Shown here in pieces: positions 1-64,000 of a stretch of 64,000 nt of DNA. Below the pieces are notes generated by a model that did no database searches, was not told the origin of the DNA, and saw nothing but the letters and a program-made list of their open reading frames with translations. The DNA comes from Wenjunlia vitaminophila DSM 41686 (GTDB lineage Bacteria > Actinomycetota > Actinomycetes > Streptomycetales > Streptomycetaceae). The stretch is taken from contig NZ_KB904634.1 of assembly GCF_000380165.1 (NCBI RefSeq), forward strand, positions 63,131 through 127,130. The letters are read 5' to 3'. The translations under genes and the position numbers were made by a program. Numbering within the stretch: position 1 is the stretch's first letter; each line of letters begins with the position of its first letter.

Positions 1-3000
1 CCGGCGAACGGTTGGGGCTGCGCGTCTCCTACGACCCGACGTGGCTCGCCGACGACGCCGCGGAACGCCTCCTGGGGCACCTGGCCACCCTGCTCACCGA
101 GCTGACCGCCGACCCGCGGCGCCGGCTGCGCCAGGTGCCGATGCTCACCGGGGAGGAGCGGCGGCACCTGGCCGAGTGGTCCACGGGGCCGGCGTCGGAG
201 CCGGGTTCGGCCCAGCGCGCGGTGGCCGCCCACGCGGCGCGGGCACCGCAGGCGGTGGCCGTGGCGTCGGGCGGACGCCGGCTCACCTACCGGGAGCTGG
301 ACCAGCGGGTGAACCGTTTGGCCCACCACCTGGCCGGCCGTGCGGTGGGGCGGGACACGGTGGTCGGCATCCTGCTGCCGGACCGGATGGCGGAGGTGGA
401 GGCGCTGCTCGCGGTCAGCAGGGCCGGCGGGGCGCCGCTGGTCCTCGACCCCCAGCTCCCCCCGGCCCGGTTGGCCGCCGAGGTCCGGCAGGTGCGACCG
501 CACCTGGTGCTGAGCGTCGGTGACGCGGCCGGCGGGCTGCCCGCCCGGGACTGCCAGGTGCTGCTGCTGGACGAGGAGGCCGGGAACGTCGAACGGCAGC
601 CGGCGGAGCCGCCCGCCACCGGGGTCGCCGAGGACTGGCTGGCCGCGGTGGTGACCACCGCGGGCGCCACCGGCGAGCCCAAGCCCGTCCTGCTGGACGG
701 CGCCGCCGTCTCCGCGATGTCCCACGCCGCCGGCACCGGCTTCGGCCTGACCTCCGACGACGTGGTGCTGCACCTGGCTCCCCCCGGGTCGGCCGACGCC
801 CTGTTCGAACTCCACCTGGCGCTGGTCAGTGGGGCCACGCTGCGGCTGCCCGAGCGGGCGGTGTCCGCCTCGGCGCTGCTGGCGGACCCGGCGGCCCTCG
901 CCGGGGTGACCTGTGCCCGGGTGACCCCGGCGCTGCTGGCGGCGCTCCCCGGGGACGGGGCGCTGCCGGGGGTCCGCACCCTGCTGGTGTCCGGTGAGCG
1001 GTGCGCCCCGGGGACGCTGCGGCGGTGGGCGGCCGGCAGGGCCCTGTTCCACGTGTACGCCACCGCCGAGACCGCGGGCCTGGCCGCCGCGGCGCGGATC
1101 GGTGCGGAGCCGGACGCGCCCACCGCGCTCCGGCCGACCTCCGGGGTCACCGCACACGTCATGGACGGGACCGGCGAGCCGCTCCCGGTGGGCGTGCCCG
1201 GCGAGTTGCACCTCGGCGGGCCCGCGGTGGCCCGCGGCTACCTGGGCCGTCCCGCGCTGACCGCGGAACGCTTCCGCTCCGACCCGTTCTCCGACCGCCG
1301 GCACGCCCGGCTGCTGCGCACCGGGGACCTGGCGCGGTGGACCGGGGACGGCCGGCTGGAGGTGCTCGGCCGCACCGACCGCCGGATGACGGTGCGCGGA
1401 CACGTCGTGGACCCGGCGGAGGTCGAGGACGCCCTGGTGTCCCTGCCCACGGTGGAGCAGGTCGTGGTGACCGCCGACGGCCGGGGCGAGGAACGCCGGT
1501 TGGTCGCCCACGTGGTGCCCGTCGCCGAGGGCACCGACCGGGGCGCAGCCGACCTGGAGGACGACCAGGTCGGGCAGTGGCGGGAGGTCTTCGGGCACAC
1601 CTACGCCGGTCCTGCCGCGTCCGACGACGCCGAGTTCAACACCGTCGGCTGGAACAGCAGCTTCACCGGTGCCGCGATCCCGCAGGAGGAGATGCGGGAG
1701 TGGCTGGACGCCACCCTGGACCGGCTGCGGGCGCTGGCGCCGCGCCGCGTCCTGGAGATCGGCTGCGGCACCGGGATGCTCCTGCTGCCACTGAGCCGCG
1801 CCTGCGAGCAGTACTGGGCGACGGACCTGTCCCCCGCGGCCATCGACTACGTGCGGGGGCGGCTCGACCCGTCGGTGGCCGAGCGGGTGACGCTGCGCTG
1901 CCAGGAGGGCGACGACTTCACCGGTGTGCCCGAGGGCGCGTTCGACCTGGTGGTCATCAACTCGGTGGCGCAGTACTTCCCGCACGCCGAGTACCTGCGC
2001 CGGGTGCTCGACCGGGCCCGGGGGGCGCTGCGCCCGGGCGGGCAGGTCTTCGTCGGCGACGTGCGGAGCCTGCCGCTGATGCCGGCGATGCACCTGGACA
2101 TCCAACTCGCCAACTCCTTCGACCACCGCGACGCCCGGGAGCTGGCCCAGGCGGTGGACCGGGACTGCCGCAGGGACGAGGAGTTGGTGCTGCACCCGGA
2201 CTTCTTCCGGCGGATCGTCGCCGAGTCACCGCACGGGGGCGTCACCCGGATCACGGCCAAGCGTGGCCGGGCCCACAACGAGATGTCCCGCTTCCGCTAC
2301 GACGCCCTGCTCACCTTCGGCACGGTGCCGGGGGACGCGGGCGCCGCCCCCGACGGGCAGCCGTCCCTGGTGCGTTCGACGTGGGAGGAGGACGGCGGGA
2401 CGCTGGAGGGGCTGCGGGAGGCGCTGTCGAAGGGGCCGGACGCCCTGCTGGTGCGCTCCGTCCCGGACCTGAGGGCACACGGCCTCGCCGTGGCGGCACG
2501 CGCACTGGCCGAGGGCTCGGGCCCGCGGAACGCCGGGGCGCTGCGGGCGGCGATCGACGCGGACGACGCCGTCGAACCCGAGGCCCTGCACGCGCTGGCC
2601 GCCGACTGCGGGTACGCCGCCGAGCTGCTGGTCGGCGAGGAACCCGGCACCGTGGACGCGCTGTTCACCCCCGTAGGAGGGCCGTGGGACCAGCCCGGGG
2701 CCGCGCGGGTGGCACTGTGGTCGGCCGTGGACGCCGCTCGTCCGGTGCCGCTGCCCTGGCCGCGGTGCGCCAACGACCCGCTGACCCACCGCAGGGAGCG
2801 CCGGCTGCTGCCGAGGCTGTTCACCGCGCTGGAGGCGGCGCTGCCGTCCCACCTGGTGCCCGACGACATCGTGCTGGCCGGGGGCCTGCCCCTGACCCGG
2901 CACGGCCGCCCGGACGTCGCGGCGCTGCCCTCCCCCGAACGTCCCGCCCGTGCGGACGTGGAGGCGTTCACCCCGCCCCGGGACAGCACGGAACTGCTGA

Positions 3001-4052
3001 TCGCCAAGGTCTGGGAGGACGTGCTGGGAGTGCGGCCGGTGGGGGTGACCGACAACTTCTTCGCCCTGGGCGGGCACTCGCTGTTGGCCATGCGGGTGAT
3101 CTCCCGGCTCCAACGCAGGTTCGACCGGGACCTGGACCTCGCGGTGCTGTTCGGCAAGCCGACCGTCGCCGAACTCGCCGACGTGCTGCGCCCGGGGGAC
3201 GGCCAGGAGGCCCGCTCCCCGATCGTCCCCCTGCGTTCCCAGGGCTCCAAGCCGCCGTTCTTCGCCGTGCACCAGACCGGGATGAACACCCTGGTGTACC
3301 AGTTCCTGGCCGACGAGCTCGGCCCCGACCAGCCGTTCTACATGCTCGAGCACCCTGACATCGCGCGATTCGAACGGCTGGAGGACCTCGCCGCGCACTA
3401 CACCGCGGCCATCCGGGAGGAGTTCCCCGAGGGGCCCTACCGGCTGGGCGGGCTGTCCTTCGGTGGCCTCGTCGCCTTCGAGGTCGCCCAGCAGCTCGTC
3501 GATGCCGGGGAGGAGGTGGACCTCGTCACCCTGTTCGAGGCGTCCCTGGCCGGTACTCCCCCGGACAAGGGCAGCCCGCAGCGGCTCCTCGCCTACCGCA
3601 CCCACCACTACGCGAGGGTCTTCGAGCTGATCTTCCACCGTTCGGTGCGGCTCACCGAGGAGGAGTTGCTGCCGCTGGACGAACAGGGCCAGCTCGAGCT
3701 GTTGTACGCGCGGGTGGAGGAGGTGCTCGCCGGTGACATCGGCATCGACCTGTTCCGCTCCACGGTCGAGGCGGTGCGCACCGCCCGCCGGATGGTCCAG
3801 GGCTACCGGCCCCGTCCGTGGGACCGCCCGCTGCACCTGTACATCGGTCTCGAGCCCATGCCCGAGGGGATCAACGACCCTGAGTTCTACCGCCCCGACC
3901 GTGCGCTCGGCTGGGACGCGGTGGCCCCCCGGCTGGAGATCACCGACGTGCCCGGCGATCACCTCACCCTGCTGAACCCGCCGCACGTGCAGGTCCTGGT
4001 GCGGCACCTGCGTCCGCTGCTCGGCGGCGGCGACCCCGAGGAGCGGTCATGA
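1..4052 (+). CDS. Non-ribosomal peptide synthetase, terminal module (C-end)-A-MT-PCP-TE, 5' partial
   Basis: The reading frame is open from base 3, so the gene begins upstream of the window. In order: the end of a condensation-type domain (about 3-180); an adenylation (A) domain from about 230; a methyltransferase inserted between A8 and A9 (SAM motif VLEIGCGTG near 1750-1775); the A-domain tail; a carrier domain (DNFFALGGHSL, Ser codon 3078-3080); and a thioesterase (GLSFGG, catalytic Ser codon 3456-3458). This is the layout of a last module that N-methylates and releases the peptide. The A domain is abnormal: A3 reads TTAGATGEPKP instead of SGSTGxPKG, A5 reads VYATAETAG, and the A10 lysine is replaced (LPLTRHGRPD). 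It may not activate its own amino acid. The stop overlaps the next gene's start (ATGA). The peptide product is unknown. Confidence 0.93.
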   Translation, partial: GERLGLRVSYDPTWLADDAAERLLGHLATLLTELTADPRRRLRQVPMLTGEERRHLAEWSTGPASEPGSAQRAVAAHAARAPQAVAVASGGRRLTYRELDQRVNRLAHHLAGRAVGRDTVVGILLPDRMAEVEALLAVSRAGGAPLVLDPQLPPARLAAEVRQVRPHLVLSVGDAAGGLPARDCQVLLLDEEAGNVERQPAEPPATGVAEDWLAAVVTTAGATGEPKPVLLDGAAVSAMSHAAGTGFGLTSDDVVLHLAPPGSADALFELHLALVSGATLRLPERAVSASALLADPAALAGVTCARVTPALLAALPGDGALPGVRTLLVSGERCAPGTLRRWAAGRALFHVYATAETAGLAAAARIGAEPDAPTALRPTSGVTAHVMDGTGEPLPVGVPGELHLGGPAVARGYLGRPALTAERFRSDPFSDRRHARLLRTGDLARWTGDGRLEVLGRTDRRMTVRGHVVDPAEVEDALVSLPTVEQVVVTADGRGEERRLVAHVVPVAEGTDRGAADLEDDQVGQWREVFGHTYAGPAASDDAEFNTVGWNSSFTGAAIPQEEMREWLDATLDRLRALAPRRVLEIGCGTGMLLLPLSRACEQYWATDLSPAAIDYVRGRLDPSVAERVTLRCQEGDDFTGVPEGAFDLVVINSVAQYFPHAEYLRRVLDRARGALRPGGQVFVGDVRSLPLMPAMHLDIQLANSFDHRDARELAQAVDRDCRRDEELVLHPDFFRRIVAESPHGGVTRITAKRGRAHNEMSRFRYDALLTFGTVPGDAGAAPDGQPSLVRSTWEEDGGTLEGLREALSKGPDALLVRSVPDLRAHGLAVAARALAEGSGPRNAGALRAAIDADDAVEPEALHALAADCGYAAELLVGEEPGTVDALFTPVGGPWDQPGAARVALWSAVDAARPVPLPWPRCANDPLTHRRERRLLPRLFTALEAALPSHLVPDDIVLAGGLPLTRHGRPDVAALPSPERPARADVEAFTPPRDSTELLIAKVWEDVLGVRPVGVTDNFFALGGHSLLAMRVISRLQRRFDRDLDLAVLFGKPTVAELADVLRPGDGQEARSPIVPLRSQGSKPPFFAVHQTGMNTLVYQFLADELGPDQPFYMLEHPDIARFERLEDLAAHYTAAIREEFPEGPYRLGGLSFGGLVAFEVAQQLVDAGEEVDLVTLFEASLAGTPPDKGSPQRLLAYRTHHYARVFELIFHRSVRLTEEELLPLDEQGQLELLYARVEEVLAGDIGIDLFRSTVEAVRTARRMVQGYRPRPWDRPLHLYIGLEPMPEGINDPEFYRPDRALGWDAVAPRLEITDVPGDHLTLLNPPHVQVLVRHLRPLLGGGDPEERS

Positions 4053-4918
4053 CCGGCGGCGGGGTGCGGACCGCCGTGACCGGACGCGTCACCGGTCAAC
4101 GGCGCTCCCCGTGGTTCACCTCGTTCGAGGACCGTCCCGAGGCGTCGCTGCGCCTGGTGTGCCTGCCGTTCGCCGGCGGGGGCGCGGCGGCCTACCGGTC
4201 GTGGCTGTCCCGGCTGCCCCGGTCCGTGGAGCTCAACGCCGTCCAGTTGCCCGGGCGCCAGGACCGGGTGGCGGAGAAGGCGCTGACCGGGCACCAGGAG
4301 ATCGTGCTGGCCCTGGCGGACGCCCTGGCCGGGGAACCCGACGACCGCCCGTACGCGTTCTTCGGCCACAGCATGGGGGCCCTGCTGGCGTTCGAGCTGG
4401 CCCGGGAGCTGCGCGGCCGTGGTGCGCCGGCGCCGGTGCTGCTGGGGGTGTCGGGTCTTGCCGCGCCCAGCACCGGCCCGTTCCACGGCGCCATCACCCA
4501 TCTGCCGGACGACGCGTTCCTGGAAGCGGTCGCCACCCTGGGCGGGATGCCGGACGAGATCCTCGCCTCGCCCAGCCTGATCGACTTCCTCCTGCCCACG
4601 CTCCGCGCCGACTTCGGCGTCTGCGAGGGCTACCGCTACCGGCGGCAGGCCCCGTTGGACTGCCCGCTGGTGGTGTTCAGCGGCATCCACGACCCGGCGA
4701 CACCGCTGGAGGACCTGCGCGGTTGGCAGGCGGAGTCCACCCGCCCGGTGCGCCTGCGGCAGCACCCGGGGGGCCACTTCTACCTCCTTGACCAGCCCGA
4801 CGCCGTGGTGGGGGCGCTGGTCAGCGAGGTTCGTGAGGCACTCGCCGCGGGGGCGGACGGCGCCGGGACGTCCGGTTGGCCGGTCCCCGACCGGGCGAGC
4901 GCAGAGAGGCAGCCATGA
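4049..4918 (+). CDS. Type II (editing) thioesterase of the NRPS cluster
   Basis: A 289-residue alpha/beta hydrolase of the GrsT/TEII family. Such enzymes remove misprimed acyl groups from carrier domains of NRPS or PKS lines. Near the N-terminus it has the family pattern [14 protein letters not shown], the nucleophile elbow [13 protein letters not shown], and a late PGGHFYL that carries the catalytic His. The start overlaps the NRPS stop by 4 bp and a GAGGAG ribosome site lies at 4038-4043, so translation is probably coupled. It ends in a 4-bp overlap with the carboxylase gene. Position, length and motifs all support editing rather than product release, because the NRPS already carries its own C-terminal thioesterase. 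Confidence 0.94.
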
Positions 4919-6489
4919 CGTTGACGGGGCCCGGCGGAACGGCCGGGAAGATCGAGGAGTTCCACGCGCGGCGGGAGCGGGCCCTGTCCGCCGGCTCGAC
5001 CTCCGCGGTGACCAAACAGCACGCCAAGGGCAAGCTGACCGCGCGCGAACGCATCGAGCTGCTGCTCGATCCCGGCTCGTTCACCGAGTTGGACCAGATG
5101 GCGCGGCACCGGTGCCACGACTTCGGCATGGAGCAGCAACGGCCCTACGGGGACGGCGTGGTGACCGGTCACGGCACCATCGACGACCGCACCGTGTGCG
5201 TGTTCGCCCAGGACTTCACCGTTTTCGGCGGGGCCCTCGGCGAGGTGTACGGCGAGAAGATCATCAAGGTGATGGACCTGGCGGCGTCCATCGGCTGTCC
5301 GCTGATCGGCCTCAACGACTCCGGCGGCGCCCGGATCCAGGAGGGCGTGGTCTCCCTCGCCCAGTACGCGGAGATAGCCCGCCGCAACGTCGCGCTCTCC
5401 GGCGTGGTCCCGCAGATCTCGCTCCAGATGGGCCCCTGCGCGGGCGGCGCGGCGTACTCCCCCGCCATCACCGACTTCGTCGTCATGGTGGACGGCCTCT
5501 CACACATGTTCGTCACGGGGCCGGACGTGATCAGGGCGGTGACCGGCGAGGAGTCCGACCAGGAGAGCCTGGGCGGGGCCCGCACCCACAACGAGGTGAC
5601 CGGCAACGCCCACTACCTGGCGACCGACGAGCAGGACGCCATCGACTACGTGCGCACCCTGCTCGGCTACCTGCCCATGCACAACCAGGAGGAGCCGCCC
5701 GCCTACGACCACGCCGGGGACTGGACCCCCGGCATGCGGGACCCGTGGCTGGACTCCGCCGTCCCGGACGCGGAGAACCGGCCCTACGACATGCTCGACA
5801 TCATCCGGCGGGTGGTGGACGAGGGCGAGCTGCTGGACGTCTCACCGCTGTACGCGCCCAACATGATCTGCGCCTTCGGCCGGGTCGAGGGCCGCTCGGT
5901 GGGGATCGTCGCCAACCAGCCGCTGCACGCCGGTGGCGCCATCGACATCGCCGCGTCGGAGAAGGCAGCCCGGTTCATCCGGTTCTGCGACGCCTTCGGC
6001 ATCCCGCTGCTCACCTTCGTGGACGTCCCCGGGTTCACCCCGGGCGTCGAACAGGAACGCGGAGGCATCATCAGGCGCGGCGCCAAGCTCATCTACGCCT
6101 ATGCCGAGGCCAGCGTTCCCATGGTCACCGTGGTGGTCCGCAAGGCGTTCGGCGGGGGCTACGGGGTGATGGGCTCCAAGCACCTGGGGGCCGACGTGAA
6201 CCTCGCCTGGCCGACCGCGCAGATCGCCGTGATGGGTGCCCAGGGTGCGGCGGAGGTGCTGCACCGCAGGCAGATCGCGGCCTCCGACGACCCGGACACC
6301 CTCCGCAAGACGCTGGTGGCCGGGTACGAGGAGACGCTGTGCAACCCCTACATGGCGGCGGACCGCGGCTATGTGGACGCGGTGATCGCGCCGTCGGAGA
6401 CCCGGGACCACGTCGTCCGGGCGATGCGGTTGCTGCGCCGGAAACACAAGGTCGGGCCGGTGCGCAAGCACGGGAACATCCCGCTGTGA
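4915..6489 (+). CDS. Acyl-CoA carboxylase beta subunit (carboxyltransferase), PccB/AccD type
   Basis: A 524-residue carboxyltransferase of the propionyl/acetyl-CoA carboxylase family, which moves carboxyl from carboxybiotin to acyl-CoA. Seen: the N-terminal [19 protein letters not shown] signature, the oxyanion-type glycine repeat [25 protein letters not shown], and in the second half [13 protein letters not shown] and [14 protein letters not shown]. Length is normal. The ATG at 4915 is preferred over an upstream in-frame start at 4876 because GAGAGG precedes it and it overlaps the thioesterase stop (ATGA). No biotin-carrying alpha subunit or epsilon subunit is visible, so a partner must be encoded elsewhere. 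In this cluster it plausibly makes a malonyl-type CoA unit; that role is inferred from context only. Confidence 0.93.
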
Positions 6490-6539
6490 GGGGGCCGACA
6501 CCGTTGGGAACGACACGCGGACCGGAAGTGGGTGAGCAA

Positions 6540-8042
6540 GTGACCGGCCTACAGGCCAGCGCGCGCATGGAGGAACTGTTCCTGCGCATGGCCGCGGCGC
6601 AGCCCGAGGCGGTGGCCGTGGACGACCGCGGACACACGACGACGTACGCACGGCTGGCGGAGGACGCCCGGGCGATCGCCGGGGCGCTGGCGGACGCCGG
6701 GGTGCCGGGCGGGGGTCTGGTGGGGTTGCGCACCCACCGCGGGGTGTCGGCGGTCGCCGGCATGCTCGGGATCTGGATGCACGGCTGCGGCTACGTACCC
6801 GTCGATCCCCGCTACCCGGCCCCCCGCCAGGACCACATCATCACGGACTCGGCCGTGGGGCACCTGGTGGACGAGGAGCCGGGCACCGGCCGGCTGTCCG
6901 TGACGGCCACCGGGCGTTCCGCGGCCCACGCGCACGAGGTGCCCGAGGACACCGCGTACGTGATCTACACCTCGGGCTCCACCGGTCAGCCCAAGGGAGT
7001 GGTGGTCCGCCACGCCAACGTGCGGGCGCTGCTCGACGGCTGCACCTCGTACACGTTCGGTCCGGACGACGTCTGGTCGTTCTTCCACTCGCACAGTTTC
7101 GACTTCAGCGTCTGGGAGATCTGGGGGGCGCTCACCAGCGGAGGGCGGGTGGTGGTGGTCCCCGACGAGGCCACCACCGACCCCTCGGCGCTGGTGGACC
7201 TGCTGGCCGGGCGCGGGGTCACCGTGCTCAGCCAGGTCCCCTCGGTCTTCGGCTACCTGGTCAACGAGCTGGTCGAGCGGCCGGTCCCGCTGCCCGCGCT
7301 GCGCTACGTGGTGTTCGGCGGCGAGCCGGTCAACGTGCCGGCGGTGCTGCGCTGGCAGGACCTCGGCCTCGCCCCGCGGGCGGAGCTGCACAACATGTAC
7401 GGGATCACCGAGATCACCGTGCACGCCACCGACAAGGTCGTCGTCCCCGACGAGCTGCGCCGGCACATGATGGGCACCCCCATCGGCCGTGCCCTGCCGC
7501 ACCTGCGCATCGCCCTGCTGGAGGACTCCCGCCCGGTGCCTCCCGGGGTGCCCGGGGAGATGTACGTCGGCGGCGGTGGGGTGGCCCACGGGTACCTGGG
7601 CCGTCCCGAGCTGACCGGCCAGCGCTTCGTCCGCCTCGACCTCGGGGACGGCCCCCGGGTGTGGTACCGCACCGGGGACTACGCCCTGGAGACCGACGAC
7701 GGCGAACTGGAGTACCTCGGACGCCGGGACGACCAGGTCAAGCTGCGCGGCTTCCGGATCGAGCTGGGGGAGGTCGAGGCCGCCCTGCGGGAGCTGCCGG
7801 GCATCCGGGAGGGTGCGGTGGTCCTGGCTGAGACCCCTGGCGGGGAGCCGGCGCTGGCCGCGGCCTACGTCCCGGCCGGGCCCGCCCCGGACGAGGACGT
7901 GCTGCGCAAGGCGCTGGGCGAGGTGCTGCCCCGGCACATGGTGCCGTCGGTCTACCTGCCGCTTTCGGCTCTGCCGCTGACCCTGTCGGGGAAGCTCGAC
8001 CGTGCGGCCCTGGCCGCCTCGGTGGCCGACACCGTGGGGTGA
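6540..8042 (+). CDS. Free-standing NRPS adenylation protein, threonine-like specificity code
   Basis: A single A domain of about 500 residues without carrier or condensation domain. All core motifs are intact: YVIYTSGSTGQPKGVVV (A3), FDFSVWEIW (A4), HNMYGITEITVHAT (A5), YRTGDYALE (A7), GRRDDQVKLRGFRIELGE (A8) and the A10 lysine in LTLSGKLDRA. Reading the pocket by alignment to GrsA gives D-F-W-S-V-G-M-V-H-K, which differs at one or two positions from known threonine codes (DFWN-V/I-GMVHK). It probably charges threonine or a close analogue onto a carrier domain elsewhere in the cluster. The start is uncertain: in-frame GTGs at 6528 and 6540, with the purine-rich GGGTGAG before the second. It is the last gene before two terminators. 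Confidence 0.93.
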   Translation: MTGLQASARMEELFLRMAAAQPEAVAVDDRGHTTTYARLAEDARAIAGALADAGVPGGGLVGLRTHRGVSAVAGMLGIWMHGCGYVPVDPRYPAPRQDHIITDSAVGHLVDEEPGTGRLSVTATGRSAAHAHEVPEDTAYVIYTSGSTGQPKGVVVRHANVRALLDGCTSYTFGPDDVWSFFHSHSFDFSVWEIWGALTSGGRVVVVPDEATTDPSALVDLLAGRGVTVLSQVPSVFGYLVNELVERPVPLPALRYVVFGGEPVNVPAVLRWQDLGLAPRAELHNMYGITEITVHATDKVVVPDELRRHMMGTPIGRALPHLRIALLEDSRPVPPGVPGEMYVGGGGVAHGYLGRPELTGQRFVRLDLGDGPRVWYRTGDYALETDDGELEYLGRRDDQVKLRGFRIELGEVEAALRELPGIREGAVVLAETPGGEPALAAAYVPAGPAPDEDVLRKALGEVLPRHMVPSVYLPLSALPLTLSGKLDRAALAASVADTVG

Positions 8043-8048
8043 CCGTGC

Positions 8049-8074
8049 GCGGGGGGCGCCGCCGCGCCCCCCGC
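8049..8074. terminator. GC-rich hairpin between convergent NRPS and sugar-transport genes
   Basis: A perfect 11-bp stem (8049-8059 with 8064-8074) encloses a 4-base loop. It lies 6 bp after the adenylation gene stop and before the end of the opposing permease gene, so it can serve both strands. Confidence 0.75.
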
Positions 8075-8100
8075 TCCGGGTCGTCCGCCGACGGCGGCGG

Positions 8101-8124
8101 CCCGGACCACACGGTCGGTCCGGG
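8101..8124. terminator. Second hairpin between convergent genes
   Basis: CCCGGACC (8101-8108) pairs with GGTCCGGG (8117-8124) around an 8-base loop. It is a backup to the stronger hairpin 27 bp away and also suits the minus-strand transporter operon, whose last gene ends at 8145. Confidence 0.55.
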
Positions 8125-8144
8125 TCCTTCCCCGGGGCCCGCGT

Positions 8145-8969
8145 TCACTCCTTGACGGCCCCGGTCAGCATGCCCTCGATGAACCGGCGTTGCAGCGCCA
8201 GGTAGACGGCCACCACCGGCAGCGCCACCAGCACCGAGGCGGCGGCGAGCAGCGCGGTGTCGGAGTTCTGCTGTCCCTGGAAGAACGCCAGGCCCAGCGG
8301 GACGGTGCGGTGGGACTCGTCGCTGACCATCACCAGCGCCAGCAGGAACTCGTTCCAGGTCCACATGAAGACGATGACGACCATGGTGGAGATCGCCGGG
8401 CGGCCCATCGGGACGAGTATCCGCCACAGCGTCGTCCAGGTGCCGGCCCCGTCGATCCGGGCCGCCTCGATCACCGTGGGCGAGCTGTTCCGGAAGTAGG
8501 TGCGCATCCAGAACACCCCGAACGCCAGGGACTGCGCGGTCTGCGGCAGGATCAGCGCCCAGTAGGTGTCGGTGAGCTCCAGTTCCCGCAGGTCGAAGTA
8601 GAGCGGGATGACCAGGGCCTCCTGGGGGAGGGTCAGGCCGAGGACGAACAGGTAGAACAGGACGGTGGCCCCGGGGAACCGCATCAACGCGAAGGCGTAG
8701 GCGGCGAGCACCGCCAGGACCGTGGTGGCGGTCACCACCGCCACCGAGACCAGCACCGAGCTGCCGAGGTAGGTGCCGAAGTGACCCCGGTCCCAGGCGT
8801 CGGCGAAGTTCCCCCACTCGGGCGACCCCTCGGGCAGGGTGAAGCCGGTGCTCAACGAGGACTGCGGGCCCAGCGCCGTGGACAGGACGCCGATCACCGG
8901 GGTGAGGGCCACCAGGGAGAAGAACCCCAGGATGAGGTACGTCAGCAGGCGTTCGCCACGGGTGCTCAT
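8145..8969 (-). CDS. Sugar ABC transporter permease, MalG type (CsnG-like)
   Basis: A 274-residue integral membrane protein of the carbohydrate-uptake-1 family. An N-terminal membrane segment (LLTYLILGFFSLVALTPVIG) is followed by five more hydrophobic stretches. The cytoplasmic EAA loop is clear (VIEAARIDGAGTW...LWRILVPMGRPA) and docks to an MsiK-type ATPase. No ATPase is encoded here, as is usual in Streptomyces, where one shared ATPase serves many importers. The start overlaps the MalF-type gene stop by 4 bp. It is the last gene of a four-gene operon. Gene content matches the chitosan-oligosaccharide csn locus, but the substrate is inferred. Confidence 0.92.
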   Translation of the reverse strand: MSTRGERLLTYLILGFFSLVALTPVIGVLSTALGPQSSLSTGFTLPEGSPEWGNFADAWDRGHFGTYLGSSVLVSVAVVTATTVLAVLAAYAFALMRFPGATVLFYLFVLGLTLPQEALVIPLYFDLRELELTDTYWALILPQTAQSLAFGVFWMRTYFRNSSPTVIEAARIDGAGTWTTLWRILVPMGRPAISTMVVIVFMWTWNEFLLALVMVSDESHRTVPLGLAFFQGQQNSDTALLAAASVLVALPVVAVYLALQRRFIEGMLTGAVKE

Positions 8970-9856
8970 CCGCGCCGCCCTTCCACCAGCTTGGAGACGG
9001 CGACGGTGAGAGTGAAGATCATCAACGCCAGGGCCACCGCCACCGCGGCGGCCGAGCCCACCTGGTTGGTCTCGAACGCCCGGTGGTACACCTCGTAGGC
9101 CGGCACCGAGGTGGCGTTGCCCGGGCCCCCGCTGGTCGTGATGTAGATCAGGTCGAAGTTGCGCAGCCCCGCCACGATGGTCAGGGTCAGCGCGACCGCC
9201 ACCTCCGCCCGGAGCCCGGGGAGGGTCACCGACCAGAACTCCCGGAACGCTCCCGCCCCGTCGATCCGGGCCGCCTCGTAGCGCTCCCTGGGGATGCGCT
9301 GCACCCCGGCGAGGAAGAGCACCATGCACAGGCCGGTGCCCACCCACGTTCCGATGCCGCCCACCGCGGGCAGCGCCCAGGTGCTGTCGCCCAGCCACGG
9401 CCGGGAGAGCGCGTCGAGCCCGACCGCGTCCAGGGTGTCGTTGAGCAGCCCGTCGGGGGCGAGGATGGAACGCCAGGCGACGCCGACCACCACCATCGCC
9501 AGGACCTGGGGCAGGAAGAGCACGACCCGGAAGAACGTCAGCCCACGGACCCTGATCCGCGACATGGTCGCGGCGAGCAGCAGTCCGAGGGCCACCGGCA
9601 GGGCCGAGTAGAACAGCAGCAGCACCAGGGCGTGCCAGAACGGGGCGCGCAGCGCGGGGTCGGTGAACAGGTCCCGGTAGTTGTCGGAGCCCGCCCAGGT
9701 GGCCGCGGTCAGGCCGTCCCAGTGCAGCAGGGACAGCCACACCGACTGGCCGAACGGGTAGAGCAGGAAGGCCCCGTACACGACGAGCGCGGGCAGCACG
9801 TAGAGGTAGCCGACCGCCCGCGGCTCGCCGGGGGCGCGTCGGTGGGCCGCCCTCAC
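8966..9856 (-). CDS. Sugar ABC transporter permease, MalF type (CsnF-like)
   Basis: A 296-residue permease with about six membrane segments, the first within GYLYVLPALVVYGAFLLYPF. The EAA coupling loop reads RYEAARIDGAGAFREFW...TLPGLR. It pairs with the MalG-type protein downstream to form the membrane channel. The GTG start overlaps the binding-protein stop (GTGA) and its stop overlaps the next start, so the three transport genes are translationally coupled. Confidence 0.92.
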   Translation of the reverse strand: MRAAHRRAPGEPRAVGYLYVLPALVVYGAFLLYPFGQSVWLSLLHWDGLTAATWAGSDNYRDLFTDPALRAPFWHALVLLLFYSALPVALGLLLAATMSRIRVRGLTFFRVVLFLPQVLAMVVVGVAWRSILAPDGLLNDTLDAVGLDALSRPWLGDSTWALPAVGGIGTWVGTGLCMVLFLAGVQRIPRERYEAARIDGAGAFREFWSVTLPGLRAEVAVALTLTIVAGLRNFDLIYITTSGGPGNATSVPAYEVYHRAFETNQVGSAAAVAVALALMIFTLTVAVSKLVEGRRG

Positions 9857-11286
9857 CGTTCGTCCTCGGTCCCGGCCCGCCCGGCGCGCCGTTTCGCGCT
9901 GAAGGCGTCGTACTCCCGGTCCAGGGTCGTGGCGAGGCGGTCCGGGGAGACCTTGCCGCCGATGACGTCCTGGAGGTTCTTGGAGAGCGTGTCGTAGAAG
10001 GTGGGGGTGGCGTAGTCCAGGTACGGGACCAGCCCGTCGGCGGCGTTGAGCCGCTTCCAGCCGGCGATCATCTGCCCGTCCACGGTGTCGGGGGACACCC
10101 GGTCAGCGGCCCGGCCGGGCACCGCGGGAAGCACCCCGTGCCTGGTCATCACGTCCGCGGCGTGCTCGTTGGTGATGAAGTCCAGGTAGGCCGCCGCCAC
10201 GTCGGGGTGCTTGGTGCCGGTGGTGACCGACCAGGCGAGTCCCTGGCCGCCGGTGGTGACCGGGGGGCCCTCCGCGGTGGCCGGGGGCGGCGGCATGAAG
10301 CCCAGCCGGTCCCTCATCGACTTCTTCAGGTCGGCGAGCAGCCAGGTACCGGTCAGCAGGTAGGCGCCGTCCCCGGAGGCGAACTGCTTGGCGGCGTCGT
10401 CGTAGCCGAGGCCGTTGGCCCCCTCGGCCAGGTAGCCGCGCTTGGTCCAGTCGACGATGGTGGCCGCGGCCCGCCTGGTGGACGCGTTGTCGAAGCCGTC
10501 TCCGCGGCCGAGGACGGTGTCCCGCGCCTGGTCGGCGTCGAACTGGTCCTGGAGCACCCCGAAGGTGTGGATCGCCGGGAACTGGTCCAGGTTGCCGAAC
10601 TGGACGGGCAGCTCGCCCCGCTGCTTGAGCCGGGGCAGGCTCGCGGTGAAGTCCGCCCAGGTCCTCGGGGGCTCCAGCCCGGCGTCGCGCAGGACGTCCT
10701 TGTTGTAGTACAGGCCGATGTACTCGCCGGTCTGGGAGATGCCGTACAGCCGGCCGGTGCCGAAGGTGCTGCCGTCGGCGGAGACCCGGTTGAGGTTGAG
10801 CAGCGTCCCCGGGTAACGGGTGTTCCAGTCGTAGATGCCGGCGTAGGTGTCGAGCGGGAGGATGAGGCCGGCCTGCACGAAGGCCACCATGTCGGGGTAG
10901 CCCTGGTTGGCCTGGACCACGTCCGGGGGGTTGTTGCCCGACAGGGCGAGCTTCAGGGTGGTCTTGAGGTTGTCGAAGCTGCGGACCACCCGTCGTATGC
11001 GCACGTTCGGGTACTTCTCCTGGAACTCGTCGTTGAGTTCCTTGATCGCGCCGTTGGTGCCGCCGCGTATCTCCTGGTCCCACACGGTCAGCGTCACCTT
11101 CCCGGCCCCGGCCGGGTCGGGTATCGCGGTGCTGGCGCCGGGGCCGCCCCGTGTGGCGTTGGAGCCGTCGGTGCCCGGCACACAGGCGGTGGCCAGCAGG
11201 GCGGCGCCGAGGGCGAGTCCGGCCACGGCGCGCGCCCGGCGGAGGGTTCCCCGGCGGGTGGTCCGGGGAGGAGCCGGTATCCGCAT
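9853..11286 (-). CDS. Extracellular sugar-binding lipoprotein (CsnE-like)
   Basis: A 477-residue solute-binding protein of the UgpB/MalE type. An arginine-rich, twin-arginine-like start (PPRTTRRGTLRRARAVAG) and hydrophobic stretch lead to the lipobox LLATAC, so the mature protein is anchored outside the membrane. The body begins GKVTLTVWDQEIRGGTN and contains typical binding-protein features such as NPPDVVQANQGYPDM and LYGISQTGEYIGLYYNKD. The ATG at 11284-11286 is preceded by GGGGGAAGTG on the coding strand. It lies 2 bp after the kinase gene, in the same operon. The sugar is not determined; the neighbouring GH4 and PfkB proteins suggest an amino-sugar or beta-linked oligosaccharide. Confidence 0.92.
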   Translation of the reverse strand: MRIPAPPRTTRRGTLRRARAVAGLALGAALLATACVPGTDGSNATRGGPGASTAIPDPAGAGKVTLTVWDQEIRGGTNGAIKELNDEFQEKYPNVRIRRVVRSFDNLKTTLKLALSGNNPPDVVQANQGYPDMVAFVQAGLILPLDTYAGIYDWNTRYPGTLLNLNRVSADGSTFGTGRLYGISQTGEYIGLYYNKDVLRDAGLEPPRTWADFTASLPRLKQRGELPVQFGNLDQFPAIHTFGVLQDQFDADQARDTVLGRGDGFDNASTRRAAATIVDWTKRGYLAEGANGLGYDDAAKQFASGDGAYLLTGTWLLADLKKSMRDRLGFMPPPPATAEGPPVTTGGQGLAWSVTTGTKHPDVAAAYLDFITNEHAADVMTRHGVLPAVPGRAADRVSPDTVDGQMIAGWKRLNAADGLVPYLDYATPTFYDTLSKNLQDVIGGKVSPDRLATTLDREYDAFSAKRRAGRAGTEDER

Positions 11287-11288
11287 GG

Positions 11289-12392
11289 TCACTTCCCCCT
11301 GAAGCCGACGGTGGGCAGCGCCCGCGGTCGGGGCCAGCAGCGCACCGCACACGGCATCAGGTCGTCGAGGAAGCCGTAGCGCCGGGCCACCTCCACGTCG
11401 CTGGCCCGCCCCCTGGTCCTGGCCAGCGCGGTGGCCTGGCTCCACCACGCCGCCACCTCGGGCCAGCCGGGGGCGGACAGCGAGCCGCCGAAGTGCTGCA
11501 CCGACAGCGCGGCGGTCAGGTTGGCGAAGGCGAGCCGGTGGGCGAGGGGCCAACCGGCGAGGGTCCCGGTGACGAACCCGGCGATGAACACGTCACCGGC
11601 GCCCGTCGGGTCCAACGCCTCCACCTCCAGGCCCGGCACGTCGGCCGTCTCCTGGGTGAGGGAGTCCACCGCGACGGCGCCCCGGGCCCCCCGGGTGACG
11701 ACGGCGACCGGCACCAGGTCGGCCAGGGCACGCACGGCGCGCTCCGGGGTGTCGGTGCGGGTGTAGTGCTGGGCCTCGACCGTGTTGGGCAGGAACGCCT
11801 GGCAGTACGGCAGGTCGGCCAGGGTCGCGGGGTCCCACCGGCCGCTGTCGTCCCAGCCCACGTCGGCGAAGATCTGACTGCCCTGGGCGTGGGCCCGCCG
11901 CACCCACTCGTCCCGCCGACCGGGTTCGAACGCGGCGACGCAGGCCCGGGACCGGGGCGGGAGGCAGTCGTCGCCCAGTGCGGGAGCCGGGTGCTCGTGC
12001 GTCACCATGGTGCGCTCGCCCTCGTAGGCCATGGAGACGGTGACCGGCGAGTGCCAGCCGGGCAGCCGCCACGACGGGGAGAGGTCCACCCCCTCGCTGA
12101 CGGCGAGGCTCTCCCAGCAGTAGTCGCCGTACACGTCGGTGCCGAAGACGGAGGCGAGGGTGGTGTGCAGGCCGAGACGGGCCAGCGCGGTGGCCATGTT
12201 GGCGATGCCGCCGGGGCTGGACCCCATCCCGCGGGCCCAGGACTCGGTGCCGCGCACGGGGGCGTGGTCGAGGCCGGTGAAGATGATGTCGAGGAACACG
12301 GTACCGGTGAGGTAGACGTCGCACTCGGGGTCGCCAGGGGCGCGCAACGCCGCCAGCGGATCGATCGGTTCGGGTGGTTCAGCAGTGCTCAC
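11289..12392 (-). CDS. PfkB/ribokinase-family sugar kinase (CsnK-like)
   Basis: A 367-residue cytoplasmic kinase. The first PfkB signature region is GSSPGGIANMATALARLGLH; the second carries the catalytic base and ATP loop, DPTGAGDVFIAGFVTG. It probably phosphorylates the sugar brought in by the importer that follows 2 bp downstream. In S. coelicolor the csn locus also pairs a PfkB kinase with this transporter type and a GH4 enzyme, but that assignment is from gene content. It is the first gene of the operon and faces a divergent GH4 gene across a 467-bp region. Confidence 0.88.
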   Translation of the reverse strand: MSTAEPPEPIDPLAALRAPGDPECDVYLTGTVFLDIIFTGLDHAPVRGTESWARGMGSSPGGIANMATALARLGLHTTLASVFGTDVYGDYCWESLAVSEGVDLSPSWRLPGWHSPVTVSMAYEGERTMVTHEHPAPALGDDCLPPRSRACVAAFEPGRRDEWVRRAHAQGSQIFADVGWDDSGRWDPATLADLPYCQAFLPNTVEAQHYTRTDTPERAVRALADLVPVAVVTRGARGAVAVDSLTQETADVPGLEVEALDPTGAGDVFIAGFVTGTLAGWPLAHRLAFANLTAALSVQHFGGSLSAPGWPEVAAWWSQATALARTRGRASDVEVARRYGFLDDLMPCAVRCWPRPRALPTVGFRGK

Positions 12393-12859
12393 CGTGTTCC
12401 CTTCCCTGTGGCGCTGAGGAGTTCCCCAGTGTGCTGGACGTGTGCTTGGCGCACGCTTGACGGGACGTTGCCGCGCGCGGGGCCGCCCGGAGGAGCCGAA
12501 TCTCCCGCGTCACCGGGGTCTTGGTGCGCACCTTGCACGCCGGACGGTCCGATTGCAAGGGGATGATCACTCCCGCGGGCGTCGCCCGGCGGAAATGCGG
12601 GCGCCCTCCTCCCCGAGCGGGCTCAGGAACGAGGTCGCGCCTGGCGTGCCGGTGCCGCCGGCGCCGTCCGGGGCAGTGTGCGGATGCGCTCCCACCGCCG
12701 TCCCGAAGGGCCGCGCACCGTGCAAGATCAGAGGTAGATTGCGCGCATGTGGTCACGCGTCGGCCGCGTCCGCGACGTCCGTTGCCCATCGCCCCGCCGT
12801 CGGGCGGTGACACGCGCGTCCGGTGCCGGGCGGCGCCGAGGTGGGGAGGTGAGGACCGG
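12393..12859. promoter_or_regulatory. Divergent control region of kinase-transporter operon and GH4 gene
   Basis: This 467-bp gene-free stretch must hold the promoters of both divergent units. The clearest element is an inverted repeat, CCTTGCA (12531-12537) and TGCAAGG (12554-12560), with a 16-bp spacer, a plausible operator. An in-frame upstream extension of the GH4 frame to 12521 has no family-like sequence and is not counted as coding. Confidence 0.5.
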
Positions 12860-14221
12860 ATGAGGTTGACGGTGCTGGGCGGAGGCGGGTTCCGGGTGCC
12901 GCTGGTGTACCGGGCGCTGCTCGACGACGCCGGGGACGACGGTTCCGGGGCGCGGGCGGGGCGGTGCACCGAGGTGGTGCTGTACGACACCGACCGGCGG
13001 CGTCTCGACGCGATCGGCGCGGTGCTCGCCGAGCAGGCCAGGGGCCGCGGGGCCGCGCCGGCGGTGCGCGCCACCACCGACCTCGACGACGCGCTGCGGG
13101 GGGCCGACTTCGTCTTCTCCGCGATCCGGGTCGGGGGCCTCGCCGGCCGCACCCGCGACGAGCGGGTTCCACTGAACGAGGGCGTGCTGGGTCAGGAGAC
13201 GGTCGGCGCCGGGGGCGTGCTGTACGGGCTGCGCACCCTGCCGGTGGCGATCCGGATCGCCGAGCGCGTGGCCACGGTGGCACCGGACGCCTGGGTCATC
13301 AACTTCACCAACCCGGCGGGCATGGTCACCGAGGCGATGCGGCGGGTGCTCGGCGAGCGCGTGATCGGCATCTGTGACTCCCCCGTGGGGCTGTGCCGCC
13401 GCGCCGCGCGGGCGCTGGGGGTGGACCCGGACCTGGCGGAGTACGACTACGTGGGCCTCAACCACCTGGGCTGGCTGCGGGCGCTGGTCGTGGACGGACG
13501 CGACCACCTGCCGAGGCTGCTGGACGACCCGGCGGCCCTGGAGTCGTTCGAAGAGGGCAAGCTGTTCGGCGCGACCTGGCTGCGGGCCCTGCGTGCGCTG
13601 CCCAACGAGTACCTGCACTACTACTACTTCAACCGCGAGGCGGTGCGGGCCGTGCTCCAGGCACCGGCCACCCGGGGGGAGTTCCTCCACCAGCAGCAGG
13701 AGGGGTTCTACGCCGAGGTGGGCTCGGGCCGGGGCGGGGCGCTGGAGGCCTGGGAACGCACCCGGTCGGAGCGCGAGGCGACGTACATGGCGGAGAACCG
13801 CAGCGCGACCGGCGACTGGGAGCGGGACTCCTGCGACCTGGACGGCGGGGGCTACGAACGGATCGCCCTGGCGCTGATGCGGGCCATCGCCCACAACGAA
13901 CGGACCACGCTGATCCTGAACGTGCCCAACCGCAGCGCCGTTCCCGGCCTGGACGCGGACGCCGTGGTGGAGGTGCCGTGCCTGGTGACCGCGGGCGGGG
14001 CGCGTCCGCTCGCCACCGGGCCCGTCGCCGCGGACCAACTCGGCCTGATGCTGAGCGTCAAGGCGGTGGAGCGGGCCACCATCGAGGCCGCGCTCACCGG
14101 CTGCCGGGCCGCGGCGCTGCGCGCCCTGGCGCTGCACCCGCTGGTGGACTCGGTCCGGGTGGCCGAGCGGCTGCTCGCCGCCTCCGGACTCGCCCCGGAG
14201 CTCTCCGACCACGTGGGGTGA
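12860..14221 (+). CDS. Family 4 glycoside hydrolase, 6-phospho-beta-glucosidase type (CsnH-like)
   Basis: A 453-residue NAD- and metal-dependent glycosidase. The N-terminal dinucleotide fold is VLGGGGFRVPLVYRALL; family marks are NFTNPAGMVTEAM, GICDSPVGLC (metal-binding Cys) and GLNHLGW (metal-binding His). GH4 enzymes cleave by an oxidation-elimination route and many act on phosphorylated disaccharides. Here the importer is ABC type and does not phosphorylate its cargo, so either the divergent PfkB kinase supplies the phosphate or the substrate is unphosphorylated. The ATG at 12860 has a strong GGGGAGGTGAGG upstream. Confidence 0.9.
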   Translation: MRLTVLGGGGFRVPLVYRALLDDAGDDGSGARAGRCTEVVLYDTDRRRLDAIGAVLAEQARGRGAAPAVRATTDLDDALRGADFVFSAIRVGGLAGRTRDERVPLNEGVLGQETVGAGGVLYGLRTLPVAIRIAERVATVAPDAWVINFTNPAGMVTEAMRRVLGERVIGICDSPVGLCRRAARALGVDPDLAEYDYVGLNHLGWLRALVVDGRDHLPRLLDDPAALESFEEGKLFGATWLRALRALPNEYLHYYYFNREAVRAVLQAPATRGEFLHQQQEGFYAEVGSGRGGALEAWERTRSEREATYMAENRSATGDWERDSCDLDGGGYERIALALMRAIAHNERTTLILNVPNRSAVPGLDADAVVEVPCLVTAGGARPLATGPVAADQLGLMLSVKAVERATIEAALTGCRAAALRALALHPLVDSVRVAERLLAASGLAPELSDHVG

Positions 14222-14239
14222 CCGCGCCCCGGCGCGCCG

Positions 14240-14284
14240 AACCGGGGACTCCCGTCGCCCGACCGTCCGGGTGCGTCCCCGGTT
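14240..14284. terminator. Inverted repeat between convergent GH4 and hemerythrin genes
   Basis: AACCGGGGAC (14240-14249) pairs with GTCCCCGGTT (14275-14284) over 10 bp; the 25-base loop holds a smaller GC stem. It lies between two converging genes. Confidence 0.5.
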
Positions 14285-14327
14285 CCCGGGAGGACGTGGC
14301 CGTGAGCCGGCCGCGTCCCCGGACGGA

Positions 14328-14900
14328 TCAGCCCTTGCGGCGTTCCATCACCTTGCGCACGGTGTCGCGGGTGCGGTCCATCACCGAGGCGAAGGGACCC
14401 ATGGCCATGTTCTTGGCCGCGCCCTCCGCACCGGGGTGCGGATGGGTCGGCGCGGTCGCCTCGGCGGCCCTGACCGCCTTGGCCATCATCGCGAGCCGTT
14501 TCGGCTCGGTGTGCGCCCGCAGCTCCTCGAACTCGTACCTCTCCTCGGCGTCGGCGTGCGCGAGCACCGCGTCCCGCAGCCTCCTGAACATCGCCATGAA
14601 CTCCGGCTCGTCCGGGTTCATGTTCTCCAGGTCACGCAGGAGCCGCTTGGCCTCCCGCTCCTCCTCGAGCCGGTGGTTGACGACCTGCTTGCCCTGGTCG
14701 AACGCCCTGCGGGCCGCCGGGTGCACCACCTCCTCCTCCGCGGTCTCGTGCACGGCCAGCAGTCGCACCAGCTCACCGAAGCGCTCCCGGCGCTCCTGGC
14801 CGCTCGCCGTCTCCACCCGGGTGAACTGCTCGCGGATCTGCTGGTGCTGGTCCTTCAACAACGCCACGACGTCCTCGACGTCGCTGTGTGTCTGAGCCAT
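14328..14900 (-). CDS. Hemerythrin HHE-domain protein
   Basis: A 190-residue, highly charged, helical cytoplasmic protein. Histidines spaced as in HHE cation-binding domains are seen (DQHQQIREQF, AVHETAEEEVVHPAA, VNHRLEEE, LAHADAEERYEF) and would hold a di-iron centre that binds oxygen, NO or iron. The coding-strand GGAG before ATG 14898-14900 fixes the start. It ends in a basic tail (MDRTRDTVRKVMERRKG). Such proteins are common in actinomycete stress responses; the exact role is unknown. Confidence 0.9.
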   Translation of the reverse strand: MAQTHSDVEDVVALLKDQHQQIREQFTRVETASGQERRERFGELVRLLAVHETAEEEVVHPAARRAFDQGKQVVNHRLEEEREAKRLLRDLENMNPDEPEFMAMFRRLRDAVLAHADAEERYEFEELRAHTEPKRLAMMAKAVRAAEATAPTHPHPGAEGAAKNMAMGPFASVMDRTRDTVRKVMERRKG

Positions 14901-15213
14901 CGGTACTCCATTCGTGTGTTGGTTCCCGCTGGCGAAGACCTCCAGGTACCCCGAATCGGGTGGAACAGTGCTCCTCGCGACCATTCCGCCGTCCGGAACC
15001 ACGCACGCTCCCGTGGGTAGGGCCGGCAGCAGCCGCGGGCGCCCGCCGGGCGCCGGGAAACACGCTTTAATGGGTCAGTCAAACAAATTAACGATGGTCT
15101 CGGACGAGGCAAGCGAGGATGCCCTCAACAGAAGGGTTTCTGCGTCGAGTTGAGGGGAACCTTCCCCTCGGTTAATGAGTCCTAAGTAGCCAAAACAGCG
15201 CTACTCTGGGCCC
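14901..15213. promoter_or_regulatory. Divergent intergenic region, AT-richer than surroundings
   Basis: This 313-bp gap lies between the divergent hemerythrin and fusion-regulator genes. It includes a noticeably AT-rich stretch (about 15063-15100). On the minus strand GGGTAC lies upstream of the hemerythrin gene and could be a SigB-like -10, but a matching -35 at the right distance was not found. On the plus strand TACTCT at 15202-15207 precedes ATG 15214 by 6 bases, which would make that gene leaderless. Confidence 0.4.
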
Positions 15214-16341
15214 ATGACCGCCCACCCGCCGCCGAAGGGGTCCCTGGTCCTCACCGAGAGCGAACGGGTCACCCTGAGTTCCTGGGCCGCGAGTGCCGAC
15301 GGCGTGCTGAGCCTGCGCAGCCGCATCGTGCTCTGCTGCGCCGACGGCCTGAGCGCCAAGGCAGTCGCCGCCCGGCTCGAGGTGAGCCCGGCCACCGTCA
15401 GCAAGTGGCGCGGCCGGTTCCTGGAACGCGGCATGGACGGGCTCGCCGACGCCCCGCGCCCCGGGCGTCCGCGCAGCCCGGCACGCCCGGAGGCGGAGCG
15501 GCTCGTCGCCGCGGCCCTGGCCGACGCCAGGCGGGGGGTGCCCGTCCCGTCCACCCGGTCGCTGGCCAAGGCGGTGGGCCTGTCGCAGTCCACCGTCGCC
15601 CGGATCTGGCAGGAGCGGCAGCGGGCGGAGGGCGGGCCCGTCATCGGCGGCGCGGGCGGAGGGCGGGCCCGGGCGCGGGACGAGCCGCCACAGCGCCGGC
15701 TGCTCTCCGACCGGGTCTACGAGTTCCTGCGGCGCGGCATCGTCAGCGGTGAACTCGTCCCCGGCCAGCGCCTCGTCGAGTCGGAGATCGCACGCCAGTT
15801 GGGCACCAGTCAGGCCCCCGCCCGCGAGGCGATCAAGCGGCTGGCCCACGAGGGGCTGGTCAGGTCCGTCTCCCACCGCGGCAACTACGTCGCGGAGATC
15901 ACCGAGGAGCAGGCCCGGGAGGTCAGGGAGGTGCGGGCGCTGCTCGAGGAGTACGCCATCAGGGCCGCGGCGTCCCGGATCACCACCGAGGCGCTGCGGC
16001 TGCTCGCCGAGGACGTGGACGCCATGCGCCGGGCGGCCGACCGCGCCGACATCTCCGACTTCCAGGACGCCGACACCTCCTTCCACCGCCGGGTCTGCGC
16101 CGCCAGCGGCAACTCCTTCCTCGCCCGGCTCTGGCGGACCATCGAGCCGAGCCTGTCCGGGCCGCACCTGACGGAGGGTCCGCCGCACACCGGGGGGTGG
16201 CGGAAGATCGCCGAACACCACGCCGACCTGTTGACCGCCCTGGCGACCGGCGACCCGGACGCGGCTGCCGAGCTGCTCCTCACGGACGCGGGCACGGCGG
16301 CCACCGCCGGGGCGCACACGGACGTGCCCGGCGGCGACTGA
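15214..16341 (+). CDS. Fusion regulator: IS630-like HTH domain plus GntR/FadR-type regulator (FCD)
   Basis: A 375-residue protein with two DNA-binding units. Residues about 10-130 resemble the N-terminal helix-turn-helix pair of IS630-type transposases (LSAKAVAARLEVSPATVSKW, then SLAKAVGLSQSTVARIWQER). A basic Gly/Arg linker follows. Residues about 165-225 are a GntR winged helix (GIVSGELVPGQRLVESEIAR) and 235-365 an FCD ligand domain with spaced metal-binding residues (DADTSFHR, AEHHADLL). A plain FadR-like regulator has about 230 residues, so the N-terminus is an addition. It converges on the anhydroMurNAc kinase and transporter genes, which it may control (inference). ATG 15214 sits 6 bp after TACTCT, so the transcript may be leaderless. 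Confidence 0.85.
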   Translation: MTAHPPPKGSLVLTESERVTLSSWAASADGVLSLRSRIVLCCADGLSAKAVAARLEVSPATVSKWRGRFLERGMDGLADAPRPGRPRSPARPEAERLVAAALADARRGVPVPSTRSLAKAVGLSQSTVARIWQERQRAEGGPVIGGAGGGRARARDEPPQRRLLSDRVYEFLRRGIVSGELVPGQRLVESEIARQLGTSQAPAREAIKRLAHEGLVRSVSHRGNYVAEITEEQAREVREVRALLEEYAIRAAASRITTEALRLLAEDVDAMRRAADRADISDFQDADTSFHRRVCAASGNSFLARLWRTIEPSLSGPHLTEGPPHTGGWRKIAEHHADLLTALATGDPDAAAELLLTDAGTAATAGAHTDVPGGD

Positions 16342-16395
16342 CCGCCCGGGCCGCGCAGACCGTGTCCCCCCTTCCCGTCCGCCCCTCCCGTCCAC

Positions 16396-17601
16396 TCAGC
16401 GGTGTTGGGCCCCGGAGGGCGGGGCCCCGGAGGGCGGCGCGACGAAGGCCAGCCGTTCGGGTACCGGCACCGGCGGGGGCAGGCGCAGCCGGTGCCGCCC
16501 CGGAGTGATGGACCCCAGCACCGACGGGCCCCGGGCCCCGGTGCAGCCCGGCTCCGTGCCGGCGAGTCCGTGCAGGGTGAGCCAGCCGAGCACCGCGAAC
16601 GCGTGGGCCTCCTTGTCCGCGGCGGGCAGGCCGAGGTCGTCCGAGACGCGCAACGGCACCTCGCCCAGGGCCGCGCGGAGCCGGGCCATCAGGGTGGGGT
16701 TGCGGACGCCGCCGCCGGAGGCGATCACCTCGGTGGCCCCGTGGGACCGCACCGCCTCGGCGACGGTGCGCGCGGTCAGCTCGGTGACCGTGGCGACGAC
16801 GTCCCGGCCCGCCAGCGGACCGAGGCCCTCGAGCGCGGCCCTGAGGTACGCCCCGTTGAACAGCTCCTTGCCGGTCGTCTTCGGGGGTGACAGGGCGTAG
16901 TACGGCTCGTCCAGGAGCCGGCGGAGCAGCACCGGGTGCACGACGCCCGCGGCGGCGATCCGCCCGTCCCTGTCGTGGTCGAGCCGACCGCCCGTCAGGT
17001 GGGTGACGGCGGCGTCGATCAGGGCGTTGGCGGGGCCGGTGTCGAACGCGCTGGGCCCGGCGGGGCCGCGCGGCACCGTGACGTTGGCGATGCCGCCGAG
17101 GTTGAGCGCGACGGGGACGCCGGGCCGGCCGCGCAGCCAGAGCAGGTCCACCAGGCCCACCAGGGGCGCGCCCTGTCCCCCCGCGGCGACGTCCCTAGCC
17201 CGCAGGTCCGAGACGACGGGGCAACCGGTGCGTTCGGCGATCCACGCCGGCTGGCCGAGTTGCAGCGTCCCGCGCACCAGGCCGTCCTGTACCCAGTGGT
17301 ACACCGTCTGGCCGTGGGAGACCACCAGGTCGGCCCGCCCGCCGCACAGTTCCCGGTTGGCCCGGTCCGCCACCGCCGCGAAGGCCTGTCCGATCCGGGT
17401 GTCCAGCGCGCACACCTGCCGCATCGTGGTGGCGGCCGGGGGGAGCGCCGCCGCCAACTCGTCCCTCAGGTCTGCCGGGTAGCCGGAGCCGATCCGGCCC
17501 AGTGGGGTCAACAGTAGCGTCCTGCCGTCGGGCACCAGTTCTGCGGCGGCGGCGTCCACCGCGTCGTGGGAGGTGCCGGAGAGCACCCCGATCACCCGCA
17601 T
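16396..17601 (-). CDS. anmK: Anhydro-N-acetylmuramic acid kinase
   Basis: A 401-residue kinase that opens 1,6-anhydroMurNAc and phosphorylates it to MurNAc-6-phosphate during cell-wall recycling. Seen: the N-terminal nucleotide loop GVLSGTSHDAVDAA, the active-site region AFDTGPANALID with the catalytic Asp, and the second phosphate loop VIASGGGVRNPTLM. Length is near the family's usual 370-400; the last 40 residues are a proline-rich extension with a repeated PPSGA. Its start overlaps the end of the MHS transporter gene by 10 bp, so the two are one operon, which suggests that the transporter brings in a cell-wall sugar or a related compound. Confidence 0.92.
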   Translation of the reverse strand: MRVIGVLSGTSHDAVDAAAAELVPDGRTLLLTPLGRIGSGYPADLRDELAAALPPAATTMRQVCALDTRIGQAFAAVADRANRELCGGRADLVVSHGQTVYHWVQDGLVRGTLQLGQPAWIAERTGCPVVSDLRARDVAAGGQGAPLVGLVDLLWLRGRPGVPVALNLGGIANVTVPRGPAGPSAFDTGPANALIDAAVTHLTGGRLDHDRDGRIAAAGVVHPVLLRRLLDEPYYALSPPKTTGKELFNGAYLRAALEGLGPLAGRDVVATVTELTARTVAEAVRSHGATEVIASGGGVRNPTLMARLRAALGEVPLRVSDDLGLPAADKEAHAFAVLGWLTLHGLAGTEPGCTGARGPSVLGSITPGRHRLRLPPPVPVPERLAFVAPPSGAPPSGAQHR

Positions 17602-19031
17602 GGCCGTACCTCCTGGTCGTTGGGTGGGCCCGGTGGTGGGTGGCCGACCGCGGACCCGGCGGCCGGCCGGTCGCCGAGGCGGTGCCGGTGGGCGTCGCCG
17701 CGCAGGGTGAGCAGGGCGGGGATGCTCACCGCACAGGTCGCCGCGGCGTAGTAGGCGGGTACGTCCACGCTGCCGGTGTGTTCGACGGTCTCGGTGATGA
17801 TGAGTCCGGCGGACCCGGAGAAGACCGCGTTGGACAGGCCGTAGGCCAGGCCGAGCCCGGTGTAGCGGACGGAGGTGGGGAACGCCTCGGCGAGCATCGC
17901 CGGGCCGGGGCCGGCGAGCAGTCCCACCACCGCTCCGGCCAGGAAGACGGCCCCGCCCCGCACCGGCTGGGGGGCCGCGGGGTCCTGGAGGAGGTTGAGC
18001 AGGGGCAGGGCCAGCAGGGTCACCAGCACGGCGCCGGTCAGCATCACGGCGCGCCGGCCGATCCGGTCGCTCAGCGCCCCCGCGGGCAGGATGCTGGCGG
18101 CGAAGCCGAGGTTGGCCAGCACCGTGGCGAGCAGCGCCTGGCGGAACGTGGCGTTCAGCGAGGTCTGGAGGTAGGCGGGCAGCACCACCAGGAAGGTGTA
18201 GCCGGCCGCGGACCAGCCCATGATCCGCCCCACCCCCAGCGCGATGGCGCCGGCTGTTCCCCGGGGCAGCGGTGCGGCCCCGTCCTCGACGGGCAGCCGG
18301 GCCGGCGTCGGTCCCGGGGCGGGGACCGGCGGCGGGGGTGGGTGGGGGCGGGACCGCCGGAAGGACGGGGTCTCCTCCAGCCGCAGCCGCAGCCACAGCG
18401 CGACCAGGCCCAGCGGCAGCGCCAGCAGGAACGGCACCCGCCACCCCCACCGCTCGAGCTGGTCCTGGGTGAGCACGGTGGCGAGCAGGGCGGCGAGACC
18501 CGCCCCGGCGAGCAGCCCCAGGGCCACGGTGAACGACTGCCAGGCCCCGTACAGTCCGCGGCGGCCGGGCGGCGCGAACTCCGTCATCACCGACACCGCC
18601 CCGCCGAACTCGCCACCGGCGGACAGTCCCTGGAGGACCCGCAGTGAGGTGAGCAGCCAGGGAGCGGCGGCACCCACGGTGGCGTAGGTGGGCAGCACGC
18701 CGATCAGGGTGGTCGCCCCGGTCATCAGCAGCAGGACCAGGATCAGGGTGGGGCGCCGGCCCACCCGGTCGCCGACCCGGCCGAAGAGGGCGGCGCCCAG
18801 GGGGCGGAAGAAGAACGCCAGGGCGAACGACGCGTAGGTCTTGACCAGCCCCTCCACGTCACTGGCCCCCTCGGGGGTGAAGAACGCCGTGGCGATGATC
18901 GTGGCGAAGTACCCGTAGGCGCCGAACTCGTACCACTCGATGAAGTTGCCGACGGAGCCGGCGAGCAGGGCGCGCCGCGATCGGGGCGGTTCGACGGTTC
19001 CGGCGCGCTCCTCCGGTGGGGTTGCCGTCAT
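17592..19031 (-). CDS. MFS transporter, metabolite:H+ symporter (MHS) family
   Basis: A 479-residue membrane protein with about 12 hydrophobic segments. The family start GNFIEWYEFGAYGYFATIIA and the loop FGRVGDRVGRRPTLIL are typical of the ProP/KgtP/ShiA group, and a second GALSDRIGRRAVML opens the C-terminal half. A proline-rich loop in the middle (about residues 235-265) is longer than usual. The ATG at 19029-19031 is preferred over an in-frame upstream ATG at 19052. It precedes and overlaps anmK, so import of an amino-sugar derivative is a reasonable guess, though MHS members usually carry organic acids or osmolytes. Confidence 0.88.
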   Translation of the reverse strand: MTATPPEERAGTVEPPRSRRALLAGSVGNFIEWYEFGAYGYFATIIATAFFTPEGASDVEGLVKTYASFALAFFFRPLGAALFGRVGDRVGRRPTLILVLLLMTGATTLIGVLPTYATVGAAAPWLLTSLRVLQGLSAGGEFGGAVSVMTEFAPPGRRGLYGAWQSFTVALGLLAGAGLAALLATVLTQDQLERWGWRVPFLLALPLGLVALWLRLRLEETPSFRRSRPHPPPPPVPAPGPTPARLPVEDGAAPLPRGTAGAIALGVGRIMGWSAAGYTFLVVLPAYLQTSLNATFRQALLATVLANLGFAASILPAGALSDRIGRRAVMLTGAVLVTLLALPLLNLLQDPAAPQPVRGGAVFLAGAVVGLLAGPGPAMLAEAFPTSVRYTGLGLAYGLSNAVFSGSAGLIITETVEHTGSVDVPAYYAAATCAVSIPALLTLRGDAHRHRLGDRPAAGSAVGHPPPGPPNDQEVRPCG

Positions 19032-19172
19032 CCTGCGATGATGCCCCGTCACCCGGTTCGGGACGCCGCGGCCGTTCCCGTCGGGCGCGATCCGGACACC
19101 GACCGCCTCAGCGGGTCACTCAGACCCGTCCCGAGTTGCCCATTATCAGACAAGCCTGCATGATTGCCTGTA

Positions 19173-19982
19173 ATGTCTGACTTCTTGACAGCACCAGTGC
19201 TACGCCGGGCCGCTCCCGCCGCTCCCCCGGCGTCGGACCTGCGCGTGGCCCTGGTGACCGGGGCGTCGTCGGGGATCGGCACCGCGGTCGCCGAGCGGCT
19301 GGCGGCCGAGGGCGGATGGCACCTGCTGCTCAGTGGGCGGGACCGGCAGCGGCTCGACCGGGTGGCCAGGAGGACCCGGGGCACTGCCCTCCCTGCCGAC
19401 CTCGCCACCCCGGACGGCAGCGCCCGGCTGGCCACCCGGGCACTGGCCGTCGCCGGCCGGGTCGACCTGCTGGTCGCCGGGGCGGGAGTGGGCTGGGCCG
19501 GTCCCTTCCGCACCATGCCGCCGTCCGCCATCACCCGCGTCCTGGAGGTGGACCTGCTCTCGGTGCTCCACCTGACCCGGCTGGTCCTGCCCCCGATGGT
19601 GGACCGCGGTCAGGGCCACCTGGTGCTCGTCGGGTCGATCGCCGGGCAGCTCGCGGTGCGGGAGGAAGCGGTGTACTCCGCGGCCAAGGCGGCGCTGACC
19701 GCCTTCGCCGACAGCCTGCGCTACGAGCTGGCCGGGACCGGAGTGCGGGTCTCGCTGGTGGTCCCCGGCGTGGTGGACACGCCGTTCTTCGAACGCCGGG
19801 GCGCCCCCTACCTCCGCTCCCGGCCCCGGCCGGTCCCCGCTGACCGGGTGGCGGACGCGGTGTGGAGCGCGGTCCGCCGGGGCCGGAGCGAGGTGTACGT
19901 TCCGGGCTGGCTGCGCCTGCCGCACCGCCTGCGGGGTGTCGCCCCCTCCCTCTACCGCCTGCTGGCCGCGCGCTTCGGGTGA
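19173..19982 (+). CDS. Short-chain dehydrogenase/reductase
   Basis: A 269-residue classical SDR that oxidises or reduces an alcohol/carbonyl with NAD(P). Seen: the cofactor loop VTGASSGIG, the Asn-replaced AGAGVGWAGP segment, catalytic Ser in VLVGSIAGQLA and YSAAK with the catalytic Tyr/Lys, and PGVVDTPFF after it. A 20-residue N-terminal tail precedes the fold. ATG 19173 is chosen over TTG 19164. The start sits inside an inverted repeat (CAGACA 19147-19152, TGTCTG 19174-19179) that might be an operator, but this could be chance. The substrate is unknown. Confidence 0.9.
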   Translation: MSDFLTAPVLRRAAPAAPPASDLRVALVTGASSGIGTAVAERLAAEGGWHLLLSGRDRQRLDRVARRTRGTALPADLATPDGSARLATRALAVAGRVDLLVAGAGVGWAGPFRTMPPSAITRVLEVDLLSVLHLTRLVLPPMVDRGQGHLVLVGSIAGQLAVREEAVYSAAKAALTAFADSLRYELAGTGVRVSLVVPGVVDTPFFERRGAPYLRSRPRPVPADRVADAVWSAVRRGRSEVYVPGWLRLPHRLRGVAPSLYRLLAARFG

Positions 19983-20010
19983 GCAACCCGGGCCCGGCTC
20001 CGCGGCGGGC

Positions 20011-21027
20011 TCAGTCCCGGCGTCTGGCCATGCTGGAGTCCCGGACCACCAGTTCCGGCTGGAAGACGACGCTTCGGTGCTGGTGGTCCCGGGCGTCCCC
20101 GGAGGTCTCCTCGATCAACAGCTCCGCCGCGGTGCGGCCGATGCGGAAGGCCGGCCGGCGCACGGAGGTCAGCGGGACCGTGGCCGCCGCGGCGAACTCG
20201 ATGTCGTCGTAGCCGACCAGCGACACGTCCTCCGGCACCCGCACCCCGGCCGCGTACAGCGCCTGGAGCACTCCCAGCGCGATCAGGTCGTTGGCGCAGA
20301 ACACCGCCGTGGGCCGCTCGGGCAGACCCAGCAGCCGGGCGCCGGCGTCCCGGCCGGCCGCCACGTCCAGCCGCTCCGCGCCGACCAGCACCACACTGTC
20401 GCGGGACAGCCCGGCCTCGGCCGCCGCGAGCAGCGCACCGCGGTACCGGTCCTGGCACTGGGTCAGGTGCATCGGGCCGCTGACGTGGGCGATCCTGCGG
20501 TGACCGCCGGCCAGCAGGTGCCGCACGGCCAGGGTGCCCCCGGTGACGTCGTCCATGGAGACCGAGCACACCTCCCCGGCCGGCGCCGACCGGTCCGCGA
20601 GGACGAACGGGATGCCGTGGCGGCGGAAGTCGTCCAGGTTCCGCCCGCTGGTTTCGGCCGGGGTCACCAGCACCCCGCGCACCCGTTGCTCGGCGAACAG
20701 GGCCAGGTACTCCGCCTCCTCCCGGGGGCTCTCCGCGCAGTTGCAGACCATCACCCCCAGCCCGGCGGCGCGGGCGGCCCGCTCCGCGCCCCTGGCCAGC
20801 TCCACGAAGAAGGGGTTGCCCATGTCCAGCACCAGCAGGGCGACGATCCTGCTGTGTCCGGCGCGCAGGTGCCGCGCGGACTCGCTGCGGACGTAGCCGA
20901 GCAGCTCGATCGCCGCCAGTACCCGGCGGCGGGTGTCCTCGGCCACCATCTCCGGCCGGTTGATCACGTTGGACACGGTGCCCACCGACACCCCGGCCCG
21001 CCGGGCCACGTCCTTGATGCTGGCCAT
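20011..21027 (-). CDS. LacI-family regulator, probable repressor of the rhamnose-type operon
   Basis: A 338-residue LacI/GalR protein. The DNA-binding head is textbook (SIKDVARRAGVSVGTVSNVI, then the hinge-helix region SESARHLRAGHSRIV), followed by a periplasmic-binding-like sensor core (ALLVLDMGNPFFVE, VSLVGYDDIEFA). The in-frame ATG at 21025-21027 is preferred to one two codons upstream. It lies 70 bp after the isomerase gene on the same strand and could be read with the operon or from its own promoter. Its likely targets are the two TGAAASGATTCA sites upstream of the ABC ATPase gene. The effector is inferred, not shown. Confidence 0.9.
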   Translation of the reverse strand: MASIKDVARRAGVSVGTVSNVINRPEMVAEDTRRRVLAAIELLGYVRSESARHLRAGHSRIVALLVLDMGNPFFVELARGAERAARAAGLGVMVCNCAESPREEAEYLALFAEQRVRGVLVTPAETSGRNLDDFRRHGIPFVLADRSAPAGEVCSVSMDDVTGGTLAVRHLLAGGHRRIAHVSGPMHLTQCQDRYRGALLAAAEAGLSRDSVVLVGAERLDVAAGRDAGARLLGLPERPTAVFCANDLIALGVLQALYAAGVRVPEDVSLVGYDDIEFAAAATVPLTSVRRPAFRIGRTAAELLIEETSGDARDHQHRSVVFQPELVVRDSSMARRRD

Positions 21028-21097
21028 TCCCACCGCTTCCGTCCCCGAGTCCCGACCACCTCGATCCGCGCCGATCCGCCCGGGCGGCGGACCGGGT

Positions 21098-22516
21098 TCA
21101 GGCCCCGACCGTCACCAGGTCCAGGCCGGTGAGATCGGCCAGGCACCTGAGGTCGGGCAGGAGGTGCCCGACGGCGAGCGTCCAGTGGTGCCCGACACCG
21201 CTGCCGCTCCACTCGTCGGTCCACTCCCCCGGGTCCCTGCCGAAGTCCACCCGCGAGGTGGTGTTGCCGATCTGGAGCAGGGGACCACCGACGACCTCCC
21301 CCTCGGCGGCGACCAGGCGGTACCGTCCGTCGCGGCCCTGGCCGACGCCGAGCAACGTCACGGGGCCCTGCCGCACGTCGAACTCCACCGACACGCCCCA
21401 GCCGCGTTTGCCGTGGTAGACACCGAGGCCACGCAGCAGCGGCCGGCGCTCGCTGATCGCCAGGTGACCGGGCCCGTCGTGGCCCATCTCCACCACGCCG
21501 TCCCGGAAGTTCAGCGCCTGGAGCTCGGTGAAGGAGCCCCCGGCGCCGAGCCGGTCCGCGATCAGCATCGCCAACGACGTCCGCAGCTCGTACTCGCCGC
21601 AGGCCGGCACCCCCCGGGCGGTCAGCAGCGAGGCACCGAGGATCACGCCGGCGCCCAGCCGTTCGTGGACCTCCCCCTCAAGACCGCGGTGGTAGTAGGC
21701 GAGGGTGTCCAGGTCGAAGTCGGCGACCAGGGCGTCGAGACCCACGGAGACCCGGGCCGCCCAGCGCAGGTCCTCCTCGACCACCGAGTCGGCGAGCTCG
21801 AACGTCCCGCGCGCCTCGGCGAGCTTCGCCGCGACCTGCTCCTCGGTGGCCTCCTGGACACGCACCCGCAGGTCGTCGAACTCCAGTACCTCCACGTGCC
21901 CGCCGAGGTTGGCGCTGACCATGGTCAGGTCCGTGGAGACGTCGTACATGCCCGGGTAGAGGTGGCCCATCAGGCCGTGCCGGCCGTGGCGCAGCACCGA
22001 CCGCACGCCGGCCGCGCGGACCCAGCGGCCGATCCGGTCCCAGGCCCGTTCGTCCTCCAGGTAGCCGGAGACCGAACGGAAGGGGACCCCGACCCGCTGG
22101 AACGCGTTGGCCATCTCGGGCAGCGGGCAGGCGCCGCAGTAGGCCAGCCACTGACCGGTGTCGAACGAGGCGTGGTCCATCGCCTCGGTGGGCTGGAGGT
22201 TGATCAGCAACACCGGTGCGCCGCCCCGTTGGGCGATGGGCACCAGCATCGTGGCGGTCATGTACGTGGTCAGGAAACCAACGATCACGTCGCAGTCGGC
22301 GGCGCGCAGCCGCTCCGCCGCCGCCGCGCCCTCCTGGGCGTCGGAGACGAAACCGACGTCCACCACCTCGGCGTCGAACTCCCGCATCCGCTCGGCGACC
22401 CGGGCGGCGGAGCGGCGGAGCTGTGGCAGGAGGTCGGGGAACTGGGGCCAGTAGGCACCCAGCCCACCCGCCACCAGGCCGACCTTCGGTTTGCGGGCGG
22501 TCGCCGGGACACGCAT
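21098..22516 (-). CDS. L-fucose/L-arabinose isomerase-family protein
   Basis: A 472-residue protein of the AraA/FucI fold, which interconverts aldose and ketose sugars with a metal. The start PKVGLVAGGLGAYWPQFPDL and GFLTTYMTATMLVPIAQRG match AraA-like isomerases; the core includes GMYDVSTDLTMVSANLGGH and a C-terminal half with GDRLGAGG-like and GNTTSRVDFG segments. Acidic candidates for metal binding lie around ELQALNFRDGVVEMGHDG. It is the last enzyme gene of the rhamnose-type operon, but it does not look like the canonical RhaA or RhaI isomerases. It probably acts on L-rhamnose or another 6-deoxy-sugar (inference). Confidence 0.85.
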   Translation of the reverse strand: MRVPATARKPKVGLVAGGLGAYWPQFPDLLPQLRRSAARVAERMREFDAEVVDVGFVSDAQEGAAAAERLRAADCDVIVGFLTTYMTATMLVPIAQRGGAPVLLINLQPTEAMDHASFDTGQWLAYCGACPLPEMANAFQRVGVPFRSVSGYLEDERAWDRIGRWVRAAGVRSVLRHGRHGLMGHLYPGMYDVSTDLTMVSANLGGHVEVLEFDDLRVRVQEATEEQVAAKLAEARGTFELADSVVEEDLRWAARVSVGLDALVADFDLDTLAYYHRGLEGEVHERLGAGVILGASLLTARGVPACGEYELRTSLAMLIADRLGAGGSFTELQALNFRDGVVEMGHDGPGHLAISERRPLLRGLGVYHGKRGWGVSVEFDVRQGPVTLLGVGQGRDGRYRLVAAEGEVVGGPLLQIGNTTSRVDFGRDPGEWTDEWSGSGVGHHWTLAVGHLLPDLRCLADLTGLDLVTVGA

Positions 22517-22584
22517 GGGGCTTCTCCTCACTGCTGGCTGGGGCGTCGGCCGGGGCTGCCGACGGTCTCGTGGGGCACCGGCCC

Positions 22585-22923
22585 CTAGGGAAGGTGGAAC
22601 ACCTCGGGCAGGGGCCGCATGGCCTCGTCGGGGCGGGCGCCGCCCGTCCCTCCCACGCCGCCGTCGTCCTCGAAGAACCCGGCCATCTCCGCCTGCCAGC
22701 GGGCGTTGACCTCGGTGGCTGCCATGGCCGCGCGGGCGGCGTCGAAGTCCTCGGTCTCCAGGTAGCCCACCAGCAGGCCGTCGTCGCGCAGGAAGAGCGA
22801 GTAGTTGCTCCAGCCGCTCGCGGACAGCGCCTGCCGCATCTCGGGCCAGACCGCCGCGTGCCGCTCCCGGTACTCCTCGATCCGGTCCTCGCGGACCCGC
22901 AACACGAAGCACACCCGCTGCAC
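22585..22923 (-). CDS. rhaM: L-rhamnose mutarotase
   Basis: A 112-residue protein of the RhaM (YiiL) family, which interconverts the anomers of L-rhamnose. The compact start MQRVCFVLRV, the catalytic-region EYRERHAAVWPEM with His, and SNYSLFLRDDGLLVGYLE are characteristic; the family is small and its presence is the strongest sign that the operon handles rhamnose. A Gly-rich stretch (DDGGVGGTGG) near the C-terminus is a local insertion. It lies between the hairpin after the binding protein and the isomerase gene. Confidence 0.9.
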   Translation of the reverse strand: MQRVCFVLRVREDRIEEYRERHAAVWPEMRQALSASGWSNYSLFLRDDGLLVGYLETEDFDAARAAMAATEVNARWQAEMAGFFEDDGGVGGTGGARPDEAMRPLPEVFHLP

Positions 22924-22995
22924 TGCGCCTCCTTCGGTGGTGGGTGGGTGGGTGACGTCTCGGGGCCGGCGCCACCGCGGGGCCCGCCGGGGTCA

Positions 22996-23031
22996 CCCTC
23001 CCCGCCTCGGGGTCGGCAGCGGCGGGGAGGG
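22996..23031 (-). terminator. Intra-operon hairpin downstream of the rhamnose-binding lipoprotein gene
   Basis: CCCTCCCCGCC (22996-23006) and GGCGGGGAGGG (23021-23031) form a perfect 11-bp stem with a 14-base loop. It lies between the binding-protein stop and rhaM. Such hairpins often protect or partly terminate the message so that the binding protein is made in excess. Confidence 0.6.
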
Positions 23032-23070
23032 GAGCGGGGGCGCGCACGGCGGCGCCGGTGGACCGACGGA

Positions 23071-24156
23071 TCAGAAGTCGTACTTGTCGATGTTGCTCTT
23101 GTCGAAAATGGTGGGCGGGCCGAGGATCACCTCTCCGTCCTTGCCCACGGTGAACTCGCCCAGCTTGCCGGCCTTGTAGGTCTCCCCCTCGGCGCCGGTG
23201 ATCTGACCCGAGGCGAGGGCCGCGGCGGTGTACGACGACAGGTAGCCCAGGTCGTTCGGGTCCCACAGGGAGAACTGCTCGACCGTGCCGTCCTTGACGT
23301 ACTTGCGCATCTGGTTGGGCGTGCCGAGCCCGTTGATGACGACCTTGCCCTTGTAGGACGAGTCGCTGACGTAGCGGGCCGCCGCCGCGATGCCGACGGT
23401 GGTGGGCGAGATGATGCCCTTCAGGTCCGGGTACGCCTGGAGGAGCCCCTGCGTCTGCTGGAAGGACTTCTGGTCGTCGTCGTCACCGTAGGCGACCTTG
23501 ACCAGTTCCATGCCCTTGTACTTGGGGTCCTCCAACTCCTTCTTCATGAAGTCGATCCAGGTGTTCTGGTTGGTCGCGTTCTGGGTGGCCGACAGGATCG
23601 CGAACTTGCCCTTGTAGTTGAGTTGCTTGCCGAGGTTGCGCACCAGGCTCCGGCCGATCTCCTCGGAGCTGGCCTGGTTGATGAAGACCTGGCGGCAGTC
23701 CTTGGCGGTGTCGGAGTCGTAGGCGACCACGGCTATGCCCTGGTCCATGGCCTGCTGGAGCGGGCCGCAGACGGCGTTGGGGTCGTTCGCCGCGATCAGG
23801 ATGGCGTCCTGCTTCTGCTGGATCAGGGTGTTGATGTAGGACACCTGGGAAGAGGCGCTGGCGTCGGACGGGCCGACCTCCTTGGCGTCCCCGCCGTACT
23901 CCTTGGCCGCGGCCATCCCGGCCTTGTCCACGATGGTCTCGTACGGGTTGTTGATCTGCTTGGGCAGGAAGGCGACCTTCAGCCCCTCCTTGATGGGGGC
24001 GTCGGGGTTCGCCGTGGCCTCGGTCTTCTTCTCCGGCTTGGTGTTGTCCTCCTCGGAGTCCTTGGTGGTGCCGGAGCACCCGGCCACGACGAGGAGGGCA
24101 CAGGCCACGGCGGTGGCAGCGGTGCCGCGGCGCCGGACGGTGGAGCGCGTGGTCAT
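23071..24156 (-). CDS. rhaS: Rhamnose ABC transporter substrate-binding lipoprotein
   Basis: A 361-residue type-I sugar-binding protein of the RbsB/RhaS kind. Signal region RRRGTAATAVACALLVVAGC ends in a lipobox Cys, followed by an acidic/lysine-rich linker. The core KVAFLPKQINNPYETIVDKA, QKQDAILIAANDPNAVCG and GIISPTTVGIAAAARYV matches the rhamnose-binding subgroup (Rhizobium RhaS, S. coelicolor homologue). It is lysine-richer than its neighbours, as exported proteins here often are. It lies 51 bp after the permease gene of the same operon. Confidence 0.9.
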   Translation of the reverse strand: MTTRSTVRRRGTAATAVACALLVVAGCSGTTKDSEEDNTKPEKKTEATANPDAPIKEGLKVAFLPKQINNPYETIVDKAGMAAAKEYGGDAKEVGPSDASASSQVSYINTLIQQKQDAILIAANDPNAVCGPLQQAMDQGIAVVAYDSDTAKDCRQVFINQASSEEIGRSLVRNLGKQLNYKGKFAILSATQNATNQNTWIDFMKKELEDPKYKGMELVKVAYGDDDDQKSFQQTQGLLQAYPDLKGIISPTTVGIAAAARYVSDSSYKGKVVINGLGTPNQMRKYVKDGTVEQFSLWDPNDLGYLSSYTAAALASGQITGAEGETYKAGKLGEFTVGKDGEVILGPPTIFDKSNIDKYDF

Positions 24157-24207
24157 GAGGGGCCCTTCCGGGGTTGCGGGGACATGATGGGGTGTCAGCT
24201 CTCGTCG

Positions 24208-25290
24208 TCAGCCGGTTCTCGTCGAAAGGCCGGGACGTGGGGACGGGGGTGGTGGGGTCGGCGCGTCACCGGCCCGCAGGGCGCGGGACTGGCGCCGGGT
24301 GGTGACCGACTCGACGAGCCGCGGGGTGAGCACCGACAGGACCAGCAACAGCCCGGTGACGATCACCTGGACCTCGTTGGTCACGTCGTTGAGCGTCAGC
24401 AGGTTCTTCAGGATGCCGATCAGCAACAGGCCGGCGACCGCGCCGCCGAGGGTGCCCCGGCCACCGTTGAAGTCGACGCCGCCGAGGAGCACCGAGGCGA
24501 TCACGACCATCTCGAGCCCCAGGCCGTTGTCCGCCCGGGCACTGCCGTAGCGCAGGGTGTAGACGATCCCGGCGAAGGCGGCGAACAGGCCGCTCACGGC
24601 GAAGAGGACGAGTTTGATGCGGCGCACCCGGATGCCGGCGAAGAACGCGGCGTCCTCCTGCGAACCGATGGCGTACAGGGATCGGCCGACACCCGTGGCG
24701 TGCAGCACCACCGCGGTGACCACGGCCACGACGGCGAACAGGGCGATGGGGTAGGGGACGAAGGTCCCCGGCACGTCCTCCCTGACCCAGTCGGTGTAGG
24801 TGGCGGGGAACTGGGTCACCGCCTCGGTGCCGAGGACCACCGAGGCCAGTCCGCGGAACAGGGTCAGCGTGCCGATGGTGACCGCGAGCGAGGGCAGTCC
24901 GACGCTGGTCACCAGCCATCCGTTGAGCAGTCCGCCGAGCACGCCCACGACCAGGACGACCGGGACGATGGTCTCGAAGGTCCAGCCGGCGTCCCACAAC
25001 TGGCCCACCAGGGAGCTGGCGAGGCCCAGCATGGAGGCGACCGACAGGTCGATCTGGCCCGCGACCACCAGCAGGGTCATCGGCAGCGCGATCAGCCCCA
25101 CCTCGGCGATGTCGTTGAGGGCGAAGGACAGGTTGCTCGAGCTGGCGAAGTCGCTGGTGCTGCCGGCGCCGGTGGCGAAGACGGCCACCAGCAGGATGCC
25201 CACGGCGACGTCCCAGCGCAGCAGCCGGCTCCACTCGAAGGCGATCGGCGCGGCCTCGCCCGCCGCGGGCCCCGTGGGTTCAGGCGCCAT
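24208..25290 (-). CDS. rhaQ: Rhamnose ABC transporter permease 2
   Basis: A 360-residue RbsC-type permease with about ten hydrophobic segments. The family core AGQIDLSVASMLGLASSLVG and LPSLAVTIGTLTLFRGLASV is clear, as is VIASVLLGGVDFNGGRGTLG near the C-terminal membrane segments. A proline-rich tail follows. Two in-frame ATGs (25290 and 25296) are possible; both overlap the end of the previous permease gene. With the first permease it forms a heterodimeric channel. Confidence 0.9.
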   Translation of the reverse strand: MAPEPTGPAAGEAAPIAFEWSRLLRWDVAVGILLVAVFATGAGSTSDFASSSNLSFALNDIAEVGLIALPMTLLVVAGQIDLSVASMLGLASSLVGQLWDAGWTFETIVPVVLVVGVLGGLLNGWLVTSVGLPSLAVTIGTLTLFRGLASVVLGTEAVTQFPATYTDWVREDVPGTFVPYPIALFAVVAVVTAVVLHATGVGRSLYAIGSQEDAAFFAGIRVRRIKLVLFAVSGLFAAFAGIVYTLRYGSARADNGLGLEMVVIASVLLGGVDFNGGRGTLGGAVAGLLLIGILKNLLTLNDVTNEVQVIVTGLLLVLSVLTPRLVESVTTRRQSRALRAGDAPTPPPPSPRPGLSTRTG

Positions 25291-26329
25291 GGCCATGGCG
25301 GGCGCTCCTCTTCCTCAGCGCACGGGTCATGCGCACGTTGACGATCCGGTCCGCGGTGATCGCGGCGAGCAGCAGGGCGCCGGTGATGGCGTCCTCCCAG
25401 AAGGGGTCCACCTTCAGCACCACCAGGGCGCTGCCGATGGTGGTGAGCAACATGGCACCCAGCGCGGCGCCCCAGACGGTGCCGACACCGCCGACGATGG
25501 CCACGCCGCCGACCACCACGGCGCTGACCACGGTCAGCTCCCAGCCGTGCGCGTTGTCCGCGACCACGGTGCCGAAGCGGGCCAGCCACAGCGCCCCGGC
25601 GAACCCGGCGATGGTGCCGCACAGCACGTAGGCGGTGAGCACCCGGCGCCGGATCGGGACGCCGGCGAGCCGGGCCGCGTCGGGGTTGGAGCCGATCGCG
25701 TAGAGCTCCCGGCCGCTGCGGTAGCTCCGCAGGTAGTAGGCGACGGCGACCAGGACCGCGGCAGCGATCAGGGACAGGTAGGGCAGCCCGATCACGCTTC
25801 CGCTCCCCAGGTCGAGGACGCCCTCGGGCACCTCGGACGCGTTGATCTGCTCGCCGTGCGCCCACCAGTGGTCGATGCCCTGGATGATGTAGAGCGTGCC
25901 GAGGGTGACCACCAGCGCCGGCACCCGGCCGAAGCTCACCAGGAATCCGTTGACCAGCCCGCACACCGCTCCGATGCCCATGCCCAGCAGCAGCACGAGC
26001 ACCGCGTTGCGGTCGGTGTCCGAGACGAAGGTGCCGCAGGCGAAGGCCGACAGGCCCACCACCGAACCGACCGACAGGTCGATGTTCCGCGTGATCACCA
26101 CCACCGACTGGCCGACGGCCAGGAGCACCAGGATCGACGCGTTGAGCATCAGGTCCTTGGTGCCCTGTTCGGACAGGAACCGGTGGTTGGTCAGCCAGGT
26201 GCCGAGGACCAGCAGGACCAGCGCCCCGGCGATGCTGATCTCCCGCGCCCGGAAGACGGTGTCCACCAGCGAACGAGAGGAGCGTTCGGACGCCCCGGGC
26301 GGCGCGGGGGTCTGGAGCGTCGTGGTCAT
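25280..26329 (-). CDS. rhaP: Rhamnose ABC transporter permease 1
   Basis: A 349-residue RbsC-type permease. Family marks are [40 protein letters not shown] and [19 protein letters not shown]. The ATG overlaps the ATPase stop by 4 bp. The sequence [15 protein letters not shown] between membrane segments is typical of the rhamnose-transport subgroup rather than ribose. Confidence 0.9.
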
Positions 26330-27855
26330 GCGGCCCTCCCGCTGTGCGTGTTCCGTCCGGTGGCCGCCGCCATCACCGACTCCTCGGTGGCCTCGCTCCG
26401 GGGGATCTCGGCGACCAGGAGCCCCTCGTGCATCACCAGCACCCGATCGGCCATGCCCAGCACCTCGGGCAGGTCGGAGGAGATCATCAGGACGGCGAGC
26501 CCGTCGGCGGCGAGCGCGGACAGCGCCCGGTGCACCTCGGCCTTGGTGCCGACGTCGATGCCGCGGGTGGGCTCGTCCACGATGAGCACGGACGGCTTGG
26601 TGGCCAGCCACTTGGCCAGCACCACCTTCTGCTGGTTGCCCCCGGAGAGCACCTCGACGCTGTCCGAGAGGCGGTTGTACTTCAGTTGCAGCCGGGCCGC
26701 CCAGTCCGCGGCGCGTCCCCGTTCCAGGGCACGGCGCACCAGGCCACCACGGCCGAGCGAGCCGAGGCCGGTGAGGCCGATGTTGCGTTCGATGGACATC
26801 TCCATCACCAGGCCCCGCTGCCTGCGGTCCTCCGGGACGAGGGCGAGACCGGCGTCCATCGCCGCCGTCGGTGAGGCCGGCGGCAGTGCCCTGCCGTCCA
26901 CCCGCACCTCGCCGGCGTCCGCCCGGTCCACCCCGAACACCGCCTGGGCGACCTCGGTGCGCCCGGCACCGACCAGGCCCGCGAGCGCCACGATCTCCCC
27001 GCGGCGCACCTCGAACGAGACGTCCCGGAACACCCCCTCGCGGGTCAGCCGGCGCACGGACAGGGCGACCTGACCGATCGTGGTCTGTTGCTTGGGGTAC
27101 AGCTCGTCGAGGTCCCGGCCGACCATCCGGCGCACCAGGTCGTCCTCGGTCAGCCCGGCCACCGGCTCGCTGGATATCCAGCGGCCGTCCCGCAGGGTGG
27201 TGACCCGCTGGCACAGGCTGAAGATCTCCTCCAGACGGTGCGAGATGAACAGCACCGCGGCACCCTCCGCGCGCAGCGCCTCCACCACGGAGAACAGCCG
27301 GGCCACCTCGCTGCCGGTGAGCGCCGCGGTGGGCTCGTCCATGATCAGCACACGGGCGTCGAAGGAGAGGGCCTTGGCGATCTCGACGATCTGTTGGTCC
27401 GCGATGGACAGGCCGCGCGCCAACCGGTCGGCGTCCAGGCTCACCCCGAGCCGCCGCATCAGCTCCCCGGTGGTCCGCCGGACCGCCCGGTGGTCGATCC
27501 GGCCCAGCGACCTTCGGGGCTGCCGCCCCATGAAGATGTTCTCGGCGATGGTCAGGTCGGGGAAGAGCGTCGGCTCCTGGTAGATCACCGCGATCCCCGC
27601 GTCGCGGGCGTCCTTGGGTCCGTGGAAGACGACCGGCTCGCCGTTGAGCAAGACCTCGCCGACGTCCGGGCGGTGCACCCCGGCCAGGGTCTTGATCAAC
27701 GTGGACTTGCCGGCCCCGTTCTCGCCGGCGAGCGCGTGCGCCTCCCCGGCGTGCAGCTCGAGGGACACGTCCCGCAACGCCCGTACCGCGCCGAAGGACT
27801 TGCTCACACCGCGCAGAGCAAGGACGGGCGGCCGAACGGAGTCGGACTTGTTCAT
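26326..27855 (-). CDS. rhaT: Rhamnose ABC transporter ATPase (two ABC domains)
   Basis: A 509-residue RbsA-type ATPase. The first ABC domain has an intact Walker A (GENGAGKST), Q-loop ([13 protein letters not shown]), a signature region [15 protein letters not shown], Walker B ([11 protein letters not shown]) and switch His (FISHRLEE). The second has the usual altered Walker A (GLVGAGRTE) with signature [15 protein letters not shown]. The name rhaT is used as in Rhizobium and Streptomyces rhamnose loci. ATG 27853-27855 is chosen over an upstream ATG five codons away. It is the first gene of the operon; a LacI-type operator candidate lies about 45 bp upstream. Confidence 0.91.
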
Positions 27856-27897
27856 GGTGGGGCTCCTCATGGGCCTGCCTCGGAGGTCGCCAGCCAG

Positions 27898-27909
27898 TGA
27901 AAGGATTCA
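27898..27909. promoter_or_regulatory. LacI-type operator candidate, copy 1
   Basis: TGAAAGGATTCA, a near-palindrome that differs from the second copy only by one central base (C to G). It lies 42 bp upstream of the rhaT start, where a repressor would block the promoter. Confidence 0.5.
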
Positions 27910-28085
27910 ATGCTGATTTCCCGGAAATTACGCGTCCATGAATCACCACGTCAAGGGGTCGCGGCTCGAAACTTCCCAGGACTTCGCCAGCGTCACCCAA
28001 TCTCGCGTGACAGGCAGGGGTGACACCGCGGCAGCGCCGGGCGGTCGAGCCGCGAGCCATCCCCGGGGCGACACCCGCCGTTTCA

Positions 28086-28097
28086 TGAAACGATTCA
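28086..28097. promoter_or_regulatory. LacI-type operator candidate, copy 2
   Basis: TGAAACGATTCA has the central CG and paired TGAA/TTCA arms usual for LacI-family sites. It overlaps a perfect 14-bp palindrome, CGTTTCATGAAACG at 28079-28092. It is about 190 bp from copy 1, a spacing that would allow looping. Confidence 0.5.
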
Positions 28098-28266
28098 CGA
28101 GAAGCTGGTCACAGCGGCGCACAGCGGGAGTCCCACCGGGGGCGGAGGCCGGCGCGGGCGAACGACTCCGGGGGGCGGAACACGGTCGCCGTCAGGGAAC
28201 CGTGGCGACGGACGGCGGGGCGACGACGGACGGCGGGGCGCCCACCGCGACGGCGGCGCCCAGGGG

Positions 28267-30165
28267 TCACCGGGCGGAGGCCGCCTCCTTGGCCACCCGG
28301 TCCAGGAACGGGTCCATCACGCCCACGGCGACCTGCTGGACGATCGCGTCCAGGGCGCGGCGTTGCCGGCCCAGGGCACGGGCCTCCCGTTCCGCATGGG
28401 GCCGGTCCCCCGCCCGTACCGCGAGCAGCGTCCGCACCGCCGTGCGGCCGGCCCGACCGTAGGCCGCCAGCTTGCCGATCCAGGGCCCGGCCTGCTCGAC
28501 GAACGCGACGAGGCCCGGCTCCCGGGCGAGTCCGTGCGGCACCCTGGTCATCCGCTGGAAGTAGAGGTCCAGGTCACGGGCCGCGGCACCCAGGTCAACG
28601 GCGCCGTCCCAGCCTGCCCAGAAGGCGTCGACCAGGGCGGTCAGCGCCGGCGACTCGGTCGGGGAGAGCTCGCAGGAGCGGCTGTTGTCCACCAGGACCC
28701 GCAGGGCGGACGCCGCGGAGCCGCCGAGGTCGGCGACGGCCGCGTCGAGGGCCGCCTCGGCGTCATAGGCGTCGGCGTTCCAACCGAAGCCCGCGCTGGT
28801 GAACAGGGCGATCCGGGACGGGGCCTCCTGGTTCATCGGGTTCGCCGTGATCCCGGCGAGGAGCCGGGCGGCGCCGGCATCACGGCCGGTGTAGGGGCCG
28901 AGGAGCAGGCGGGAGGTGACGTAGTCGTTGGTCGGGTAGTTGTCCCACAGCAGGACCTGGTGACCGTAGGTGGCCATGGCCGCGCGGGCCTGCTCGGCAC
29001 TGACCAGCGGCGCCACGACCCCCTCACCGGTCCACTCCACGACGATCCCGGGGTCGAGGTGCTCGCGCAGTGCCTGCTTGTACGGCCTGTCCCGCACCGA
29101 GGCGTAGGCGGTGGGGACCATCTGGAGCGGGTGCGCGCCCGGGTGTGTGTCGATGAACGCCCGCTTGACCTCGTTGAGCAGGTGGGACTGGGCCAGGCCG
29201 AGCGCCGCCTCGCCGGCGCCGAACCTCGGCGCGTCCTCCTCGTGGGGGAACCGGTCGATGGGGACGTCGTCCAGCGGCACGGCGAAGCTGCGCACCCCCA
29301 GGTCCCACATGACCTGGAACTTGTCCAGCAACGCCCGCAGGTCGGCGGGCAGGGAGTAGCAGACGGTCAGGCCGGGTGAGAGCGCGTAGGTGAACTCCAC
29401 GTGGTTGGCCCTGGCCCGTTCCACCAGCGCCCGCAGCGGCCCCAACCAGTCCTCCGGGTAGCGGTCCCGCCACCGCTCCCGCAGATAGGGGTCGTCCTTG
29501 GGTGAGTACACGTACGCGTTCTGCTTGGTCCGGCCCAGGAAGTCCAGGTGGTCGAGCCGGTCGCGGTGCGACCAGGGAGCACCGTAGAAGCCCTCGATGG
29601 TGCCGCGCAGGGCCACGTCCGGCCAGTCACGGATCTCGATCCAGGGCAGGCCCGCGGTTCCGTCGGACACCGCGGGACCCCGCCCGTCGGGCCCGACGCC
29701 CAGCAACTGGCGCAGGCTCTGCGCCGCGTAGAAGGCGCCGGCCGGGTCCACTCCGTGCAGCACGAGGTGCCGCACCCCGCCGCCACCGGTACCCGTGGCG
29801 AGGACGTACCCACCCGCCGGCAACCCCTCCGGGCCGCGGACCCCCAACTCGGCCAGGACACGGCCCGTGGGGTCCTGGGGAGCGTCGTCACCGAGGTGGA
29901 CCACGGTGTCGGCGTGCCGCCCCTCGGGCAGCACCTCCACCCCCACCGCCCGCAGGACGGCGTGCACCAGCCCGACCGCCGCCCGGTCGGCGCCCCGGCC
30001 GGTGACCAGGGCCACCCGGGCCGGCAGCGGGAAACCCCCCGGCCGAGGGAGCACCACCGACTGGGGGGTGGGCCAGACCGGCGTCACCGCCGCGGGGGCC
30101 ACGGCCAGGCCGGCGCGGGGAGGTGGGAGCCAGCCCGGTCCGGACCGGCCTGAGGAGTGGCTCAT
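28267..30165 (-). CDS. GH84 beta-N-acetylglucosaminidase
   Basis: A 632-residue glycosidase of family 84 (O-GlcNAcase/NAGidase type), which removes terminal GlcNAc by substrate-assisted catalysis. An N-terminal hexosaminidase-like b-domain (about 25-165) precedes the catalytic barrel, which opens with RGTIEGFYGAPWSHRDR (about residues 187-203). The adjacent aspartates Asp299-Asp300 (VPLDDVP) match the catalytic DD pair. Also seen are KQNAYVYSPKDDPY and LLWDNYPTNDY. No signal peptide is visible, so it may act inside the cell on imported GlcNAc compounds. ATG 30163-30165 with GGAGAG upstream sets the start; a frame extending to 30417 has no family-like sequence. Confidence 0.9.
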   Translation of the reverse strand: MSHSSGRSGPGWLPPPRAGLAVAPAAVTPVWPTPQSVVLPRPGGFPLPARVALVTGRGADRAAVGLVHAVLRAVGVEVLPEGRHADTVVHLGDDAPQDPTGRVLAELGVRGPEGLPAGGYVLATGTGGGGVRHLVLHGVDPAGAFYAAQSLRQLLGVGPDGRGPAVSDGTAGLPWIEIRDWPDVALRGTIEGFYGAPWSHRDRLDHLDFLGRTKQNAYVYSPKDDPYLRERWRDRYPEDWLGPLRALVERARANHVEFTYALSPGLTVCYSLPADLRALLDKFQVMWDLGVRSFAVPLDDVPIDRFPHEEDAPRFGAGEAALGLAQSHLLNEVKRAFIDTHPGAHPLQMVPTAYASVRDRPYKQALREHLDPGIVVEWTGEGVVAPLVSAEQARAAMATYGHQVLLWDNYPTNDYVTSRLLLGPYTGRDAGAARLLAGITANPMNQEAPSRIALFTSAGFGWNADAYDAEAALDAAVADLGGSAASALRVLVDNSRSCELSPTESPALTALVDAFWAGWDGAVDLGAAARDLDLYFQRMTRVPHGLAREPGLVAFVEQAGPWIGKLAAYGRAGRTAVRTLLAVRAGDRPHAEREARALGRQRRALDAIVQQVAVGVMDPFLDRVAKEAASAR

Positions 30166-30268
30166 GTGCTCTCCGTGAGGGCGGGTGGGTGCGGGGGGAA
30201 CCCGCGGGGGCCTGAACCGGTCCCGGCGATGCGTCCGCGCGGTCGCGCCGGTGCCGCACCTGATGTGG

Positions 30269-30295
30269 GAACGATGCCAGATGAGAACGATGCCA
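30269..30295. promoter_or_regulatory. Direct repeats upstream of GH84, operator candidate
   Basis: GAACGATGCCA occurs at 30269-30279 and again at 30285-30295, 16 bp apart start to start, about 105-130 bp upstream of the GH84 start. Repeated half-sites of this kind suit a LacI- or ROK-type sugar regulator, but no such gene is adjacent. Confidence 0.4.
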
Positions 30296-30675
30296 CTTCG
30301 GTCCGGGAAGTGGGAGCAGTCGCCGCGCCCCCTCCGCGGGAGGCGCTGGAGCACGCCACGCTCACCAGTCGGAGGCGAGCGACCGCGCCGGGTGAGACCG
30401 CCGACGCCATCGGCCACGGTCAGTAGTCAGTCACCGGCGATTGCGCCGGCCCAGGCGCGTTCCCGCCCGTCGAGCGGACACCCGGCGTCGAGCACTCGGG
30501 CACGCACGGTCACCGGGACCGGCGGCCTCCCGGTGGCCGCACCCGCTGTGATGTTGGGCACACGGCCACGGCCCGCCCTCCACACCGACGCCGTACCCGC
30601 GGCTGGGTGTCCGCGGTGGGAGCACGGGCCGGTGTGGCTCCCGTGGCGCTGCCGGCAGGGGAGCCACGTGCGCAC

Positions 30676-30882
30676 TCAGCCGCGCGGCGGCGGTGTCGGC
30701 GCGCGGGCGAGCGCGTTGCCGACGCGCTCCGCGTGGTCCGGCAGGTGCCTGGCGGCCCAGCGGGTGGCCGGGTCCAGGAAGTCAGCGAGATCCTCCTCGG
30801 CGCCCGCCAACAGGTGACGCGCGGTGGGACCCGGTCGGACATCGCTCCCGGGCGGCTGGATCGTTGACCCCGGGTGAGGCAC
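30676..30882 (-). CDS. Possible small protein, unknown
   Basis: A 68-codon frame from a GTG. Its second half (LLAGAEEDLADFLDPATRWA and ARHLPDHAERVGNAL) looks like an amphipathic helix pair and not like composition noise. There is no convincing ribosome site and I recognise no family. It could be the degraded end of an older gene. Confidence 0.2.
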   Translation of the reverse strand: MPHPGSTIQPPGSDVRPGPTARHLLAGAEEDLADFLDPATRWAARHLPDHAERVGNALARAPTPPPRG

Positions 30883-30999
30883 CGGACCGGGGAGGAGCGG
30901 CGGGTCGAGGGAGGAGGTGTGGAGGACACCTGCGGGGGCCTGACCAGGTGGGTGAGGGTGTGGCGGCCTGGACGGCGCGGGCGCGTCGGGTCGGCTGGA

Positions 31000-31422
31000 T
31001 CAGCCGTGGCGCGGGGCGGCGACGTCCAGGACCCAGGTGACGCCGAACCCGTCGGTGAGCATGCCGTACAGCGGCGCCCACTGCGCGGGCTCCAGCGGAC
31101 GGACAATGGTCGCCCCTTTTGCGAGCTTGTCCCACAGGGCGCTGATCTCCTCGGCGTCGTCACCGCGTACGGAGACGAAGAACGGGTTCTCGCCCTGGTC
31201 CCAGGGCAGCTTCGAGGGCACGTCGTAGGCCATGACGTGGAAGCCGTTGTCGCCGACCACCTCGCCCCACATCACCCAGTCCGCCTCGCTCTCGTCCCGC
31301 ACGGCGCCCGCGTCCCCGTAGGTGACCGCGACGGTGCGTCCGCCGAAGACGGACTGGTAGAAGTCCAGCGCCTCGCGTGCGGCGCCTCGGAAGTTCAGGT
31401 GGGTGGTGGTCGTGACGGACAT
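31000..31422 (-). CDS. VOC (glyoxalase/PhnB-like) family protein
   Basis: A 140-residue protein of the PhnB-like VOC branch. The paired beta-alpha-beta motifs are visible: TTTHLNFRGAAREALDFYQS, VFGGRTVAVTYGD, then NPFFVSVRGDDAEEISALWD, AQWAPLYGMLTDGFGVTWVL. Members bind small ligands, confer resistance or act on antibiotics, or have no known activity. The start is 155 bp from the divergent WYL regulator, which may control it. Confidence 0.88.
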   Translation of the reverse strand: MSVTTTTHLNFRGAAREALDFYQSVFGGRTVAVTYGDAGAVRDESEADWVMWGEVVGDNGFHVMAYDVPSKLPWDQGENPFFVSVRGDDAEEISALWDKLAKGATIVRPLEPAQWAPLYGMLTDGFGVTWVLDVAAPRHG

Positions 31423-31577
31423 GACCGGCTCCTCGCCTCGATGTGACGAACACGCCGCCGAGCATCCGGACCGGCGGCTGCCGTGACCGGGTGCGGTGCC
31501 TTCCCGGGCGGCTCGTGTGCCACGATGGCAGACGTAGCGGACAGGTTCTGTCCTGTACTCGGGCGAAGGTGTGTGTC

Positions 31578-33242
31578 ATGCAGAAGACGTCCTCCCGCCT
31601 GCTCGCGCTGCTCTCGCTCCTTCAGACGCGCCGTGACTGGTCCGGCGACGACCTCGCCGAGCGCCTCGGCGTCACCTCGCGCACCGTGCGCCGTGACATC
31701 GACCGCCTGCGCGAACTCGGCTACCCGATCAGAACCGTCAAAGGACCGGCCGGCGGCTACCGGCTGGAGGCGGGCACCCACCTGCCTCCCTTGCTGTTCG
31801 ACGACGACCAGGCCGTAGCCCTGGCCGTCGCGCTACAGACCGCGGCACCCGGCACCCCCCTCGCCGAAGACGCCACCCGCGCCCTGGCCACCCTCCGCCA
31901 GGTCATGCCACCCCGCCTACGCCACCGCATCGACCTGCTGCGCGTCACCGCCGTCCAACCGCCCGCGGCCGGCGGCACCCCCCAGGTCGACGCTCAGGTC
32001 GTGACGGCCCTGAGCCACGTCATCGACGCCCGCGAGGAACTGCGCCTCGACTACGCGCCGGGCTCGAGCGCCCCGGCCGACAACCCCCGCCGCGTGCAAC
32101 CCCACCACCTGGTCACCTGGCGTCACCGCTGGTACCTCGTGGCCTGGGACCTCGACCGCGAGGACTGGCGCACCTTCCGCGTCGACCGCGTCCACCCCCG
32201 CACCCCCACCGGCCCCCGTTTCACCCCTCGCCAACTCCCCGGCGGCGACGTCTCCACCTTCATCACCAGCCGGTTCCGCGGCAACGACGGCACCACCACC
32301 GAATGGCCCTGCCTGGGCGACGTCGTCCTCCACCTCCCGGCCGCCGACGTCGCACCCTTCGTCCAGGACGGGATCGTCGAGGCACTCGGCCCTCACCGCT
32401 GCCGACTCACCCTCGGCGCCTGGTCGTGGACCGGACTCGCCGCGGCCATCGGCCGCTTCGACACCGATGTCGAGGTCATCGGCCCACCCCAACTGGCCAC
32501 CGCGTTCGCGGACCTCGCCGCCCGCTACGCCCGCGCCGCTCGACCCCTTCGAACGTCGGGCACAGGCCCAGCGCTCATCCACACCACTCGCCGAGCACGC
32601 CAAGCTCGAGGCACACCCCGGCCCGAAGGCCGGGGTATCCACGAAGGAGACCCGATGAACGCACCGCCCACGCTGTCCGCCATGGAGATCACCACGGATC
32701 GACTCAGGCTGCGGAAGGCGCACAACACCGACATCGACGGCCTCATCGAACTCCAGACCGATCCGCGGGTCCGGGCCCACCTCGGCGGCCCGCGGCCCCG
32801 TGACGTCGTCGAGCAGTACTTCGACGCCAACGGCGTCAGCGCCGTCGCCAGCAGGCCCGGCACCTACGTCATCGCCGACAGGGAAACCAACCGGTTCCTC
32901 GGGACGCTGGTGCTCGACCGCCGTTCCGCCGACCTTCCCGGGCACGTCACCGAGGAGGGCGCGGAGCTGGAGCTGACCTACCTGCTCCGGCGCGGCAGTT
33001 GGGGTGCGGGGCTGGCGTTCGAGGCCGCCACGGCTGTGTTGCGCGCCGCCGCCGACGAGCTGCCCGACCAGCCGGTCCTGGTGGTGACCCAGACCGCCAA
33101 CGCGCGTTCACTCAGGCTCGCCACCCGCCTCGGTTTCCGGCGCGTCGGCACCTTCGACGCGCACGGCGCGGAACAAACCCTCGCCGTAGCCGACCTGCAC
33201 TCGTTCACGGCTGATGGCGGAGGGACCGGCAACCTCGCGTGA
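31578..33242 (+). CDS. WYL-domain transcriptional regulator with no stop before the following GNAT gene
   Basis: From ATG 31578 an HTH-11/DeoR-type winged helix (LLALLSLLQTRRDW, DLAERLGVTSRTVRRDIDRL) is followed by a WYL ligand-sensing region (REELRLDYAPGSS, HHLVTWRHRWYLVAWDLDRE, DWRTFRVDRV). The regulator's usual end comes near residue 330 (AFADLAARYARAA). No stop codon follows: the frame continues through about 30 low-complexity residues, across a perfect hairpin, and into a GNAT acetyltransferase in the same frame, ending at 33242 (554 codons). Either this is a true fusion or the regulator lost its stop. GNAT has its own good ribosome site and ATG. The divergent VOC gene is a likely target. 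Confidence 0.75.
   Translation: MQKTSSRLLALLSLLQTRRDWSGDDLAERLGVTSRTVRRDIDRLRELGYPIRTVKGPAGGYRLEAGTHLPPLLFDDDQAVALAVALQTAAPGTPLAEDATRALATLRQVMPPRLRHRIDLLRVTAVQPPAAGGTPQVDAQVVTALSHVIDAREELRLDYAPGSSAPADNPRRVQPHHLVTWRHRWYLVAWDLDREDWRTFRVDRVHPRTPTGPRFTPRQLPGGDVSTFITSRFRGNDGTTTEWPCLGDVVLHLPAADVAPFVQDGIVEALGPHRCRLTLGAWSWTGLAAAIGRFDTDVEVIGPPQLATAFADLAARYARAARPLRTSGTGPALIHTTRRARQARGTPRPEGRGIHEGDPMNAPPTLSAMEITTDRLRLRKAHNTDIDGLIELQTDPRVRAHLGGPRPRDVVEQYFDANGVSAVASRPGTYVIADRETNRFLGTLVLDRRSADLPGHVTEEGAELELTYLLRRGSWGAGLAFEAATAVLRAAADELPDQPVLVVTQTANARSLRLATRLGFRRVGTFDAHGAEQTLAVADLHSFTADGGGTGNLA
32615..32636. repeat. Perfect hairpin inside the WYL-GNAT open frame
   Basis: A 9-bp stem (A-CCCCGGCC at 32615-32623 with GGCCGGGG-T at 32628-32636) closes a CGAA tetraloop. 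It lies just before the GNAT ribosome site. It looks like an intergenic element that is now translated. Its form also recalls hairpin ends of IS200/IS605-type elements; no transposase is present. Confidence 0.6.
32655..33242 (+). CDS. GNAT-family N-acetyltransferase
   Basis: A 195-residue RimJ/RimL-like acetyltransferase: start TTDRLRLRKAHNTDIDGLI, beta-bulge and acetyl-CoA loop region ELTYLLRRGSWGAGLAFEAA, and the C-terminal NARSLRLATRLGFRRVGTFD. It transfers acetyl from acetyl-CoA to an amine or a protein N-terminus; the substrate is unknown. AAGGAG five bases before ATG 32655 supports an independent start, although the upstream WYL frame reads into it without a stop. Confidence 0.88.
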   Translation: MNAPPTLSAMEITTDRLRLRKAHNTDIDGLIELQTDPRVRAHLGGPRPRDVVEQYFDANGVSAVASRPGTYVIADRETNRFLGTLVLDRRSADLPGHVTEEGAELELTYLLRRGSWGAGLAFEAATAVLRAAADELPDQPVLVVTQTANARSLRLATRLGFRRVGTFDAHGAEQTLAVADLHSFTADGGGTGNLA

Positions 33243-33303
33243 TCCGCCGGCCACCAGCCACCCCGAACCGGGTCCGGACGTGGCCGCCGGCACCGGGCCC
33301 GCG

Positions 33304-33960
33304 TCAGACGTGCGCGAGGAGGCGCTCCAGCGGCCGGGGAACGCGCTCGAGGTGCAGGTGCGCGACCAACGCCTGTGCGTAGAGCGCCTTGCGACCGCTG
33401 TGCGTGCCCAAGAAGCGCCGTAGCTGGTGCTCCACGGGCCGTTCCCGCTGTGCCGGCTGCCCCTGGAAGGTGTGGAAGGGGCGCAGCTCGCCCTGGGCCT
33501 CGATGACCCGCTGCACGCCCTCGGCCCCGACCGCGCGGATCAGCTCGTCCTCCAGGTCGGCCACGCACACGTGGAACCCCAGGGTCTCCAGTTCGGCCCG
33601 TGTCAGACCGGACCCGAGACCGACCCGCTCGAGGTGACGCCGGAAGTGCCGTTCCTCTCCGACGTCGCACAGACCGGCCAGCGGGAGGCCGAGCCCCGAA
33701 GGGCCGCACACGTCCAGGAAACGCCCGATGCCCGTGGCACCGCCGAGGGGTACGACCGCGACGCCCTCTGCGCCGAGGTCGCGGCCGTGGCGCGTCGCCA
33801 GCGCTTCGAGCGCGACCTGGTCACTGCTTCCCTCGACGAGCACGACCGTCCGCACGACGCCGCCGGCCAGCTCCCGCGCGACCGCGGCGGCCGCACCCGC
33901 CTCCGCTCCGCCCGCCGCCCACGCCACCAGCGCCTGGCGGAACCGCTGCACCTCGTCCAC
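33304..33960 (-). CDS. Solitary TOPRIM-domain protein (OLD-nuclease-like)
   Basis: A 218-residue protein. The TOPRIM core is readable: VVLVEGSSDQVALEALATR (conserved Glu), VPLGGATGIGRFLDVCG, and the metal-binding Asp region LAGLCDVGEERHF. Elsewhere this module forms the nuclease half of OLD/RecF-like ATPases, but here no ATPase domain is present. The C-terminal part (GKALYAQALVAHLHLE-type, from THSGRKALYAQALV) is typical of this actinobacterial TOPRIM group. GTG at 33958-33960 is chosen because GAGG precedes it. Function is unknown; DNA cleavage or nicking is possible. Confidence 0.78.
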   Translation of the reverse strand: MDEVQRFRQALVAWAAGGAEAGAAAAVARELAGGVVRTVVLVEGSSDQVALEALATRHGRDLGAEGVAVVPLGGATGIGRFLDVCGPSGLGLPLAGLCDVGEERHFRRHLERVGLGSGLTRAELETLGFHVCVADLEDELIRAVGAEGVQRVIEAQGELRPFHTFQGQPAQRERPVEHQLRRFLGTHSGRKALYAQALVAHLHLERVPRPLERLLAHV

Positions 33961-34040
33961 GCAACCTCGCTTCCCCGGACCGTCCTGGCACCGCCGTGAT
34001 CCGTACGCCGCACGTCTCTGCCTCCGGCGGGTCGGGTGCG

Positions 34041-34610
34041 CTACTGCCCCACCCGGCCGTCGATGCGTTCGCGCAGCAGGTCGGCGTGGCCGCAGTGGCG
34101 GGCGTACTCCTCGATCCGGTGCACCCACAGTTCGCGGACGGAGTTGCCGTCCTTGCCCACCCGGGCGCCCAGATCCGCGTACTCGGCGAAGGCCGCGTCC
34201 GTCGCCGCCTGTTCGCGAGCCAGATCGGCGAACGCGCCCTCGACCAGCGCCTGCTCCGCGGCGACCCCGTCGAAGTCGGCGTCACGCGCCCCGTACAACT
34301 TCGGTGCCGGGTCCCCCGGCACGATCCAGTTGCGCCAGTCCCGCTCCACCTCGGCGAGGTGGCGGACCAGGCCCAGCAGGGACATCGTTGACGGCGGTAC
34401 CGAACGGCGCGCCATCTGCTCCGGCTCCAAGCCCTCGCACTTCATCCGCAGGGTCAGTCGGTAGCCGCGCAGGAAGTCCTGAAGCGTCGCCAACTCACCG
34501 TCCGGGCTGGCTCCGTCGCTGTTGCGGGGATCCTCGTCAGGGTCCGCCCACATGTCGGGGTAGACGCTGGCCCGGCTCCACCGCTCGGGTATGCCGCTCA
34601 TCGTGCGCAT
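34041..34610 (-). CDS. DinB-family (DUF664) protein
   Basis: A 189-residue protein of the mycothiol-transferase/DinB four-helix type. Seen: LRGYRLTLRMKCEGLEPEQM, SLLGLVRHLAEVERDWRNW with a metal-type His, and the final helix VRELWVHRIEEYARHCGHAD carrying further histidines. These would bind a metal and, in characterised relatives, help thiol transfer. Two starts are possible (34610 and 34601); neither has a strong ribosome site, so the start is uncertain. Confidence 0.85.
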   Translation of the reverse strand: MRTMSGIPERWSRASVYPDMWADPDEDPRNSDGASPDGELATLQDFLRGYRLTLRMKCEGLEPEQMARRSVPPSTMSLLGLVRHLAEVERDWRNWIVPGDPAPKLYGARDADFDGVAAEQALVEGAFADLAREQAATDAAFAEYADLGARVGKDGNSVRELWVHRIEEYARHCGHADLLRERIDGRVGQ

Positions 34611-35123
34611 GATCCTGAACAGCGGTCCGACAGGCAAGTGATTATTCAGGCGTGGCGGGCGTTGCCGGCGGGCTCGGGCTGCCGGCGAGGCACCCGGGTG
34701 ACGGTCGGCTGCCCCGCGGGTGCTCGGTGGCGCCCTGACCGACGGAACCGCGGCACCCATTGATGGCCGCCCGTGCCCGGAGCACCGAATTCAACCTCCG
34801 AGTGAACTTTTCACTGGGTTTGCCGCCCGCCCCTCCCGGAACCTCACCCAGGGTATACGCATAGCGCTACACAGCATTTCGTCGCATCAATACGACAACA
34901 TGAGCAACTAGTCAGTATCTGGACATTCGGGAGTGAATTCCAGCCGTGCCCGCAAGGCGGATTGCCCGGCACCGCATTCTCACCGGATCGTGGTCCGCGC
35001 AAGCAGAGACAAGGGGACGTGATGGCCGCACGGCGGGGTCATGGATATGCGCGTTCAGCCAGATTCCACTCACGGTGGCTGCGAACTGAGCCCCCGGTGC
35101 GCCATGCAAAGTAAGGAGAACTT
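34611..35123. promoter_or_regulatory. 513-bp AT-richer intergenic region before the crystallin-like gene
   Basis: No gene is evident. From about 34780 to 35000 the sequence is clearly richer in A+T than the rest of the window (for example around 34860-34920). It lies between divergent genes and probably holds both promoters; AAGGAG at 35113-35118 is the ribosome site for the GTG at 35124. Confidence 0.45.
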
Positions 35124-35477
35124 GTGATCTCACATGCCAAGAGGGTCGCGCGTTCCGTGACCGTGGCGTTCGCTGCCGCTGCCGCGTTCACCATGACCGT
35201 GCCGAGCGGCAACGCCTTCGCCATCGACCACGTCCAATGCCGTGGCGGGGAGAACTTCCTGAAGATCTGGTCGCACAGTGGCGGGCGCCAGAGCGTGGAC
35301 TGCTACGCGAACCGCGGGAAGACCTCCTTCGGTGGGTGGTGGGTCGACAAGATCTCCACCGGGAACAACGACTTGATCTACTACGACGCCAATGGCGATT
35401 CGGTGAAGATCGAACGGTGGCGTGAGATCACCTTCCCGAACCGCCCGCCGAAGGTCAACGCCATCGAAATCCTGTGA
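35124..35477 (+). CDS. Secreted beta/gamma-crystallin-like protein
   Basis: A 117-residue exported protein. Residues 1-33 form a signal peptide (SHAKRVARSVTVAFAAAA ... SGNAFA), leaving a mature part of about 84 residues with two Cys (HVQCRGG and SVDCYANRG) that likely form a disulphide. WSHSGGRQSVDCYANRG and FGGWWVDKISTGNN resemble actinomycete beta/gamma-crystallin proteins related to the Streptomyces metalloproteinase-inhibitor fold. Such proteins may bind calcium, inhibit proteases or act as toxins; which applies here is not visible. The GTG start has AAGGAG 6 bases upstream, and a strong terminator follows. Confidence 0.85.
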   Translation: MISHAKRVARSVTVAFAAAAAFTMTVPSGNAFAIDHVQCRGGENFLKIWSHSGGRQSVDCYANRGKTSFGGWWVDKISTGNNDLIYYDANGDSVKIERWREITFPNRPPKVNAIEIL

Positions 35478-35585
35478 CGGGTTGACGGCCGGCGCCCGGG
35501 ACGGGTCTTCGACAGCCCGTTTCCGCCGCTTCCCGGGCGAGCATCGGGTTTTCCGTTCCGTGAATCCGCTCGCACCCGGCTCACT

Positions 35586-35621
35586 GGTGCTGGCCATGCC
35601 TTTCGGGGCGTGGCCAGCACC
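35586..35621. terminator. Strong hairpin terminator after the crystallin-like gene
   Basis: GGTGCTGGCCATGCC (35586-35600) pairs with GGCGTGGCCAGCACC (35607-35621), 15 bp with one G-T pair and a 6-base loop. It lies between convergent genes and can stop both. Confidence 0.8.
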
Positions 35622-35685
35622 GGCTGGTTCTCCACGGCGGTAGTTCGTCGCCAGTTGCGGGGTGCGGCGAGTTCGGGAACTCGGG

Positions 35686-36237
35686 TCATGACGGCCGCCC
35701 GCCGAACTGCCAGTTGTGCACCTCGATGTCGGCGTACCGGTCCGGGGTCAGGATGGCGCGTGCCGCGTCCGGGTCCGGCGCCCGCAGCAGCGCCGCCGTG
35801 CCCAGCCAGGTGGTGCCGTCGTCGGACAGCAGCGGCCCGTAGGCGACCAGCTCGTCCTGGTTGGGCGGCACGGCGAGGTCGGCGATCTGCCCCAGGCCGA
35901 GGCCGAGCACGAGGTACCGGTTGCCGCCGGTCCGTCCGCCCGGGAAGTCCCACATGGTGCGTCCCAGGGTGTTGTGCCACCGTCGCAGCAGCACGTCCCG
36001 GTAGGCGCCGGCCTGGTAGTTGGGCTCGTCGAAGGCGAACGCGCGGGCGGCGGCGGGATCGGGCAGGCCGACGATGTGCACGCTTCCGGTGGGTGTGTCG
36101 CCGTCGTCGGCGAGGGTCGGACCCCGGGCGATCATCGTTTTGGCATACCGGTCCATATACGACCAGTGCTCTTCCAGTAGCTCGTGGCGCAGCGGCAGCG
36201 AGCCGGGACGGTCGCGGTGGTAGCAGAGGAACTCCAT
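35686..36237 (-). CDS. YCII-related protein with two YciI-like repeats
   Basis: A 183-residue protein. Two ferredoxin-like units are visible: residues about 1-95 (EFLCYHRDRPGSLPLRHELL, EEHWSYMDRY, ARGPTLADDGDTPTGSVHIV) and about 100-183 (YLVLGLGLG, ELVAYGPLLSDDGTTWLGTA). YciI proteins have a conserved His/Asp pair, but no general reaction is known. ATG 36235-36237 is used; the frame extends further without family-like sequence. Confidence 0.82.
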   Translation of the reverse strand: MEFLCYHRDRPGSLPLRHELLEEHWSYMDRYAKTMIARGPTLADDGDTPTGSVHIVGLPDPAAARAFAFDEPNYQAGAYRDVLLRRWHNTLGRTMWDFPGGRTGGNRYLVLGLGLGQIADLAVPPNQDELVAYGPLLSDDGTTWLGTAALLRAPDPDAARAILTPDRYADIEVHNWQFGGRPS

Positions 36238-36525
36238 GCCCACAGGGTCCCGTCGAGGAGGCGACAGGGCGAGCGGGTTTCCCCGGTGCGCGCTCGGCGG
36301 AGGCCCGGAACCCGGAACCAAGGGGGCGACTCCGGGTGGCGGTCGTCACCGCTGGCGGCGCGTACCGAGCGACCCGGCCCGGCAAGGTGGCCACGGGCGC
36401 GGCCGAAGGGACGTACGATCCTGTGCCCTAGGTCACCACTGCGGGATCACGTGGTGCGATGACTTCCGCGCCCCACGACGGTCTGAACAACCGTAGTCCC
36501 GTAGCGAACAGAAGGAGCAAGTCCC

Positions 36526-37122
36526 ATGCGGATCGTGGTCAGCGAGTTCATCAGCCTGGACGGCGTCGTGCAGGCCCCGGGCGGCCCCCAGGAGGACACC
36601 GACGGTGGTTTCGCCCACGGCGGCTGGTCGGGCCCGTTCTTCGACCCCGAGGTCATGGGTCCCGTCTTCAACGACGTGATGACCAAGGCCGAGGCTCTGC
36701 TGTTCGGGCGCCGCACGTGGCAGACGATGGCCGCGGCGTGGCCCGAGCGGGCCGGTGACCCGTTCGCCGACCGGATGAACGCCATCCCCAAGTACGTCGT
36801 CTCCTCGACGCTGAGCGACGCGGAGCTGACCTGGGACAACACCACACGCATCCCCGGTGAGGAGGCCGTCGCCGGCATCCGGAAGCTGCGGGACTCCGAC
36901 GGGGGCGACCTGGTCGTCATGGGGAGCCCCACGCTCGTGCGCGCCCTGCTTGGCGAGGGGATGGTGGACGAGCTCCGCCTCATGATCGAGCCGGTGATCC
37001 TCGGCGGCGGCAAGACGATCTTCCCCGACAACGGCGTGCTGCGGACCCTGGAGCTGGTCTCCACCGTCACCAGCAGCACGGGCGTGCACGTCTGCACCTA
37101 CCGGCTGGCCTCCGAGGGATAG
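36526..37122 (+). CDS. Dihydrofolate reductase-like (RibD C-terminal) protein
   Basis: A 198-residue NADPH-reductase-fold protein: MRIVVSEFISLDGVVQAPG, LLFGRRTWQTMAAAWP, KYVVSSTLSDAELTW, GGDLVVMGSPTLVRALLGEG, VILGGGKTIFPD. These match the DHFR/RibD-C family that is abundant in actinomycetes and is distinct from FolA. AAGGAG lies 9 bases before the ATG. The substrate is unknown. Confidence 0.9.
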   Translation: MRIVVSEFISLDGVVQAPGGPQEDTDGGFAHGGWSGPFFDPEVMGPVFNDVMTKAEALLFGRRTWQTMAAAWPERAGDPFADRMNAIPKYVVSSTLSDAELTWDNTTRIPGEEAVAGIRKLRDSDGGDLVVMGSPTLVRALLGEGMVDELRLMIEPVILGGGKTIFPDNGVLRTLELVSTVTSSTGVHVCTYRLASEG

Positions 37123-37238
37123 GCCGGAGCGCGGTGGTGGACGGCCCACGGGCGTCCCCAGCGGGCCTTGAGGCAGCCGGCCCGCTTCGCGCCGGGCGTC
37201 GAGAGCCACTGTCCGACCCGGTGCCTAGGGTTCGGGTC

Positions 37239-38087
37239 ATGACGTTGCCTCCTCGCCCCTCGCGCGCCCGGGGCGGCACCCCCCTTCACGGCGCGGGCCG
37301 CTCCACGGTGTCCGCCGGCCACGGTCCGCTACGGGGCGCGTCGGCCAGCAGCCGCGGCGGCCGGCGCCACTCCCTGCTGTGGCGCGCGGACGAGGAGGCG
37401 ACGGGGGACTCCTGGGCGCGGCTGCTTCCCGCGCACCGGACGACGGGGCTGTGGCCGGTGCTGCTCGGCGGGCGCCGCGGGCGTCCCTGGGACCGCGCGC
37501 CCGCCCCGCACCCGGGCTCCGACCCGGGCGCGTTCGACGCCGAGGCGCTCCTGCGGTGGTGGTGGGCGCGGCACGTCCCCCCGGCCCCCCACCAGGCCCC
37601 CAGGACCTGCTGGGAAGGCACCTCTGCCTCCCCCCGTCCCCGGTGGCCCGGCCTGGCCGCCACCCCGCCGCCCGAGGACGATCCCGACGTGGTGGCGGCC
37701 AGGGTCGCCGGTGAGCTGGTGGAGCACGCGATGCTGTGTCGGCCCCGGGTGGGCCTCGTTCCGGCGGGGCGTGGGGCCGACGTGTTGGCCGCCGTCGGTT
37801 GGACCGGCCGGCCGGGGGGCTGTGACGGCCACGACGCCGCGCAGTCCAGCGCGGTGCTGCGGAGCTGGGAGGACAGGTTCGGGGTGCGGGTCGTCGCGCT
37901 GGAGGAGCACGGCGTGCTGCACGTCTCGGTGGCGGGGCCACCGCGGACGCTCGACCAGGCCGTGGCGGTGGCGGCCGAACACCTCGCGTTCTGCCCCGAC
38001 AACGTACGGCGGTGCGGAGGCACGCTGGCCCGCTACGCGCGCGAGCATCTGCGGGGCAGGGACCACTGGTCCTTCCGCTGGGGCTGA
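37239..38087 (+). CDS. DUF4253-domain protein
   Basis: A 282-residue protein of unknown function. The C-terminal half has the DUF4253 pattern: VLRSWEDRFGVRVVALEEHG, QAVAVAAEHLAFCPDNV, REHLRGRDHWSFRWG. The N-terminal part is Arg/Pro-rich and partly low complexity. ATG 37239 sits 7 bp after TAGGGT (37226-37231), a possible -10, which would give a leaderless transcript. Confidence 0.82.
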   Translation: MTLPPRPSRARGGTPLHGAGRSTVSAGHGPLRGASASSRGGRRHSLLWRADEEATGDSWARLLPAHRTTGLWPVLLGGRRGRPWDRAPAPHPGSDPGAFDAEALLRWWWARHVPPAPHQAPRTCWEGTSASPRPRWPGLAATPPPEDDPDVVAARVAGELVEHAMLCRPRVGLVPAGRGADVLAAVGWTGRPGGCDGHDAAQSSAVLRSWEDRFGVRVVALEEHGVLHVSVAGPPRTLDQAVAVAAEHLAFCPDNVRRCGGTLARYAREHLRGRDHWSFRWG

Positions 38088-38119
38088 TCCCGGGAGCCCC
38101 TGCGGCGCGCGCCGGTCCG

Positions 38120-38300
38120 CTAGGGCCTGTCTGATAAATCCCGCCTGGGTCGTGACGCCTGGCACGCACGCTCGCTGCGTTGTCGGGATCGTCCACGTAC
38201 GCCCAGTACGAGGACGACCCTCCGCCTTGCGATCGCACGCACCAGACGCCGCGACCCCCGCCCTCCGGGCGGACGACGCTACTTATCAGACAGGCCCTAG
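38120..38300. mobile_element. MITE-like element, 181 bp with perfect 18-bp terminal inverted repeats
   Basis: The left end CTAGGGCCTGTCTGATAA (38120-38137) is the exact reverse complement of 38283-38300. The interior also pairs with itself imperfectly (around 38147-38180 with 38225-38255), so the whole element could form one long hairpin. It encodes no transposase. TA or CTAG may be the duplicated target. It lies between the DUF4253 gene and the ThuA-LacZ pair. Elements with similar ends are, to my recollection, scattered in streptomycete genomes. Confidence 0.85.
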
Positions 38301-38310
38301 GGGCGGCTCC

Positions 38311-38316
38311 TACGAT
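38311..38316 (+). promoter_or_regulatory. Possible -10 of a leaderless ThuA promoter abutting the MITE
   Basis: TACGAT lies 7 bp before ATG 38324. A -35-like CAGACA (38287-38292), 18 bp upstream, falls inside the MITE terminal repeat. Confidence 0.45.
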
Positions 38317-38323
38317 GGGGGCC

Positions 38324-42048
<3,725 letters not shown>

Positions 42049-42086
42049 CCGGCGACGGCGCCCCGGGGGCTGGTCTCCGGGCCGTC

Positions 42087-42902
42087 TCAGGGAACGATGG
42101 CGTACTCGGTGAACGTGCCGCAGGAGTCGAACCCCAGCCGCCGGTAGACGCGTTCGCCGTCCGCGGACGCCTGGAGGACCGCGGTGCGCGCGCCCTCGTC
42201 GTACGCGGCGCGCACGGCGGCCAGGGTGATGGCGCCGCCGTGTCCTCGCTGCCGGTCGGTGGCCAGGGTGGCGATGTTGTAGATGCCGGCGACCCCCGCG
42301 TGCAGGAACACCTCGGCCGAGCACACCGGTCGGCCCTCGACGTAGCCGACCAGGTAGCGGGCCGGGCTCGTCGGGGCCAACGCCCACGGGGCCGCCTCGG
42401 CGAAGAAGCGGCGCACGGTCGCGGCGGGTGGGTCCCAGTTCGCGGCCAGGACGGCTGAGAAGTCGGCGAGTTGCCCCTGGGTGGTCACCCGGCGGATGTC
42501 CAGGCCCCCGGCGCGTGGCTCGGGCAGGGGCTCCTCGAGGTCCCGCCACATGCCCGACTCCGTCCCGGACGCGTGCACACCGGCGGCCTCCAGGAGTGCG
42601 GGGAGTTCGGCCGGTGTGGAGGCGGGTCCGACCCACCAGGAGAAGGGGCGTCCCGTGGCGGTCAGGGACCGGACGGTCTGCCTGACCCGGGCCGGGGCCG
42701 TGTCCGGGGCGAGGCGTGCCGCAGCGACGATGTTGAAGGTGTCGTCGTCCAGGCCGCTGTCGGCGACCAGCAGGTCGTCCGTCTCCACGACGGTGCAGCC
42801 ACCCAGGTGCCGGTGCAGGTGACAGGCGTGCTCGGCGAGGTTCTGCTCCACTGCGTCCCACAGGTCGGGGTCACCGCCGGTGGGGTGTCGGGGTCGGTCC
42901 AT
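42087..42902 (-). CDS. GNAT-family acetyltransferase
   Basis: A 271-residue protein with an N-terminal accessory region and a GNAT fold in the second half: [40 protein letters not shown] with the acetyl-CoA loop, and [20 protein letters not shown]. The start is either 42902 or 42911, both weak. The target is unknown. Its convergent neighbour is the beta-galactosidase. Confidence 0.86.
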
Positions 42903-43099
42903 GGCGGGCATCACAACATGCCGGCCCACCGGCCGGCATCTGGGTTTCCCGCCGGGGAGGGTCCCCGGGGGCCGGTGTGCGGGAGCGCGATCGGGGGTTC
43001 CGCCCCGTGCACGGCGCGGTGCTGCTGGAATGGTCCTCCGCGGCCTCGTTCCCGGTCGCGCCCGAGTCCGACATCCACCACGTCCACGGAGTTCCCACG

Positions 43100-43780
43100 A
43101 TGCCCGCGATCGTCCTCGTCCACGGCCTGTGGGCCGACGGCTCCTGCTGGAGCGAGACCATCACCGCCCTGCGTGCCCTCGGCCACGAACCGGTCGCCGT
43201 CCAGTTGCCGCTGGAGTCCCTCGACGGCGACGTCGCGGTCGTCCACCGGGTCCTGTCCACCGTCAAAGGCCCCGTCCTCCTGGTCGGCTGGTCGTACGGC
43301 GGCGCCGTCGTCACCAACGCGGCCCGCGGCCGGGACGACGTCGCGGCCCTCGCCTACATCGCCGGGTTCGCGCCCGACGAGGGCGAGACGGTCGGCGACA
43401 TCGTCCGCCGCCATCCCGGCAGCCTGCTGTTCCAGCACCTGAAGGTCACCGAGGACGGCTACTCCTACCTCGACCGCCCGGACTACGGCACGGTCATGTC
43501 CGCCGACGCCACCCCCGAGCGCAACGCGATCGCCGGCGCCGTACAGAAGTTCCCCCGCCTGGGCATAGAGGCGAACCCCTCCGGGGTTCCCGCCTGGCGC
43601 GACCTGCCCACCCACTACCTGGTCGCCACCGAGGACCGGGCGCTGCCGGTCGCCACCCAGCGGGAACTCGCCGCCCGCATGGGAGCGCGGACCACCGAGT
43701 GGGACACCGGTCACGGCCCGATGTACTCCCGTCCCGCGGACCTCGCCGCGTACCTCGACACGATCGCGGGGGGCCTATGA
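43100..43780 (+). CDS. Alpha/beta hydrolase
   Basis: A 226-residue esterase-like hydrolase. Seen: [14 protein letters not shown] (oxyanion region), the elbow [12 protein letters not shown] with the nucleophile Ser, [32 protein letters not shown] with the acid, and [11 protein letters not shown] with the catalytic His. It is of the small group near methylesterase/salicylate-binding-like hydrolases. ATG 43100 begins the family-like sequence; a frame upstream to 42977 is not needed. Confidence 0.88.
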
Positions 43781-43949
43781 CCTGACGGGACGCACGGCCG
43801 TCCGGTTCACCACCCCTGAATTCGGACACCAGTTCCCCGACAGTGCTCGCCGCGGGCACACAGAGCACGGACCGTAACGGACCGCAGGGGACGGACGAGC
43901 GTTCGGCGCCCCACCGGTCCAGCAACGCGCGGACCGGAGGGGCGCGGCG
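43781..43949. other. Short gene-free region upstream of the PEBP gene
   Basis: No gene or strong hairpin noticed; the right end leads into the SigB-like promoter at 43950. Confidence 0.35.
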
Positions 43950-43974
43950 GCATGGCTGGCCTGTCCAGGGGTAC
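43950..43974 (+). promoter_or_regulatory. SigB-like promoter upstream of PEBP-DUF2267-SPFH genes
   Basis: GCAT (43950-43953), a 15-base spacer and GGGTAC (43969-43974) fit the streptomycete SigB-type pattern GNNT-N14-16-GGGTAY. The ATG at 43986 is 11 bp downstream, so the leader would be very short. Confidence 0.45.
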
Positions 43975-43985
43975 TACCGACGGCT

Positions 43986-44438
43986 ATGGCTGGCATAGAA
44001 CTCCTCAGCGCCGCGTTCAGCGACCACACCGTGATCCCCCGTCGCTACGCCAAGGACGGGGACAACGTCTCACCGCCGCTGACCTGGTCTGACATCCCCG
44101 AAGGCACGGCAGAACTGGTCCTGCTCTGCGAGGACCCGGACGCCCCGTCGGGGAACTTCCTGCACTGGCTGGTCACCGGCATCGACCCGGGAAGCGCCGG
44201 CACCGAGGCAGGACAGACACCCCTCGGCGGCTCCCCGCACACCAACGGCTACCGGGAGCGTGGCTGGGGCGGCCCCCAGCCCCCGACCGGCGATCCGGCG
44301 CACCGGTACTTCTTCCACCTGTACGCGCTGCCCGAGCCGGTCTCCATCCCGGACGGCGCCTCGGCCGACCAGGTGCACGACATCGTCGACAACCGGCAAC
44401 TGGCCAGCGGCACCCTGGTCGGTCTCTACCAGCGTTGA
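43986..44438 (+). CDS. YbhB/YbcL-type PEBP-family protein
   Basis: A 150-residue phosphatidylethanolamine-binding-like protein with the conserved ligand-pocket segments VSPPLTWSDIPEGT, LLCEDPDAPSGNFLHWLVTG and HRYFFHLYAL. Bacterial members have no agreed role. It begins a group of three co-directional genes. Confidence 0.9.
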   Translation: MAGIELLSAAFSDHTVIPRRYAKDGDNVSPPLTWSDIPEGTAELVLLCEDPDAPSGNFLHWLVTGIDPGSAGTEAGQTPLGGSPHTNGYRERGWGGPQPPTGDPAHRYFFHLYALPEPVSIPDGASADQVHDIVDNRQLASGTLVGLYQR

Positions 44439-44463
44439 GTCCCGACCAGGAACGAGGACGACC

Positions 44464-44895
44464 ATGCGCCACGACGAACTGATCGGTCAGGTACAGGCGA
44501 GAGCGGGGTTGCCGGACCGCGGCGCCGCGGAACGCGCCGTTCGGGCGACGCTGGAGACCGTGGCGGAACGGGTGCCCGACGGGGTGGCCGAGCACCTCGC
44601 CGCCCAGCTCCCCGCGGAGGTGGGCGAACACGTGCTGCGGGTGACCGCGGCACACGACCGGACCCGCGAGCAGCGGGGCAAGGGTGACCGGTTCGACCTC
44701 ACCACGTTCCTCGGCCGGATCTCCTGGCGAACCGGCTCCCCCGAGGACGCCGCGATCCGGGACGCCACCGCGGTGCTCGAGGTCCTCGACGCCGCTGTGT
44801 CACCCGAGCTCATGGAACGCCTCAGTCGCGTCCTGCCCAGGGACATCAGGACCCTGATGCCCACGACCCGCGCCGACGAGACGGGGCGGCTGTGA
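44464..44895 (+). CDS. DUF2267 protein
   Basis: A 143-residue helical protein, first of two DUF2267 members in the window. Seen: RHDELIGQVQARAGLPDRGA, VRATLETVAERVPDGVAEHL and ELMERLSRVLPRDIRTLM. DUF2267 resembles DUF2780/HU-like two-repeat helical folds and turns up in actinomycete stress regulons; no activity is known. It overlaps the SPFH gene by 4 bp (GTGA). Confidence 0.85.
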   Translation: MRHDELIGQVQARAGLPDRGAAERAVRATLETVAERVPDGVAEHLAAQLPAEVGEHVLRVTAAHDRTREQRGKGDRFDLTTFLGRISWRTGSPEDAAIRDATAVLEVLDAAVSPELMERLSRVLPRDIRTLMPTTRADETGRL

Positions 44896-45752
44896 GTACC
44901 GCCGGCATCGTCGTCATCGTGGTCGTCGTCCTGGTCGTGCTCATCCTGGCGATGATGTCGGTGCGGATCATCCCGGAGTACGAACGGGCCGTGATCTTCC
45001 GGTTGGGGCGGGTGACCGGGGGGGCCAAGGGGCCGGGGTTGTTCTTCCTGATCCCGTACGTCGACCGGATGGTCCGGGTGTCCCTGCGGACCGTCACCAT
45101 GAGCATCCCGCCACAGGACATCATCACCAAGGACAACGTCACGGTCCGGGTGAACGCGGTGGCGTACTTCAACGTGGTGGAACCCAACCGGTCGGTCCTG
45201 GCCATCGAGGACCACATCAAGGGCACCTCCCAGATCTCCCAGACCACGCTGCGCAGCATCCTGGGGCAGGTGGACCTCGACGAGCTGCTGGTCAACCGGG
45301 AGGCGATCAACCAGCGGTTGCGCAACATCATCGACGACGTGACCCAGCCCTGGGGTGTCAAGGTGTCGCTGGTGGAGGTCAAGGACGTGGAGCTGCCCGA
45401 GGTGATGCGGCGGGCCATGGCCAGGCAGGCGGAGTCCGAACGGGACCGGCGGGCCAAGGTCATCCACGCCAAGGGGGAGTTCGAGGCGGCGGCGACCTTG
45501 AGCGACGCCGCCGAGCGCCTGGAGGGGCACCCGGCGGCGATGCAGTTGCGCATCCTTTCCACGATGGCCGAGGTGTCCGCGGAGCGGAACTCCACGCTGA
45601 TCTTCCCCCTGCCGATGGAGCTGCTGCGCGTGGTGGACATGCTCCGTCCGGATCACACGAAGCAGGCTCCGGCCAGCGGGGACGGGCAGACCCTGGTCAG
45701 CGGGGACGGGCACGCCGCGGTCACCGGGAAACCGCACAAGAAGCAGGGCTGA
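44892..45752 (+). CDS. SPFH/stomatin-like (slipin) membrane protein
   Basis: A 286-residue band-7 protein. An N-terminal membrane anchor (about residues 5-27, IVVIVVVVLVVLILAMM) is followed by RIIPEYERAVIFRLGRVTGG, GPGLFFLIPYVDRM and the coiled AMARQAESERDRRAKVIHAK. Slipins oligomerise at the membrane and organise lipid-protein domains. An NfeD partner, often next to slipins, is not present. The C-terminal tail repeats SGDGQT/SGDGHA and is lysine-rich. Confidence 0.9.
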   Translation: MSTAGIVVIVVVVLVVLILAMMSVRIIPEYERAVIFRLGRVTGGAKGPGLFFLIPYVDRMVRVSLRTVTMSIPPQDIITKDNVTVRVNAVAYFNVVEPNRSVLAIEDHIKGTSQISQTTLRSILGQVDLDELLVNREAINQRLRNIIDDVTQPWGVKVSLVEVKDVELPEVMRRAMARQAESERDRRAKVIHAKGEFEAAATLSDAAERLEGHPAAMQLRILSTMAEVSAERNSTLIFPLPMELLRVVDMLRPDHTKQAPASGDGQTLVSGDGHAAVTGKPHKKQG

Positions 45753-45858
45753 CGACCCGGAGGCCCCCAGGGGCGTGGCCACCGACCGGTGCCGGGTCGG
45801 CACCCCGTGCCGGCCAGCGGCATGTCGGTGCGGTGGGCTCCGGATCGACAGCGGTGGG

Positions 45859-46305
45859 TCAGGCGGGCACCGCGGGCGACTTCTGCGACCGCGCCGCGGC
45901 CCGCTGGCGTTGGATCAGCGAGTCCAGCGCCCACCTTCCGGGCCCGCTGAACGCGATGATGAGGAAGGCCCAGCAGAACATCGCCGCTCTCTCCCCGCCG
46001 TTCTCCAGCGGGAACAACGCCTCACTCTGGTGCTCGACGAAGTACGCGTAGGCCATCGACCCCGAACACAGGACGGCTGAGGCACGGGTGCCGAGCCCCA
46101 CGGCGACCAGGGCTCCGCCGAACAACTGGATGACCGCGGCCCACCAGTCGGGCCAGGCGCCGGCGCCAGGCACCTGCCCGCTGTTGGGCCCGCCCAGCAC
46201 GTCGAACAACGTCGCCGCCCCGTGGCAGGCAAACAGGAACCCCACCAGGACGCGGAACATGGCGAGGATGTAGTCCCTACTCCTGTCGAACAGACCCATG
46301 TTCAT
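45859..46305 (-). CDS. DoxX-family membrane protein
   Basis: A 148-residue four-helix membrane protein: YILAMFRVLVGFLFACHGAA, WWAAVIQLFGGALVAVGLGT, AVLCSGSMAYAYFVEHQ, CWAFLIIAFSGPGRWALD. DoxX-like proteins in mycobacteria act with SodA and SseA in oxidative-stress defence; here the link is only the stress-gene neighbourhood. ATG 46305 (MNMGLF) is preferred for its AGGAA; 46299 is possible. Confidence 0.86.
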   Translation of the reverse strand: MNMGLFDRSRDYILAMFRVLVGFLFACHGAATLFDVLGGPNSGQVPGAGAWPDWWAAVIQLFGGALVAVGLGTRASAVLCSGSMAYAYFVEHQSEALFPLENGGERAAMFCWAFLIIAFSGPGRWALDSLIQRQRAAARSQKSPAVPA

Positions 46306-46629
46306 GACCCATTCCTGACTGTCGCTGGACAACCGGCCTCTCGGTCCGGCTGCGAGTGGTGGGTGGCTGATGTCCACCCAGAAGGGGTACTGCCAGTGGG
46401 GCGCCTGGGGTTTCGTTTTGGCCGCGGAAGTTTTCACCGGCAGCGACGGGAACAGCTCTGCGCGGGTCCTCCGCCGGGCCGCACCGGGTGAGTGCGGCCC
46501 GATTTCCCGGGTATTCGCCCATGAGTCAGCATTGAGGTTTTCGCTGCTCTTCGACCCGGTTTAACGGGGCAGAGGAGTGGTATTCACGGCCGGTGTGAGC
46601 CGGGACAAGCATCCAGAGCGGAGCAGTCC
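46306..46629. promoter_or_regulatory. Divergent region between DoxX and DUF2267 genes
   Basis: A 324-bp gene-free stretch. It carries a SigB-like promoter for the plus-strand gene at 46559-46583. Nothing further was recognised. Confidence 0.4.
46559..46583 (+). promoter_or_regulatory. SigB-like promoter of the second DUF2267 gene
   Basis: GTTT (46559-46562), a 15-base spacer and TGGTAT (46578-46583), one base from GGGTAT. It lies 46 bp before the start at 46630. Confidence 0.45.
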
Positions 46630-47013
46630 ATGAAGTACGGAGAGATAGTCGCGGCGGTCCGCGACCGTGACGAGTACGCCGCCGACGAGGCGGGTCGGAT
46701 CACCGAGGCCGTGGTGGCCACGCTGGGCAGGCGGCTGACCCCCGCGTCGGCCGAGCACCTGGCCGACCAGCTCCCACCCGAGCTGGCCGAGGCCCTCAAC
46801 CAGGCCGAGGCCGCCCCGCAGAACTGGGGCGTGACCGAGTTCATCCACCATGTGGCCGAGGCCACGGGTGATGACGAGCGGATCGCCGACATGCACGCCC
46901 GGGCGGTGCTGTCCGTGCTGGGCGAGGACGTCAGCGGCGGCGAGGTCAACAAGCTGATCAGCCAGTTGCCCTCCGGGTTCGCCCAGTACTTCGGCTGGCC
47001 GGAACTGACGTGA
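46630..47013 (+). CDS. DUF2267 protein (second copy)
   Basis: A 127-residue DUF2267 protein: KYGEIVAAVRDRDEYAADEA, ITEAVVATLGRRLTPASAEHL, ADQLPPELAEAL, EVNKLISQLPSGFAQYFGWP. The final -QLPSGF..(Y/L)F is a family hallmark. It is only moderately like the copy at 44.5 kb and so is probably an old paralogue. A strong terminator follows. Confidence 0.87.
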   Translation: MKYGEIVAAVRDRDEYAADEAGRITEAVVATLGRRLTPASAEHLADQLPPELAEALNQAEAAPQNWGVTEFIHHVAEATGDDERIADMHARAVLSVLGEDVSGGEVNKLISQLPSGFAQYFGWPELT

Positions 47014-47019
47014 CCGTCT

Positions 47020-47061
47020 CCGGCCCCCGGGTGCGGCGGTCCCGCGGGCGCCGGGGGCCGG
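47020..47061. terminator. Bidirectional terminator between DUF2267 and ACP-like genes
   Basis: CCGGCCCCCGG (47020-47030) and CCGGGGGCCGG (47051-47061) form an 11-bp perfect stem with a 20-base loop between converging genes. Confidence 0.75.
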
Positions 47062-47070
47062 GGGCAGGGG

Positions 47071-47310
47071 TCACTGACCGCAGTACTCCTGGATGAACTC
47101 GGCGACCTGCTTGGGGGTCAGCAGGTTCTGGGTGTCGCTCTCCAGGATGTCGAAGCACAGCTCCCGCTGGAGTGTCTCCAGCAGCAGGCGCAGGCTCGCC
47201 TCGTCGGCGCCGAAGTCGTCGACGAAGTGGGAGGTGTACCCGACGTCGCCGGGGGCGACGCCGAAGTGCCGGGCGACGATCTCCTTCACCCGCTGCTCGT
47301 GGGTCTTCAT
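47071..47310 (-). CDS. Acyl-carrier-protein-like protein lacking the usual phosphopantetheine serine
   Basis: A 79-residue protein aligned end to end with type II ACPs: EQRVKEIVARHFGVAPGDV, the helix-II start DDFGADEASLRLLLETLQRE, and KQVAEFIQEYCG. In ACPs the segment is DLGADSLDTVEL; here the Ser position after GAD is Glu, and the nearest Ser lies two residues later. The spacing is otherwise gap-free, so the protein probably is not loaded with phosphopantetheine in the normal way. Two Cys (RELCFDIL and EYCGQ) are unusual. No fatty-acid or polyketide enzyme is nearby. GGAG precedes ATG 47308-47310. Confidence 0.82.
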   Translation of the reverse strand: MKTHEQRVKEIVARHFGVAPGDVGYTSHFVDDFGADEASLRLLLETLQRELCFDILESDTQNLLTPKQVAEFIQEYCGQ

Positions 47311-47468
47311 CGCCGCTCCTCCGTGGCTCGTGGCTCCCGCGCCGGCCCGCGGCGCTTCCCGGCTGCCAGCGGCGCGGCGCGGTGGGCAGCCGTGGTCCGT
47401 CACGCCAGTACCACGTGCCCCGCGCCGGCAAACCCGCCCCGGCCGCGGGGTGCCGGTGCACCACCCGC

Positions 47469-48110
47469 TCAGGTCAGGATCTGCCGGCGTCGGGCACGCA
47501 GCCCCTCCACGATCGCCGGAGCCGCTGTCGCGGCGCACCCCGGCGCCACGCCGTGCGGTGGCTGCGGTGCGTACTCCAAGCCGAGTTGGATCGTCCGTGC
47601 CACCTGCTCCCCGGCGATCCGGTCGGCCAGGGACAGCGCCATGTCCATCCCGGCGGAGACACCCGCCGCGGTGAGGTACTTGCCGTCCGCCACGAACCGC
47701 TCGTGCACCGGGATCGCACCGAGGTCCGCCAACTGGTCGATCGCCAGCCAGTGGGTGGTGGCCCTGCGGCCGACGAGCAGGCCCGCCGCCGCGAGCAGCA
47801 GCGAACCGGTGCACACCGACGTGGTGTGCGCACTGGTGGCGTCCACGGCCCTCAGCCAGCTCAGCACCGGGCCCGGCGCCATGCACGCCCCCTGGCCCGG
47901 GCCACCGGCGACCACCACCACGTCGGGCCGGGGCACCTCGTCCAGCGCGGCGTCGGCGACCAGGGCCAGGCTCCCGGTCTCCGCGCGCACCGGCCCGCGG
48001 GACTCGGCGGTGAACACCACCTCGGCTCCCGGCAGCCGGCTGAGGACCTCATAGGGTCCGACGGCGTCCAGTGCGGTGAACCGGTCGAAGACCAGGATGG
48101 CGATCTGCAC
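47469..48110 (-). CDS. DJ-1/PfpI-family protein (isonitrile-hydratase-like)
   Basis: A 213-residue GATase1-like protein: MQIAILVFDRFTALDAVGPY, VVVVAGGPGQGACM, and the nucleophile elbow SVCTGSLLLAAAGLLVGRRA with the reactive Cys, then TTHW. This layout is found in isonitrile hydratases and in the sensor halves of GlxA regulators. The GTG start has AAGGAG upstream. It lies downstream of a GlxA-type regulator on the same strand and may be its target. Confidence 0.87.
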   Translation of the reverse strand: MQIAILVFDRFTALDAVGPYEVLSRLPGAEVVFTAESRGPVRAETGSLALVADAALDEVPRPDVVVVAGGPGQGACMAPGPVLSWLRAVDATSAHTTSVCTGSLLLAAAGLLVGRRATTHWLAIDQLADLGAIPVHERFVADGKYLTAAGVSAGMDMALSLADRIAGEQVARTIQLGLEYAPQPPHGVAPGCAATAAPAIVEGLRARRRQILT

Positions 48111-48229
48111 GGGGGAACTCCTTGTCGGTGGTCGCTGTCCGCGGGGGACGGACCGGGGACCGGGCACGGGGCGCCGGTGTCGTCCCAGGGGCTGCGCCGA
48201 GCGGCCCGAGCCGCGGTCCACGGAAGTGC

Positions 48230-49219
48230 TCAGGGGGTCGCCGGGGAGGAGGCTGCCGGCGAGAACCGGCGCCGGTACTCGGCGGGCGAGACGGCGAGCT
48301 CGCGGTGGAAGGCCCGGCGCATCGCCTCGGTGGTCCGGTAGCCGCAGGCCTTGGCCACCTCCTCGATCCCGTCCCGGGTGTCCTCGAGCAACCGGCGGGC
48401 CGCCTCGAGCCGCACCCGGTCCACGTACCTGCCCGGCGGCACGCCGACCTCGGCCGCGAAGGCGCGGGCGAACTGCCGGGGGGACAGCGCGGCGCGGCGG
48501 GCCAGCGCCGCCACCGACAGGTCGTCTGCGGGGTGCTCGGCGATCCACCGCTGCACCTCCCGCAGCGGCTCCCGGTGCGCGGTCTGGGCCTCCAGGTGGC
48601 TGCTGAACTGTCGCTGGTTCCCCGGCCGGCGCAGGAACACCACCAGGTGCCGGGCGATGGTCAGCGCGGCGTGTCTGCCCAGGTCCTGCTCCACCAGCTC
48701 CAGGGCGAGGTCGATGCCGGTGGTGACGCCGGCCGAGGTGAACACCGCGCCGTCCCGGACGAAGACCGGCGCGGGGTCCACGGTCACTTCCGGGTAGCGG
48801 GAGGCCAGCGTGTCCGCCAGGGCCCAGTGGGTGGTGGCCCGGCGTCCGGCCAGCAGTCCGGCCTCGGCCAGCAGGAAGGCGCCGGTGCACACAGACGCGG
48901 TCCGGGCGGCCCGTGGAGCCTTCCCGCGCAGCCAGGCGACGACCCGTTCGTTCTCGTGGCGCAGCGCCCCGTCCCCGCCCGGAACGATCAGGGTGTGCGG
49001 CGCGGAACAGCGTTCCAGGTCCGCGTCCGGGCTCAGGCGCAGCCCGCTGGAGCAGCGGACCGGCGTGCCTCCCGGTGAGGCGGTGCGCACGGTGTAGCTC
49101 CGGCCGGCCCCCCGGGCCTCCGTGTACTGGCTGGCCCCGGCGAAGACCTCGAGCGGACCGGTGACGTCCAGGCTCTGCACGCCGTCGAACAGCACGATCA
49201 GCACGGAACGCGTAGACAT
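48230..49219 (-). CDS. GlxA-type regulator: DJ-1/PfpI domain plus AraC helix-turn-helix
   Basis: A 329-residue transcription factor. Residues about 5-185 are a DJ-1-like sensor (SVLIVLFDGVQSLDVTGPLE, SVCTGAFLLAEAGLLAGRRA) and 215-320 two AraC HTHs (DDLSVAALARRAALSPRQFA, IEEVAKACGYRTTEAMRRAF, followed by PAEYRRRF). The sensor half shares its Cys-elbow sequence with the neighbouring DJ-1 protein. ATG 49217-49219 is used; a longer frame is not family-like. Confidence 0.9.
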   Translation of the reverse strand: MSTRSVLIVLFDGVQSLDVTGPLEVFAGASQYTEARGAGRSYTVRTASPGGTPVRCSSGLRLSPDADLERCSAPHTLIVPGGDGALRHENERVVAWLRGKAPRAARTASVCTGAFLLAEAGLLAGRRATTHWALADTLASRYPEVTVDPAPVFVRDGAVFTSAGVTTGIDLALELVEQDLGRHAALTIARHLVVFLRRPGNQRQFSSHLEAQTAHREPLREVQRWIAEHPADDLSVAALARRAALSPRQFARAFAAEVGVPPGRYVDRVRLEAARRLLEDTRDGIEEVAKACGYRTTEAMRRAFHRELAVSPAEYRRRFSPAASSPATP

Positions 49220-49524
49220 CTCCCCATGGTCAGCGGGGACGGCGATGGCGACAAGGTCGAGTTTCCCTCCTTTCCTGCCATGGACCCGTGGGTCCTGGCG
49301 GCCCGCCGTGGGTGACTCGACATCACTCACCACTCACTCAGCGTCACCATTCCACGGCGTCGGTCACTCACCCTCCGTCACCGCTCACCGCCTCATTGCC
49401 CCGTTCCGTCCCGCGGAGTGGAATCCTGCCCGGCCTTCGCCCGTCATTCCCCGGGGTGAGGTTTTGGCCCCCGGGTGGCGGCTAACCCGGCGCTTGTGGA
49501 GCAAATGCCTAGGAGGTGGTCACT
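49220..49524. promoter_or_regulatory. Divergent region between GlxA and SPW-repeat genes
   Basis: A 305-bp gene-free stretch with a SigB-like promoter (49461-49485) and an AGGAGG ribosome site (49511-49516) for the SPW gene. Several short TCACTCACC-type repeats occur around 49320-49385. Confidence 0.4.
49461..49485 (+). promoter_or_regulatory. SigB-like promoter of the SPW-repeat gene
   Basis: GTTT (49461-49464), 15-base spacer and GGCTAA (49480-49485). The -10 matches only 4 of 6, but spacing and -35 match the copy at 46559. Confidence 0.35.
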
Positions 49525-49941
49525 GTGACCACGACTCGCATTGAACACCACCCCGATCTGGTGGCCATGCGGGCCCAGTACGAGCGGGCGGCTTCGACGC
49601 CCGTGGCTCAAGGGATCGAGGGGCTGAGTCTGCTCACCGGTCTTTACCTGGCGGTCTCGCCCTGGATCGTGGGCTTCAACGGCGCCACCACGATCAGGAC
49701 CAACAACCTGATCACCGGACTGGCCCTGGCGGTGCTCGCCTTCGGCTTCGGCTCGGTCTACGAGCGGACCCGGGGCATGAGCATGGCCGCGGCGGCGATC
49801 GGCGTGTGGACGATCATCGCGCCCTTCGTGGTGGCCGGCAATGTGGACACCAAGAGGATCATCATCAGCAACGCCATCGCCGGAGGTGTGGCGGTGCTGC
49901 TTGGGTTCGCCACGGCTGCCGTGGGGAGGATGCGACGCTGA
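49525..49941 (+). CDS. SPW-repeat membrane protein
   Basis: A 138-residue protein with four hydrophobic segments. The family mark is LYLAVSPWIVGFNGATTIRT; a second half-repeat, AIGVWTIIAPFVVAG, follows. The N-terminal 35 residues are hydrophilic. GTG 49525 is preferred to GTG 49516, because AGGAGG (49511-49516) would overlap the latter. Function is unknown. Confidence 0.87.
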   Translation: MTTTRIEHHPDLVAMRAQYERAASTPVAQGIEGLSLLTGLYLAVSPWIVGFNGATTIRTNNLITGLALAVLAFGFGSVYERTRGMSMAAAAIGVWTIIAPFVVAGNVDTKRIIISNAIAGGVAVLLGFATAAVGRMRR

Positions 49942-50181
49942 CCTGACGGCGCCGGCGAACGGTGCCCGCACCCCGGGTGCCCGCGAAGGCGACACGTCGT
50001 CACGTGCACCCGGTGCGCGCCCGGCCCGGTCCGTCGGCACAGACCGACGGACCGGGGCGACCGGGACCGCACACCGGATCGTTCACGTGCGACGGCCGCC
50101 GGCCGGGTGCGACGGGGGTCCGGGCGTCGAGCGGCGCGGCGAACCAGCGCAGGACACACCCATCCACTGCGAGGAGAAGTC

Positions 50182-50601
50182 GTGGCTCAGCAGGTACGCG
50201 ACGTCATGACCGGCGCCCCGGTCACCATCGAGAGCCTGGCCTCGGTCACCGAGGTCGCCCGTCGGATGCGGGACGAGGACATCGGTGCGATCCTGGTCGT
50301 CGAGGGCGAGCAACTGCAGGGCCTGGTCACCGACCGGGACCTGGTGGTGCGCTGCCTGGCCGAAGGACGCGATCCGGACCAGACCACCGTGTACAGCGTG
50401 TGCAGCGGTCCGGTGGTCACGGTGCAGCCGGAGGACGACGCCGCCGCGGCCGTGCAGTTGATGCGCAGCAACGCGCTGCGTCGGCTGCCGGTGACGCAGG
50501 ACGGTCACACCGTCGGCGTGGTGAGCATCGGTGATCTGGCGATCGAACGGGACGAGCGGTCGGCGCTCGCCGACATCAGCGCGGCGCCACCGAACCGGTG
50601 A
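50182..50601 (+). CDS. Tandem CBS-domain protein
   Basis: A 139-residue protein built of two CBS motifs: QQVRDVMTGAPVTIESLASV ... GLVTDRDLVVRCLAEG and VYSVCSGPVVTVQPEDDAAA ... VGVVSIGDLAIERDE. Paired CBS motifs bind adenine nucleotides; the usual relatives are hypoxic-response-like proteins of actinobacteria. GAGGAG lies 6 bases before the GTG start. The gene ends at a very strong terminator. Confidence 0.9.
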   Translation: MAQQVRDVMTGAPVTIESLASVTEVARRMRDEDIGAILVVEGEQLQGLVTDRDLVVRCLAEGRDPDQTTVYSVCSGPVVTVQPEDDAAAAVQLMRSNALRRLPVTQDGHTVGVVSIGDLAIERDERSALADISAAPPNR

Positions 50602-50641
50602 TCCACCGGCGTTCCGAAACACGGAGCCAGCACGGAGCGGT

Positions 50642-50678
50642 CGGGCCCGGCCCCGGGATTCCCCCGGGGCCGGGCCCG
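50642..50678. terminator. 16-bp perfect hairpin terminator
   Basis: 50642-50657 pairs with 50663-50678 over 16 GC-rich base pairs around a 5-base loop, between the CBS gene and the convergent ABC permease gene. Confidence 0.85.
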
Positions 50679-50719
50679 TCCGCGGTCCGCGTCGGCTCGT
50701 GGCGAGCACGGGCCGGCGC

Positions 50720-51577
50720 TCAGCGGCTCAGGCGTTGGAAGCGGCGCACGGCCAGCGGCAGGAAGATCGCGGTGAGCAGCAGCGGCCAGCCCACGGCGAG
50801 CAGCGTGGCGTGGTCGTCCGCCCAGCCACCGCCGCTGGCGACGGGGTTGCCGAACAGGTCCCGGGTGGCGGTGACCGTGGCGGACAGCGGGTTCCAGGTG
50901 GCGATGGCGCCGAGCCAGTCGGGCATGAGGCTGGGCGCGACGAAGACGTTCGAGATCATGGTGAGCGGGAAGACCAGGGCGTACAGGTTGCCCGCGGTCT
51001 CCACGCTGGGTATCAGCAGGCCGAGGAAGACGCCCACCCAGAGCAGGGCGAAGCGCAGCAGCAGGAGCAGGGCGAACCCGGCGACCGCCGCCACGGGCCC
51101 GTCGTCGGGCGACCAGCCGATCGCCAGTGCGCACAGTCCGAGGATGACCAGGTCGATGCAGGCGCCGATGATGTCGGCGATGCCCCGGCCGGTGACCACC
51201 GCCGAGGGAGCCATCGGCATCGAACGGAAGCGGTCGGTGACGCCCTTGGCCTTGTCGGAGACCACCGCGGTGGCCGTGTTCATGAACCCGAAGGCCATCG
51301 TCATGACGAACATGCCGGGCATCAGGAACTCCTGGTAGTCCCCGCCGCCGGGCACCGTCATGGCGCTGCCGAAGACGTAGCCGTACAGCAGTACGGAGAC
51401 GATGGGGAAGGCGAGCTGCCAGACGATGCCGGCCGGCTCCCTGACCCGGTGGATCAGGTCGCGGCGGACGATGGTCAGGCAGTCGGCGACCGCCCAGTAG
51501 GCACGGCTCCGCGGGAGCTGGACCACGGGGGGCGTCGGGGCCAGGGGGCTCGGGGTCGGGTTGGTGACGGCGGTCAT
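50720..51577 (-). CDS. ABC-2 type permease, daunorubicin-resistance (DrrB) type
   Basis: A 285-residue membrane protein with about six segments and the family core [52 protein letters not shown] and a late segment [20 protein letters not shown]. With the preceding ATPase it forms a drug- or lipid-exporter. Start overlaps the ATPase stop (ATGA). Confidence 0.91.
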
Positions 51578-52608
51578 GCGACGGTGCTCTCCTTGTGTGT
51601 CCGCTGCCCGGCCGGGTCGGTTCCGGCGGGCTCCGCGGGTCCCCCACCGGGGGCTGACTGTTCGGCGCGGCGCCCGGTGAGGTGCAGGAACACCTCGTCA
51701 AGGGTGGGCCGGCGCAACCCGATGTCGGCCACGCCTATCCCCTGGTCCTCCAGGGTGCGCAGCACCTCGGTGAGGGTGGCCACCCGGTTGACGACCGGCG
51801 CGTGCAGCCGGCGTTCCTCGGCGTCCACCTCGGGCTCGGTACCGCAGGCGCGGACCAGGATCCGGGTGGCGGCGGGGACGTCGGCCTGGTCGTGCAGGAC
51901 CACCTCGACGCGGTCCCCACCGATGGCGCCCTTCAGCTCGCCGGGGGTGTCGTCGGCGACGACCCGCCCGTGGTCGATGACGGCGATGCGGTGGGCGAGC
52001 TTGTCCGCCTCGTCCAGGTACTGGGTGGTGAGCAGCACGGTGGTGCCCCCGGCCACCAGGGAGCGCACCGCCTGCCACACCTCGTTGCGGCTGCGCGGGT
52101 CGAGGCCCGTGGTCGGCTCGTCGAGGAACAGCACCCTCGGGGCGAGGATCATCCCGGCGGCGAGGTCGAGGCGCCGGCGCATGCCGCCGCTGTACTGCTT
52201 CACCGGCTTGTGGGCGGCGTCGGTCAGCGAGAACCGCTCCAGCAGCTCGTCGGCGCGGCGGGCGGCGCCCTGGGCCCCGAGGTGGAGCAGACGGCCGAAC
52301 ATGGTGAGGTTCTGACGGCCCGTGAGGACCTCGTCCACGGCGGCGTACTGCCCGGTCAGTCCGATCTGCGCACGGACCTGGCGGGCCTGGCGCACGATGT
52401 CGAAGCCGGCCACCTCGGCGTGGCCCTCGTCGGGCCGGAGCAGGGTGGTCAGGATGCGCACGACGGTGGTCTTGCCCGCGCCGTTGGGCCCGAGGAGACC
52501 GTGCACGGTGCCCGCTCGGACCTCCAGGTCGAAGCCGGCCAGGGCTTCGGCGCGCCCGAAGCGCTTGCGCAGGCCCTGGGCGCGGATGGCGTACGGGGAG
52601 GGTTTCAC
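51574..52608 (-). CDS. ABC transporter ATPase, daunorubicin-resistance (DrrA) type
   Basis: A 344-residue ATPase: Walker [14 protein letters not shown]-loop [11 protein letters not shown], signature [18 protein letters not shown], Walker [14 protein letters not shown], and a C-terminal domain that ends [14 protein letters not shown], as in DrrA. GTG 52606-52608 is used, with GAGGTG upstream. The divergent TetR regulator and the operator-like repeats between them point to drug-induced expression. Confidence 0.91.
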
Positions 52609-52621
52609 GAGGACACCTCTC

Positions 52622-52667
52622 AACTGGGTACATCGTATGCAGTTAGGAGAGTACACCATACGCAGTT
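52622..52667. promoter_or_regulatory. Operator-like repeats between drrAB-type and TetR genes
   Basis: GTACATCGTATGCAGTT (52628-52644) and GTACACCATACGCAGTT (52651-52667) match at 14 of 17 positions, 23 bp apart. The first also forms an imperfect inverted repeat with AACTG at 52622-52626. It lies 14-59 bp upstream of the ATPase gene, ideal for the TetR repressor. Confidence 0.55.
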
Positions 52668-52779
52668 TCTCTTCCCCACGGCCGCGGGGGACGCGGGGAC
52701 ACGACGCTGGATCAGTCGGGGTCACAGAAGCCCTGGTGACGCCACGCCATAGGCTGGAGTCGATCAGGAGGGCCGAACG

Positions 52780-53595
52780 ATGACGACCGCACACAGCGGG
52801 GGCGGGGACATCTCACGCAGCATGGAGCTGCTGTGGGGGCTGGGCGAACGGCCCACCCGCGGCCCCAAACCCGGCCTGACCCTGGAGCGGATCGTCACCG
52901 CCGCGGTGTCCGTCGCCGACGCCGAGGGCCTGGCGGCGCTCTCCATGCGTCGGGTCGCCAGCGAGCTCGGCGTCGGCACCATGTCGCTCTACCGCTACGT
53001 GCCCGGCAAGGCGGAGCTGCTCGACCTGATGCTCGACCACGTCAACGGCGAGGGCCACCCACCACGGCCGGAACGCCTGTTCCCCGCGGACACCGACTGG
53101 CGCACGGTGCTCGAGCGCACCGCGCTCGGCATGTGGGAGCTGTACCACCGCCATCCGTGGCTGCTCCAGGTGGACCAGGCCCGCCCGCTGCTCGGCCCCA
53201 ACGCGACGCGGGGGGTGGAGGCCGTCCTCGCCGGCATCGAGGGGATCGGCCTCACCCAGCCGGAGATGGTGGCCGTGCTGGTCACCCTGGACGGCTTCGT
53301 CAGCGGCGTGGCCAGGACGTCCGTCAACGCCACCACGGCCGAGCAGCGTACCGGTGTCAGCAACGAGGACTTCTGGGCCGCCCAGGTCCCGGTGCTCGAG
53401 CAGGTGCTCACCAGCGAGGACTACCCCACCCTCAGCCGGATCAGCGAGGAGGCCTGGCGGAGCAGGGGCTACTTCGAGTTCGGGCTCGCCCGGCTCCTGG
53501 ACGGACTGGAGACGTACCTCACCGGTGAGCACGGCCGGCCCCGGGGGGCCACCGACCAGGCGGCCTCCAGCCCCGGTCAAGTCCCGTCCGACTAG
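52780..53595 (+). CDS. TetR-family regulator of the adjacent DrrAB-type exporter
   Basis: A 271-residue TetR/AcrR protein with a long head. The DNA-binding part is LERIVTAAVSVADAEGL ... MRRVASELGVGTMSLYRYVP, and the core includes RTVLERTALGMWELYHRHP with a TetR_C-type drug-binding region. CAGGAGG precedes the ATG. It is divergent from the exporter and probably represses it until drug is bound (inference). Confidence 0.9.
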   Translation: MTTAHSGGGDISRSMELLWGLGERPTRGPKPGLTLERIVTAAVSVADAEGLAALSMRRVASELGVGTMSLYRYVPGKAELLDLMLDHVNGEGHPPRPERLFPADTDWRTVLERTALGMWELYHRHPWLLQVDQARPLLGPNATRGVEAVLAGIEGIGLTQPEMVAVLVTLDGFVSGVARTSVNATTAEQRTGVSNEDFWAAQVPVLEQVLTSEDYPTLSRISEEAWRSRGYFEFGLARLLDGLETYLTGEHGRPRGATDQAASSPGQVPSD

Positions 53596-53688
53596 GGTCT
53601 GTCCGCAAAGCTGGCGTCGGCCGGGCGGCTGCGTCGACGGCGGTCCCGAAGCCGATCCGCTGTTCGGTGCCGTTGTTGGAGGCAAGTC

Positions 53689-55035
53689 TTGGTCGTCCCC
53701 CGCCCCACCCCGATCTCCGGGCCGCTCCGTCGCTCGTCGCAGTACCTGCGCAGCATCGCTGACCTCGCGCAACACCCCTACACCGGGGCGGAGAACCTCT
53801 ACCGCACCTACGGTCCCGTGTGGCAGCTCGGCACCGGACGCCACTCCTGGGTGTACCTGCTCGGCCCGGAGGCCAACCGTTTCGTCTTCGCCAACTCCCA
53901 TCTGTTCCGTTGGCGCGAGGCGTTCGAGCAACTGATCCCCGTGGACGGGGAGACCGCCCTCATCGTCAGCGACGGGGAGGACCACCGCCGCAGGCGCCGG
54001 CTGGTCGCCCCCGCGTTCCACCGCCAGGCCATCGACGGCTACGTGGACGTCATGCGGGACCGCACCGACGCGGCGATCGACACCTGGCTGCCGGGTCGCA
54101 CCCTGGACCTCTACCAGGAGCTCCGCACGGTGGTTCGACGGATCACCATCCAGGTGCTGTTCGGCAGCAGGCTCGCGGCCGACGAGGACGAACTGGGCCG
54201 TCTGCTCCAGCGGGTGCTGGACCTGATCAACGAGTCCCCGATCGTCCAACGGGTGCAGCGGCTCGGCCTACCGTCCTACCGCCGGGCCATCCGGGCCCGC
54301 CAGGAGGTGGCCCGCCGGGTGCTCGTCGAGATCGACCACCGCCGCCGCAACCCCGGTACGGACATCCGCGACGTCTTCAGCCTGCTGGTGGAAACCCGGG
54401 ACGAGGACGGTGGGGCGCTCAGCGAGGTGGAGATCCTGGACCAGGTGATCAGTCTGATCGCCGCGGGGTACGACTCCACCAGCGCCGCCGTCTCCTGGGC
54501 GGTGCACGCCATGGCCCAGTCCCCGAAGATCTGGCAGCGGGCCAAGGAGGAGGTCGAGCGGGTGGTGCCCGACGACCGCCCGCTGACCGCCGCCGACGTC
54601 CCCCGCCTGGAGTACCTGGACCGGGTGGTGAACGAGACCATGCGGCTGTACCCGGCGGCGCCGTTCAACGCCCGCAAGGCCGCCGTCCCGTTCACCTTCC
54701 AGGGGCACCGGATTCCGCAGGGCAGCCTGCTGGTGCTCAGCCCCTACGTCACCCATCGGCTGCCGGAGGTCTATTCCGACCCGCTGCGCTTCGACCCCGA
54801 CCGGTGGGACCCGGAGCTGCCCGGCTACCGCAAGCCGGGGCCGCACGAGTTCCTCCCCTACGGGGGCGGGCTGCACCGCTGCATCGGGGCCACCTTCGCC
54901 ACCGTGGAGATGAAGGTCATCCTCGCCCGGGTGCTTCGCCGGGTGGAGTTCCGCTTCCCGCGGGCGTCGTACGGCAAGCCGATCGGCTTCACCGTGATGC
55001 GCCCGGACCGGCTCCCCGCCCGGGTCGCGGCGTAG
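53689..55035 (+). CDS. Cytochrome P450 monooxygenase
   Basis: A 448-residue P450. Seen: I-helix oxygen-binding LIAAGYDSTSAAVSW, ExxR in VNETMRLYPAAPF, the PERF-like segment FDPDRWDPE and the haem loop PYGGGLHRCIGATFA with Cys398. The architecture is nearer the fatty-acid/terpene class than the CYP105-type antibiotic P450s, but the family number is not determinable here. Translation probably starts at TTG 53689, with GGAGG 6 bases upstream; TTG starts are uncommon here. No ferredoxin is adjacent. It lies 93 bp after TetR. Confidence 0.92.
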   Translation: MVVPRPTPISGPLRRSSQYLRSIADLAQHPYTGAENLYRTYGPVWQLGTGRHSWVYLLGPEANRFVFANSHLFRWREAFEQLIPVDGETALIVSDGEDHRRRRRLVAPAFHRQAIDGYVDVMRDRTDAAIDTWLPGRTLDLYQELRTVVRRITIQVLFGSRLAADEDELGRLLQRVLDLINESPIVQRVQRLGLPSYRRAIRARQEVARRVLVEIDHRRRNPGTDIRDVFSLLVETRDEDGGALSEVEILDQVISLIAAGYDSTSAAVSWAVHAMAQSPKIWQRAKEEVERVVPDDRPLTAADVPRLEYLDRVVNETMRLYPAAPFNARKAAVPFTFQGHRIPQGSLLVLSPYVTHRLPEVYSDPLRFDPDRWDPELPGYRKPGPHEFLPYGGGLHRCIGATFATVEMKVILARVLRRVEFRFPRASYGKPIGFTVMRPDRLPARVAA

Positions 55036-55047
55036 GGCAGGCGTACC

Positions 55048-55086
55048 GGGAGCCGGCGCCGCCCTCCTCGGCGGGCGCCGGCTCCC
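55048..55086. terminator. 13-bp hairpin between P450 and quinone-reductase genes
   Basis: 55048-55060 pairs perfectly with 55074-55086. It lies between converging genes and serves both. Confidence 0.8.
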
Positions 55087-55092
55087 CGCGGG

Positions 55093-56112
55093 TCACGGCA
55101 CCAGGATGACCTTGCCGACGTTGCGGCGTTCCTGAAGCCTGCGGTGCGCCGCGGCGGCCTCGGTGAACGGCATCACCTCGTCGATCCGTGGCCTGATCTG
55201 CCCCTTCGCGTAGAGCTCGAGCACCCGTTCCATCTGCGGCAACAACAGCTCCCGCTGGTCCCACAGGTGCCCCAGGTGCACGCCGGCGACCGTACGGTTG
55301 TTGTCGGTCAGTGAGAACGGGGAGAACAGTGGCACCCCGGCGAGCTGCTTGACCATCCGGGGGATACTGCGTCGCCCACCGCCTGCCATGTTGCTGAAGC
55401 CGTACATCACCAGCCGGCCGGCCGGGCGCAGCAGCCGGTAACCGGCACGCCAGTCCCGTCCGCCCAGGGCGTCGAGCACCAGGTCCACGCCCTTGCCGTC
55501 GGTGAGCCTGCGCACCTCGCGGGCGTAGTCCAGGGTGCGGTAGTCGATCGGGTGGGTGCAGCCCTCCTCGCGCAGCGCCTCGTGCTTGCCCGCGGAGGCG
55601 GTGCCGAAGGTGGTGACTCCCTCCACCGTCCGGCAGAGCTGCAACAGGGCGGTGCCGACGCCTCCAGCCGCCTGGTGGACCAACACCCGGTCGCCGGGCT
55701 GGATGCCACCCACGCGGAAGAGCAGGTGATGGGCGGTCAGGTAGTTGACCGGGAGCGCGGCACCCTCCTCGAAGGTCATCTCGTCCGGCATCGGCGCGGT
55801 GCGGTCCGCGGGGACGCACACCGCCTCGGCGTGGGCCCCGAAGTTGCAGGCGGCCAGCACCCGGGAGCCGATGGCCGACTCCTCCACGCCGTCGCCGACC
55901 GCGTCCACCACGCCCGCGGCCTCGTACCCCACGATGCACGGGGGCTTGGGCGCCTCCCGGTACAGGCCCATCCTCGCCATCAGGTCGGAGAATCCAAGCC
56001 CGGCGGCCCGCACTCGAATCCGGACCTCACCGGGGCCCGGTTCCGGGTCGGGGGTCTGGCGGACCTGAAGTGTCTCGGGCCCTCCGACCCGGGTGATCCA
56101 CACGGCGCGCAC
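55093..56112 (-). CDS. Quinone-oxidoreductase-like medium-chain dehydrogenase (VAT-1/QOR type)
   Basis: A 339-residue zinc-free MDR enzyme that reduces quinones or enones with NADPH. Seen: RVRAAGLGFSDLMARMGLY, GYEAAGVVDAVGDGV, ALPVNYLTAHHLLF, the cofactor loop VHQAAGGVGTALLQL, and LVLDALGGRDW. The C-terminal TRGPKGV-like zinc ligands are absent. GTG 56112 is used, with AGGAGG upstream. The substrate is unknown. Confidence 0.88.
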   Translation of the reverse strand: MRAVWITRVGGPETLQVRQTPDPEPGPGEVRIRVRAAGLGFSDLMARMGLYREAPKPPCIVGYEAAGVVDAVGDGVEESAIGSRVLAACNFGAHAEAVCVPADRTAPMPDEMTFEEGAALPVNYLTAHHLLFRVGGIQPGDRVLVHQAAGGVGTALLQLCRTVEGVTTFGTASAGKHEALREEGCTHPIDYRTLDYAREVRRLTDGKGVDLVLDALGGRDWRAGYRLLRPAGRLVMYGFSNMAGGGRRSIPRMVKQLAGVPLFSPFSLTDNNRTVAGVHLGHLWDQRELLLPQMERVLELYAKGQIRPRIDEVMPFTEAAAAHRRLQERRNVGKVILVP

Positions 56113-56439
56113 GGGCAGCCTCCTGATGTTCTTGGCGCGGTGACCCACGGCGCTGCGCCACCGCGGGACAACAGTGCAACGGTCATGTGCGGCCACTCTT
56201 GCAGAGCAGGACGGGCGGCGTACGGCTTTTGACCGGCACGAACGGCGGGCTCGGGCCGAACCTGCGCGGAAGCCCACCGAGGGCCCCGCGCGGTGACGGT
56301 CCGACAGCGAGCGGTGGCCCGGAGTCGCACGCCGGGCCGGACCGCGGCCCTGGATTCCGGCCACCCGGCGCAACCGGCACAGAACTCCGTGAACGTGATC
56401 CACTTCACAAAATAGAGAACAACGCGTACTCTAAAGGAT
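56113..56439. promoter_or_regulatory. Divergent region between quinone reductase and TetR genes
   Basis: A 327-bp gene-free stretch. The right end is AT-rich (56397-56437) and contains TACTCT at 56427-56432, eight bases before GTG 56440, a likely -10 for a leaderless TetR message. No other element is clear. Confidence 0.45.
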
Positions 56440-57207
56440 GTGGCAGCGATATCGGACCCCTCCCCCTCCCACCCCCGCCCGGATCAGGTCCCGGATCAGG
56501 ACCCGGATCAGGATCAGGACCAAAAGCAGGAACAGCACCAGGAACGGGGCCAGGACCACCGCAGCAGACCGCGCAGGCGGGGCGACGTGTTGCGCAAGGC
56601 CATCCTCCAGGCCGCCCTGGACGAGTTGCGCACGTCCGGTTATGCCGGGCTGAGCATGGACCGGGTCGCCGAGCGCGCCCGGACCAGCAAGGCGTCCCTG
56701 TACCGCCGCTGGCCCAGCCGCGTCGCACTGGGCCTCGAGGTGGTCGCCTGGGCCCTGCCCGACAACGGACGCCTGCCGGACACCGGCGACCTGCGGGCCG
56801 ACCTGTTCGCCCTGCACCGGGGGATCGCCGACCGCCTGGACGGCCCCCTCGGCGAGGTGGTCCGCGGGGTGACCGCGGAGACGCTGCTCGACCCGGCCGC
56901 AGGGGAGATGGCGCGCAACGTGATCACCCACCCCACCCTCCAGGAGATGCTGGGCTTCCTCCGCAGGGCCGCGGACCGCGGTGACCTGCGACCCGAGGCG
57001 GTGAACCCCTGGGTGGCCAGTACGGGACCGATCATGCTAAGGCACTACTTCCTCACTTTTGGATCACCAATTCCTGATGCGGTCGTTAGAGGAATCGTCG
57101 ACCAGGTGCTGTTGCCCCTGATGCGGCGCGAAGACCAGGGCACCGACGCGGGGCCACCGCGGAACCAGGCCCCTGACCCAAGGAGTGATCACTTATGGTC
57201 GCCGTGA
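56440..57207 (+). CDS. TetR-family regulator with a Pro-Asp-Gln-rich N-terminal tail
   Basis: A 255-residue TetR protein whose first 48 residues are an odd low-complexity tail (PDQVPDQDPDQDQDQKQEQ), coded by a 12-bp tandem repeat. The HTH follows: VLRKAILQAALDELRTSGYA, MDRVAERARTSKASLYRRWP. The region around 57045-57100 uses codons rare in the rest of the window (TTT, GGA, AGA, CTA). The GTG start lies just after a TACTCT -10-like hexamer, so the mRNA may be leaderless. It overlaps the ABC ATPase gene and is likely its regulator. Confidence 0.87.
   Translation: MAAISDPSPSHPRPDQVPDQDPDQDQDQKQEQHQERGQDHRSRPRRRGDVLRKAILQAALDELRTSGYAGLSMDRVAERARTSKASLYRRWPSRVALGLEVVAWALPDNGRLPDTGDLRADLFALHRGIADRLDGPLGEVVRGVTAETLLDPAAGEMARNVITHPTLQEMLGFLRRAADRGDLRPEAVNPWVASTGPIMLRHYFLTFGSPIPDAVVRGIVDQVLLPLMRREDQGTDAGPPRNQAPDPRSDHLWSP
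56479..56520 (+). repeat. Short tandem repeat, 12-bp unit, inside TetR gene
   Basis: CCGGATCAGG recurs at 56479, 56491 and 56503 at a 12-bp period, then a 6-bp half-unit. The period is a multiple of three, so changes in copy number would lengthen or shorten the protein tail without a frameshift. Confidence 0.7.
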
Positions 57208-57962
57208 AAGTCTCCCAACTGCGCGTGGTGCGCGGCGGGAGAGAAGTCCTGCACGGCATCGACTGCTCGCTGCCGGAAGGCACCATCACCGGACTGATCG
57301 GCCCCAGCGGGCAGGGCAAGTCCACCCTGATGCGCTCCATCATGGGCGTGCAGATCGTGAAGTCAGGTGAGGTCACCGTCCTCGGTCGGCCCGCGGGCCA
57401 TCCCGAGTTGCGACACCGGATCGGATACGCACCCCAGAGTCCCGCCCTGTACGGGGACCTGACCGTCACCGAGAACCTGCGCTACTTCGCCTCCGTCCTG
57501 CAGGCCCCGCGCAGCGCGATTGACCGGGCGATCCGGGAGCTGTCCCTCGAGGACTGCCGGCACCAGGTTGCCGCGTCGCTCTCCGGTGGCCAACGCTCCC
57601 GGGCCAGCCTGGCCATCGCCTTCCTCGGCGACCCCGAGCTGCTGGTCCTGGACGAGCCGACCGTGGGCCTCGACCCGGTGCTCCGCCACGACCTGTGGGG
57701 CATCTTCCACCAGCTCGCCGAGTCCGGCACCACGTTGGTGGTCTCGAGTCACGTCATGGACGAGGCCAACCGCTGCCAACGGCTGCTGCTGCTGCGCGAC
57801 GGCAACATCCTGGCCGACGACACCCCCGAGGGGTTGCGCCAACGGACCGGGGCGGAGGACCTCGAGCAGGCGTTCCTCTCCCTCATCCAGGAACGCCAGG
57901 CACACCACAACCGGCCCTCCCAGCGGCAGGGCCCGTCCCAGCAGGGGTTGGTGCAGTCGTGA
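57195..57962 (+). CDS. ABC transporter ATPase (drug/lipid export type)
   Basis: A 255-residue ATPase: Walker A GLIGPSGQGKST, Q-loop GYAPQSPALYGDLT, signature ASLSGGQRSRASLAIAFL, Walker B LLVLDEPTVGLDP and switch VVSSHVMDEANRC. The C-terminal tail (HHNRPSQRQGPSQQG) is Gln-rich. ATG 57195 overlaps the TetR end; AAGGAG lies 9 bases upstream. It forms a pair with the following permease. Confidence 0.91.
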   Translation: MVAVKVSQLRVVRGGREVLHGIDCSLPEGTITGLIGPSGQGKSTLMRSIMGVQIVKSGEVTVLGRPAGHPELRHRIGYAPQSPALYGDLTVTENLRYFASVLQAPRSAIDRAIRELSLEDCRHQVAASLSGGQRSRASLAIAFLGDPELLVLDEPTVGLDPVLRHDLWGIFHQLAESGTTLVVSSHVMDEANRCQRLLLLRDGNILADDTPEGLRQRTGAEDLEQAFLSLIQERQAHHNRPSQRQGPSQQGLVQS

Positions 57963-58693
57963 ACGCCTCCGTCACCCTGTCCACCGCACGCCGCGTCCTC
58001 GGGCAGTTGCGCCACGACCGCCGCACCGCCGCCATGGTCCTGATCATGCCGGCAGTGCTGATGGTCCTGCTCCGCTACGTCTTCGACTCCCAACGGCAGT
58101 TCGAGAGGATCGCCCCCGCCCTACTGGGGATCCTGGCCTTCCTGGTGATGTTCATGGTGACCTCGGTGGCCACGCTGCGCGAACGCACCGGGGGCACCCT
58201 GGAGCGGCTGATGACCACCCCGGCCGGGCGCTTCGACCTGCTGTCGGGTTACGCCATCGCCTTCAGCCTGCTGGCGGTCGCCCAGGTCGCCCTGGCCGTC
58301 GGTGTCTCCCTCACCTGGCTGGGGCTGGAGATCACCGGCTCCACCGTGATGGTCTTCGTGGTGGCCGCGCTGGACGCGGTGCTCGGCACCGCCCTGGGCC
58401 TGTTCGTCAGCGCGTTCGCCCGCACCGAGTTCCAGGCCATGCAGTTCATGCCGGTGGTGGTGCTGCCGCAGGCCCTGGTGTGCGGACTGTTCACCCCACG
58501 CGAGGACATGAACCAGGTGCTCACCTGGTTCTCGGACGCCATGCCGCTGTCCTACGCCGTGGACGCGATGAACAAGGTGACCCGCTCGTCGGAGTTCACC
58601 CAGAGCCTGTGGGTGTCCCTTGCGGTGATCGTCGGGTCGCTGTTCGTCTCCCTCGTCCTGGGTGCGGCGACGTTGCGACGACGAACCCCCTGA
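57959..58693 (+). CDS. ABC-2 type permease
   Basis: A 244-residue six-segment membrane protein: MVLIMPAVLMVLLRYVFDSQ, GILAFLVMFMVTSVATLRER, TTPAGRFDLLSGYAIAFSLL, QFMPVVVLPQALVCGLFTPR. The GTG start overlaps the ATPase stop by 4 bp (GTGA). This is a minimal ATPase-permease exporter regulated by the preceding TetR (inferred). Confidence 0.9.
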   Translation: MNASVTLSTARRVLGQLRHDRRTAAMVLIMPAVLMVLLRYVFDSQRQFERIAPALLGILAFLVMFMVTSVATLRERTGGTLERLMTTPAGRFDLLSGYAIAFSLLAVAQVALAVGVSLTWLGLEITGSTVMVFVVAALDAVLGTALGLFVSAFARTEFQAMQFMPVVVLPQALVCGLFTPREDMNQVLTWFSDAMPLSYAVDAMNKVTRSSEFTQSLWVSLAVIVGSLFVSLVLGAATLRRRTP

Positions 58694-59205
58694 ACGACGC
58701 GCACACCGGCGCGGGTCGCGGTGCGGACGTCACGCACCTGGACCCGCCCGGCGTGCGATCCACGCCGCGGCGGCGGGATCCGACGGGGGACGAACCCCGT
58801 CGCCGCGGCGGTCCGACAGGCCAGGGCAGGACCAGTCGGAAGCTGAGCCTTGATTCACTAAGCGGTGAATTACTGCTCGCCTCAAGATTAGGCACTTCTG
58901 GCTTGGAGTCAACCCCCCACCCGCCGGTCAACCGGAGGTGTACCAGCTTTCCCTATTTCTACGAGCGCGGAATTCCGTCGGCACACCCCCGCATCCCCCC
59001 GGACGCACACACCCTGGTCAACCCGGCTCCCGCTGGGGCAGAACAGGGCAATCACCGGCCAACTCGAGCAAGCCTCGAATCCTTCCGTGCGCCACCCCCG
59101 TCGGCTCTACGCGCCCCGGGGGCGGGGTAGGGCCAGCACACGGGGGAACGGAACGTTCTGTTCCACAGGTGTTCACGCAGTTCGAGGACCACCGGGGGGT
59201 CCACC
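58694..59205. promoter_or_regulatory. Region upstream of the AraC regulator
   Basis: A 512-bp stretch with no convincing gene. A part around 58850-58910 is AT-richer. Near its right end is a 20-bp near-palindrome, GGAACGGAACGTTCTGTTCC (59145-59164), 41 bp before the AraC start. Confidence 0.45.
59145..59164. promoter_or_regulatory. 20-bp near-palindrome upstream of the AraC gene
   Basis: GGAACGGAACGTTCTGTTCC pairs with itself at 18 of 20 positions. A regulator, possibly a TetR- or LacI-type one or the AraC protein itself, could bind here. Confidence 0.4.
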
Positions 59206-60234
59206 ATGGACGCACTCATCAGTCACCCTCAGGATTCCGACCTCACCGTCTCCGAACGGGTCGAGCGCTGGCGCGACTACTGCCTGCGGTTACCCGTGCC
59301 TGTCCACGTCGATCCGGACCTGTCCCACGGGTTCCGGGTGGAGATGGCCCGGGCTGATCTCGGTCCCGTCCAGGCGCTGGCGATGGCCGTCTCCTCCAGC
59401 GAGGTGCGTCGGACGCCGCACCTGATCCGCAGGTCCTCCCCCGACATGCTCCAACTCGACCTGTTGCTCGAGGGCGACACGGTCCTGCGGCAGAACCGCG
59501 CCGACGTCAGCCTGTCCTCGTACGGTCTGGTCCTGTACGACGCGTCCCGGCCGTACCGCATCTCCTCCACGGCCACGGGCGACGCCGTGCGCGGGGTGGT
59601 GGTCACCTTCCCACGCCGCCTGCTGCCGCTCGGCGACCACCAGGTGGAACAGTCCCTGGCCACGCCGCTGCCGCTCCACGACGGGCCCGGCGCGCTGCTC
59701 TCAGGCTACCTTCAGGGGCTGATGGCGAACCGTCGGCACTACGAGACCTGCAACGCCGACCACCTGGGCAGCGCCGTGATCGACCTGCTGGCCGCGCTGC
59801 TGTCCGACCGCCTGGACACCGAGGCCGCGTTGCTGCCCGAGGCCAGACAGCGCGCCCTGCGGCTCCAGGTCCGCGGGTTCATCCTGCGCCACCTGAGCGA
59901 CCCGCGGCTCGACCCGGCCAACATCGCCGCGGCCCACCACATCTCCGTCCGCTACCTGCACAAGCTCTTCCAGGACGAGGAGCTCAAGGTCGCCGACTGG
60001 ATCCGGCAGCGCCGACTCGAGCGCTGCCGTCGCGACCTCGGCGACCCCGCGCTGCTCGAGCGTCCCGTCCACGCCATCGCCACCCACTGGGGCTTTCCCA
60101 ATGCCGCGCACTTCAGCCGCGCGTTCCGGGCTGCCTACGACCTGTCACCCAGTGACTACCGGAACCTGGCACTGCGACACCGCAGTCTGCACGCCGAGGC
60201 AATCCACCTGCACGGGGCCTCCACGACCTTCTGA
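59206..60234 (+). CDS. AraC-family regulator with a TTA leucine codon
   Basis: A 342-residue regulator of the AraC_binding_2 type. N-terminal sensor to about residue 200 (LIRRSSPDMLQLDLLLEGD, YGLVLYDASRPYRI), then two HTHs: LDPANIAAAHHISVRYLHKL and PVHAIATHWGFPNAAHFSRA, ending LSPSDYRNL. Codon 29 is TTA (59290-59292), so in Streptomyces it would need the bldA tRNA and be made late in development. It lies upstream of, and probably controls, the halogenase-like gene. ATG 59206 is the first of the frame; a GGGG purine run precedes it. Confidence 0.9.
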   Translation: MDALISHPQDSDLTVSERVERWRDYCLRLPVPVHVDPDLSHGFRVEMARADLGPVQALAMAVSSSEVRRTPHLIRRSSPDMLQLDLLLEGDTVLRQNRADVSLSSYGLVLYDASRPYRISSTATGDAVRGVVVTFPRRLLPLGDHQVEQSLATPLPLHDGPGALLSGYLQGLMANRRHYETCNADHLGSAVIDLLAALLSDRLDTEAALLPEARQRALRLQVRGFILRHLSDPRLDPANIAAAHHISVRYLHKLFQDEELKVADWIRQRRLERCRRDLGDPALLERPVHAIATHWGFPNAAHFSRAFRAAYDLSPSDYRNLALRHRSLHAEAIHLHGASTTF

Positions 60235-60617
60235 CCACGGCTCCCCCGTCCCCGAGGAAGGCGGCGCGCGGAGTGCGGAGCGGGCGGCCTGCCGGGCGCG
60301 TCACCCAGGTCTCGTGCTCCCTCCGTGCCCGGGCGCAGACCGCGCCCGTCCCCGCGCTCGACGGTCAGGGGCACAACGCGCGTACCGCTTCGCGCCCCTG
60401 AAGAGAACGTGCTGGTCACAGGGCTGATTGCAGCCTCAGGCAAGGACTGTGCGCGGACAGTCAACGACTTCGCCCCGCGCGTTCCGCACGCTGGATCAAG
60501 GTCGTCTCCGCACCGGCACAGCCCGGGAGCCGCGCCGTGGGCAGCGGAGTCACGACCGAATCGTGGCGTACCACGACGCGCCGGAAACGAGCGCGCTCTC
60601 CCACCGAAGGACCCGTC
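60235..60617. promoter_or_regulatory. Promoter region of the halogenase-like gene
   Basis: A 383-bp gene-free stretch. ACTGTGCGCGGACAGT at 60446-60461 is palindromic at 14 of 16 positions and could be a regulator site. GAAGG precedes the ATG at 60618. Nothing else was recognised. Confidence 0.4.
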
Positions 60618-62288
60618 ATGAACCTCATCCCAGCGTCACGCCGACAGCAGTTCGACGTCGCGATCCTCGGTTCCGGCATCGGGGGCGGCATGCTCGGTGC
60701 CGCACTCGCCCGGAACAGGGTCAAGGTCCTGCTGATCGACAGCGGCGTCCACCCGCGGTTCGCAGTCGGCGAGGCCACGACCCCCTACACCAGCGTCACC
60801 CAGCGGGTCATCGCCGCCCGCTACAACGTGCCCGAGCTGGTCAACCTGACATCCCTGCAGGACATCACCCGAGCCATCGGCCCGAAGTTCGGGACCAAGA
60901 CCCACTTCGGGTTCCTGCGGCACGAGCCGGGGCGCCCGCAGAACCCCCGGGAGACCAACCAGTTCCACACCCCGGAGATCCTGCACGAGGCCCACCACCT
61001 GTACCGACAGGACGTGGACGCCTACGTGTTCCACGTCGCGGTCAAGGCCGGCTGCACCCCGCTCCAGGACTTCCCGGTGCACGACGTGGAGTTCGACGGC
61101 TCGGGAGTGACCATCCACGGCGGCGAGGGCGAGTCCTACCGGGCCCGCTACGTGGTGGACGCCAGCGGCTACCGCTCGCCGCTGGCCAAGAAGTTCAACC
61201 TGCGCGATGAGGTGTGCGCGTACAAGCACCACTCGCGGTCGATGTTCACCCATGTCCTCGGCATCACGCACACCGACGACCTGTGGCCGGACCGCCGGCC
61301 GGAGTACGTGCCGCCTGTCCCCTGGTACGAGGGCACCGTGCACCACCTGTTCGACCGGGGCTGGTTCTGGGTGATCGGGTTCGACAACACGCCGTTGTCC
61401 CGTAACCCGTTGTGCTCCGTGGGGCTGACCCTCGACCCCCGGATCTACCCGAAGGACACCTCGTTGACGCCGCACGAGGAGTTCATGGCCTATGCCTCGC
61501 GCTTCCCGGACGTGGAACGGCAGTACGCCGGGGTCAAACCCGTACGCGAATGGGTCTCCACGGACAGGTTGCAGTACTCGTCGAAGCAGACCGTGGGTGA
61601 CCGCTGGTGCCTGCTCTCGCACGCCGCCGCATTCATCGACCCGCTGTACTCGTTCGGCCTCGCCAACACCGGTGACGCGGTGAACTACCTCGCCTGGAGG
61701 CTCATCCGGGCCTGTCAGGACGATGATTTCTCGGCTGAACGGTTCGAGTTCATCGACCGTTGGCAGCAGGCACGGTTCCACTACAACGACGAAATCGTCA
61801 ACGCGGGTTTCACCGCATTCGACGACTTCGAGTTCTGGAAGACCGTCTTCCGTGTCTGGGTGTGGGGCAACAACGCCGGATCGCTGCGGATGCAGACGGC
61901 GCTCACGGCCTACAAGAAGACGGGTGACGACTATCTCTTCCGCGACCTGGAAGAGGCCCGGTACCTGGGGTCCGACTGGCCGGACCACGAGGGCTACCAG
62001 CACATGCTGGGCGTCATGACGGAACAGGTGGACGCGGTGAACGCCGGTAAGACCACCCGCAAGGAGGCGGGGGACGTCATGTGGGACCTCATGGAGAACA
62101 CCAACTTCATGGCCGCCACGCTGGGATTCCAGTTCCGCAACGTCCACTTCATGCACCCGTCACGCAAGACGCTGCTGCACACGGGGCGGTGGATCCTGCG
62201 CCACGGCGATCCCGACATGCGCCGGCTGACGATCCCCAATGCCCGTGAGGCCATCAAGCACCGGCTCCGTGGGGACAAGATCTTCTGA
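60618..62288 (+). CDS. Flavin-dependent halogenase-like oxidoreductase
   Basis: A 556-residue FAD enzyme of the tryptophan/phenol-halogenase superfamily. The FAD loop is AILGSGIGGGMLGAALA (residues 15-31), followed by VGEATTPYTS and, around residues 88-100, GPKFGTKTHFGFL, in which Lys90 or Lys94 may be the catalytic lysine. The WxWxIP signature appears as GWFWVIGF (residues 248-255) with Gly in place of Pro. HAAAFIDPLYSFGLANTGDA is the usual C-terminal FAD segment. It could halogenate an aromatic or act as a plain hydroxylase. No linked flavin reductase is seen. The AraC regulator upstream and methyltransferase downstream suggest tailoring of a small molecule. Confidence 0.85.
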   Translation: MNLIPASRRQQFDVAILGSGIGGGMLGAALARNRVKVLLIDSGVHPRFAVGEATTPYTSVTQRVIAARYNVPELVNLTSLQDITRAIGPKFGTKTHFGFLRHEPGRPQNPRETNQFHTPEILHEAHHLYRQDVDAYVFHVAVKAGCTPLQDFPVHDVEFDGSGVTIHGGEGESYRARYVVDASGYRSPLAKKFNLRDEVCAYKHHSRSMFTHVLGITHTDDLWPDRRPEYVPPVPWYEGTVHHLFDRGWFWVIGFDNTPLSRNPLCSVGLTLDPRIYPKDTSLTPHEEFMAYASRFPDVERQYAGVKPVREWVSTDRLQYSSKQTVGDRWCLLSHAAAFIDPLYSFGLANTGDAVNYLAWRLIRACQDDDFSAERFEFIDRWQQARFHYNDEIVNAGFTAFDDFEFWKTVFRVWVWGNNAGSLRMQTALTAYKKTGDDYLFRDLEEARYLGSDWPDHEGYQHMLGVMTEQVDAVNAGKTTRKEAGDVMWDLMENTNFMAATLGFQFRNVHFMHPSRKTLLHTGRWILRHGDPDMRRLTIPNAREAIKHRLRGDKIF

Positions 62289-62321
62289 CTTCCACCGGAC
62301 GACGGTGCGGGCCGGGTGTGA

Positions 62322-62349
62322 GGGTGGCGCCGTGACCACGGCGCCACCC
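62322..62349. terminator. 12-bp hairpin between halogenase-like and methyltransferase genes
   Basis: 62322-62333 pairs perfectly with 62338-62349 around GACC, between convergent genes. Confidence 0.8.
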
Positions 62350-62354
62350 CAGTC

Positions 62355-63023
62355 CTACGCCGGTTCGAAGGAAATCAACCAGGCCGGCAGCTCCCTGGGT
62401 TTCCTGTCGATCGGCAAACGCACCCGGAACACGCTGTCAGCCATGGACACGAGGTTCCAGTGCTCCGCGAAAGCCGCACGGATCTGGTCCTTGTCCGGCG
62501 GGTCGAGCCGCTCGAGGATACGCCGCTGCATCCCGAGTCGGCCGAAAACCCCTTTCACTTCGTTCCGTGAGTCGACACTCATGGTCAGCAGGTGAACCCT
62601 TGCGTCGTGGGTGCACACCCGCCGCAGAGCGGCAGCGTACTTCTCCCGGCTCTGACTCGGCAGCGAGGGGAACATGCCGCAGTCCACGACGGTCTGGAAC
62701 CGGCTTTCGAAGCCCGCGAGCTCGATGACGTCGCCGACGAGGAACGTGGCTGTCACGCCGCGTTCCTCGGCCGCCTGCCGGGCCTGCGCGATGGCCGTTG
62801 GTGCCAGATCGATGCCGGTGACGGAGAACCCCTGCGACGCGAGGTAGACGGACAGGGCTCCGGAACCACACCCGACGTCGAGCACCTCCCCGCCGACAGC
62901 CCCCGAGTCAACCAACTCGACGAATGCTTGCTGGGGCCCGCCGATATTCCATGGCGGACGCTTTCCAATCGGTAGCTTCCCCTGGTAGGCGCGCTCGTAC
63001 TGAGCCGCACTCAGTTCGCTCAT
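62355..63023 (-). CDS. Class I SAM-dependent methyltransferase
   Basis: A 222-residue methyltransferase: motif I EVLDVGCGSGALSVYLASQG, acidic residue of motif II VTGIDLAPTAIAQA, FLVGDVIEL and VVDCGMFPSLPSQS in motif IV. The N-terminal QYERAYQGKLPIGKRPPWNI resembles small-molecule and thiol methyltransferases. The target is unknown. It is convergent with the halogenase-like gene, so co-regulation is not assured. Confidence 0.87.
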   Translation of the reverse strand: MSELSAAQYERAYQGKLPIGKRPPWNIGGPQQAFVELVDSGAVGGEVLDVGCGSGALSVYLASQGFSVTGIDLAPTAIAQARQAAEERGVTATFLVGDVIELAGFESRFQTVVDCGMFPSLPSQSREKYAAALRRVCTHDARVHLLTMSVDSRNEVKGVFGRLGMQRRILERLDPPDKDQIRAAFAEHWNLVSMADSVFRVRLPIDRKPRELPAWLISFEPA

Positions 63024-63450
63024 GCTTCAACCCTGCGAGGGAATAGTCCCCATTGTCAACATCCCGGCACGGCATTCACCGGGACAAGGCGGGCCAGGCC
63101 GCCCCCCACCTCGCGAAATACCTGGACAGACAGCCCACGGCCCGCGGTTGAACGGAATTCACAGATTGTTTTCGAGAGACGGGCCCTAATTTTCCGAAAG
63201 CCAATTCGACGCTTTTCGAGTGCGCTCACCGGCCAGCCCGCGGCACAGCGGTCCGCCCGGGCGCGGAACGGGGGCAAAGGTGCGGCCCCACGGCGCGCGG
63301 TGGCACGCGACGCCCGTGTCCGACACGGCGCCGCACCGGCGCGCCCGCACCGACTCACCGTGCGTGCTGACATGATTTGCGGAGTGTGGTCCCGGTACGT
63401 TCCCGGCGGCACCGGGTGCCCGCACCCCACCGAGACATCCGGGAGCTTCC
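63024..63450. promoter_or_regulatory. Gene-free region before the secreted glycosidase
   Basis: 427 bp with an AT-richer middle (about 63150-63225) and no recognisable gene. It lies between divergent genes; the right end carries GGGAG (63441-63445), the ribosome site for TTG 63451. Confidence 0.4.
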
Positions 63451-64000
63451 TTGTCCCTCCGCGCCTTCCGTGGACCAGCGGCCGTCCTCGCCGCGGTCGT
63501 CGCACTCACCTCCGGCGCCGTGGCTCCGGCCACCGCCGGGCCCGCGCCGGTACCCCCGCACCGGGCCCCGGCCGGCACGCCGGAGCCGGTGGTGCCTCCG
63601 TTCCCGGACGACGCCGACGCCACCTGGCCGTTCGAGGAGGGTGCCAGCTCGGCCCCCACCCACACCGAGCGCCTGGTGGCCCCGGGGGTCCGGCTGACCT
63701 CCTACGACCGACTGGGGCCCGACGACTCACTGCGCGCCGACGCGCTCTCCATCGACCTGACGTCGGGTGCCGAAGCGGACTACCTCTCCCCCGGCGCCGT
63801 CGCCAGCCGCCGAGCGCTGTCGCGGATGGCGGCGGAACACGATCCCGGCCCGGGTCGCCGCACGGTGGCCGCGGTCAACGCGGACTTCTTCGACATCAAC
63901 GAGACCGGCGCCCCCCAGGGGTTCTCCATCAAGGGAGGAGAGGTGGTCAGCTCCCCGGTGGCCGGGGCCAACCGGGCCGTGGGCATCGGCCCCGGTGACA
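63451..64000 (+). CDS. Secreted phosphodiester-glycosidase (NAGPA-type) protein, 3' partial
   Basis: The frame is open from TTG 63451 to the window end (183 codons seen). GGGAG lies 5 bases upstream. The first 28 residues are a signal peptide (SLRAFRGPAAVLAAVVALTS, then APATA before Gly), followed by a Pro/Ala-rich linker. The mature part has HTERLVAPGVRLTSYDRLGP and then AVNADFFDINETGAPQGFSI and GGEVVSSPVAG, the recognised start of the NAGPA domain (human uncovering enzyme; bacterial phosphodiester glycosidases). It likely cuts GlcNAc-1-phosphodiesters or related cell-surface or polymer bonds outside the cell. The rest lies beyond the window. Confidence 0.85.
   Translation, partial: MSLRAFRGPAAVLAAVVALTSGAVAPATAGPAPVPPHRAPAGTPEPVVPPFPDDADATWPFEEGASSAPTHTERLVAPGVRLTSYDRLGPDDSLRADALSIDLTSGAEADYLSPGAVASRRALSRMAAEHDPGPGRRTVAAVNADFFDINETGAPQGFSIKGGEVVSSPVAGANRAVGIGPGD

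Follow-up and report, generated by a model that had tools for sequence, protein, structure and literature searches.

Between a WYL-domain regulator gene and a GNAT acetyltransferase gene of Wenjunlia vitaminophila DSM 41686 lies a junction that is very probably the product of two separate events: the left end (LE) of an IS200/IS605-family transposon gave the GNAT gene its ribosome-binding site (RBS), and a 58-bp deletion removed the stop codon of the WYL gene. The 64,000 nucleotides analysed here (contig NZ_KB904634.1, positions 63,131 to 127,130, forward strand) are referred to as the window, and coordinates are counted from its first base. The features of the junction and its flanking genes are:

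31578-32539 (+), WYL-domain regulator (HTH_11 + WYL + WCX, from Pfam and homologues), homologous core residues 1 to ~320, own stop missing
32532-32539 (+), CGCGCCGC, surviving copy of a short repeat at the site of a ~58-bp deletion (C-terminal tail, TGA and start of the 3' flank lost relative to relatives)
32540-32605 (+), sequence that once flanked the WYL gene on its 3' side, at present in frame, not coding-like
32615-32636 (+), 9-bp GC hairpin with CGAA loop, the terminal palindrome of the LE
32615-32654 (-), solo LE remnant of an IS200/IS605-family tnpB transposon, on the would-be tnpB strand; tnpB and right end (RE) lost
32644-32649 (+), AAGGAG, Shine-Dalgarno (SD) sequence borne by the transposon end
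32655-32658 (+), ATGA, the GNAT start codon, which on the other strand is the transposon target site TCAT
32655-33242 (+), GNAT acetyltransferase gene (Acetyltransf_3), 195 aa, a separate gene elsewhere in Streptomycetaceae

The open frame and the missing WYL stop codon

The preliminary description had reported a frame open for 554 codons (31578-33242) that runs without interruption through the hairpin, the AAGGAG and the GNAT ATG, and all of these are confirmed here. It also called the junction intergenic in appearance, and the composition is not coding-like: GC3 is 0.90 in the WYL part and 0.89 in GNAT but only 0.56 between them, so the junction cannot have served as coding sequence for long. 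The open frame says little by itself, since the 38 codons of the junction have zero stops in any of the three frames, and the given frame is open in 85% of dinucleotide shuffles. Pfam places HTH_11, WYL and WCX, all above cut-offs, within residues 7-318 of the translation, and Acetyltransf_3 within residues 375-521.

All 98 WYL homologues that could be read (45-86% identical, drawn from related genomes and genome contigs) have their own stop, and most are 315-346 aa long. Together with the alignments below, this supports one of the two explanations in the preliminary description, that the stop codon was lost recently; it had suggested checking close relatives for a stop after residue ~340. Close homologues end in ...ARYARAA, followed by 5-20 residues and the stop; the window tracks them up to ...RYARAA and then diverges. 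Its next 65 bases match the relatives' post-stop DNA and not their coding tail (for example CCGCTCAAGCCCTCCGAACCTCCGGGGCCGACCCAACGCTCA in locus L033 vs CCGCTCGACCCCTTCGAACGTCGGGCACAGGCCCAGCGCTCA in the window). In seven relatives the score of this post-stop alignment is reached by at most 8 of 1000 shuffles (that is, it beats at least 992), while the pre-stop alignment is unremarkable relative to shuffles; one relative, L050, shows the opposite, aligning better with its pre-stop part. Where a second CGCCGC-like copy is present, in eight relatives, the stretch missing between the two comes to the same 58 bp, and for L045 to 50 bp. On these alignments, the simplest account is a deletion between short CGCCGC repeats, taking the WYL tail and its TGA. 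A placement of the junction in the coding tail, forced by the MAFFT multiple alignment, was overturned by the pairwise pre- and post-stop tests. One WYL homologue (L002, 378 aa) has a long low-complexity C-terminal extension, so displacement of the stop among WYL homologues is not unique to the window.

An assembly or sequencing error at the junction, masking a real WYL stop such as the TGA inside ATGA and hence an ordinary coupled gene pair, is unlikely. The assembly is a draft of 111 contigs, a one-base error would shift the frame, and in one alternative junction frame the WYL ORF would indeed stop at the TGA of ATGA. However, the missing 58 bp are consistent across relatives and flanked by repeats, and the transposon end is intact up to the ATGA boundary.

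The GNAT gene and its native 5' region

Of 394 other genomes sampled in Streptomycetaceae, 12 have an orthologue of the GNAT gene (69-83% identical), and all 12 belong to one genus. In those orthologues whose start can be read, the DNA resembles the window from ATGAAC onward, and the hairpin is absent; in L113, for example, the start is preceded by GGGACAATGGATCTC-ATGAACGCA, with neither hairpin nor SD sequence. Five orthologues (L113, L114, L115, L116 and L122) share a conserved ACAAT 7-10 nt before the ATG and have no SD, and for these reasons the native GNAT gene may be leaderless.

A bifunctional WYL-GNAT regulator maintained by selection, with free GNAT as a second product, is quite unlikely. 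The frame is unbroken and both domains look intact, but none of the 98 WYL homologues has a GNAT relative beside or fused to it in the DNA compared, and none of the 12 GNAT orthologues is linked or fused to a WYL gene, so that no conserved fusion family emerges from either set; moreover, the linker consists of former 3' flank and insertion sequence end, with a non-coding composition.

The hairpin as a transposon left end

The arms of the hairpin are perfect (ACCCCGGCC-CGAA-GGCCGGGGT) and its folding z-score is -2.1. It is not a chance structure, since the same 43-48 bp recur at ~83-96% identity ahead of unrelated genes in many genomes. Searches with the junction DNA recovered the hairpin plus TATCCACGAAGGAG alone many times in other genomes, and window positions 32616-32666 match the LE of an intact element at E=8e-16, the window copy stopping at the same ATGA. 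Judged from these matches, the hairpin together with TATCCACGAAGGAGACCCG is a solo LE remnant of an IS200/IS605 (tnpB) transposon, with its subterminal palindrome and a linker that abuts the fixed target. The remnant may extend slightly upstream, to ~32593. Neither a tnpB or TnpB match nor an RE remnant occurs within the window, which makes this copy a solo LE rather than an intact member, so we infer a full element at the GNAT site. In the window no Rfam family reached its gathering score, and the element loci gave weak sub-threshold matches only.

The preliminary description had offered tuning of read-through by the hairpin as a second explanation. That idea is not sustained: the structure is the terminal palindrome of an LE, found elsewhere beside a divergent tnpB, and WYL-GNAT linkage or fusion is not conserved; it is better described as part of an RBS-bearing transposon scar. 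More generally, it is very improbable that the hairpin belongs to the WYL or GNAT gene itself as a terminator, attenuator or regulator of read-through, for although a stable GC hairpin does lie immediately ahead of an RBS, it lacks a U-tract and an Rfam match at the gathering threshold, stands ahead of unrelated genes and at tnpB left ends, and is absent from WYL and GNAT orthologues.

Left ends and tnpB elements in other genomes

A scan with the core motif gave matches in 35 of 298 genomes, some by chance, and control scans with the reversed pattern gave zero. Leaving aside a few chance matches, all LE copies run up to an ATGA, which in most cases starts an unrelated gene; argC, murQ, an acyl-CoA dehydrogenase and an Lpd-like gene are among the apparent genes behind LE copies (names read from the sequences). 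Across the hairpin, 33 of the copies selected by pattern have a tnpB in divergent orientation whose start lies 89-157 bp from the core motif, and ATGA or GTGA directly follows the SD in 32 of them. Complete copies in Streptomycetaceae have tnpB pointing away and the LE sitting on an ATGA start, to which it supplies an SD sequence. The three TnpB proteins tested carry PF01385, PF07282 and PF12323, the OrfB_IS605, Cas12f1-like TNB and HTH_OrfB domains.

A second sample comprised loci chosen by TnpB alone (n=23). The terminal hairpin is kept in 16, and each of these 16 shows an SD-like stretch (duplex -6.5 kcal/mol or better), then ATGA or GTGA opening a coding-like ORF; the products include PurE twice, HisH, a Zwf-like protein, a CRP-like regulator and PadR. 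As controls, 200 ATGA sites of the window were scored: 27.5% stand before a coding-like ORF, and an SD duplex of such strength occurs at 37.5%, but the comparison with 16/16 is a guide and not a formal test, because the copies are related and the best start was picked within ~135 nt. The letters of the SD stretch vary (AAGGAG, GGAGGT, AAAGGA) and are always purine-rich; recognition by TnpA, rather than translation, may be what keeps the stretch SD-like.

Pattern-selected copies with tnpB stand before coding-like ORFs in 17 of 23 cases outside genome G253, vs 3 of 10 within it. Contig C1 of G253 has 11 exact-core copies (L200-L210) at 7.65-8.06 Mb, in the last 450 kb of its 8.09 Mb. Since the G253 copies are mostly not before genes, start codons are not obligatory landing sites, and retention there may reflect survivorship. 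The hairpin-SD-ATGA arrangement was not seen in distant TnpB clades (~43-56% identity: L234, L254, L255, L256). As family members, the complete elements would be expected to be mobilised by a Y1 TnpA supplied in trans, with their TnpB cutting at a TCAT TAM (the TnpB target motif); inspection by eye showed an ORF resembling tnpA next to one distant tnpB (L256).

The genome of the window itself has tnpB copies at the ends of contigs 37 and 39. Two more LEs, with no evident tnpB, lie on contigs 76 (L159) and 37 (L165), in front of murQ and an enoyl-CoA hydratase gene, and are possibly domesticated leaders. At the ends of contigs 17 and 80 (L155, L156) a small ribbon-helix-helix-like gene is followed by a similar hairpin unit (CCCCGGCC..GGCCGGGGCATCCTCG), a repeated element of another kind.

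Empty sites at purK/purE and hisH

Insertion boundaries can be read directly where relatives have kept the empty site. In genome G087, purK ends in ...ATCACCGA-TTGACC (RE) and purE is preceded by ...CACGCAAGGAGATCGGG-ATGAGC (LE), while in four relatives the empty site reads ...ATCACCGAATGAG, with the purK stop overlapping the purE start. The element lies between CACCGA and ATGAGC, and not one base has been duplicated or has gone missing; the RE contributes the TGA in the present purK ending, GAT-TGA, and the LE contributes a new SD to purE. Genome G080 (L228) has the same arrangement with one RE letter different. At hisH, the occupied site (...ATCTGGGA-TTGACC...AAGGAGGTTGGG-ATGAGC) likewise compares with an empty site in a relative (...ATCTGGGAATGAGT). 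Complete tnpB elements lie exactly in the ATGA stop/start overlap at L236, L225 and L228, with the TGA coming from the RE and the SD from the LE, inserted without target duplication at both the purK/purE and hisH loci, and one genome carries elements in this position before both purE and hisH.

Proposed history of the locus

The most probable course of events begins with a tnpB-only IS200/IS605-family transposon landing on the ATGA that starts GNAT, which reads TCAT on the tnpB strand. The LE hairpin, followed by an SD at the right distance from the ATG, would then have replaced the gene's own 5' region as a working RBS, and the tnpB body and RE would have been lost afterwards, the solo LE ending up behind the WYL gene. 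In what would be a separate event, the 58-bp deletion between CGCCGC repeats took the WYL tail and stop codon. Because every junction frame is open, the WYL frame would enter GNAT by chance about 1 time in 3. Most translation of GNAT probably starts from the RBS that the transposon brought, on mRNA reading through from the WYL gene. From the sequence, two products are possible, free GNAT and a 554-aa fusion protein, and the fusion, if formed, is probably accidental.

Comparison with known transposons and wider meaning

An RE ending in TCAA is typical of the IS200/IS605 family, and IStrons are tnpB elements with a group I intron. Like ISDra2 and IS608, the elements described here encode a TnpB that carries OrfB_IS605 and TNB domains, possess subterminal palindromes, insert 3' of a short fixed target without duplicating it, and have an RE that ends in TCAA. 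They differ in that their target, TCAT, is a start codon on the other strand, their LE linker bears an SD and their RE supplies a TGA; the window copy differs further in retaining the LE only. With IStrons they share the idea that a TnpB transposon can keep the harm done to its host gene small, but stop and RBS are restored here at the DNA ends, whereas IStrons rely on RNA splicing. Members of the IS200/IS605 family are known to insert 3' to a fixed short site that is not duplicated, and in ISDra2 the target motif (TAM) of TnpB equals the transposon target (PMC8612924). The literature searched, with incomplete coverage, holds no description of start-codon insertion or of a transposon-borne RBS or stop for this family, and the wider pattern appears to be undescribed.

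It is likely that a Streptomycetaceae TnpB clade is specialised for landing in start codons, among them those in the ATGA stop/start overlaps of operons, with the RE restoring the stop and the LE restoring the RBS, and that the LE can be left as a domesticated leader after tnpB is lost, as in the window. With a spare stop and RBS on its ends, such an insertion sequence could enter core-metabolism operons (purE, hisH) with little apparent harm, and the TAM of these RNA-guided nucleases would thereby be linked to start codons. Transposon left ends would then be ready-made portable RBS parts, and the pattern would explain why hairpin leaders recur, and why spurious gene fusions turn up, when actinomycete genomes are annotated.

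Follow-up and report, generated by a model that had tools for sequence, protein, structure and literature searches.

Our question was what kind of element occupies positions 38120 to 38300 of the window (the whole 64,000-nucleotide stretch of Wenjunlia vitaminophila DNA analysed here), and what might move it. A sequence-only reading had described a MITE with identical inverted ends, TA/CTAG boundaries and a self-complementary interior. All three features were confirmed. The complete element, on the + strand, measures 181 bp when the CTAG at either end is counted. Its left terminal inverted repeat, CTAGGGCCTGTCTGATAA, lies at 38120-38137 (+ strand), and the perfect complement of this 18-bp sequence forms the right terminal inverted repeat at 38283-38300 (- strand). 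In the window, CTAGGGCCTGTCTGATAA has only 2 matches at three mismatches or fewer, and there were none in 100 shuffles. The outermost bases of the repeats are the left CTAG boundary (38120-38123, where the target duplication may be TA or CTAG) and the right one (38297-38300). Further in, also on the + strand, a conserved core motif has its left half, GCACGCTCGCTGCGTTGTCG, at 38166-38185 and its right half, CTCCGCCTTGCGATCGCACGCACCA, at 38220-38244. Between them is the core apical hairpin (38185-38220). A side hairpin, CCGCCCTCCGGGCGG, is found in the right arm only (38258-38272).

Folded alone, a single strand of 38120-38300 forms one long hairpin. Compared with dinucleotide shuffles, the fold is far more stable, both as DNA (z -6.6) and as RNA (z -7.5), and in each case none of 200 shuffles was as stable. 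A search of 37000-40000 with Rfam gave no family match, and its one microRNA-model match (E=1) fell far below the gathering score. Open reading frames crossing the element were taken for chance frames of GC-rich DNA. With the frames so taken, the element is short (181 bp), non-coding and bounded by 18-bp inverted repeats, as a MITE should be. Outside it, one + strand frame ends at 38087 and another has ATGs at 38315 and 38324. Hence, the MITE fills the space upstream of the second frame.

A MITE should also be present as many near-identical, dispersed elements. With BLAST, the 6.43-Mb draft genome of the host (111 contigs) gave at least 42 matches; this is a lower bound, as scoring covered 40 of the 110 first-look candidates. 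Of these, 25 span at least 177 of the 181 bases at 96-100% identity (rounded; the lowest value is 95.6). The remainder include copies cut by contig ends, and many of the contig ends in this draft assembly hold a MITE copy. The 36 loci with flanks read represent 31 sites, because five pairs have common flanks; further such pairs are possible among truncated copies at other contig ends. CTAG is on either side of most full copies, and the variant boundaries include CCAG..CTGG, CGAG..CTAG and TTAG..CCAG. Searching for the ends alone, at up to two mismatches, returned 41 forward and 36 reverse matches (0 and 1 in a reversed control). Among the unpaired ends that were fetched and read (several others lie e.g. 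on contigs C24, C32, C57 and C90), several are short remnants near gene ends. The one congeneric genome searched contained no match. Recent mobility (the perfect ends had been taken to suggest recent or maintained mobility) fits both the similarity of the host copies and this result from a single congener.

Next, we consider the target site. For three related MITEs, all located on Streptomyces plasmids, insert-free relatives were found. The first, in S. atratus (L360), reads CCGCTAG-MITE-CTAGGGCCTT. Its insert-free counterpart (L362) reads CCGCTAGGGCCTT, with a single CTAG, and matches on both flanks. A third locus (L366) agrees with these two in its left flank and CTAG and differs in its right flank. 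The second MITE, in NBC_00028 (L361), reads CTAG-MITE-CTAG; its counterpart (L363), whose flanks differ slightly, has a single CTAG, and another insert-free relative (L365) is without CTAG at the site, where it has the stop codon TAA. Target-site duplication is thus seen for two plasmid relatives (L360/L362 and L361/L363). The third pair is weaker as an empty site. Here, in NBC_00354 (L357), we find GCGCTAG-MITE-CTAGCACTGG, and the closest insert-free relative (L364) reads GCGCTGACACTGG, matching on both flanks with CTGA at the site; a further relative (L367) has CTAG and a different right flank. Duplication of TA and of CTAG both fit, since either gives the same empty site. A relative with TTAG..CTAA boundaries (L308) fits a 2-bp TA duplication. 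The empty sites, which the sequence-only reading had asked to compare, thus belong to relatives on plasmids rather than to host copies.

These alleles bear on a quite different origin. REPINs are palindromic elements with genome-specific ends, and the CTAG could, in principle, be part of a REPIN-like palindrome, mobilised by a tyrosine (HUH) transposase that is itself non-mobile and single-copy. Ends that differ between genomes yet remain complementary, and a structured interior, would suit this idea. So would the five relatives with mirror-symmetric non-CTAG boundaries discussed below, and the fact that an autonomous copy was not seen in several MITE-rich genomes. However, insert-free alleles have one CTAG and occupied alleles have two (L360/L362 and L361/L363). 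Hence, in contrast to REPIN/RAYT systems, CTAG is doubled on insertion, and there are IS5 elements with matching ends and the same boundary. We regard a REPIN-like origin as highly improbable.

Outside the MITE, CTAG occurs 7 times in the 64-kb window, compared with 161 expected from base composition (~20-fold rarer). In the occupied plasmid alleles (L360, L361 and L357), the CDS annotated next to the MITE terminates in the element's CTAG. The insert-free alleles have the gene stop at the same place: TAG in L362, L363 and L367, TGA in L364 and TAA in L365. Hence, the stop codon of the neighbouring gene was the target, and after insertion a stop is still in place. In the host, the boundary TAG ends a gene-like frame, judged by a GC-position rule, at 15 of 31 sites, with flanks too short for testing at some of them. 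Other CTAG sites end such a frame in 6 of 21 cases in fetched host DNA and 2 of 7 in the window. The excess at MITE sites (15/31 vs 6/21) is not significant (Fisher p 0.25), so CTAG targeting alone could give the host figure. The choice of CTAG as target explains how copies can land harmlessly on gene stop codons.

An alternative is that the element has mainly been domesticated by the host, for a regulatory or structural purpose (as a terminator, in RNA processing or as a nucleoid site), and that transposition is only ancient. Many copies at stop codons are consistent with such a role, as is a conserved folded core that contains many conserved unpaired bases (see below). Conversely, the host copies share 96-100% identity and the congener had no match to any of them; gene ends are also not clearly more frequent at MITE sites than at other CTAG sites. 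We consider domestication of this kind very unlikely.

If the element is non-autonomous, a transposase using the same ends should exist, and the sequence-only reading expected it in the host genome. So far this expectation has not been borne out: in the draft assembly (111 contigs) we saw no IS with exactly the ends of the MITE, only related ends. A full-length IS was found elsewhere, in S. paradoxus (L227). This IS5-family element of 937 bp, with CTAGGGCCTGTCTGATAATTGATC on the left and CTAGGCACTGTCTGACAAACGATC on the right, has the CTAG boundary, and its left end is identical to that of the window MITE (CTAGGGCCTGTCTGATAA) over 18 of 18 bases. It is the sole exact 18-mer among 80 loci. The right boundary of L227 coincides with a contig end. 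The 18/18 agreement with an autonomous IS5 element is for one end. Unlike the MITE, which has no transposase, L227 encodes a DDE transposase read in two frames, with matches to DUF4096 (E 3e-32) and DDE_Tnp_1 (1.6e-23), and to NCBIfam IS5_3 (NF033580) above cut-off. By definition, an IS5 MITE does not need a helper in the same genome, since helpers can be lost or unassembled.

These 80 loci are the best of 505 relatives obtained by scanning genome contigs with a piece of the transposase from an IS5 element of genome G360. Among them, the motif GTCT(G/C)(A/G)NAA is found at both IS ends in 46, at one end in 26 more (some being cut by contig ends) and at neither in 8. A wrong-strand control found the motif in none of 80 left windows. 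CTAG precedes the end motif at both ends in 22 of the 80. The host itself has a multi-copy IS5, broken over contig ends (C49, C18, C34, C43 and C45; L113-L115, L117 and L118), that ends in CTAGGCCGTGTCCGTAAAGTC and CTAGGTCGTGTCCGCAAAGTC. The former has 15 of 21 bases in common with the left end of the window MITE, and the latter is one base in 20 off the MITE ends of genome G302 (L079). Other host PF01609/PF13340 hits were read for matching ends, and those on C70 and C3 had no clear end pair. The PF13359 profile had no match in the host genome, though C56 carries a broken remnant that was picked up by an IS112-like query.

IS112-like IS5 elements of Streptomyces have ends CTAAGGGCTGTCCCGTAA and similar, with a framework in common with MITE ends. 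Like the MITE family, they have a CTA/TAG boundary, with ends such as AAGGGCTGTCCCGTAA, and IS112-type ends occur with a like core on two MITEs (L071 and L373). They differ in having an HTH_Tnp_4/DDE_Tnp_4 transposase and ends unlike those of the window element. IS112- and IS1647-like elements have been reported in S. albus (PMC3937824), a paper that has no mention of MITEs. In one locus (L144), an IS112-like element adjoins a MITE at a common TAG boundary, and MITE pieces adjoin IS ends in three others (L243, L255 and L257). In G360, the IS5 element used for the scan ends in TAGGGCCTGTCTGACAAATGAT. For another end type, in G344, G360, G284 and G377, no pair 0.7-2 kb apart was present among the matches listed at up to two mismatches. 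A 1520-bp IS5 element of G360 (L185, 2078-3597), with ends GGCCGTGTATCGAAA(G/C)T, comes close to such a pair. It sits between two IS112-like elements and has an extra frame beside the transposase, SnoaL/NTF2-like by eye. Similarly, 30 further IS5 loci in MITE-bearing genomes gave few readable end pairs. An exact IS partner came to light for few of the end types; some others have IS5 counterparts, and not every type was matched. The MITE core was not found in the IS bodies examined, and matches in L215, L243, L255 and L257 lie outside the IS as delimited here. Hence, the MITE is unlike a simple internal deletion of these elements.

These elements also speak against an IS630/Tc1-mariner MITE, inserting at the TA within CTAG and moved by an IS630-family transposase. 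TA within CTAG is a preference of IS630 too, one MITE has an IS630-family transposase gene nearby, and L308 fits a 2-bp TA duplication. In PMC2229807, the RUP element is linked to IS630-Spn1 and TA targets, and on this reading our element would be like RUP. However, the ends of the IS630 near the one MITE are of another kind altogether (TAGTCTTCTGAGTCAGG), DUF4096/DDE_Tnp_1 IS5 transposases are encoded by the elements whose ends do match, and the 18/18 identical end of L227 disfavours the reading. We judge it very unlikely. Note that IS630 and HUH origins were both raised from the TA boundary and the hairpin; they were dropped given IS5 elements with the same ends. The identification as a non-autonomous transposable element is thus supported, on the basis of many copies, CTAG boundaries, three relatives with insert-free alleles and an IS5-family element with the same left end. 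Apparently, the window element is a recently active IS5-type MITE.

How widespread is the family? Searches of the host genome and relatives for such elements, as the sequence-only reading had advised, returned many host copies and relatives across the host's family. At E<=0.001, matches were found in 328 of 394 genomes of that family, host included, with at most two candidates scored per genome and the weakest matches near the limit. Hence, the element is far from a single copy, and empty-site polymorphism exists, for its relatives. Among plasmid records 51 match, all from Streptomyces, and 12 do so over at least 80% of the element. Phage records gave no match. In viral contigs the core pattern and GGGCGTGTTTCGAAAGT were both absent (0 hits each), and the 21 stretches that matched the end of the window MITE are attributed to chance for a 16-base pattern. 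A phylum-wide search for the core pattern found it in 12 of 396 genomes. Five are among the 12 host-family genomes sampled (24 hits in G000, 29 in G063, 4 in G023, and 1 each in G009 and G047). Outside the host's family, seven genomes had one hit each; a backward control gave 5 single hits, so these look like chance. One locus in another family of the phylum (L379, genome G702) has a single sequence with the same two-part core motif around a hairpin, without clear matched ends, and is possibly a distant relative or chance.

We compared 70 copies: the window element and one from each of 69 other genomes. The 69 were picked from the best matches listed, so weaker relatives are under-represented. 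All 70 were used for end identity within and between copies. For helix, identity and boundary counts we used 63, having dropped seven (L091, L092, L094, L099, L106, L311 and L318) with unresolved, shifted or hybrid ends. The two ends of one copy agree at 18.06 of 20 bases, compared with 13.63 of 20 for ends of different copies (n=70). Bases 9-19 of the ends comprise 29 different sequences. Even so, in 46 of 63 copies the left and right versions of this variable part are identical, against 5.9 expected on re-dealing right ends (maximum 15 in 5000). Mean pairwise identity is 0.60 (left) and 0.59 for the variable end parts and 0.57-0.65 for the apical hairpin. For the left and right core motifs it is 0.86 and 0.88, values favoured by ascertainment because copies were retrieved by similarity to the window MITE.

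The same core occurs with many ends. Host copies end in GGGCCTGTCTGATAA and those of G063 in CTAGTGCTGTGACCGGAAAGG, whereas G023 has two end types, GTGTCCGGCGGATC and GTGTCGCCGATCAGG (L374 and L383). In L373 the core has the IS112-type ends AAGGGCTGTCCCGTAATC. In G360, one end type is paired at several spacings, with starts ~50, 158 and 197 bases apart; several MITE forms there seem to have this end type in common.

Compensatory double changes were found in four of the six helices, the longer ones, and maintain pairing in the apical hairpin despite its variable sequence. Double-change cells number 187 for the end helix, 128 for the arm, 131 for the apical hairpin and 10 for the side hairpin; the corresponding shuffle means are 51.6, 32.9, 37.4 (maximum 57) and 0.5. 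None of 200 shuffles reached the counts of these four helices; note that the counts are not probabilities, because related sequences can exceed shuffles without structure. The short helices 23-24/158-159 and 58-60/104-106 had no double changes. Unpaired core bases 45, 48, 52, 61-63, 65, 107-109, 117, 118, 121 and 122 are 92-100% conserved. Bases 57 (46%), 64 (70%) and 102 (68%) are variable. Mean conservation is 0.88 for unpaired core bases and 0.96 for paired. That these mismatches are conserved hints that the core has a role under selection; it may be a binding site for a factor of the host or of transposition, or function as RNA.

How might both ends change together? Nine of the 63 copies are without CTAG on both sides, and five of these have mirror-symmetric boundaries, e.g. 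CTGG..CCAG and CGAG..CTCG. Only 0.46 would be expected when boundary tetramers are re-dealt, and none of 5000 re-dealings reached five. Direct repeats are what target duplication would produce; mirror symmetry suggests that one arm was corrected from the other, within a hairpin or through template switching. Some of the symmetry could also come from insertion into other symmetric targets, such as TTAA for L308.

We propose that DDE transposases of the IS5 family (DUF4096/IS5_3 type) would move the MITE in trans, and that they probably recognise the outer ~15-18 bases of the ends. Insertion would be at CTAG, with TA or CTAG duplicated. The lineage, found in most of the genomes sampled from the host's family, would keep its folded core of ~100 bp, presumably under selection for a role. 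Both ends would change together, one arm being corrected from the other by a hairpin- or template-directed process, and so match different IS5-family elements. If so, the MITE can follow different IS5-family transposases. Taken as a whole, an IS5_3-moved, CTAG-inserting MITE from a lineage with a kept core and jointly changing ends is very probable, the strength of the claim lying in the two CTAG empty sites and the exact IS end. More tentatively, an old, modular MITE lineage could combine a selected folded core with hairpin-directed end correction, allowing shifts between IS5-type transposases with symmetry kept; this we hold to be possible, if somewhat short of probable.

The window MITE alone is of a known kind. 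What is unexpected is one core, across the host's family, with many matched ends. MITEs are usually tied to a single parent element and fade upon its loss. A stable core with interchangeable, self-matched ends would, if true, explain the persistence of a gene-free parasite across most genomes of the family. Such a lineage would also offer a natural series of end/transposase pairs with which IS5 specificity can be tested, and the MITE could serve as a strain marker. Among the matches listed from open-licence literature, no streptomycete MITE family of this kind is described. The review PMC2229807 describes RUP, of Streptococcus pneumoniae, and Correia/NEMIS, of Neisseria, as gene-free and under 200 bp, with terminal inverted repeats, TA termini and stable hairpins, all features of our MITE. 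According to this review, which has no mention of Streptomyces or IS5, most such bacterial elements are A+T-rich, and RUP is linked to IS630. Unlike RUP and Correia elements, the window MITE is GC-rich and IS5-linked, with diverse matched ends on one core. The host itself has a second MITE with a like core and IS112-type ends, CTAAGGGCTGTCCCGTAATC, at ~3120-3320 of locus L071 (C68:62500-69000), where it directly adjoins a remnant of a window-type element.
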